A stretch of DNA of 28,685 nt, from IMG/VR virus record IMGVR_UViG_3300031237_000263, positions 1 through 28,685 of that record. The stretch is one strand, 5' to 3'. This document shows, piece by piece, positions 1 to 28,685 of this stretch. The notes below the pieces were generated by a model. It was not told the origin of the DNA. It saw only the letters and a program-made list of their open reading frames with translations, and ran no database searches. How positions within the stretch are numbered: position 1 is the first letter of the stretch; each line of letters starts with the position of its first letter. A program made the translations under genes and the position numbers. This stretch comes from a virus.

Positions 1-513
1 GGAGAAGAACGCATCGCCGGGATACCGCGCCTGCTGGTCCTCGTCGGTATAGCGGCGGATGCGGGGCCGCTCCAGGTCGACCAGGCGATCCTCCACCCCG
101 AGCGTGATCGTGCAGCTCTGGCCCATCGCGACGTCCATGGTGTCCATCCGGCCGCGAAAGACGACAAAAGGATCGGCGACCGGCAGCCAGGTCTCGCGGT
201 CCAGAACCACCTCCCAGACAGTGGCGGCGCGGCCCTGATAGGGTTCGCCCAGCGCGACCGCCACGAGGTCGCGCGGCACCCCCGACAGCGTCAGGGAGAT
301 GCCGCGCGATTTGATCTCGGCGTTCTCCGCCATGGCCGAAATCGCGCCGAAGCCGCCAAGCCCCAGGAACACGTCGCCGCCGATCGAAATGTCGGCTGGC
401 GACGCATTGACCCGGACGGAGGCGGAGGAAAAGTCGAGCTGCACCGCGACCGTCCGGAGGACAACCTCCTGCTGCACGGCGGCCTCGGCCGCTGTCGTCA
501 ATCCACGGGTCAC
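1..513 (-). CDS. Phage tail-tip/baseplate-type protein, partial (3' end outside window)
   Basis: Open to the left edge for 171 codons, so only the N-terminal part is seen. It starts with GTG at 513 and overlaps the stop of the preceding tail gene as GTGA, which fixes the start. The protein begins VTRGLTTAAEAAV and contains the blocks GLGGFGAISAMAENAEI, LSGVP, EPYQGR, FRGRMDTMDV and DLERPRIRRYTDEDQQ. I recognise these as a conserved phage protein of siphovirus tail clusters, next to distal tail genes. The first residues suggest a beta-rich structural protein with no signal peptide. Position after the tape measure and one further tail gene supports a role in the distal tail or baseplate hub. 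The exact function is not known to me, and the assignment to tail structure is inference from order. Confidence 0.75.
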   Translation of the reverse strand, partial: MTRGLTTAAEAAVQQEVVLRTVAVQLDFSSASVRVNASPADISIGGDVFLGLGGFGAISAMAENAEIKSRGISLTLSGVPRDLVAVALGEPYQGRAATVWEVVLDRETWLPVADPFVVFRGRMDTMDVAMGQSCTITLGVEDRLVDLERPRIRRYTDEDQQARYPGDAFFS

Positions 514-1130
514 CAGATGGCCTCCTCGATGTTGATGGTGGCCTCGCCGACGGCCAGGCCACGCTCGAACAGCAGCGCGGTATCGTCGTCCGTGAGCTTC
601 CAGACAGCGGCTGGCAGGGTGAAAACGACGGGCGTATCGACGGCCGGCGATCGGCGCAGGGGTGGCGCGATGGCGAAAGCCGCGACGCCCTCCGGCGTCA
701 CGTAGCTGCGCTCCAGCGCCATATGCAGCTGGGCTCGGCCGGTCGGCCCAATGAAGCCGACGAAATCGCCGGGCTCGGTCGCCCACCCCGTTCCGGAGGT
801 CCAGCCGATGGTGGACAGGACGTTTCCTGTCGCCCCCGCATATTGCACACGCGGGCTGCCCGCTGCGGCAGCGCGCCGACGCAGCGGCGGCGACCAGAGA
901 AAACGACCGGCACGACCGCCGAGCCGTGCCAGGAAGGCGTGCAGCGGCCTCGCCTCATCCTCGAACAGCCCCTCGAAAACCAGCTCGGCCGTCCAGCGCG
1001 CGCCCGGCAATTCCAGCGTCTGCTCGGTGCCGTCGAATGGCGATTTTCCGCCCGACTGCGTATTGGCCGCCAGCGCCAACTTGATGCTCGCCGGTTCCAG
1101 CAGATCGGCAGGCCAGGTCAGGATCGTCAT
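510..1130 (-). CDS. Distal tail protein-like phage structural protein
   Basis: This 206-residue protein begins MTILTWPADLLEPAS, with its ATG overlapping the tape-measure stop (ATGA). The early block QTLELPGARWTAEL followed by a region about packing and lengths is typical of a protein found directly after tape-measure genes in proteobacterial siphoviruses. No membrane segment or enzymatic motif is visible. By position it should be the distal tail protein or another tail-tip ring component that closes the tube under the tape measure. That is an inference from gene order and from the conserved ELPGARW block; no activity is implied. The following gene overlaps its stop by GTGA, so the two are translationally coupled. 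Confidence 0.7.
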   Translation of the reverse strand: MTILTWPADLLEPASIKLALAANTQSGGKSPFDGTEQTLELPGARWTAELVFEGLFEDEARPLHAFLARLGGRAGRFLWSPPLRRRAAAAGSPRVQYAGATGNVLSTIGWTSGTGWATEPGDFVGFIGPTGRAQLHMALERSYVTPEGVAAFAIAPPLRRSPAVDTPVVFTLPAAVWKLTDDDTALLFERGLAVGEATINIEEAIW

Positions 1131-4100
1131 CCGAATGCCTCCGCCATGCGGCCGCCGCGCCGGCGTTCCTCGACGACCTGGTTGACGGACAGATTCGTCA
1201 GCGCTGGGGCACTGCCTGCGATTTCCTGCCTGGCGGCGACGCGTGCGATCCCCTCGATCAGCTTCTGGCGATCGCGCCGCGAACCCGCGTCGCCTGAGAA
1301 GTTCACGACGATGCCGCCGCCACCGCCGCCCGCCGGCGCCATCGCCGCCATCTGCGCCGGCGTAAACACGCCCTCTCCGTTGCGCAGGATGGCGGGGACC
1401 TCGCCAGGCGCGATCATCCCGCCGTCGTGCAGTCGCGGCGCGCCTGCGAAGATGTGCATGGAGACCCGGCGCGAGTCTGGCATCTCCGCGCCGATGATGC
1501 CGCCGGTGTGATACACGCCCTGCGCCAACAGCGCGGCGCCAGCGACATCGGCCGATACGCCACCGCTGCCGAAGGGGGTGCTGCTGGTGCCGCCGCTGCT
1601 GCCGAACAGGTAGGTCCCGACGCTGCCCAAGGTCGGCGCAGTGCCCGAGCCGACGCCAAGCGCATTCAGCAGCGGATTGATGAAGGCCAAGCGCGTGAAG
1701 GCGTTCAGTATCTGGCTGGCGACAGCGGTGCCGACATTGCCCAAGGTCTTGAAGCTGAGCTCCCCCTTCAGCGCCATCTCCGTCATTGCGCTGTTGATGT
1801 CATCGGCGGCGCGCGTGCCGATGGCGCCGATCTCGTCCAGCAATGCCTGCTGCTGTTGCAGTTCCAGGTTCTGTGTCGCGATGGCGCGCGCATTGGCGAT
1901 ATAGGTCTGCGCATTCATGCCATCCTCGGGTCGGCCCTGTCGGCGCAAATCAGTGCGGGCCTGGAATTCCGCGCGCTGCGCTACGCGTTCCGCCGCCGGT
2001 ACGCCGACCAGGCTCTGCTCGAACCGCAGTCGTTCGGCCTCCTGCTGCTGCTGCGGCAGGAGCGCCGCGGTCGCGCGGTCGCCACGGGCCGCTTCCAAGC
2101 CGCGGTAGGCGGCCGTCAGGCGCAGCACCGCGGTGGTGTAGGCGGCGGTCCCCTCGGCGCCGAACCCAAGCGCTTCCGTTTGCGCCCGGGCGGCGATCTC
2201 GGCCTCGCGCATGGCCCCCGCGCCCTCACCGATCGCGCGGCCGGCCGTTCGCTCGGCATCAGCCTCGCGCGCCAGCACCTCGATGCGTCGCCCAAGTTGC
2301 GCGTCCAGCGCGGCCTGGGCCGCTCCCCGGGCTTCGAGGGCCGCCGCCGCCTCGTCGACACCACTGGACCGCGCGGTGCGGCGGGCATCCTGTTCCGCAC
2401 GGGCGAGGGCCTCGGCCGCACCGGCCGCCACCCCCAGCAGGCTGGCCTGGTCGCGCAGCCCGCGATTGACCTCCTGTGCCGGTTCCCGGATCGCGTCGAG
2501 CCTGCCCCGCAGCCGCTCGATCTGCTCGGCATAGCGCCCGGCGCTTTCTGGGTCGGCCTCCTGCGCGGATGTCAGCGTGCCGATCTCTGCGTTGATCCGC
2601 GCGCGTTCGTCGCTGCGGCTGTCCTGGCCACGCAACGCTGCCTGCCCCCCCGCCGCGCGGCGCGCGCGATCCGCGAGCGCGCCTTCGCTGCCCCCCACGG
2701 CCGCGACATAGGCCAGCGTCTCGGACGGCAGTGTAGCGCGGCCCTCGGTCACCGCCTGCACACGCCCCGGACCGGCGTTGTAGGCGGCGGCGGCGAGCGT
2801 GCGGTCGCCGCCAAACTGCGCCAGCAGTTGGCGCAGGTATTCCACGCCGCCGGCGATGTTCTGCCGTTGGTCGCTGGGGTCGACGCCCAACTCGCGGGCG
2901 GTGCCCGGCATCAGTTGCATGGTGCCGAGGGCGCCGGCGCTGGAGGTCAGGATTTCGCCGTTGAGGCCCGTCTGCCGAAAGCCGCTCTCCTGCTGTGCCA
3001 CGGCGCGGGCAAAGCCCTCCGGCAGCTGCGCGAGCCGCCCCTGCGCGTCGACGGCCGCGGCGACCTCGCGCGCGCTGGCACCGGGCGTCAGCGACTGCAG
3101 TTCCGGCGCGATGCTTCGCAACGCCGTTGGGCGCGCATCCCGCTCCGCCCGAAGACGCGCGATCTCGGCCGCCAGCGCGGCGTTCTCACGCTGCGTTTCG
3201 GCTGCGTTCAACACGCCGAAGCCGGGGCTCTGGCGGCGTGCCAGATCCAGCTCCAGCTCGGCGATCCGGGGATCGACGTCGGAGCCGGGGACCGCGGATT
3301 GCGGCGTAAACGCCCCCTGCACGGCTCGCGCCTGCCGCTCGATAAAGCGGTCGAGGTTGTTCCAGGCCTCGGTAATGCCTTGGGCCACCGACTGCCATGC
3401 GCGCCCCAGAAAGGACAGGTCCTCGGCGGCACCGCGAACGCCGCGGTCGTATTGCTCCAGGACCAGCCTCGCCGCGCCCGTGCGGTCACCAGCGGCCTGC
3501 AGCAGTTCGACCTGGCGTCGCAGGGCGTCGTTGAAGCCAAAGAGCCCGCCGGATGCGGCATCACGCGCAGCGGCCGCGGGTTCGCTGATCGCCTTGGCGA
3601 CGAACTTGCTGGCCGCCTCCGGCAAATCCGTCCCCATGACCCGCGCAAGGTCCGCCGTGAGGCGCGTGTAGCGTTCTAAATCAACCGACCCACCGGAGAA
3701 GCCTCGGGCGCCCGCGATCGCCGCGCCCACGCTCCGCGCATCGGTATTGCCGGTCGTCGAAGTTTCGGCGATGCGATCGGCGACATCGGTCACCGTCTCG
3801 CCCAGCGACAGCCAGTCGCCGCGTGTCGAACGCAGCTGGTTCTGCGTCTCGATCAGGGCGCGCTGGTTGTGATCGGCGCTGATCACCAGCGCACCAAAAG
3901 CGGCGGCGGCAGCCGTCACCCCGATGGTGGTGAGGCCGATCGCGCCCACCAGAGCCACGGCTGTCTGCCGCACCCCTCCAAAGATCTGTGTGATCTGCCC
4001 ACCCTGCTGGATCAGCGGCAGCAGCAGCCCCTGACCGCTACTGATCTGCACGAACAGGTCGTTGATCTGCGGCGCCAGCTGCCGCATCTGGTTGGCAGTC

Positions 4101-4447
4101 AACCCCGTCGCACTGGCCAGCGCCTGGGTCTGGCGGGCGGCACTGGCGGCGGCATTGCCCGCCCCGGCCAGCGCCGGCGCCACCGGCGCCAACCCGGCGC
4201 CGCCCTGCTGCCCGGCGGCGGCGGCGGCGGCGCCGACCCCTCTCACGGCCGTGTTTGCCGCCGCCGCTGCCGGCGTCACCGCATTCAGCGCGGGAACAAC
4301 CGGGGCCAGCGCCGCATTGACCTGCGCCCCGGCCTGCGCCGCGGCCGGCGCAATTGTCCCGACCGCACGGGCCGCATCGGCCGCCGCGACCTGCACGCCC
4401 TTGGCGTCGGCCGATATGATCAGGGCAACGCGGAGATCCTGCGTCAT
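1127..4447 (-). CDS. Tail tape measure protein with lytic transglycosylase domain
   Basis: At 1106 residues this is the longest gene in the window, which suits a tail length ruler. Residues 1-110 are Ala/Val-rich and low in complexity. Residues about 115-190 include LAPQINDLFVQI and hydrophobic stretches typical of tail-length proteins of the prophage type. Residues about 473-583 form an SLT-type lytic transglycosylase domain: the catalytic glutamate is E487 in QQESGF, followed by GTMQLMPGTA (508-517) and AAYNAGPGRV (554-563). The rest is coiled-coil rich in Ala, Arg, Glu and Gln, ending in a GGGGGG hinge and a short C-terminal domain. The domain would cut peptidoglycan locally during DNA injection. 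The start overlaps the stop of the frameshifted chaperone extension (ATGA), as in lambda-like tails. Confidence 0.93.
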   Translation of the reverse strand: MTQDLRVALIISADAKGVQVAAADAARAVGTIAPAAAQAGAQVNAALAPVVPALNAVTPAAAAANTAVRGVGAAAAAAGQQGGAGLAPVAPALAGAGNAAASAARQTQALASATGLTANQMRQLAPQINDLFVQISSGQGLLLPLIQQGGQITQIFGGVRQTAVALVGAIGLTTIGVTAAAAAFGALVISADHNQRALIETQNQLRSTRGDWLSLGETVTDVADRIAETSTTGNTDARSVGAAIAGARGFSGGSVDLERYTRLTADLARVMGTDLPEAASKFVAKAISEPAAAARDAASGGLFGFNDALRRQVELLQAAGDRTGAARLVLEQYDRGVRGAAEDLSFLGRAWQSVAQGITEAWNNLDRFIERQARAVQGAFTPQSAVPGSDVDPRIAELELDLARRQSPGFGVLNAAETQRENAALAAEIARLRAERDARPTALRSIAPELQSLTPGASAREVAAAVDAQGRLAQLPEGFARAVAQQESGFRQTGLNGEILTSSAGALGTMQLMPGTARELGVDPSDQRQNIAGGVEYLRQLLAQFGGDRTLAAAAYNAGPGRVQAVTEGRATLPSETLAYVAAVGGSEGALADRARRAAGGQAALRGQDSRSDERARINAEIGTLTSAQEADPESAGRYAEQIERLRGRLDAIREPAQEVNRGLRDQASLLGVAAGAAEALARAEQDARRTARSSGVDEAAAALEARGAAQAALDAQLGRRIEVLAREADAERTAGRAIGEGAGAMREAEIAARAQTEALGFGAEGTAAYTTAVLRLTAAYRGLEAARGDRATAALLPQQQQEAERLRFEQSLVGVPAAERVAQRAEFQARTDLRRQGRPEDGMNAQTYIANARAIATQNLELQQQQALLDEIGAIGTRAADDINSAMTEMALKGELSFKTLGNVGTAVASQILNAFTRLAFINPLLNALGVGSGTAPTLGSVGTYLFGSSGGTSSTPFGSGGVSADVAGAALLAQGVYHTGGIIGAEMPDSRRVSMHIFAGAPRLHDGGMIAPGEVPAILRNGEGVFTPAQMAAMAPAGGGGGGIVVNFSGDAGSRRDRQKLIEGIARVAARQEIAGSAPALTNLSVNQVVEERRRGGRMAEAFG

Positions 4448-4833
4448 CGACGGCCGGCGCGATCGAGCATGATACGGAGCGCGGCACTTTCGATCATGGC
4501 GAGTCGCGCGAGCAGATCGCCATCACAGGCGACCCCATGCGCGGCCGCCACCACCGGCAACACGGCATAGTCGAGGCCGACCGGAACGCCGGCCATCCCC
4601 GCTCGCCGCCATTGGGTGGACATCGCCGCAAACACGCGCACCGCTCCCCAATTCTCGGGCCAAATGGCCGCCTCGGTATCCATCTCGTCTGGCGCCGCCG
4701 CTCTCGCGACAATCCGCAAGGCCTGCTCGGGCGCCACGCCCAACGCCGCGAATTGCTGGGCCACATCCTGCTGGGCCGCCGGTGTCGCCGCCTGCCGCCC
4801 CGCCCCGGCCCAGGCGCGGCCGGCGGCTCTCAG
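4444..4833 (-). CDS. Tail assembly chaperone extension, made by -1 frameshift (DUF1799-like)
   Basis: This 129-codon stretch lies in the -1 frame relative to the upstream chaperone gene and has no ATG near its beginning; the first sensible codons after the overlap are CTG and, later, a GTG. The reading frame joins the upstream gene exactly at a GGGAAAC heptamer, so the natural product is a 245-residue fusion (116 + 129). The distinctive part, from AQQFAALGV to MLDRAGRR, includes AAIWPENWGAVRVF and resembles the DUF1799 proteins that sit between tail chaperone and tape measure in siphoviruses. In lambda the equivalent GT fusion binds the tape measure and recruits tube subunits. Base 4833 would be read twice. 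The stop overlaps the tape-measure start. Confidence 0.85.
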   Translation of the reverse strand: MRAAGRAWAGAGRQAATPAAQQDVAQQFAALGVAPEQALRIVARAAAPDEMDTEAAIWPENWGAVRVFAAMSTQWRRAGMAGVPVGLDYAVLPVVAAAHGVACDGDLLARLAMIESAALRIMLDRAGRR

Positions 4834-4839
4834 TTTCCC
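4775..4839 (-). promoter_or_regulatory. Programmed -1 ribosomal frameshift site with downstream stem
   Basis: On the minus strand the slippery heptamer GGGAAAC occupies 4839-4833 and is phased G-GGA-AAC in the chaperone frame. The zero-frame stop TGA follows directly (4832-4830). After five bases, GCCGCCGG (4827-4820) can pair perfectly with CCGGCGGC (4782-4775), with a GC-rich, further foldable loop of about 37 bases. Heptamer, short spacer and stem match the known lambda G/GT arrangement, where the heptamer is GGGAAAG. The pairing is read from the sequence; the efficiency is unknown. Confidence 0.85.
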
Positions 4840-5180
4840 GCCGCTGCGGCTCCAGGTGCGCCGGCCAGCGCGGCGCCGTAGGATCGCAGCAGGCCGATGC
4901 GCACCCAGGGGTTCGCCAGCGCTGCCTCCAGCAACTCCGGCGAATGGACGACTGGCGCTCCAGATGCGTCGGCCAGATCCATCAGCTCGACCACCGCGGC
5001 GCGCAGCAGTGCGGCACCGCCGTCGATCTGTGCCGACAGCCGGCTGCGCTCGTCGTCCGAGAGGAGGCGGAAGCGGCATCGGATCTGATGCTGGGCATAG
5101 TCGCCCCCGTCGGCGGGCACGCGGATTTCGACGGGCCAGATCCAGCGGGGTTCGGCGGCCAGGACGAACATGGGCGTCAT
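4830..5180 (-). CDS. Tail assembly chaperone, short form (G-like)
   Basis: This is a 116-residue protein beginning MTPMFVLAAEPRW, directly downstream of the tail tube gene (ATGA overlap at 5177-5180) and upstream of the tape measure. It includes FRLLSDDERSRL and a helix-rich central part, with LLEAALANPWVRIGLLRSYGAAL near the C-terminus, a plausible chaperone layout. Its last sense codons are GGA AAC, followed at once by TGA, and these form the slippery site used to make the long form. In lambda-like phages the short form is made in large excess over the fused form and both coat the tape measure during assembly. Sequence resemblance alone is weak; the frameshift architecture and the position make the call. 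Confidence 0.85.
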   Translation of the reverse strand: MTPMFVLAAEPRWIWPVEIRVPADGGDYAQHQIRCRFRLLSDDERSRLSAQIDGGAALLRAAVVELMDLADASGAPVVHSPELLEAALANPWVRIGLLRSYGAALAGAPGAAAAGN

Positions 5181-6118
5181 CGCGTGGTCAGCCGCACTTC
5201 GTCGTTGCCGGCGGCGCTCGGCTCGGGGCTCAGGTTCATTGTCGCCATGACGACACCTTCCTCGTTGGAGTAGCGGATATTCGGCAGCACCCTGGCGCGC
5301 ACCATGGCCTCGACGGTGGTTCCGGCGGGCGCCGCGCCATGCTGGTGGGTGGCGGTGACCGTGATGATGCTGCCCACCAGCGCGAACAGGTTGGTCGCGA
5401 CCCCGTCGGGCGCCTCGACCACCAGCGTGGCTGTTGGCCGGCGGCCGGAAATGATCACGCCGCGGAAATTGGTCAGCTCGCGGAAGGCAAGGGTAGCCCC
5501 ATTGGCGTAGGTGAACGCCGACAGCCGCAGGTTGGAGAGCGGGCCCGGCGTCACCGAAATCGTCGTGATGCCGTTCTGCAGCGGCTGGGGATCGGGCCAG
5601 GAGGTCAGCACCGGAATCGGCAACGCCACACCGGTGGGGGCGTCATACAGCGCCATCATATCGACCGTCAGGCGCGGGATCGCCTTGGCCCTGAGCTCGA
5701 ACCCCCAGTCGCCGCGCGCGCCGAGGCCACGCTGCCGCGTGCCATCAACGAAATGGTACAGGCTTGCGCTCTCGAAACCGGCGCTGACCGGGTTGAAGGC
5801 GACGGAGACGCCCGTGGTGATCACCTGCGCCAGGCCGCAGCCGCGCAGCAGCGGCGACCAGGCCGGCGGCAGATCCACGGCGGCGCCACTGGACACGAAG
5901 TCGATCCCGCCGCGCAGCCGCGAGCGCGGGGAAATGGACATCACCTGGTCGTTGCCGAAATACGGCAACACGCGCGTGCGGCGGACCTCCTCGCCCTCCA
6001 GCGGTGTCCAGTCGACGTTGGACATCAGCAGGGCGTTCGCCGCGGCGGTGGGCACGATATCCGTGGCGTAGGTGGTCTCGATCTTCGCCAGCAGCGCCAT
6101 TAGTTCCATCATGGCCAT
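5177..6118 (-). CDS. Phage tail tube protein
   Basis: This 313-residue protein starts MAMMELMALLAKIETTYATD; a nearby in-frame second or third ATG could equally be used. The N-terminal block KIETTYATDIVPTAAANAL, with SNVDWTPLEGEEVRR and RGGIDFV, is characteristic of tail tube proteins in Mu-like siphoviruses of Alphaproteobacteria. The C-terminal third looks like an added immunoglobulin-like or decoration domain with many Thr/Val/Ala. It precedes the chaperone pair and the tape measure, the usual tube-chaperone-ruler order of a long non-contractile tail. No contractile sheath gene of the Mu L type is seen, which supports siphovirus rather than myovirus morphology. Confidence 0.85.
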   Translation of the reverse strand: MAMMELMALLAKIETTYATDIVPTAAANALLMSNVDWTPLEGEEVRRTRVLPYFGNDQVMSISPRSRLRGGIDFVSSGAAVDLPPAWSPLLRGCGLAQVITTGVSVAFNPVSAGFESASLYHFVDGTRQRGLGARGDWGFELRAKAIPRLTVDMMALYDAPTGVALPIPVLTSWPDPQPLQNGITTISVTPGPLSNLRLSAFTYANGATLAFRELTNFRGVIISGRRPTATLVVEAPDGVATNLFALVGSIITVTATHQHGAAPAGTTVEAMVRARVLPNIRYSNEEGVVMATMNLSPEPSAAGNDEVRLTTR

Positions 6119-6121
6119 GGG

Positions 6122-6388
6122 TCAGATCTCCGAGAGAGGGGGTGCCGTCACATCCAACCCGGCCGCGGGGGTGGAGACCGCGGCCGGGGCATCGGATTGG
6201 ACGCCGACGTCTTCGCTGCGGGGGGCATTCTTGTGGGCATGGCGCGATGTGCGGGCGCGGCGCGATCCGGCGACCGCGTGCGGGGCATCCGTCGCCGGCG
6301 ACGTCGTATCGGTCGCCTCGATCAGCTGCAGCGTGCCGTCCGGCAATCGGAGGTAGGAACCGCCACGTGCGGGATGCGGGTTGGTCAT
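6122..6388 (-). CDS. Small phage protein, gp38 position
   Basis: An 88-residue hydrophilic protein, starting MTNPHPARGGSYLRLPDG. The start ATG overlaps the stop of the gp37-like gene (6385-6388, ATGA). The only recognisable piece is the N-terminal GGSYLRLPDGTLQLIE block, seen in small proteins between the tail terminator and the tube or sheath of Mu-like phages. The rest, rich in Ala, Thr, Asp and Arg, is likely disordered. Mu has gp38 at the same place, but this protein does not look like the usual gp38 family (DUF2635), so equivalence is by position only. Function unknown. Confidence 0.7.
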   Translation of the reverse strand: MTNPHPARGGSYLRLPDGTLQLIEATDTTSPATDAPHAVAGSRRARTSRHAHKNAPRSEDVGVQSDAPAAVSTPAAGLDVTAPPLSEI

Positions 6389-6822
6389 CCTTCGCTCCTC
6401 TCGGCCCGCAGCAACCAGGCCGATGTGTAGGTTTCCGCCCAGGCGACGACCCCGTCCTCGAACGGCAGCGGGCGTGCGGGGCCGAGCAGCAGCGGCTCCC
6501 ACGCTGGCCGCGGCACGAAGCCGACCAGCGCGGCGCGCAGCTGGCGGTAAAGCTCATCGAGGGCCAGCGTCGCGGCCTCACCGCGCGCGTCGCGCAGGCT
6601 GCTGGAGAGCAACACGATCTGGATGGTCTCCTCGACCCTCTGGCGCAGGCCGGTGGCCAGGGTGTTCGGCCCGGGCCGCGAGCCTCCGGGCATGACATAG
6701 GCGGCGGGCAGCAGGTGCCGAGGCGGCGGGGCCGACAGAGCGGCGAATTCTGCCACGCCTTCAACCAGGCCAAACGGCGGCATAACCTCCTGCCGCAGGC
6801 GGGCGATGATCTCGCTCATCAT
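6385..6822 (-). CDS. Mu gp37-like tail terminator/connector protein
   Basis: The protein has 145 residues (ATG ATG start; either is possible, and both touch the preceding stop). It carries a block near residues 65-85, ETIQIVLLSSSLRDARGEAA, followed by ALDELYRQLRAALVGF and PLPFEDGVVAWAETYTSAW. This pattern is that of the gp37 family of Mu-like phages, which is related in position and pattern to tail terminators that close the tail tube and join it to the head. The order here, G-like protein, gp37, gp38-like, tube, fits that role. Biochemical function is inferred from family and context. Confidence 0.75.
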   Translation of the reverse strand: MMSEIIARLRQEVMPPFGLVEGVAEFAALSAPPPRHLLPAAYVMPGGSRPGPNTLATGLRQRVEETIQIVLLSSSLRDARGEAATLALDELYRQLRAALVGFVPRPAWEPLLLGPARPLPFEDGVVAWAETYTSAWLLRAERSEG

Positions 6823-7388
6823 GGCGTGGGACCAGGCAGCACGCGCGCCAGGTGTTTCGCGGCGGCGTCGGCGATCGCGGTGCGGTCGGCGGCATCCAGA
6901 TCGAGATAAGGGCGCGCCGGGATGTAGATCAGGCGTTCGGCATAGGTCACCGCCTTCAGTTCCACGCCCTTCGCCTTGCCCTTGCCGGCCTTGGCGAAAC
7001 GCAGAAACCCATCCTCGTTCCGCCGGAAGGCGACCTTGCGTCTATAGGCGAAGAGCCGGATGTCGCCGCCGAACTGATGGATCGCGGCATATTGCAGGTC
7101 GCTGCCGACCTCCAGCTCGTCACCAGCGACGCGTCGGGTCAACGAGGCCATCAGCGCGCCCGAAAAGATCAGCGTCTTGTCTTTTCCGCCGATCACCCGC
7201 TTCTTGGGCGGCCAGGCGATGCCGTCAGGCCCGGTGCCGCGGCGGAAACGGCTACGACGTTCCTCGACCAACTCGTCGCCGATCTCGCGGAGCAGAGGCG
7301 TGACGTCCAGCGCCGCCTCCCGCAGGCGGGCGAAGGCCGCCTGCGCGCCGGTGTCATCGACCCGGATCTCGATCCTCGCGCCGGTCAT
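6819..7388 (-). CDS. Phage virion morphogenesis protein (Mu gpG-like)
   Basis: A 189-residue protein, starting MTGARIEIRVDDTGAQ. Diagnostic features are the middle segment FRRGTGPDGIAWPPKK followed by KTLIFSGALMASLTRR and the conserved SDLQYAAIHQFGG block, which define the Mu G/phage tail completion family. The last third has a basic patch and RPYLDLDAADR. In Mu, G lies directly after F; here it has moved downstream of gp36, an order also found in siphovirus-tailed Mu relatives. It is expected to act in head-tail joining. The stop overlaps the gp37 start, and its own start overlaps the gp36 stop (TGATG), so the four connector genes form one translational chain. Confidence 0.9.
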   Translation of the reverse strand: MTGARIEIRVDDTGAQAAFARLREAALDVTPLLREIGDELVEERRSRFRRGTGPDGIAWPPKKRVIGGKDKTLIFSGALMASLTRRVAGDELEVGSDLQYAAIHQFGGDIRLFAYRRKVAFRRNEDGFLRFAKAGKGKAKGVELKAVTYAERLIYIPARPYLDLDAADRTAIADAAAKHLARVLPGPTP

Positions 7389-7822
7389 CAGAAGAACCCC
7401 GCGAGATGGCCCGCATCGACCCGCCGTTCCGGCGCGGCGACCTGGACGCTGCCGCCGGGGGCCGCCGGCGATGATCCGGGCACCGCAACCGCTGCCCCGG
7501 CCAGCACGGCGCGGCCATCGGCAAGGTCGCGGAGAATCCGTTGGGCATCCTCAAAGCCCTTGCGGACAAGCTCGGTGGCGGAAGGGCCGTGCAGGTAGAA
7601 GCGCGCCAGATCGCAGGCGATGCGGGTCAGCAGAGCGGGCGTTGGGGCAACGGGCAGCGCGTAGCGCGCGGCCAGATAGCCGTCGATCGAGGCGCCAGCA
7701 TCGGCAATCGCGGCCCCCACCACCGCCTCGTCCACGCGATCGACGCCGCTGCGGTCGGTGAGCTGCAGCAGCTCGTCCCGTCCGAACCGCGCGATCAGAT
7801 CGGCGGTGAGGGCATAGGCCAT
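7388..7822 (-). CDS. Mu gp36-like head-tail connector protein (DUF1320)
   Basis: This 144-residue protein, MAYALTADLIARFGRDEL, matches the gp36/DUF1320 family: the N-terminal helical block with RFGRDELLQLTDR, then DEAVVGAAIADAGASIDGYLAARYALPV, and CDLARFYLH. The family covers the small alpha-helical adaptor proteins that follow the major capsid gene in Mu-like phages. About 25-30 C-terminal residues are low in complexity. The gene begins 7 bases downstream of the stop of the repeat-containing protein and overlaps the next start (TGATG). Connector function is family knowledge; the rest is read from the sequence. Confidence 0.9.
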   Translation of the reverse strand: MAYALTADLIARFGRDELLQLTDRSGVDRVDEAVVGAAIADAGASIDGYLAARYALPVAPTPALLTRIACDLARFYLHGPSATELVRKGFEDAQRILRDLADGRAVLAGAAVAVPGSSPAAPGGSVQVAAPERRVDAGHLAGFF

Positions 7823-7829
7823 GACGGTC

Positions 7830-8288
7830 TCAGCCCGCCGATGGTTCGGCCAGGCGCGCCGCGCCGGCGGCGACCAGCGCCACGGTGGCGGCCTCGGCCA
7901 CCGTCAGCGTCTCGCCCGCCGCATAGTGACGGCCATCGTGGTCGATCGCCGACAAGGCGATCAGCGCCACGCCCGCCGCATCCTCGGGCGCGGCTTCCGC
8001 CGCCGGCGTGCTCGGAGCCGCGGCCTCGGGCACCGTCAGCGGCGCGTCCTCGGCGGAGTGGACGTCGCCGTGCTCGATCGCCGAGACGGCGATCCGCGCC
8101 ACGACCGGCGCATCCTCGGGCGCGGCTTCCGCCGCCGGCGTGCTCGGAGCCGCGGCCTCGGGCACCGTCAGCGGCGCGTCCTCGGCGGAGTGGACGTCGC
8201 CGTGCTCGATCGCCGAGACGGCGATCCGCGCCACGACCGGCGCATCCTCGGGTGGAGTTTCCGCCTTCGGGCTCGGAGCCTTCGCCAT
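7830..8288 (-). CDS. Repeat-containing small structural protein after the capsid gene (gp35 position)
   Basis: This 152-residue protein starts MAKAPSPKAETPPEDAP. It consists of three units: two identical 44-residue copies and a third, diverged one. Each begins with a short beta-type motif, as in VVARIAVSAIEHGD or VALIALSAIDHDGRHYAAGETLTV, linked by Ala/Pro/Glu-rich spacers. The last unit resembles a motif common in small proteins encoded after capsid genes (IALSAIDHDG...YAAGETL...). The N-terminal copies look like duplications of the first half only. No enzymatic motif. Mu gp35 occupies this position, but I cannot claim homology. The gene starts one base after the capsid stop codon. Confidence 0.75.
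   Translation of the reverse strand: MAKAPSPKAETPPEDAPVVARIAVSAIEHGDVHSAEDAPLTVPEAAAPSTPAAEAAPEDAPVVARIAVSAIEHGDVHSAEDAPLTVPEAAAPSTPAAEAAPEDAAGVALIALSAIDHDGRHYAAGETLTVAEAATVALVAAGAARLAEPSAG
7978..8241. repeat. Perfect 132-bp tandem duplication inside a coding sequence
   Basis: Copy 1 spans 7978-8109 and copy 2 8110-8241. They appear identical over all 132 bases, including third codon positions, and the length keeps the frame (44 codons). An 11-base start of a third copy follows at 8242. Perfect identity points to a recent slippage or recombination event, or to ongoing homogenisation. Confidence 0.95.
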
Positions 8289-8289
8289 C

Positions 8290-9222
8290 TCACGCCACCG
8301 CGTTCTGGAAGAAGTAGCCGAGGTCGGGGGCGCTGATGACCTCCGCCACGCTCTCGGCCACACGCACCCGCTGGCCGCCGAAGGCACCGATCTTGGGATC
8401 GGGCATGGCACCGGCCATCCGCGTGCGCCATTCGGCGGTCCAGGCGAAGGTCGGGCGGTTGCCGGCGGCGGTGGCGTTCCGGTCGCGACGGATCAGCGCG
8501 GCATGCTTGCCCCAGACGCGCTGCATGGTCGCGGGCTGGCCGCGCCGCGCGGTGTTCAGGAAGCCGCGGCCGACGACCACCTCCTCCAGCTCGAACAGAT
8601 CGGCGACCTGCTGGCGGCTCACCATGCCGGCCGTGCCGGCATTGCCGAGGATCGCCGAGACGATCGTCGGATGCTGCCGCAGGATCGTCCAGACGGCCTG
8701 GCCGACCACCATGACATTCGGCCGCATCACCGGGATGTCGAGCGCTGTGGCGATGGCGCCGCGCGGGTTGCTGTTGGTGGTGTCGGACCATTGGCTGGTA
8801 CCGGACAGCGTGGCGCGCTGGCTGGCGGCATAGGTCGCCAGGGCGAAAAGTTGATCCGCCACCCGCTTTTCGCGATCCAGCAGGATCAGGTCGGTCACCC
8901 CCTGCACCGCACGATCCACCGGTTGGTAGTTCGGCGGCGCATTGTCGATATCGTCCTGGGGGATCGGATCGTCGAGCGCATAATTCTGCGTCGTGCCGAC
9001 GACCTCAGTCGCCGAGAACTCGACCTCCGCCGGCATGCCGCGCCGCCCGACATGGGTGTCGGGGATCGTGAATCCTTCGGCCATGGCGTGCTTGAGGTAT
9101 TTGAACTCCTGCCTCGTGACGGGCAGGCGCGGGCTGACGGCGTCGGCGATCAGCTCATCGTTGGTGTACATGACCGCGACGGCGGTGAGATGCGGCTGGG
9201 TCGGAAAGGGTGCGGTGGTCAT
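8290..9222 (-). CDS. Phage major capsid protein
   Basis: At 310 residues the size fits a HK97-fold capsid subunit of Mu-like phages. The N-terminus MTTAPFPTQPHLTAVAVMY, then NDELIADAVSPRLPV, is typical of capsid proteins that assemble without a covalently attached delta domain; scaffolding is supplied by the upstream protease/scaffold gene. Internal blocks are LALDDPIPQDDIDNA-like (residues near 80), DREKRVADQLF, a central MVVGQAVWTILRQHP and the C-terminal AWTAEWRTR. It follows the decoration protein gene with a 6-base gap, the standard order protease, decoration, capsid. Function is firm by family and order. Confidence 0.93.
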   Translation of the reverse strand: MTTAPFPTQPHLTAVAVMYTNDELIADAVSPRLPVTRQEFKYLKHAMAEGFTIPDTHVGRRGMPAEVEFSATEVVGTTQNYALDDPIPQDDIDNAPPNYQPVDRAVQGVTDLILLDREKRVADQLFALATYAASQRATLSGTSQWSDTTNSNPRGAIATALDIPVMRPNVMVVGQAVWTILRQHPTIVSAILGNAGTAGMVSRQQVADLFELEEVVVGRGFLNTARRGQPATMQRVWGKHAALIRRDRNATAAGNRPTFAWTAEWRTRMAGAMPDPKIGAFGGQRVRVAESVAEVISAPDLGYFFQNAVA

Positions 9223-9228
9223 TGCGGC

Positions 9229-9612
9229 TTACCCCTGGGCCTTGGAGGGTGCGAGCAGCACCCGGATGATGTCGCCGGCGGCGCCCGCGGCATCGAAGGC
9301 GACGCCGATGATGCCATTGTTGACGCCGGTCGCCGGGGCGGCCGTAACCACCCGGCCGCTGCTGTCCACGGTCAGCAGCGCGCCCGCCGCGATCGCCGCC
9401 CCGGCCTCGACATCGGCAAGCCCGCCGAGTTGGATGTCCATCCGCGCGCCATCGGTGGCGCCGCCGGGCTGGATGCAGACGGCAACCAACAGATCGGCCA
9501 CGGCCGCGGCCGCCACGAAGGCGCCGGCGATCGAGGCATGCGGCTTGACGACACGGTTGGCGGGCACGGTCCCGGAGGCCGTGACCGTCTTGATCAGCGT
9601 TGGATTGCTCAC
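9229..9612 (-). CDS. Capsid decoration protein (DUF2190-like)
   Basis: A 127-residue, Ala/Val/Gly-rich small protein, starting with GTG at 9612 that overlaps the protease/scaffold stop as GTGA. Blocks such as GTVPANRVVKP, GGLADVEAGAAIAAGALLTVDSSGRV and NGIIGVAFDAAGAAGDIIRVLL are the hallmark of DUF2190 head decoration proteins, which stabilise the capsid shell. It sits between protease and capsid, where Mu-like and many other phages encode it. No transmembrane segment is expected despite the high Ala content, since the hydrophobic runs are interrupted by polar residues. Confidence 0.88.
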   Translation of the reverse strand: MSNPTLIKTVTASGTVPANRVVKPHASIAGAFVAAAAVADLLVAVCIQPGGATDGARMDIQLGGLADVEAGAAIAAGALLTVDSSGRVVTAAPATGVNNGIIGVAFDAAGAAGDIIRVLLAPSKAQG

Positions 9613-10706
9613 GTGAGGGCTCCCTGGATGACGGCCTGGATGGCGTCGATGTCGGAGACGACCAGGCCGCGCTTGCGGGCGTCCTCCTGGTATTCGAGGG
9701 CGCGGTTCCGGATGTTCGCGGCATCCCTCGGATCGGCCTGGAACGGCGCCGCGCGATTGCCGGGCGCGACCTCGCCGAATTCCACCACCTGCCCGCCGCC
9801 GGCCAGGAAGGCCCGGAAGGCGTCGCGCGGCGGCACGGTGCCGAGGCTCTCGCCGAACTCGACGGGGCCATCGGCGGGCAGGTTCCCCAGCAACGCCAGG
9901 GTCGCCGGTCGCTGGGCAGGCAGAAGTCGCCCTTCGGCGACAAGGCGCTCGCAGAAGGCCGCGTCTTCGGCGGCGCGTGCCGCGCGTTCCTGCGCGGCCA
10001 CCGCCGCCTCGCGGGCGGCGACGGCGGCTGCATTCGCGGCCAGGGCGGCCTCGCGCGCGGCCAGATCGGGTTGGGTGGTCACGTGTGCTGGCTCCTGGGG
10101 TTCGGAATAGGCGGCGGGAGGAACGGCGGGGCCGGCGAGCATCTCGCCGGCATCGCGCTGCAGGGCGTCGAGGGTCTCGCGCGGCAGGGCCGCATCCGCG
10201 GCCTCGGCCCCGAAGCGGGTCAGCAGCATTTCGCGCAGCCCGCCGAACAGGCGGGCGATCACGGAGATCGACCAGCCGTCGGCGAATTCGACGATGCCAT
10301 CGGCCTCGGCGAACTGCACGTCGGCCAAGCCCTTCACCGCCGGCGGCTGCGCACCGAGAAAGCCGACATGCCGCAGGTAAAGGCTGCCGGGCTTGGGATT
10401 GGCCGGGCTGTCGGGCAGATAGAAGCTCGCGCTGACTTTCTTGTAGCGCCCGGCGCGCACCGCCTCGGCGAAAGCGGGTTCGACCTGATGCGGGGTGGCC
10501 CGCAGCCGCCCGGCTTCAGCGCCAAGGCTGGCGACCCAGCCCCAGGCGGGGCCATTGTCGCGCGGATGGCCGACGACGATCGGCGCTTCGCTCAGCGCCG
10601 GATCATAGGCCGCGGCGGCCGCGATCAGATCCGCCTCGGCATAGGTAAGGGTACGCCCGTCCATTGCGGTGTGTGTGCCAGCACGGAAGATTTCGATCGG
10701 CTGCAT
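9609..10706 (-). CDS. Mu gpI-like capsid maturation protease and scaffold
   Basis: A 365-residue protein (Mu I is of similar length). I chose the ATG at 10706 (MQPIEIFRAGTHTAMDG), which has an AGGGA ribosome site and matches the family start; the frame is open further upstream without support. Conserved protease blocks are VVGHP (about 44-48), AWGWV (54-58), KKVSASFYLP (89-98) and LRHVGFLGAQPPAV (111-124). Residues 215-260 form a long Ala/Glu/Arg coiled coil that should serve as scaffold (Z-like), perhaps also from an internal start. It precedes the decoration and capsid genes. A 432-bp gap lies upstream and carries the dyad also found before the endolysin, so this gene may begin its own late transcript. 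Confidence 0.88.
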   Translation of the reverse strand: MQPIEIFRAGTHTAMDGRTLTYAEADLIAAAAAYDPALSEAPIVVGHPRDNGPAWGWVASLGAEAGRLRATPHQVEPAFAEAVRAGRYKKVSASFYLPDSPANPKPGSLYLRHVGFLGAQPPAVKGLADVQFAEADGIVEFADGWSISVIARLFGGLREMLLTRFGAEAADAALPRETLDALQRDAGEMLAGPAVPPAAYSEPQEPAHVTTQPDLAAREAALAANAAAVAAREAAVAAQERAARAAEDAAFCERLVAEGRLLPAQRPATLALLGNLPADGPVEFGESLGTVPPRDAFRAFLAGGGQVVEFGEVAPGNRAAPFQADPRDAANIRNRALEYQEDARKRGLVVSDIDAIQAVIQGALT

Positions 10707-11138
10707 CGGTGTCCCTGGGTGGATCGCCATTGCGGGGCGTCGCTGTCCAAGGCACCCTATGGACCTCCGCCGGCCGTTCTCAGGCTGACAGATGTCAGAC
10801 GGCGCGCGACCAGGTGGGCGTGCCGCGCGAGGCCCCTCCGCCTCCTGCATCGCCGTCCTTCCTACGGTCTGGCAGGCAGGCGTGCCGATGCCTCGTAAGA
10901 GAAAATGAGAGTATCTAAGAGGCGCCTCGCGGCCTTTGGACAGGGCGTTGGGGCGGCGGCGGGGATAGCGGGCTGTACGGGCTTCCTTGGCGGCCGGTGC
11001 CATCGTGGCACGGTCGGCGCTGGCGATCCGAGACCCGACTGGCTATATCGCAACCAGGTGGGCCATGACGGTCTGTGAGGGACCCGCTTTACAATGCGTC
11101 ATGGCGGAACGTGGTGGCCCTGCCCGTTTCCTCAGCTC
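10707..11138. other. 432-bp intergenic region between F-like and protease genes
   Basis: No convincing gene. In Mu the G gene would lie here, but in this phage it is at 6819-7388. Seen: the 17-bp dyad motif at 10780-10796; a 6-bp stem with 3-base loop (GTGCCA-TCG-TGGCAC, 10997-11011) without a T-run; and a plus-strand 57-codon frame at 10905-11078 beginning MRVSKRRLAAFG with an Ala/Gly-rich stretch ending IAGC. That frame has only a weak ribosome site and ordinary shadow-like composition. Base composition is somewhat more AT-rich around 10890-10920 and 11040-11060 than in flanking genes. Best read as a promoter region plus sequence of unknown origin. Confidence 0.6.
10780..10797 (-). promoter_or_regulatory. 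Candidate late activator site upstream of protease gene (PI-like)
   Basis: The plus-strand sequence TCAGGCTGACAGATGTC (10780-10796) contains the perfect dyad CTGACA-GA-TGTCAG (10785-10798). The same 17-mer with one change occurs at 17809-17825 ahead of the endolysin gene. It lies about 74 bases upstream of the protease start. Mu has C-activated promoters at these two positions, so I infer a shared operator for the Mor/C-like protein. No clear -10 box can be named. Confidence 0.55.
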
Positions 11139-12470
11139 CTACCCCTCATCCGGTCGCGCATAGACCCTGATGCCCTTGCGTCGTGATTCCAGATAGGCTT
11201 CCGCCGCCTCTGCAGATCCCCTGACGCGTGGCTCGAAGGTCGTCACCCCCTCCCATACCCGGCTGTCACGGCTGAACACGGCAAAGCCGGCACGGGTTCG
11301 ATCGGGAGATTCGAAACGGGCGATGAAGTGGCGGACCAGCCGCAGGACGGGTCTGCCGCCTTCGACCACCAGCTGCAGCGAGACCCAGATCTCGTCCGGG
11401 TCGCGGATCGCATCGGCACAGAGCAGGATGCTGGGGGCGCGACCCTGCTTGGTGATCTTCAGCGCCCCGGTCCGGCGATCCGTGAACAAGGCGCGCCCCA
11501 CCGCCAGCACGCCGTCGGCGCGATCGACGAAGGCAGCCGGCGCCTCGGCTGTCGCGCCGAATTCCTCCAGGAACCGAGAGACGTACTCTTCCGCTGGCAG
11601 CCCGTCCTGCAGGATGCGATCGGGAGCGAGTGTCCGCGGAGGTGGCAGCGGTGGTGCCCGATCGCCGCCGCCCAGGATGCGCGGCACGACAGTGGTGTCA
11701 CCGCCCGTCATCTCCTCCAGCGTCTTCAGCGGATGTGTTCCTGCCGGTGGCGATGGGATGAGCGCATCGAGATGGCGCTGACCCGCGCTATGGCCAAAAC
11801 CGGTATCCACGCCGCGCGGCACCCGCACCGACTGGGGGCCGAATGCGGTGTTGATGGTGCGGGTCTCCCAGACGATCTCCGGCGCGGCCGTGACCTTCAG
11901 CCCCTCTCGCCGCAGCCTTGCCGCGCTGACGATGCCGACGCTGCAGCGGCAACGCCAGCCGTTCAGCGGGGCATGGGTTTGCCACCACGAATGCTCGGGC
12001 GGCAGGATCGTGCCGTTCCATTCGGCATGCAGCGGACGCGTCGCTCTGTCCATGGTCGCATCGTATCGCGCGAATATGTCGCGGCCGTCACGCCTGGCCT
12101 GCGCGATCTGGGCCCACTTCCCGGCCTGGCGCGACTGGCCCAGGTTCGTCCCGTAGATCACCCGTGTCCGCCATCCGGGCGAGCCGCGGTAGCTCCACCC
12201 CTCCGTCTTGGCGATCGTGACGAATTCGCGCTGGAACTGCTTCAGGTCGCCGCCGTTCTCCTGGGCGCGGACCAGCGCCGCACCGATGCTCTCCAGCAGG
12301 CTGTCTTTCTTGGCGCCGGCGACTGCGAAGCCCCAGTTGTTCACCTCGCCCAGCGTGTCGGTCCAGCGATCGGACGGCAGCAGCGTTCCGAGGCGACGGC
12401 GCAGCGCATCGCGCGCTTCCTCGAACGGGACGGGCCCTGGGCGTGGCGCCGTGCCGGCCGCTTCAGACAA
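11139..12470 (-). CDS. Phage head morphogenesis protein F-like, with C-terminal PBECR2-like nuclease domain
   Basis: A 443-residue protein. Residues about 50-185 form the Mu F domain: GWSYRGSPGWRTRVIYGTNL, then RYDATMDRATRPLHAEWNGTILP, ending in the metal-binding-type NGWRCRCSVG (170-179). Residues about 290-438 look like an added PBECR2-type domain (barnase/colicin/RelE-like superfamily seen fused to phage head proteins): AEEYVSRFLEEFG, ADAIRDPDEIWVSLQL, RLVRHFIARFE, AVFSRD and the end YLESRRKGIRVYAR. The start appears to be TTG at 12470, overlapping the portal stop by 8 bases; no better start is nearby. F-like proteins are minor capsid components injected or placed at the portal. Nuclease activity is inference from family resemblance. 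Confidence 0.87.
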   Translation of the reverse strand: MSEAAGTAPRPGPVPFEEARDALRRRLGTLLPSDRWTDTLGEVNNWGFAVAGAKKDSLLESIGAALVRAQENGGDLKQFQREFVTIAKTEGWSYRGSPGWRTRVIYGTNLGQSRQAGKWAQIAQARRDGRDIFARYDATMDRATRPLHAEWNGTILPPEHSWWQTHAPLNGWRCRCSVGIVSAARLRREGLKVTAAPEIVWETRTINTAFGPQSVRVPRGVDTGFGHSAGQRHLDALIPSPPAGTHPLKTLEEMTGGDTTVVPRILGGGDRAPPLPPPRTLAPDRILQDGLPAEEYVSRFLEEFGATAEAPAAFVDRADGVLAVGRALFTDRRTGALKITKQGRAPSILLCADAIRDPDEIWVSLQLVVEGGRPVLRLVRHFIARFESPDRTRAGFAVFSRDSRVWEGVTTFEPRVRGSAEAAEAYLESRRKGIRVYARPDEG

Positions 12471-14001
12471 GGTCGTCGGCGATTTCGGAGCGCCCTGTCA
12501 GGTTCGCGACGGCCAGCGCCTGGCCCATGACAGCGGCCAGGCCGCCGGTGGCCAGCGATGGATACAGCCGCAGCAGCTCGGCCGCGATCTCTTCCAGCGA
12601 CTGGGCGCGGTCAACGACTCCGCGGATCGCGTCGAGCCATGCATCCGTTTCCGCCTGCGCGACGGTATCCACCTGCTGCGCCAGCCAGACCTCGGCAGGC
12701 TCCTCATCACCTGGTGGCGGCGCCAGCGGCTTCCGGCCGGATGATCTGGCCTCGGCGAACAGCGCTGCCAGGCCATCCTGCGGCGCCACCGCCGGACTAT
12801 CGGGCAGCCAGCCCTCCCCATAGGTATCGGCGATGTACTCCGGCGTCGGCCTGTAGCCGAGACCCTTGACGTCCACGTCCCGCTTGGCGCGCGCCGCCAG
12901 ATCCTCGGGCTCCGATACGTCCCACCAGATGCGCGGGATGGCGCCGCCGCCGGCGACATAGTCGGGGCGGTTCAGCTCTGTGATCCAGGTGCAGAGCGTC
13001 GCATGAAGCGTATCCGAGAGCTCGTCGCCGTCGGATTTCGTCAGCTCCAACCGCACAGCATCATGCACCTGGCCGAGAGCCCGCGAACCATTGTCGCCGC
13101 CGGACGTGGTCAGCGTCTCTCCCAACACGACCTTGCTGATATCCTCGTCCATGTAGCGAGCGAGGCTCTCGTAGGCATCGAATGCGCCGCTACGCTTGGC
13201 CTCCAGCAGCTCGATCACCATCCCCTCGGGGATGACGACCCCGACCTCCGATGCGATCGCCTGCAGGGCTGCCAGCAGCGTATCCTGCTGATCCTGTGTA
13301 GACCCGGGGGGATATTTTCCGACCGCCGTCGGCTGGCCGAATTTCTCCAGCGCCGACAGCCAGAACCCGATGCCCTGCCGCTTGAAAAACACCGGCCAGA
13401 ACAGCCGCTGCCCGAGGCCGAGCCCCCAGGGATTCTCGTAGCCATCCGCCTCACCGTGGCGGTGGACGATGAATTTGCGGGGTGGCACCGGCACGCCATC
13501 CCACGGCTGCTCGCGCGTCAGCAGGCGCAGCTCGATGCCGCCCGTCTCGACGTCCCGGAACGCGAAGCGTCGCGGATCTCGGGCCAGCAGGGCGACTGGA
13601 CGCAGCTCATTGCCGACCGGCGCCCACATCACCTCCAGGATCGAGATGCCGCGCAGCAACGCGCCCAGCGCCTTGCCCACCGCCTGGTTGAACCGCATCC
13701 CTTTGAGCGCGCGCTCCAGCAGCGCCGCGGCGTCGGCAGCCGCTGCATCGCCCTCTTCGCCGCCCGGCTGCACCTGCCACTCGCGGCCGATCAGCGCGGC
13801 GCGACGCTTGGCGAGCACAGTGCCGACCTCCGGATCGCGCGCCAGGTCGTCGTAGAGGGCGAGGCCACGGCCCTGGCCCCGCGCGGCCAGCACCAGGTCA
13901 TCCGGTTCGATCCGACCGCCGTAGAGCATGCGGTTCGGATCGCTGCCGATCGTCGCGATTTCGCTGCGCAGAAGGTTTAGGGCACGGCGGGTCCCGCTCA
14001 T
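12463..14001 (-). CDS. Portal protein (Mu gp29-like, DUF935)
   Basis: 512 residues from the ATG at 14001, which overlaps the terminase stop (ATGA); a longer open frame upstream is antisense to nothing useful and is ignored. Characteristic blocks: YDDLARDPEVGTVLAKRRAAL near residue 50, EVMWAPVG, FIVHRHGEADGYENPWGLGL, the long helical part with FWLSALEKFGQP and VVIPEGMVIELLEAKRSG, and GETLTTSGGDNGSRALGQVHDAVR. These define the DUF935 portal family of Mu-like phages. The portal is the 12-fold ring through which DNA is packaged by the terminase encoded just upstream and to which F and the connectors bind. The C-terminal 100 residues are less conserved and acidic. Confidence 0.95.
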   Translation of the reverse strand: MSGTRRALNLLRSEIATIGSDPNRMLYGGRIEPDDLVLAARGQGRGLALYDDLARDPEVGTVLAKRRAALIGREWQVQPGGEEGDAAAADAAALLERALKGMRFNQAVGKALGALLRGISILEVMWAPVGNELRPVALLARDPRRFAFRDVETGGIELRLLTREQPWDGVPVPPRKFIVHRHGEADGYENPWGLGLGQRLFWPVFFKRQGIGFWLSALEKFGQPTAVGKYPPGSTQDQQDTLLAALQAIASEVGVVIPEGMVIELLEAKRSGAFDAYESLARYMDEDISKVVLGETLTTSGGDNGSRALGQVHDAVRLELTKSDGDELSDTLHATLCTWITELNRPDYVAGGGAIPRIWWDVSEPEDLAARAKRDVDVKGLGYRPTPEYIADTYGEGWLPDSPAVAPQDGLAALFAEARSSGRKPLAPPPGDEEPAEVWLAQQVDTVAQAETDAWLDAIRGVVDRAQSLEEIAAELLRLYPSLATGGLAAVMGQALAVANLTGRSEIADDLV

Positions 14002-15524
14002 CGGAAGTCGCTCCTCAACAGGCTCTGATCGTCGCCTCGGAACCCATCCAGGCGGCCGGCGACCCGATGCTGGCCGATGGAACGGAAGGCGATTTCGATT
14101 GCACCCACTTCGCTCGCCATCAGTGCCAGGGCACAGGCGATCGGCGCGTCGCCATGGCGCTGCCCACTTTCGTCCGTCGTGCGTTCCTGCACCCGCGGCA
14201 CACCGCGCACCAAGCGCACCATCCGGAAGTCTGTCCCGACGTCCCGGTCTTGAGGGATCACGATCATCGCGTCCTCGAAGGCGGTCTTCAGCGGCGGCAT
14301 GTGTTCCCGGTACCAGCTCTCGGTCATCATGACCTGGATGACGCGGCTGCCGTAGCGATCGGCCGCCGCCTCGGCATGCGCCATGCCGTTGCCGGTGGCG
14401 TCCAGCGCAATCGACCGGAGCATCGGCAAGCGGTCGCAGACATGGCGCAGTACCTGCTGCTGCTGGCTGTAGGGCATGTCCCGCAATTCGAGCAGGAACG
14501 GCGTGCGACGCACCAAGTCGGCCCCGATCGCCAGCGGCCACATCACGGACAAATCTGCCCGACGGGCAAAATCCTGACCGAAGGCGTGTGGCGTGCGGGG
14601 GTCGAGCCTGGCCAGCAGCGGGCCGACATGCTCATCCAGCCAGGCCTGAACCTCGCGGACGCGCAAATCGTCTCGCCAGGTTACGAAGCCGGCGGGTGCG
14701 GCCCAACGCAGCACCGGGATGGCGGCGTCCATCCGGGCCTCGATCAGCACGCCAGGCATCCAGGTCCCAGACAGGGGCGATGGGATGACGTGCAGCTCTT
14801 CATCGGCGTTTTGCCGATACAACTTCTCGATCCCGGTTTTCCACGCGGCCTTGCCTTCCTCGGTCGGCGCTTCGCCTGTGCGGAGGCAGACGCGCTCATA
14901 GAGCCCCTGGGCGATCGCATCCTCGAATGTGCAGCGGAGCAGATTGTAGTCCGCGCGCCCGCCGCGAATATCATTGACCAACGCGTTGAAGGGATTCGCC
15001 TCGCCATTGTGAGTCGAGATGACTGCCACCTTGCCACCCCAGATCAAATGCGCCATGGCCGCCTTGAGCACAGCCTCCAGATCGTCGATGAAGGCGGCCT
15101 CGTCGATGATGACCAACCCCTGCTTGCCGCGCAGATGCCGGGCAACGCTGGGTAGCGCCAAGACCTGGAAGCCGCTCGCGAAAGTGATCCGGTAGGCGTC
15201 GACATCGTCGTCCGGCTTATCGGGGTTCTTCCAGACGAATTCCTGGACGTCCGAGGCCGCCATTTGAAACTCTTTGGCCCACTCGCCCACGTAGTCGATG
15301 AACTCGCGGGTCATGCTCTTATCATAGCCCACGTAGAAAACGTCCATGCCACCCGCCTTGGCCTGCGCAGCAGCGGTCAGTGCCGCGATCGCCGCCATAG
15401 CCCACGAGTAGCCTATGCGACGGGACTTCTCTGCCACCGTGACGGCGTGGTGAGAGACGCTCGCCATAAGCTCCTGCTGGTATGGCAGGAAAACTTCGGG
15501 CAGGAGGCAGGCATCGAGCGGCAT
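13998..15524 (-). CDS. Terminase large subunit (Mu gp28-like)
   Basis: 508 residues. The ATPase part has a Walker A-like EKSRRIGYSWA (32-42), typical of gp28 proteins in place of a classic P-loop, and Walker B VIIDEAAF (138-145, D141/E142), followed by a motif III VISTHNGE (168-175). The nuclease part has RNase H-like acidic residues D318 (FGQDFARR), D375 (ALDATGNG) and D459 (HGDAPIA). Together these drive headful packaging of transposed DNA and cut it inside flanking host sequence. It is coupled to the small subunit by TGATG and to the portal by ATGA. All key residues appear intact. Confidence 0.96.
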   Translation of the reverse strand: MPLDACLLPEVFLPYQQELMASVSHHAVTVAEKSRRIGYSWAMAAIAALTAAAQAKAGGMDVFYVGYDKSMTREFIDYVGEWAKEFQMAASDVQEFVWKNPDKPDDDVDAYRITFASGFQVLALPSVARHLRGKQGLVIIDEAAFIDDLEAVLKAAMAHLIWGGKVAVISTHNGEANPFNALVNDIRGGRADYNLLRCTFEDAIAQGLYERVCLRTGEAPTEEGKAAWKTGIEKLYRQNADEELHVIPSPLSGTWMPGVLIEARMDAAIPVLRWAAPAGFVTWRDDLRVREVQAWLDEHVGPLLARLDPRTPHAFGQDFARRADLSVMWPLAIGADLVRRTPFLLELRDMPYSQQQQVLRHVCDRLPMLRSIALDATGNGMAHAEAAADRYGSRVIQVMMTESWYREHMPPLKTAFEDAMIVIPQDRDVGTDFRMVRLVRGVPRVQERTTDESGQRHGDAPIACALALMASEVGAIEIAFRSIGQHRVAGRLDGFRGDDQSLLRSDFR

Positions 15525-16069
15525 CAGCCGGGCTTCACGCCGAAAATGCTGGCTTTGATCGTCTCGATGGTGGCGGCGGTCAAGCCCGCGGCTTTGCCGG
15601 CGCCCTCGGCAGCCTTGGCCGCATCGGCCAGGGCGGCGGTGCGCACTTTCAGCGTCGCCTCCGTGTCCGCCTTGCGAGCAGAGGCCAGGTCACGAACCGC
15701 CCCCGACAGCAGGGCAACCTGCTTGGCATCCAGCACGGCCCCCTCGCCATCCTCCGTCTCGGCCAGGAACAGGTCCAGCACTACCGTCTGCATAAGCTCG
15801 ATATTCAGCGCGGACGTGCGGTTTTCATCGGCACCGAGACGGCGGACCAACGCCTCCGCGACTTCGCGCGACCGACGGATGCGCTCGCCGACCAGCGCCA
15901 TGCCCTTGATGTGGCGACCCAGCGCGGATCGGCTGGGCAGAGCGTCGTCCGGCAGCAGCTCGCGCAACTTCTCCAGAATCTCGTCAAGCGTGCGCCCGTT
16001 CTCGCGCAACGCGCCGATCATCCCGCGGATCTCCGCCGGCAGTTTCTGCACGGATGAGGGTCTCGCCAC
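15524..16069 (-). CDS. Small terminase-like protein (Mu gp27-like, DUF3486)
   Basis: 181 residues with a GTG start at 16069, 9 bases after the preceding stop. The N-terminal half, LPAEIRGMIGALRENGRTLDEILEKLREL followed by PSRSALGRHIKG, is a helix-turn-helix type region typical of DUF3486, the Mu gp27 family. The second half is Ala-rich helix, with DLASARKADTEATLKVR and a short tail. Gp27 proteins precede gp28 and are thought to be the DNA-recognition subunit of packaging. Position and N-terminal pattern both support this. No frame damage is seen. Confidence 0.9.
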   Translation of the reverse strand: MARPSSVQKLPAEIRGMIGALRENGRTLDEILEKLRELLPDDALPSRSALGRHIKGMALVGERIRRSREVAEALVRRLGADENRTSALNIELMQTVVLDLFLAETEDGEGAVLDAKQVALLSGAVRDLASARKADTEATLKVRTAALADAAKAAEGAGKAAGLTAATIETIKASIFGVKPG

Positions 16070-16078
16070 GTGTCGCGC

Positions 16079-16384
16079 TCAGCGCGCGGCCGGGCGCGCG
16101 ACACCGGGGTGCGGGCGGCCACGGCCGACGTCCTCGCCATTCTCCGTCAGGCAGGCGATCTGCACCTCGCCGCCCGCGCCGTCCGGGAGCCGCTCGATGC
16201 GGATCAGCTGCTGAGCATCGAGCCACACCAGGTCGCCGCGCAGCACATCGCGGGACACAGCGTGCCCGACATGCTGGAGCACGCGCTTGAGCACGAATTC
16301 GTTCATGCGACGGCCATCATCCTCGGCCAGACTGCGCAGCAGGACGAGCCGTCGGTCCTCGGCCAGGAGCGCGGAAAAGCTCAT
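16079..16384 (-). CDS. Mu gp26-like winged-helix protein (VpaChn25_0724 family)
   Basis: 101 residues. Matches the small phage family with FLAEDRRLVILR-type N-termini: here LLAEDRRLVLLRSLAEDDG, then MNEFVLKRVLQHVGHAVSRDVLRGDLVWLDAQQLI and a beta-wing QIACLTENGEDVGRGR. The helix order and the final wing suggest an ArsR-like winged helix. It is coupled by ATGA to the gp25-like gene. Despite the DNA-binding fold, its role in Mu-like phages is not established, and being in the late block between lysis and packaging genes argues for a structural or packaging-linked role. Ends in a Pro/Arg-rich tail. Confidence 0.88.
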   Translation of the reverse strand: MSFSALLAEDRRLVLLRSLAEDDGRRMNEFVLKRVLQHVGHAVSRDVLRGDLVWLDAQQLIRIERLPDGAGGEVQIACLTENGEDVGRGRPHPGVARPAAR

Positions 16385-16725
16385 CGTGGCGTTTTTCCGA
16401 TCTGATGTTCCACCAACAGCGTGGTCATGTGCTCGACCCGGCTGACGGCACTGGAGACGGCCCGTACCTGCTCCCCCACGACGGCAACACCACGTTCCGT
16501 GTCGGCGACGCGTGACGACAGCAGCCGCAGATCCTCATTGCGGGGCAGCGCTGCGATGCTGGCTTCGACAGCGGAAAGTCGTATGCCCTGGTCGGCGACC
16601 TGCTCCATTTTCTTGGCCATGACGTCCAGGATGTGCTGGCGGAGCATCCACAACCCGGCGCCGCCGATCAGGGTGAGCAGGCCGAGCAGCAGCGGCTGGC
16701 TGCGCAACAACATCTCGATCATCAC
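16381..16725 (-). CDS. Mu gp25-like membrane-anchored coiled-coil protein (DUF2730)
   Basis: 114 residues. An N-terminal hydrophobic helix (about residues 8-28, LLLGLLTLIGGAGLWML) is followed by a charged coiled coil with ALPRNEDLRLLSSRVADTERG and a C-terminal LLVEHQIGK. This is the DUF2730 plan: one membrane segment plus a long helical periplasmic or cytoplasmic rod. In Mu-like phages it belongs to the lysis block and has been suggested to be a spanin-like or holin-associated protein, without proof. The start overlaps the small 40-residue gene upstream (ATGA). Confidence 0.88.
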   Translation of the reverse strand: MMIEMLLRSQPLLLGLLTLIGGAGLWMLRQHILDVMAKKMEQVADQGIRLSAVEASIAALPRNEDLRLLSSRVADTERGVAVVGEQVRAVSSAVSRVEHMTTLLVEHQIGKTPR

Positions 16726-16844
16726 GGCGCCTCATGCGCCGCCGGCGGCAGCGCGGGCTTGCGGGCGGCGGCACAGATCCGCGCGATGGCGGCCGCGCGC
16801 AGGGCCTCGGCCAGATCCGCCGCGCGGTCGCCATCATCGGCCAT
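16722..16844 (-). CDS. 40-residue helical protein in the lysis block
   Basis: A short frame beginning MADDGDRAADLAEALRAAAI, 2 bases after the holin-like stop and overlapping the next start by ATGA (16722-16725). The tight spacing on both sides is the main evidence that it is translated. The sequence is Ala-rich with alternating acidic and basic residues, likely a single amphipathic helix, with one cysteine. No membrane segment. No family recognised. Confidence 0.55.
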   Translation of the reverse strand: MADDGDRAADLAEALRAAAIARICAAARKPALPPAAHEAP

Positions 16845-16846
16845 GG

Positions 16847-17176
16847 CTACACGCCCCGCGCGGCGAGGCGCTTCTCGATCATCGCCTCGGCGCCCGCCGT
16901 GTCGAGTCCGAAGCGGGCGAGCGCATCCGGTGCGCGCGCCGCCACATAGGCGGCCTCGGTGGCGACGGCTGCGCTGCGCGCTTCGGGTGCGCTGGCGGTG
17001 CGGAGCGCAACGGCGATGCGATCCACCCCCAGCTCCACCATGTCGACCAGATAGGTTCGGACCTCGCTGTCGGCGCGCTGGCGCAGCCAAGCGATCGCTT
17101 CCTTGCCGAGCAGGCCGACGATGCCGGAGAGCAGTAGACCGGCGAGCTGCACCGCTACGGGGAGGAGGGTATTCAT
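16847..17176 (-). CDS. Holin-like protein with one N-terminal membrane segment
   Basis: 109 residues from the ATG at 17176, overlapping the endolysin stop (ATGA). Residues 5-24 (LPVAVQLAGLLLSGIVGLLG) form one hydrophobic segment, followed by a helix KEAIAWLRQRADSEVRTYLVDMVELGVDRI and a C-terminal helix AGAEAMIEKRLAARG. This plan, one membrane helix then a soluble helical domain with E/A repeats, resembles the LL-H type holins of other phages. Its place directly after an endolysin supports a holin, which would form membrane lesions releasing or activating the endolysin. Membrane topology is predicted by eye. Confidence 0.75.
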   Translation of the reverse strand: MNTLLPVAVQLAGLLLSGIVGLLGKEAIAWLRQRADSEVRTYLVDMVELGVDRIAVALRTASAPEARSAAVATEAAYVAARAPDALARFGLDTAGAEAMIEKRLAARGV

Positions 17177-17775
17177 ACCGTTGGTATCTCCAAGGATTTG
17201 ATTGTTTCGGACCAGGCCGCGATGCCGAGCCGCGCCAGGCGGCGCGACCAACCGAGGCCGAAGCTGCGCCATGTGGGCAGCCCCGCGTGATGGACCATGC
17301 GGAGCGCCATGATCTCGGCGTAGACCGCTGCCGCTCCGCGTGCCGTGACGGCCGCGATCGTGCGCGGGCCCACTGCGCCATCCTGCACGGCGCCCGCCGC
17401 CGCCTGCAGCCAGCGCGCGGCACGCCCGGTGCCGCAGTTTATCGCGGCGTCGAAGGCGGCCAGGGCGACCGGATAGGGAAGGTCCCAGGCGTGCAGCGGA
17501 GCCCAGAAGTCATCGAAGTACAGGGCGGCGGCGACGTCGGCGGTGACCAGCCGGATGTCATCGGCATCCACATCACCGTCCCGATTTAGATCGACGAGGC
17601 GGCCCTTGGACCGGGCATAGCGCAGGGAAACGCCGTGATTCGTGGCGCCGCCGGGATCGGCGGGGTGATCGACAAATCCCCCCTCCTGCCCAAGCACGAA
17701 GCCGAATGCGATGATGAAGGCCCGGTCCCGATCGGACAGAGCGAGAGGCTTGCGGTCGGGATCGGGCGGCGACAT
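17173..17775 (-). CDS. Endolysin, glycoside hydrolase family 108, with an EF-hand-like insert
   Basis: 200 residues. The GH108 signature is GQEGGFVDHPADPGGATNHGVS (split here: GQEGGFVDHP at 29-38, then ADPGGATNHGVS), with E31 as the expected catalytic acid. Further family blocks are ALYFDDFWAPLHAWDLPYPVA, AAINCGTGRA and the C-terminal peptidoglycan-binding 3 type region. Residues 62-73, DLNRDGDVDADD, match the calcium loop DxNxDGxVDxxD found in dockerin and EF-hand domains. No signal peptide is visible, so release would depend on the holin-like protein downstream. Only weak ribosome-site resemblance exists upstream of the ATG. The dyad motif at 17809-17825 lies about 34 bases upstream. Confidence 0.92.
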   Translation of the reverse strand: MSPPDPDRKPLALSDRDRAFIIAFGFVLGQEGGFVDHPADPGGATNHGVSLRYARSKGRLVDLNRDGDVDADDIRLVTADVAAALYFDDFWAPLHAWDLPYPVALAAFDAAINCGTGRAARWLQAAAGAVQDGAVGPRTIAAVTARGAAAVYAEIMALRMVHHAGLPTWRSFGLGWSRRLARLGIAAWSETIKSLEIPTV

Positions 17776-17808
17776 GCTGCGGAGATTGCCTACGCGGGCG
17801 CGGCGAAA

Positions 17809-17825
17809 TCAGGCTGACAGGTGTC
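17809..17825 (-). promoter_or_regulatory. Candidate late activator site upstream of endolysin gene (Plys-like)
   Basis: TCAGGCTGACAGGTGTC on the plus strand is identical to the copy at 10780-10796 in 16 of 17 bases. The dyad halves are CTGACA and, inverted, CCGACA, two bases apart. It stands between divergent genes: 34 bases from the endolysin start on the minus strand and 13 bases before the lipoprotein start on the plus strand, overlapping the approach to that gene's ribosome site. It may therefore affect both. Confidence 0.55.
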
Positions 17826-17837
17826 GGAGGGTAGGCA

Positions 17838-18209
17838 ATGCGGCGACTGCTGAGCATCCTGACGACCGGATTCCTGATCGGATGCGCCGTGCCGTCGACC
17901 CTGGTGGCCCGCCCGCCTGAAGGCTATGAGGCGCTGCGGGTCACGCAATCGATGCAGGTCACCGCCATTGCCACCAACCGGTGGGAACTTCCTGCTGGTA
18001 CCATTCTGGTCGGCGATCGTCGCCAAGCGGTTGGAGGCGCCCAGCTATATTGCGGATCTCTGCCGCTCGGCGATTCGGTGCTCAGCCGGATGACATGGCA
18101 GTGCGCTACCTTCGATGGGGAAAACTTGGTCGTCTCAGCCGATATGCCGGTCCGATCTGGGACGATCCGGATTTCGCAGGGCGAGATCGAGCGTATCCGC
18201 ATGAGGTGA
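17838..18209 (+). CDS. Small exported lipoprotein, accessory (moron-like) gene
   Basis: 123 residues, plus strand, with a good ribosome site GGAGG seven bases before the ATG. The first 20 residues, MRRLLSILTTGFLIGCAVPS, are a lipoprotein signal: two Arg, a hydrophobic core and the lipobox LIGC with the acceptor Cys at 16. The mature part is beta-like, with three further cysteines and repeated short hydrophobic strands (PAGTILVGDRR, SGTIRISQGEIERIRMR). Codon positions show the G-rich first base expected of a real gene. It sits against the direction of the phage operons, between lysis and antirepressor genes. It might be an envelope-modifying exclusion protein or an outer spanin; neither is supported by family recognition. 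Confidence 0.75.
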   Translation: MRRLLSILTTGFLIGCAVPSTLVARPPEGYEALRVTQSMQVTAIATNRWELPAGTILVGDRRQAVGGAQLYCGSLPLGDSVLSRMTWQCATFDGENLVVSADMPVRSGTIRISQGEIERIRMR

Positions 18210-18226
18210 GGCCGGGGGCGGATCGC
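18138..18226. repeat. Direct repeat copy 1 (lipoprotein gene 3' end)
   Basis: This 89-bp stretch, the last 24 codons of the lipoprotein gene plus 17 bases, recurs at 18616-18704 with four differences (85 of 89 identical). It ends with GAGGTGAGGCCGGGG, a 15-mer that also appears at 18520-18534. Confidence 0.95.
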
Positions 18227-18244
18227 TTTGCTCCCCATCGGTAC

Positions 18245-18505
18245 CTAGAAGATAAGCGCAAGACCCAGGGCGAACACCACGATCCATAGCAGACCAAAGG
18301 GGAGCGGCCCCGGTCGCTCGCCGCCAACCCGCCACCCTCCACGCAGAAACGCGCGATGCCCGGCTTCCAGCGCCTCGGCGAGTTCCGGAGATGCCGCCGC
18401 GATTTGATCCAGGACCACCGTGTCTGATGCGATGCGACCATCAATGATCGCGCCGACCCGCGGCGTTCCCGGAAAAAGGTGTTGAGCGTGACCAGGTTTC
18501 GTCAT
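18245..18505 (-). CDS. Small protein with C-terminal membrane anchor
   Basis: 86 residues beginning MTKPGHAQHLFPGTPRVGA (a longer form from 18538 is possible). A soluble N-terminal part with an acidic helix, ELAEALEAGHRAFLRGGWRVGGE, is followed by a terminal hydrophobic segment GLLWIVVFALGLALIF that would anchor the C-terminus in the membrane. The gene lies exactly between the duplicated 3' ends of the lipoprotein and antirepressor genes, as if inserted at their junction. No family is recognised. It could be an immunity or lysis-timing factor, but there is no direct evidence. Confidence 0.6.
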   Translation of the reverse strand: MTKPGHAQHLFPGTPRVGAIIDGRIASDTVVLDQIAAASPELAEALEAGHRAFLRGGWRVGGERPGPLPFGLLWIVVFALGLALIF

Positions 18506-18519
18506 CTCGGCATGTCTCT

Positions 18520-18615
18520 GAGGTGAGGCCGGGGACACATCGCTCCGCCCCTGCGCCTGTTTATGCCACTATGCGCTGCGCGCCAACGATCCGATCAATT
18601 CGGCCGCTAGCAATT
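18520..18615 (-). pseudogene. Relic of a second antirepressor gene 3' end
   Basis: On the minus strand this segment aligns along its full length with the end of the intact antirepressor and its flank (18681-18778), with scattered substitutions and one missing base. Translated in the matching frame it reads QLLAAELI before the frame slips, against ELLAAELI in the intact gene; both then run into the shared flank CCCCGGCCTCACCTC. It is cut off abruptly at 18616, where the second copy of the lipoprotein 3' end begins. It is a remnant of recombination, not a functional gene. Confidence 0.8.
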
Positions 18616-18704
18616 GCCGATATGCCTGTCCGATCTGGGACGATCCGGATTCCGCAGGGCGCGATCGAGCGTATCCGCATGAGGTGAGGCCGGGGACGGA
18701 TCGC
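18616..18704. repeat. Direct repeat copy 2 (orphan lipoprotein 3' end)
   Basis: Matches 18138-18226 in 85 of 89 bases. Here no lipoprotein gene precedes it, so it is an orphan tail. It lies immediately beside the 3' end of the intact antirepressor gene, converging with it. Confidence 0.95.
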
Positions 18705-18720
18705 GCCGCCCCCGGCCCAT

Positions 18721-19338
18721 TCACGCGGCCTTGCGCTGAACGCCCGCGACCCGGATCAATTCCGCCGCGAGCAACTCCGAGCGCTCCCGCTCGACGAGGA
18801 TCTTCAACTCCCGCGCTGACAGGCCGGCCAGGGCAGCCTGCCGCCGAGCGCGACGGTTCTTTTCACGCGCCGCCCGGAAGGCCATGGCGATGTCGGCCGA
18901 TGCTTCCAGGGCAGTCTGGATCGCTGCCCGGACCATGGGATGGTCGGCCAGCCGGGGCGGCCCTTCGACCGTTTCCAGCAGGTCGCCGGTCGGCTTGGCA
19001 CTAACCGGCGCCTTGCCTTCCAGGAGGTCCAGCAACCAGCGCCGAAAGCGGGCAGCCGGGGGTGTGCGGGCCAGGATGGTCAGTAGCAGGGCGCCACGCG
19101 TCGAGAAGACGCGCACCTGCTGCGAACCGCCCCCCGTCTGTTCCAGGATCAGCCGGGTCTCATCGGCGGTGAATTCGTCGCTGTGACGATTGTACAGATT
19201 GAGGACGGCCCGGTTGTGAGCGAAGCCAAGGGGGGCACCAATCTGATGATCCCTTAGCCAGATTTGCCCCTCCATTCGCAGCCCATCCAGCCGCGTCCGG
19301 TCGTAGAGAAGAGGGATGTTGGTGGTGTCGTTCGGCAT
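18721..19338 (-). CDS. Phage antirepressor (BRO/P22_AR-type N-terminal domain)
   Basis: 205 residues from the ATG at 19338, seven bases after an AAGGA ribosome site. The N-terminal half, with IPLLYDRTRLDG, GQIWLRDHQIGAPLGF, VLNLYNRHSDEF and TGGGSQQVRVFSTRGALLLTILARTPPAARFRRWLLDLLEG, matches antirepressors that inactivate phage repressors or related regulators by direct binding. The C-terminal half is helical and charged (REKNRRARRQAALAGLSARELKILVERERSELL), likely for oligomerisation. Upstream is a structured 314-bp leader resembling the C4-controlled ant region of P1. The gene's 3' end has a degenerate second copy downstream, see 18520-18615. Confidence 0.82.
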   Translation of the reverse strand: MPNDTTNIPLLYDRTRLDGLRMEGQIWLRDHQIGAPLGFAHNRAVLNLYNRHSDEFTADETRLILEQTGGGSQQVRVFSTRGALLLTILARTPPAARFRRWLLDLLEGKAPVSAKPTGDLLETVEGPPRLADHPMVRAAIQTALEASADIAMAFRAAREKNRRARRQAALAGLSARELKILVERERSELLAAELIRVAGVQRKAA

Positions 19339-19652
19339 CTGCCGATCCTTGTCCTTGGTGTCATGGGACGCCGATAGACGGCTTTTCACAGCCACCTGGC
19401 GGCGGGACGGTGAAAACCTGCACCAAGGAACAGGTGTCGCTTCTTCCCCTTGCGGGTGTTTTATCCGCGACCGTCCCACCATAGGGTGGTTGCCCGGGCG
19501 AACTCCGGGCACGACAAACCCCGCGCAGAAACACTGGCGGGGGTCCCGCCTTGATGTCTTTCTCCGCACCGGATCGCTCGGCGCGGCCAGCCCTTTCGGG
19601 GCAGGGAGTTTTCACCCTCCACCTCCGAGATAGGGCTGGGGCGGGGAATTGG
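19339..19652 (-). ncRNA. Structured antirepressor leader, C4-like antisense RNA candidate
   Basis: No convincing gene lies in this 314-bp stretch. On the minus strand it has several features of the C4 region of phages P1 and P7, where a short RNA blocks expression of the antirepressor downstream: GGTGAAAAC (19616-19608) is complementary to GTTTTCACC (19417-19409); GGTGGGACGG (19480-19471) pairs with CCGTCCCGCC (19410-19401), with one G-U; TGCCCGG/CCGGGCA (19511-19491) forms a 7-bp hairpin with a 7-base loop; and CCACC/GGTGG (19489-19476) offers an alternative fold. A frame ending at 19361 runs through it, with pieces like PPYGGTVADKTP reminiscent of the small Icd-type frames of such loci. Family membership is my inference from architecture. 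Confidence 0.45.
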
Positions 19653-20243
19653 TCAAGCATCCTCTTGCCCCACACAGGACAGGCGCCCGACCTGGCAGTC
19701 GGCGCAGAGGATACGAAGATTGGCGATATCGAAGGCGCGGTCAGGCCGCGCGATCCGGCTCTCGACATGGGCGGCGGTCAGCCGGGCCTCATCGGCCGGC
19801 ACCGCCCCGCAGGACATGCAGCGCCGCCCGTAGAGGTGCAGCGCACGCCAGCGCAGGGCGCGCCATTCCTTGGTGCGGAAGAACAGATCGGTGGGCAGGC
19901 CGGCCAGCACGCCATGGTGCTCGGCCTGCCCCGCAAGCCGGGAGATCGGCTTGTGCAGAGAGGCGAGGATTTCCGCCGCATCCTTCTTGGCCAGCCGCTT
20001 TGCCGCTGCTTTCGCCTGCGCCCAGCGGACGTGCTCGCTCTGATGGTGCTTGGCCTTGTTCACCGTCTTCATGGCGCGCAGGGCCTGGGTGATGAAGGCA
20101 TGGCCGCTGATGTCGGTTCCAAGTCGCCGAATGACGGCGACCTTCTCCTTGACCGGCAGGCGCTTGGCTTCCGGACAGCCGAAGCGGTCCGCCAGGACCT
20201 CGAACAGGGCGAGGCGCTGGTAATGGATGGCTTTTTCGCTCAT
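19653..20243 (-). CDS. HNH nuclease-like phage protein
   Basis: 196 residues from the ATG at 20243, 4 bases after the Mor-like stop. The first 110 residues are helical and Lys/Ala/His-rich (KTVNKAKHHQSEHVRW), a part I do not recognise. The last 70 form an HNH-type core: FFRTKEWRALRWRAL, a zinc pair CMSC, the histidine block TAAHVESR, then NLRILCADC with the second cysteine pair. The expected His-Asn-His spacing is roughly kept although the final His is replaced or missing (CADCQVGR), so cleavage is uncertain. HNH proteins often assist packaging, but this one sits in the early/middle part rather than beside the terminase. Confidence 0.78.
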   Translation of the reverse strand: MSEKAIHYQRLALFEVLADRFGCPEAKRLPVKEKVAVIRRLGTDISGHAFITQALRAMKTVNKAKHHQSEHVRWAQAKAAAKRLAKKDAAEILASLHKPISRLAGQAEHHGVLAGLPTDLFFRTKEWRALRWRALHLYGRRCMSCGAVPADEARLTAAHVESRIARPDRAFDIANLRILCADCQVGRLSCVGQEDA

Positions 20244-20247
20244 TGCC

Positions 20248-20655
20248 TCACCGCCTGCGCCCAAAAAAATCCGCCTGCGCCTGGACCGGCGGGTTGCGCA
20301 GCCGCGCCTTCCAGCGCTGGACATCGCGCACGTGCATCCGCAGCTCGGCCGCGATCGCTCCGGCGGTCAGGCCGCGGTCCAGTCCGTCCTGCACGGCGGC
20401 CGCCACCAGCGCGCGCCGCGCCGGCCCCATCGGCACCACAATGCGCGCCATGGGGTCGTGCCGCTCGATCAGCCAGGCCAGCACCGGGGCCCCCATCGTA
20501 CGCGCCACGGGATGATCCGGCCGGGCGGTTGCCGGCATATAGAGATACTGCCCGCCAAACATCTCAGCGAAGCGCAGCGCGACCGGCAGACCATGCGCCT
20601 CGGCCATTTCCCGCAGCAGCGACGGGAGGTGCAGGCATTGCGTCGGCGCGGTCAT
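20248..20655 (-). CDS. Mor/C-like transcription activator
   Basis: 135 residues. The N-terminal part, MAEAHGLPVALRFAEMFGGQYLYMP, followed by DHPVARTMGAPVLAWLIERHD, reads like the dimerisation half of Mor/C proteins (the GG.YLY(I/V)P strand is typical). The C-terminal part, AVQDGLDRGLTAGAIAAELRMHVRDVQRWKARL, is a helix-turn-helix ending. The location right after gemA and ahead of lysis and head genes is that of Mu mor/C. It is the obvious candidate to bind the CTGACA-N2-TGTCAG sites at 10780 and 17809 and switch on late transcription. Similarity is moderate; the binding claim is inference. Its start overlaps the small upstream gene (TGATG). Confidence 0.72.
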   Translation of the reverse strand: MTAPTQCLHLPSLLREMAEAHGLPVALRFAEMFGGQYLYMPATARPDHPVARTMGAPVLAWLIERHDPMARIVVPMGPARRALVAAAVQDGLDRGLTAGAIAAELRMHVRDVQRWKARLRNPPVQAQADFFGRRR

Positions 20656-20768
20656 CACCCAGCCCTCAGCATCGCCACCACCAGCCGCCGCAGGTCCGGC
20701 GGCAGTCCGGCCAAAAGGCGGCGCAGCTGGCGGCGGGCGCGGCGGCGGCGAAACCAGCGGCAGCTCAT
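20655..20768 (-). CDS. 37-residue Arg-rich small protein
   Basis: Sequence starts MSCRWFRRRRARRQLRRLL and continues AGLPPDLRRLVVAMLRAG. It overlaps the upstream stop by ATGA (20765-20768) and the downstream start by TGATG, so it fills the gap between two genes exactly. About 14 of 37 residues are Arg, with a hydrophobic C-terminal helix. No family is known to me. It could bind nucleic acid or act only as a coupling peptide for the activator gene. Confidence 0.6.
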   Translation of the reverse strand: MSCRWFRRRRARRQLRRLLAGLPPDLRRLVVAMLRAG

Positions 20769-21004
20769 GGCACCACCACGCCGGCAGAAAAGCGCAGCCG
20801 CAACCGCGTGCCGCCCGGCAGGGTGACCTCACCCTCCGCCACGACAAATTCGAGCCCATTTTCCAACAGCAGCATGGGCACCAGTTCGCTCAGCCGCGCC
20901 AGTGTCGGGTCCAGCGCCTGGCGCGCGACCGCGCGACCGATGTCCCGGTCCTGCATCATGCGGCGGTCGAAGGCGCGCGCGAGGCGGCGACGGTTGGCGG
21001 TCAT
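20765..21004 (-). CDS. Small early/middle phage protein, unknown
   Basis: 79 residues starting MTANRRRLARAFDRRMMQDR, overlapping the gemA stop by ATGA. The first 35 residues are a basic helix; the remainder looks beta-rich (EFVVAEGEVTLPGGTRLRLRFSAGVVV). No motif for catalysis or metal binding. The basic helix suggests nucleic acid contact. Unknown function; real gene by coupling on both sides and codon pattern. Confidence 0.7.
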   Translation of the reverse strand: MTANRRRLARAFDRRMMQDRDIGRAVARQALDPTLARLSELVPMLLLENGLEFVVAEGEVTLPGGTRLRLRFSAGVVVP

Positions 21005-21465
21005 CGCGCCGTCGCCTTTTCGCGCCGCAACCAGGCCTTGAGCCCCTCTGCCACGCGGTTGCCCTGGGATGCGTCCAGGAACTCCGGCGCGTCGACCCCG
21101 TCGGGATGCGCCGCCGTTTTCGTCTGGCGGCGACAAAACGCCCTCAGAGCCGCCTCAGACGGGTCTGAGACATAGGCCGAGAGGTCGCGCCAGATCGCCC
21201 GGATCATGCGCACCTGCGCCTTGCCGCTCGCCGGCCGCGCGCCACGTGGCGGTGCGGCCTTCCAACCCAGGCGGCGGAATTCTGCGAGCACCAGGTCGAG
21301 CTGGACGAGCGACAGATCCCCCGCGCTGCGGCAGCCGGTGAGACGATCGACCAGATCGCGATAGGTGTCCTCGTCCAGGCCCAACGCCTTGCAGGCCAGG
21401 TGGATCTGCGCCAGCCGCGCGCGACGCAGCTGCGCGGCCCCGGGGGCTCCCCCGGCCGACGTCAT
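21001..21465 (-). CDS. gemA: GemA/gp16-like regulatory protein (DUF1018)
   Basis: 154 residues from the ATG at 21465 (ATGA overlap with the upstream gene; the open frame extends further but has no support). The GemA hallmark is the N-terminal LAQIHLACKALGLDEDTYRDLVDRLTGCRSAGDLS block, followed by LDLVLAEFRRLGWK, and QVRMIRAIWRDLS in the second half. In Mu, GemA affects host gene expression and DNA supercoiling through gyrase and topoisomerase functions. It marks the end of the early/middle block, before the Mor-like gene. The C-terminal third (FCRRQTKTAAHPDGVDAPEFLDASQGNRVAEGLKAWLR) fits the family. Confidence 0.9.
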   Translation of the reverse strand: MTSAGGAPGAAQLRRARLAQIHLACKALGLDEDTYRDLVDRLTGCRSAGDLSLVQLDLVLAEFRRLGWKAAPPRGARPASGKAQVRMIRAIWRDLSAYVSDPSEAALRAFCRRQTKTAAHPDGVDAPEFLDASQGNRVAEGLKAWLRREKATAR

Positions 21466-22091
21466 GCGCGCCGCCGGGCGGTGACGTACTCGGCCACGAG
21501 CGTGAGCGGCAGAATCAGATCGGCGGCGATCCGCCGCCCGGCATGCCCCTCCGCCAGCATGTCCTCGATGTCGCGCCGATTCTCGTCGCTCAGCGCCAAC
21601 ACCCGTCCCGCTTCGGGCGGGGGGCCGAGCCATTCGCGCAATTTGCCCGCCGTCGCCGGGCTCAACTTCGGCAGCGCGGCCTTCGGCGGCGGCTCGGCCG
21701 CGACGGACGCCGGCCCTGGCGCCGGTGGCGCCGCCCGCGCCTTGACCTTGGCGCGATAGGCGAGGTTCTGGCGGCGCTTCGCCTCCTTCGCGCGCGCTGC
21801 CTTCTCATCGGAGGTCAGACCGGGGGCGAGCGGCGGGCCTGGCGGGTGTGGCGACCGCGCGACCACGGGCACAGGCGCCGGCACCGGTCCGCGCGCCCTC
21901 TCCTCCCGCGTTCGGTGCTCGTGCACCGGGACCCACTTGTACTCCCGCCATGCCTGCACAGCCGGGTCAGGCGCCGCCAGCCCATGCAGCAGCGCCAGCA
22001 GGTCGCGAACCGCCGCCGGCGGCAGCGGGGTGACACGGGTGGCCAGAAGGGCGTCTGCGCCCTCAATGGCGCGGATCAGCAGCTCGCTCAT
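21462..22091 (-). CDS. Early protein with basic linker and HTH-like C-terminus, unknown
   Basis: 209 residues from the ATG at 22091. Three parts: a helical N-terminus (IRAIEGADALLATRV, then AAVRDLLALLHGLAAPD), a Pro/Ala-rich middle with a strongly basic segment (about 120-145, AARAKEAKRRQNLAYRAKVKAR), and a C-terminal helix-turn-helix-like end, ENRRDIEDMLAEGHAGRRIAADL followed by LTLVAEYVTARRR. The plan looks like a DNA-binding regulator, but no family is recognised. It lies between a Cys-rich protein and gemA with four-base overlaps on both sides. Confidence 0.65.
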   Translation of the reverse strand: MSELLIRAIEGADALLATRVTPLPPAAVRDLLALLHGLAAPDPAVQAWREYKWVPVHEHRTREERARGPVPAPVPVVARSPHPPGPPLAPGLTSDEKAARAKEAKRRQNLAYRAKVKARAAPPAPGPASVAAEPPPKAALPKLSPATAGKLREWLGPPPEAGRVLALSDENRRDIEDMLAEGHAGRRIAADLILPLTLVAEYVTARRRA

Positions 22092-22318
22092 TTCGGTGCG
22101 CTCCAGCAGCGGCAGGCGGGATGGGACAGGCGGATATCGGTGGCGTTGCTGCGGGTGTTTCGCCCGGCCGGGTGCCCACACTTGCCGCGATCGCGGCTGT
22201 GTCGGATGACGGCGGCGCAGCTGCCGCAGGTTTCGCCCGCGGGGCCGGTGCCAGGCAGCGCTGCATGGCCGGTGATCGCAACACCGAAGCGCTGTGGCGG
22301 CAGGGTGGCGATGGTCAC
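22088..22318 (-). CDS. Cys-rich zinc-ribbon-like small protein
   Basis: 76 residues with a GTG start at 22318 that overlaps the previous stop by GTGA, and a stop that overlaps the next start by ATGA. Five cysteines are arranged CGSC near residue 31, KCGH near 47 and ACRC near 68, with RSNATDIRLSHPACR in the last part. The layout Cys-x2-Cys, Cys, Cys is that of small metal-binding proteins found in early operons of Mu-like phages (TDIR...PAC tail). Function unknown; metal binding is inferred from cysteine spacing. Confidence 0.72.
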   Translation of the reverse strand: MTIATLPPQRFGVAITGHAALPGTGPAGETCGSCAAVIRHSRDRGKCGHPAGRNTRSNATDIRLSHPACRCWSAPK

Positions 22319-22746
22319 GGCAGCACCCTCCGCCGGATCGCGCGATGCGCGTGCAGCGCCGCCTTGGTGGCAGCCAGGGCAACCGTCAGATGGTTCGCCT
22401 CGAACCAGACGGTGCCCGGGATGATCGCGGCGCGCTCGGAGCACCAGGCGGTGGGGTGGCCACCGCGCATGCCGATGGACCAGGACCAGCCGGGCGGAAA
22501 CAGATCGGAGGCGTCATGCCGATCGGCGGTCGGCGCCGGCAGCGGTTGCCATGCGCTGGCGAACGGGGATCGGCAGCGCCAGGGGCACCCGGGCGCCTCA
22601 CGCGCCTGCAGCACGCGCCAGCCCAGGGCACGATAGACCGCCGCATCCAGCTGCCGCCCCGGCCGCACCGCGTCCGTCACCTGCAGGACGGTGGCGTCCA
22701 GCAGCGCGAGGTCCAGCGGGCAGCGCGGGGCGGCGAGGGCGTTCAT
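22315..22746 (-). CDS. Early phage hypothetical protein
   Basis: 143 residues, ATG at 22746 in an ATGA overlap. The N-terminal half has a helix with GRQLDAAVYRALGWRVLQ; the centre has ADRHDASDLFPPGWSWSIG; the C-terminal half has TVALAATKAALHAHRAI. I know this arrangement (a short helix ending in ALGW, then LFPPGWSWS, then a final Ala-rich helix) from uncharacterised phage proteins in high-GC Alphaproteobacteria. No catalytic motif. Probably a soluble early protein; function unknown. Confidence 0.68.
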   Translation of the reverse strand: MNALAAPRCPLDLALLDATVLQVTDAVRPGRQLDAAVYRALGWRVLQAREAPGCPWRCRSPFASAWQPLPAPTADRHDASDLFPPGWSWSIGMRGGHPTAWCSERAAIIPGTVWFEANHLTVALAATKAALHAHRAIRRRVLP

Positions 22747-23030
22747 CGGATGGGCCCGGACAGCCGCCTCGGTGGCGGTGCTTTGAGCAACAGCGGCGGC
22801 GGCTTCTGTGGCGGCGGCGAGTCCTCAGCAGGCAGCCGTAGATGCACGCTGAGCGAGACGAACATGCGCGTGCCGTCCGGCAGGGTGAGCGAGGCGTAGG
22901 CATAATGCCCATCCACAAGGTCAGCGTATTTGGCCCCCCCAACGAACCCCGAGGTCTCCTCGACGCAGAGGCCCAGGCATGCCTTGAAGGCCCGCTGCAC
23001 GGGCGCGCGGTCCTTGACGGCGCGGCTCAC
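22743..23030 (-). CDS. Small early protein, unknown
   Basis: 95 residues with a GTG start at 23030 and ATGA overlap at its end. Sequence VSRAVKDRAPVQRAFKACLGLCVEETSGFVGGAK leads into a beta-like stretch ADLVDGHYAYASLTLPDGTRMFVSLSVHLRL and a Pro/Lys-rich tail. No family recognised. The preceding 25-residue frame and this gene share a GTGA overlap, suggesting coupled translation. The real start could also be further in, but GTG is best supported by the overlap. Confidence 0.62.
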   Translation of the reverse strand: MSRAVKDRAPVQRAFKACLGLCVEETSGFVGGAKYADLVDGHYAYASLTLPDGTRMFVSLSVHLRLPAEDSPPPQKPPPLLLKAPPPRRLSGPIR

Positions 23031-23104
23031 GCCCCATCCTCCGAGTCTATCTCGAACAGGTTGATCTCAAGAATGAGGTCAAGCCCATGCTTCCCTGTGA
23101 TCAC
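23027..23104 (-). CDS. 25-residue microprotein between Gam-like and downstream gene
   Basis: A GTG-started frame overlaps the Gam-like stop (GTGA, 23104-23101) and ends in a second GTGA with the next gene's start (23030-23027). The peptide begins VITGKHGLDLILEINL and ends FEIDSEDGA: strongly acidic, with a short hydrophobic strand. The double four-base overlap is the same pattern that joins the known genes of this operon. It is too short for family comparison. Confidence 0.5.
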   Translation of the reverse strand: MITGKHGLDLILEINLFEIDSEDGA

Positions 23105-23631
23105 GCCACCGCACTCCCCGACAACGCCATGGTCGCCGGCTGCACGACGAACTCCTCGCCCTCGCTTCCGACGCTGATCCCCGGCACGCCCACAACGGCC
23201 GCCGGCTCGCGCAGGATCGCCTCCTTGTCGACCTCGGTCTTGGTCCGCAGGAACCGCTGCAGCCCTGCCAGGCTGAGCGCCTGGATCACGGCCGCGACGC
23301 CGCGCAGCGTCACGCTTGGCGGCCGCGCGCGCCACAGCACCTCGCCCGCCGGCAGCTTCACCGTCTTGGTTCGCCCCCCGCCGGTCAGCGCGTCGCGGTT
23401 CGCTTCCGCCCAGATCTGCAGAGCGCGCTGGCGCTGCACGATCTCGGCATCGATTGGCGCCGCCTCGGTCTCGGACGTCGCCTTCAGCGCCGCCACGCCC
23501 TCGTCGTGCGCGAGCTGGATCAGGTCACGCCGGCGCACCAGATCCCCGATACGCGCCAGCACGATATTCGCCTCCGTCATATCTCGCGGCACCACCACGG
23601 TCTCCGCCGGCATTTTCAACCTCCGCGCCAT
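23101..23631 (-). CDS. gam: Gam-like host-nuclease inhibitor / end-protection protein
   Basis: 176 residues (ATG at 23631; a GTG three bases upstream is an alternative). It has the Mu Gam plan: an N-terminal helix with EANIVLARIGDLVRRRDLIQLAHDEGVAALK, a long helix through IDAEIVQRQRALQIWAEANRDALTGGGRTKTVKLPAGEVLWRARPPSV, and LAGLQRFLRTKTEVDKEAILREPAAV in the C-terminal part, where RTK.EVDKEAIL is the family hallmark. Mu Gam is a Ku-like dimer that protects DNA ends from exonucleases. Here the gene follows the DnaA-like protein and is chained to it by overlap. Confidence 0.9.
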   Translation of the reverse strand: MARRLKMPAETVVVPRDMTEANIVLARIGDLVRRRDLIQLAHDEGVAALKATSETEAAPIDAEIVQRQRALQIWAEANRDALTGGGRTKTVKLPAGEVLWRARPPSVTLRGVAAVIQALSLAGLQRFLRTKTEVDKEAILREPAAVVGVPGISVGSEGEEFVVQPATMALSGSAVA

Positions 23632-23978
23632 CACGCTGCTCCTTCCTGCTGTTCCAACCGGCCCTCGATCCGCGCGACCAGCTCGCGCAGCTCTTCGTCA
23701 TGGTTCAGGCGCATCGCGATCACGCCAGCGCCGTGCTGCACGGTGCTATGGTCGCGACCGATCACATGGCCGATGCGGGGGTAGGACCAACGCAGCCGCT
23801 TCCGCGCGACGTGCATCGCGATCTGTCGCGCCAGTGCGATGTCGTTCGTTCGCCTCGGCCCCAGGATGCACGCAGTTGTCAGCGCGGTTTCGGATGCCAC
23901 CGCCTCGACGATCGTCAGCACCGGTCCAGCACCGGCGCGGGCGCGAAACGCGCGCTCCGTTTGCGGTTGTGCGTTCAT
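23631..23978 (-). CDS. Stand-alone DnaA domain IV-like DNA-binding protein
   Basis: 115 residues. Residues about 20-95 look like the C-terminal DNA-binding domain of DnaA: VLTIVEAVASETALTTACILGPRRTNDIALARQIAMHVARKRL, then SYPRIGHVIGRDHSTVQHG (74-83), the DnaA signature GRDHSTV.H almost intact. The ATPase part of DnaA (Walker motifs) is absent; the N-terminus is only 15-20 disordered residues and the C-terminus is a short helix. It should bind DnaA-box-like sites without ATP. In the early operon it may affect host initiation or mark phage sites; that is inference. Both ends overlap neighbours. Confidence 0.85.
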   Translation of the reverse strand: MNAQPQTERAFRARAGAGPVLTIVEAVASETALTTACILGPRRTNDIALARQIAMHVARKRLRWSYPRIGHVIGRDHSTVQHGAGVIAMRLNHDEELRELVARIEGRLEQQEGAA

Positions 23979-24262
23979 GGCCGCCTCCCGAAATCATTGG
24001 CGGGTCGCGGCCCGGTGATCGGCGCCAGCCGGCACAGCGCCGCGGGCTGCACATCCTGCTGCGCCGATGCCGGCGCCTCCCGCAGCCGATCGGCGAGTTG
24101 GCGCAGCGCCTCGGAAACGCCCATCAGATCGGTCGCCATCGCCTGGGCCTCGGCAGGGCTATAGACCCCGCCTGTATCGCGGCGAATCCAGAATGGCGCC
24201 GACAACGCCATCGCGCGCTGCGCGAGCATCAAGGTGGCGTGGGCAGGGCTCAACGTGTCCAT
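23975..24262 (-). CDS. Small early protein, unknown
   Basis: 95 residues from the ATG at 24262; the start overlaps the 3' end of the B-like gene by 13 bases. MDTLSPAHATLMLAQRAMALSAPFW is followed by SPAEAQAMATDLMGVSEALRQLADRLREAP and a Pro/Arg-rich tail. Helical, no motif. The extended upstream open frame is antisense-independent but has no evidence of use, as it would lie inside the B gene in another frame. Unknown function. Confidence 0.65.
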   Translation of the reverse strand: MDTLSPAHATLMLAQRAMALSAPFWIRRDTGGVYSPAEAQAMATDLMGVSEALRQLADRLREAPASAQQDVQPAALCRLAPITGPRPANDFGRRP

Positions 24263-25233
24263 GACTCGGCCTCCCCAACCAGCGGCGAGCTGTCGAGCCG
24301 CGCATGGGCCGCGCGGATGTCGCCTGGCTCCATCTCGCGCCCTTCCGCAAGCGCCAGCATGTGCGCGATCTGCAGCGTCTTGCTGACCTTGCGCAGCGCG
24401 CCGGGCCTGCGACCAATGGCGGTCAGCAGCGCGCGGGACGTCTCGTTCTGAATGCCCCATGCATCGGCGAGCACGGCAATGTCCGCCTTGCCCGAGTTGG
24501 TCAGCTGAAGCTTCATGCCGACACGCGAATGCAATTGTGCATAGGCCGCCTTGCCGGTGCCGAGGCGGCCGAAAATCGCGTCGTTGCCGGCCAACACCAG
24601 GCCGCAGCCGGTCTTGTCATGGATCGTGCGTAGCTGGTCGAGCGCAAGGCTGGGCAGATGCTGCGCCTCGTCGATGATGAACAGCGCGCCGCTCCCCAGC
24701 GCCCGCGCGCAAATCTGCTTGCTGCGCCGATCGGCATTGCCGATGGGCTGCAGCCCCATCACCAAAGCGAGGTCTTCCAGGAAGGCGCTCAGCCGCTGGT
24801 GGATGGGCTCCGCGACCAGCTTCCAGACGTTGTTGCGGGTCCGCGTGTACTCGCAAATGGTGGAGGATTTGCCGATGCCCGGAGGCCCGGTGATCACCGC
24901 GAAATCGGGCAGATGCTGCGCGTGATAGAGCACATCCATCACCTGATCCGATGTAAGGGTCGCGACGAAGCGCGGTGCCTTGAGCATCTTCTGCTGCACC
25001 TGCGCGCGCTCCTCGCGGGCGCGCAGCCACTTCTCGGCCAGGGCCGCCAGCTCGTCATTGCGCCCGGCATAGGTCCCACCCAGCCAGCTCGACATCGTGC
25101 CGGACGGCTTGCCTACCTCGCGCGACATCTGCACCTGTGTGATGCGCTCACGGCCCATCAGCGCCTTGGCCTCGGCGCGGACCGCCTCGATCTCCTCTGG
25201 CGTCCAGGTTCTTTCCGGCGATTTCTCGTTCAT
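24250..25233 (-). CDS. B: Mu B-like AAA+ ATPase, transposition target activator
   Basis: 327 residues (Mu B has 312). An N-terminal HTH, about residues 30-58 (ITQVQMSREVGKPSGTMSSWLGG), binds DNA. Walker A is GPPGIGKS (116-123) and Walker B is ALFIIDEA (183-190). The sensor-1-like GLVLAGNDAIFGRL comes next, then RRPGALRKVSKTL and a C-terminal helix. MuB polymerises on DNA with ATP and delivers target DNA to the A transposase while protecting phage DNA from self-insertion. The chosen ATG at 25233 has AGAGGA directly upstream; longer open frames are not needed. It starts 41 bases after the transposase stop. Confidence 0.95.
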   Translation of the reverse strand: MNEKSPERTWTPEEIEAVRAEAKALMGRERITQVQMSREVGKPSGTMSSWLGGTYAGRNDELAALAEKWLRAREERAQVQQKMLKAPRFVATLTSDQVMDVLYHAQHLPDFAVITGPPGIGKSSTICEYTRTRNNVWKLVAEPIHQRLSAFLEDLALVMGLQPIGNADRRSKQICARALGSGALFIIDEAQHLPSLALDQLRTIHDKTGCGLVLAGNDAIFGRLGTGKAAYAQLHSRVGMKLQLTNSGKADIAVLADAWGIQNETSRALLTAIGRRPGALRKVSKTLQIAHMLALAEGREMEPGDIRAAHARLDSSPLVGEAESWTR

Positions 25234-25274
25234 GCTATCCTCTGATGGCTTGGGTGACGGCGTGGCCTCTGGTC

Positions 25275-27266
25275 TCACGCATCGGCCGCATCGTTTGGTT
25301 CGGGCACCACGTAGAAGGCCGGCTGGCCAGTCTCTCGGGCCAGCCGGTACTTGCGTAGTGCCTCGGTGATCCGATCGGGGGCGTCCTCCGCCTCCTCGAC
25401 CGGAACGGGTTGCAACACGGTGTTGCCGTGGATCAGCCGCACGACGCGCGGCGCCGGCGGCGGTTCGGCCGCGTCGATCTTTGCCTGGTTGCGCACCAGC
25501 TCCGTCAGCGACATGCGCTCGAGCGCCGCGGCGCCAGCCCGCGTGCTGCGCAGGTAGTCGCGCCACAGCCGCGCCTGCGCCTGCGCATCGGCCACGGAGT
25601 TGAACCCCGCGACCTCCTGCGCCGCGGCCTCGCCCAGGTAGCGGCCGTCGAGGGCATAGACGTGCAGCGGCTCGCCGAGTGCCATCGGATCGAAGCGCAC
25701 GGTCACCGAGGAGCCCATGTGATCGTTCAGGAACTGGCTCCAGTAGCGGTTCTCGTAGAAGTGGATCTGGCCGTCCTGCTTGCGCACGCGAACCGTATCG
25801 GCCGCCAGCAGCCACAGCCGGCGCTGCTCGGGGCTCGCCTTGGTGATGTTGGTCACACAGTTCTGCTGGTAGCTCTCGGCGAAGGTCGCATCGAAGCTGC
25901 GGCCATGGCAGGTCGGGGATTTTCGTCCCAGCCGCGCGTTGTGCTCGGCGATGCCCTCGCCCACCACCTTCATGAACAGGTCGAACGGCACGGCCTTGGA
26001 GCCGTAGTTGTCGGGCTTGTTGGTCGGGCTGTTGCCGGTATAGGCGCCCTCGAAAGCCGGATGCTTGGCGATGGACTGCGCCATGTCACGGAAGGCGCGC
26101 TCGATCGGCTTGGCTTGGCCGTGATACGGCGTCGTCCAATGAACCTGCACGCCAATGGCGGTCAGCAGCCCCTCCGGCTCCTCGTCCCGCACCTTGAAGC
26201 GGTAGCGCGTGGGCTGCCCGCCGGTGATCATCTTGCTGGCGAATTCGCGCCCATTGTCGAGGTAGCAGACCTTGGGGATGCCATAGGTCTCGACCACATC
26301 GCCGAAGGCCAGGCGCACCAGATGCCAGGACAGGCTCTGGTCCACGCGCCAGGCCAGGATTTTGCCCGAATACAGATCCTGCACCGCCACCATGTTCGGC
26401 CGCGACGGCTTGTCCATCCCCGGGAACATGACGAAGACATCCCAGGTGTGGCCGTCGGCGTTCACGCCTTCCAGCGCGTGGAAAACGCTGCGATCGCGGC
26501 GCTGGGCGGGGAACATCCGCCGCAGCGCATCCACGCCATCGCGCAGCAGCACGCGCTGGGCGAGGGGGATCGCCATCACGCGGCGCAGCAGCGTGCGCTC
26601 GGATGGCAAGGTCCAGCCCTTGTCCTCGGCCATGCGTTGCAGGCGTCGATAGCAGTCGGAGAAGTTGGGCCGCGTCTGCCGTAGCCAGTCGCCCATCAGC
26701 GCCGACCACGCCTCGGGCGGGCACTCGACCTGCGGCTGCTGCCCGGCGTGGCGCGGGCACAGATAGGGCAGGCGGTCCGCTCGCCCAGCCACGGCCGGGA
26801 TCGCGTCGATCCAGTTGCGGATGGTGTTGCTGGAGGTGCCGCGCAGCCGGGCGACCGTGTTGATCGCCTCTGTCTTGCCGACGGCGTTGCTGATCAGCGT
26901 GTCGATCGCGTCGAGGATCTGCAGTCGCTCACGCGCGACGGTCTTTTTCTTGTCGGGCTGGCGGTCAAACCAGGCCCACATGTCGGCAGCGTGCAACTCG
27001 GCACTGCCGTGGCCCTGCAGGCCGCCCGAGGCGCGCTCCGTGCGGCTGGTGATCGCGAGCTTGGCCTGCGCTTCCAATGGCAGCACGGAGGTGTGGAATT
27101 CCACCCCGCCCCCGCGCCCCGCACGCGGACGCCAGCGGAAGCCCTCATGCTCCGGCGCCAGCCAGCCACGGCGCTCGGCCTGCAGCGCGACACCGCGCTC
27201 GGTCGAGGGCATGCCCGGAAGCGCCTGCTTGACCAGATCGGCGGCCGACCACCACGCGCGCGTCAC
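25275..27266 (-). CDS. A: Mu A-like DDE transposase
   Basis: 663 residues, same length as MuA, GTG start at 27266 overlapping the upstream frame's stop. Domain I (1-75) is a Mu-type end-binding HTH: WWSAADLVKQALPGMPSTERGVALQA ... GGVEFHTSVLPLEAQ. A second DNA-binding part lies around 85-170. The catalytic core spans about 255-490: D271 in NADGHTWDV, D337 in LDNGREF and E389 in KPIERAF, the DDE triad, with the family blocks YRFKVRDEEPEGLL and GAYTGNSPTNKPDNYG. The C-terminal region after 520 carries the beta-barrel (VRFDPMALGEPLHVYALDGRYL) and the helical B-interacting tail. All catalytic residues are intact, so the transposase looks functional. Confidence 0.97.
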   Translation of the reverse strand: MTRAWWSAADLVKQALPGMPSTERGVALQAERRGWLAPEHEGFRWRPRAGRGGGVEFHTSVLPLEAQAKLAITSRTERASGGLQGHGSAELHAADMWAWFDRQPDKKKTVARERLQILDAIDTLISNAVGKTEAINTVARLRGTSSNTIRNWIDAIPAVAGRADRLPYLCPRHAGQQPQVECPPEAWSALMGDWLRQTRPNFSDCYRRLQRMAEDKGWTLPSERTLLRRVMAIPLAQRVLLRDGVDALRRMFPAQRRDRSVFHALEGVNADGHTWDVFVMFPGMDKPSRPNMVAVQDLYSGKILAWRVDQSLSWHLVRLAFGDVVETYGIPKVCYLDNGREFASKMITGGQPTRYRFKVRDEEPEGLLTAIGVQVHWTTPYHGQAKPIERAFRDMAQSIAKHPAFEGAYTGNSPTNKPDNYGSKAVPFDLFMKVVGEGIAEHNARLGRKSPTCHGRSFDATFAESYQQNCVTNITKASPEQRRLWLLAADTVRVRKQDGQIHFYENRYWSQFLNDHMGSSVTVRFDPMALGEPLHVYALDGRYLGEAAAQEVAGFNSVADAQAQARLWRDYLRSTRAGAAALERMSLTELVRNQAKIDAAEPPPAPRVVRLIHGNTVLQPVPVEEAEDAPDRITEALRKYRLARETGQPAFYVVPEPNDAADA

Positions 27267-27723
27267 AGCGCGCCGCCCTGGCGTGCCTGATACCGCAGGC
27301 GATCCGCTTGGCGGCGCAGCGCATCCTGGCGCTCCTGCACCGCCGCCAGCTCGATCATCGGCAGGTGGCGCCGCTCGATCACAGCCCAGCCCAGTTCGGC
27401 CGCCAGCAGCTCCAGCAGCCGGCGGTCACGGGTCGCATGCAGCAGCGCGATCAGCCGCGTGAGGGGAATGGTGTGCTCGTCGCGGGCCTCGGAGGCCCAG
27501 GCATTGAGCATGTTCACGGAGACCTTGGCGCCGAGTAGGCCGACATCTCCTGCGCGACCTTGGCCCGGTCGAGCGGGCAATCCCGCAGCACCGCGCCCAC
27601 CGCCTTGGCGATCCGCGCGGGCCAGGTGCCGGCCCGAACGGTGCCGGGATCAAACGCGCGCACCGTCTCCGGCGGGGTCCAGGCCAGCAGATCGGGCTGC
27701 CCCGGGGAGGGTGCGCGCGCCAT
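27263..27723 (-). pseudogene. Conserved Mu-like early gene, frameshifted
   Basis: Two frames make one protein. The first (ATG at 27723) reads MARAPSPGQPDLLAWTPP, then VGAVLRDCPLDRAKVAQEMSAY, and ends by frameshift at TGA 27514. The second, in the frame ending at 27263, continues LGAKVSVNMLNAWASEARDEHTIPLTRLIALL and AAELGWAVIERRHLPMIELAAVQ, part of the same conserved early protein. At the join the bases read GCCTACTCGGC where one extra C (TACCTCGG) would restore SAYLGAKV. There is no slippery heptamer, so this is a lost base or a sequencing error in a C pair, not programmed frameshifting. Its end overlaps the transposase start. The full length would be about 153 residues. Confidence 0.7.
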
Positions 27724-27810
27724 CAGAGGGCCACCGCCGCCGCGTCGCGCAGGACGACGCGGCGGCCGGCTCCTACCATCGCGGTTGCGAATCGAACGAT
27801 GGAGAAGGTG

Positions 27811-28224
27811 ATGAAAAAGCGTGTGGTGACGCAGCGAGAGGCCGCCGACATCCTCGGCGCCTGGGCTGATGTATCTATCCGACCACTTTGCACCCCGACA
27901 AGCGACGCACCGGACTTGAGCTTGGATGATACCTGCGACGAGGTGCTGCGGCTCATTGCCGACGACCCAGACGCCGATTTCTCCATGATACCGCGCGCGA
28001 TCCTGTTGCTCGCTTGGCGGCGCGTGCTGTGGGGTGTTGCCGCGGCGACGCTTGAGCCCAATCGCCCTATGCTCACCATCGCCGAGCACACCTCCGACCG
28101 GCTGCTGCTGCAGATGCTCATTGGCGGCCTGCTGGCGGGATCAAGGTTTCCTGGCGATCAACCCGGTCCTGCAGAGACGCCAACTGCGTCTGGATCTCCT
28201 CCGGGGTCGAAGCGCCTGCACTGA
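27811..28224 (+). CDS. Plus-strand accessory gene embedded in the early operon
   Basis: 137 residues from the ATG at 27811 (GGAG six bases upstream; an ATG at 27799 is the alternative). Acidic, helical protein: VVTQREAADILGAWADV, then LSLDDTCDEVLRLIADDPDADF and MIPRAILLLAWRRVLWGVAAATL, with TIAEHTSDRLLLQMLIGGLLAG. First codon positions are G-rich, as in true genes. From about 28118 it runs antisense through the 3' part of the opposing early gene, where it becomes Pro/Gly/Ser-rich, so its last 35 residues may be an accidental extension. A minus-strand frame (27723-28121) covers the same DNA and abuts its neighbours, but has shadow composition. Function unknown; the first residues allow a winged-helix or regulatory guess only. 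Confidence 0.55.
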   Translation: MKKRVVTQREAADILGAWADVSIRPLCTPTSDAPDLSLDDTCDEVLRLIADDPDADFSMIPRAILLLAWRRVLWGVAAATLEPNRPMLTIAEHTSDRLLLQMLIGGLLAGSRFPGDQPGPAETPTASGSPPGSKRLH

Positions 28225-28324
28225 AGCCTTCCGCGAGGAAGACGACACCGGGGCGATCGCGCCAACCCGTCGTGCCCGACACGCCGGCCGCCTGCTCCCG
28301 CTTCTCGGCGGCGCGGCCGGCCAT
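28118..28324 (-). CDS. Small early protein, tandem paralogue 2
   Basis: 68 residues, starting MAGRAAEKREQAAGVSGT (an ATG one codon upstream is an alternative). From the Trp at about residue 21 it aligns without gaps for 48 residues with the preceding gene's product (WRDRPGVVFLAEG against WRKVPTAVLLARE; TPEEIQTQLASL against TLEEIRTAAADV), 16 identities by eye. It is coupled to that gene by overlap. No family is recognised. It may be a short DNA- or protein-binding element. Confidence 0.7.
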   Translation of the reverse strand: MAGRAAEKREQAAGVSGTTGWRDRPGVVFLAEGFSAGASTPEEIQTQLASLQDRVDRQETLIPPAGRQ

Positions 28325-28527
28325 CACCGGACCTCCCAGTTCGGAGTAAAGGGTTCCCCCCGAGCAAGCCGCCCCCGGACATCCGCTGCCGCCGTCCGGA
28401 TCTCCTCCAGGGTCACATCGCGGCCGCAGATTTCGCGCGCGAGGAGGACGGCGGTGGGGACCTTACGCCAGTCCCCCGGGAGCGACGGGCTTGGCGGCAG
28501 GATGGCCGGCAACGGGCGGCGGGCCAT
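28324..28527 (-). CDS. Small early protein, tandem paralogue 1
   Basis: 67 residues from the ATG at 28527, which overlaps the upstream stop (TGATG). MARRPLPAILPPSPSLPGDW leads into the region shared with its neighbour, ending NWEVR. The start shown is the best supported because the longer frame upstream is in another gene's territory. The pair looks like a local duplication with strong divergence. Function unknown. Confidence 0.7.
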   Translation of the reverse strand: MARRPLPAILPPSPSLPGDWRKVPTAVLLAREICGRDVTLEEIRTAAADVRGRLARGEPFTPNWEVR

Positions 28528-28685
28528 CACCGGACCTCCCACAGCACGAAGACGACGGCCGGCACCGCCCAAAGGATCGCGAAGGTCACCGCGGCGAACA
28601 GCAGCCCGCCGAGGACCAGCTCCCACCAGGCCAGATCGCGGGGCTCATCCTCGTGCCAGCCCCGGGGGCGCATCGGCGGGCGCAT
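28527..28685 (-). CDS. Small membrane protein at window edge
   Basis: 52 residues when started at the ATG on the last base of the window; the true start could lie further right. MRPPMRPRGWHEDEPRDLAW is a basic/acidic head, then ELVLGGLLFAAVTFAILWAVPAVVFVLW forms one membrane helix of about 24 residues, ending EVR. The stop overlaps the next ATG (TGATG). No family known. Small membrane proteins near the control end of Mu-like phages are common, but none matches by motif. Confidence 0.7.
   Translation of the reverse strand: MRPPMRPRGWHEDEPRDLAWWELVLGGLLFAAVTFAILWAVPAVVFVLWEVR

Follow-up and report, generated by a model that had tools for sequence, protein, structure and literature searches.

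A putative C4-type antisense RNA on an sRNA-Xcc1 scaffold in the antirepressor leader of a Mu-like phage

Does the leader of an antirepressor gene in a Mu-like phage encode an antisense RNA that controls the gene behind it, as the C4 RNA of phage P1 does? The window, i.e., the whole stretch of 28,685 nucleotides analysed here, is taken from a 28.7-kb virus contig with a Mu-like phage gene set that includes a transposase (phrog_310), MuB (PF09077), GemA (PF06252) and a Mor-like activator. An earlier interpretation made from the letters of the DNA (the sequence-only reading) had proposed a Mu-like phage with an antirepressor downstream of this leader, and both proposals agree with the profile matches.

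18721..19338, minus strand: antirepressor gene (Bro-N type), 205 aa, matching phrog_5060 (anti-repressor Ant) with E 5.7e-21

The Bro-N match of the 205-aa protein (E 3e-4) is under the Pfam cut-off. The region 19652-19339 on the minus strand constitutes the antirepressor leader, with the ATG of the gene at 19338. It is G+C-rich and contains many hairpins, among them the small hairpins noticed before, which lie at 19620-19605, 19550-19536 and 19510-19492. In blastn searches, the leader had no match in phages and matched a single Azospirillum locus in plasmids. A repressor gene on which the antirepressor could act was not recognised in the window, which leaves the two levels of immunity control put forward in the sequence-only reading hypothetical. 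A 141-aa ORF without Pfam or PHROG match (27799-28224, plus strand) is divergent from the early operon, and this position is the usual place of the repressor in Mu-like phages.

Cmscan of the whole window detected sRNA-Xcc1 (RF02221) as the sole RNA family, with 56.3 bits against a gathering cut-off of 53 bits, so that the window RNA scores just 3 bits above the threshold. The match covers the whole model, and both the conserved hairpin-1 element and the three-way junction of the family are present.

19393..19480, minus strand: antisense RNA, sRNA-Xcc1 family RF02221, full model 1-87
19471..19480, minus strand: stem A, 5' arm GGTGGGACGG, preceded by TAT (the 5' end of the family is usually TATG)
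19444..19464, minus strand: hairpin-1 core ATAAAACACCCGCAAGGGGAA, nearly invariant in the sRNA-Xcc1 family
19416..19435, minus strand: hairpin 2, ACCTGT-TCCTTGGT-GCAGGT, whose stem covaries in the sRNA-Xcc1 family
19401..19410, minus strand: stem A, 3' arm CCGTCCCGCC, followed by GCC (family motif NCC)

Compared with shuffled sequences, the RNA has the better fold (z -2.7 for 106 nt and z -5.75 for 326 nt). Across the family, two-sided changes were found at 4/5 pairs of hairpin 2 with 86% of the cells paired, and 72-77% of the cells pair in stem A, for which the alignment is imperfect. RNAalifold alone recovered hairpins only, because MAFFT splits stem A, and the pair counts were therefore made on a named structure. 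The tip of hairpin 1 is invariant throughout the family alignment. Within the hairpin-1 element (window 19464-19444), most columns do not change from alpha- to gammaproteobacteria, and this invariance suggests that the element is a putative binding site of a conserved factor.

Two segments of the RNA, one in the loop of hairpin 2 and one in the junction, are complementary to sites in the flanking leader.

19421..19429, minus strand: b' antisense element TCCTTGGTG in the hairpin-2 loop, a perfect 9-nt complement of b2
19352..19360, minus strand: b2 CACCAAGGA, complement of b', adjoining the Shine-Dalgarno (SD) sequence AAGGA at 19350-19346
19409..19417, minus strand: a' antisense element GTTTTCACC in the junction, matching a1 and a2
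19608..19616, minus strand: a1 GGTGAAAAC, 9-nt upstream complement of a', with the same placement in relatives
19383..19389, minus strand: a2 GTGAAAA, 7-nt downstream complement of a', pairing with the same junction as a1

The elements a' and b' are thus complementary to a2 and b2 by the ribosome-binding site of the next gene. The two complementary 9-mers described before are a1 (19616-19608) and a' (19417-19409), and they are present on the minus strand as claimed. The long-range pairing is real as well, but the b'/b2 duplex consists of 9 contiguous Watson-Crick pairs (-16.0 kcal/mol) rather than the 10 bp initially given. The a1 site is exact and sits in a GGAG..CTCC hairpin (19620-19605), whereas b1 is degenerate in the window with ~5 possible pairs (AAGGG). 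An Icd-reminiscent frame had also been suggested and has to be abandoned, as there is no icd-like small gene between the RNA and the antirepressor; the paired SD leads straight to the ATG at 19338.

We propose, with a probability of roughly 85%, that this leader encodes a C4-type antisense RNA that would block antirepressor translation and is built on the sRNA-Xcc1 scaffold. The proposal is based on the RF02221 match, the exact pairings, permutations over 171 loci, compensatory change in relatives and the P1 layout, and additionally on the occurrence of C4 before homologous antirepressors, the antirepressor families downstream and the expression of relatives. The RNA, its structure, its pairings and the compensatory changes in relatives can be read from the sequences. 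A leader transcript would start upstream of 19620, pass the RNA and continue into the antirepressor gene, and the 88-nt RNA would be cut from it, given that RNase P processes C4 precursors at a comparable stem. The freed RNA would then bind the antirepressor mRNA in trans, with a' on a2 and b' on b2 beside the SD, and prevent its translation. With translation blocked, the repressor would not be inactivated and the prophage would stay silent. Potentially, a1 competes for the antisense RNA and thereby favours antirepressor synthesis, either as part of the transcript or on a short, terminated leader; the a1/b1 RNA would accordingly be an anti-antisense RNA.

In the leader of most relatives, a TTGACA promoter-like sequence precedes a1, which lies in a GGAG..CTCC hairpin; b1, a T-run hairpin and one further hairpin come next, ahead of the RNA. 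Recognisable versions of these elements are found in the window, where the T-run is weak.

19627..19656, minus strand: possible promoter TTGACC-N18-TATCTC, placed by position against relatives
19536..19550, minus strand: terminator-like hairpin between a1 and the RNA with a weak U-run (hairpin plus T-run in relatives)

A consensus promoter scan of the leader did not call a promoter. In most loci, NCC (79% and 70% C) comes after stem A, and TAT or a comparable triplet stands before it. For C4 precursors, RNase P cleavage at a GG motif is described in PMC5320573 with reference to Hartmann 1995, and C4-type RNAs of Acinetobacter are apparently processed at a GG motif (PMC5320573). The stem of the window RNA with its 3' NCC flank is consistent with RNase P processing. 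Relatives are expressed: the sRNA-Xcc1 copy of EHEC is abundant in RNA-seq (PMC5331693), and seven copies are transcribed in Xylella (PMC12189769).

As antisense element and target are located ~60 nt apart on one transcript, the same pairings would also form in a purely cis-acting leader, in which the hairpin-2 loop folds onto the SD of the same mRNA and no separate small RNA exists. We regard this as unlikely, because Northern and RACE data show the Xanthomonas RNA, the known member of the family, to be a separate molecule of 88 nt (PMC2996969), because stem A seals the RNA off as a domain of its own, and because the NCC at the 3' flank is tRNA-like. Moreover, P1 C4 has the same layout and is processed and trans-acting, according to what PMC5320573 cites from the original work.

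The C4-type antisense RNA proposed here closely follows the arrangement in P1 and P7 (C4, RF01695; c4-a1b1, RF03163). In both cases the order is a1 b1, antisense RNA, a2 b2 and start codon with near-equal spacing; a three-way junction is formed, a' lies in the junction, b' in the hairpin-2 loop, and an antirepressor follows downstream. In the P1 record, a1 is found at 48255-48261, b1 at 48269-48276, c4 at 48343-48419, a2 at 48423-48429, b2 at 48452-48459 and icd at 48470. The window differs from P1/P7 in its degenerate b1 and in the lack of an icd gene, and in its RNA the conserved ATAnAAnACCCGnAAGGGGAA element takes the place of the short UUCG-type hairpin 1 of C4. This shared layout, together with C4 being carried by related antirepressors, could indicate that the window RNA is a true member of RF01695. 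However, no C4 match was obtained in the window even at E=10 (gathering threshold 45; 68.8 for the P1 control), and hairpin 1, which is nearly invariant, is unlike that of C4, making membership very improbable. At the level of Rfam models it is refuted; deep common ancestry with C4 is possible. The covariance-model search that had been suggested thus failed for the C4 family and succeeded for RF02221. The C4-like control proposed in the sequence-only reading is well supported by the P1-like antisense layout and by strong compensatory change across loci; assignment to RF01695 fails. In Rfam, C4 belongs to clan CL00128 and RF02221 to none.

The sRNA-Xcc1 RNAs have been described as integron-encoded, virulence-regulated trans-acting sRNAs (PMC12444791, PMC12189769). 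In the open-access literature, we found no paper tying sRNA-Xcc1 to C4-type or antirepressor control; in a study on Xylella, C4 and sRNA-Xcc1 stand side by side in an annotation table and are not connected (PMC12189769). Two other systems bear some resemblance. IsrK-AnrP of Gifsy-1 (RF01394) likewise has a terminated leader RNA upstream of an antirepressor, where readthrough yields the mRNA and the short leader in trans lifts antirepressor translation ~140-fold (PMC4825925). This effect was ascribed to mRNA refolding and coupling through orf45, with C4 RNA unmentioned (PMC4825925), and the window differs in having no orf45-like gene. The a1/b1 region of P1 scores as isrK with 35 bits, under the isrK cut-off. 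The sar RNA of P22 (RF00262), also found in SPN3UB, is an antisense RNA against an antirepressor too, but it is encoded on the strand opposite its target and not in the leader of the target.

When the flanks were dinucleotide-shuffled 20,000 times, a 9-mer b2 match arose in 0.055% of the shuffles, a 9-mer a1 match in 0.26% and a 7-mer a2 match in 2.7%, while b2 and a2 never occurred jointly. A DNA pattern describing the conserved hairpin 1 was used to gather relatives and matches at least 120 viral and at least 119 bacterial contigs; all related loci checked with Rfam (20/20) exceeded the RF02221 cut-off. For 171 non-redundant loci, pairing of the antisense region was scored against the flanks of the same locus and against those of other loci. 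Using fixed offsets, since scripted parsing of hairpin 2 fails in a minority of loci, b'/b2 pairing of at least 6 nt was observed in 120/171 loci (17.5 expected on swapping loci), a'/a2 pairing in 99 (22.3 expected), b'/b1 pairing in 147 (29.5 expected) and a'/a1 pairing of at least 7 nt in 123 (16.4 expected). The observed means of all four pairings were reached in 0/5000 permutations, and since related loci have sequences in common, swapping them makes for a conservative control. Across the 171 sRNA-Xcc1 loci, the four pairings occupy fixed positions, typically with a1/b1 ~100-75 nt before the RNA, a2 ~10-20 nt and b2 ~30-50 nt after it. Loop sequences vary, and 88 distinct b' sequences still pair over 7 nt or more with b2, the 3' end of which is mostly 7-12 nt ahead of a start codon.

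The two nearest relatives of the antirepressor in viral contigs (57% and 49% identity) both have a Mor-like gene upstream. These loci, L003 and L002, have the layout of the window and different loops, each complementary to its own SD. In L003, the loop TCCTGCGG pairs with CCGCAGGA at the SD, with a1 being GGTAGAAG and b1 CCGCAGG; in L002, b' pairs with TCAGAGG at the SD and with GTCAGAGG upstream. The loop changes in these two relatives are compensatory. Neither locus matches C4 or sRNA-Xcc1, because hairpin 1 differs. Chance complementarity or a composition artefact, which a leader full of hairpins and G+C might invite, is refuted by the shuffle, locus permutation and nearest-relative controls and is scarcely credible. 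The RNA-antirepressor cassette is present twice in L002; the second copy (L002:1930-2420) appears to be decaying, with stem A and the exact b2 match broken, and its protein is 80% identical to that of the window over 81 aa.

The ORFs downstream of sRNA-Xcc1 loci belong mainly to antirepressor families (n=109; counts may overlap), namely Bro-N (15), Rha (11), KilA-N (11), P22_AR_C (10), AntA (6), P22_AR_N (5) and ORF6N (4), in addition to SymE (2). C4 was found at the same place before homologous antirepressors, picked by protein search alone, in APSE-1, Vibrio phage O395, PhiR26_1 and Aaphi23. Hence, members of one gene family can have either RNA in front of them. One phage contig (L036:2422-3753) contains in tandem isrK and C4, sRNA-Xcc1 with a gene downstream, and again isrK and C4. 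In three Pseudomonas loci (L132, L133, L236), an ORF of 29-32 aa overlaps a larger gene by 8 nt, which recalls the icd-ant coupling of P1. A group of 28 Xanthomonadales loci kept a1/b1 (b1 in 28/28) and is without a2/b2, which shows that not every family member works on the next gene. Here, L134, L150, L185, L206, L216 and other Xanthomonadales have coevolving a1/b1 and no a2/b2 near the next start; SymE (L134) or an unassigned protein family with the motif xxPEDSQLRLxxLRxYxxFLAxLAxPR is found downstream. The target of these RNAs may be located elsewhere.

In summary, this study offers a testable function for sRNA-Xcc1, an orphan family found widely in both phages and proteobacterial genomes, which recent papers continue to read as a virulence regulator. 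As a tentative extension, the odds of which we put somewhat below even, the whole family would represent a second, very widespread scaffold of C4-type immunity switches, in which hairpin 1 binds a conserved host factor, the a1/b1 leader RNA triggers prophage induction by working in trans as an anti-antisense RNA, and the Xanthomonadales cassettes keep only the antisense/anti-antisense pair. With the proposed control, C4-type regulation would reach into Mu-like phages and cover many families of antirepressors, and the specificity of immunity in these phages may be determined by an 8-nt loop and the SD site that matches it, both predictable from sequence alone.
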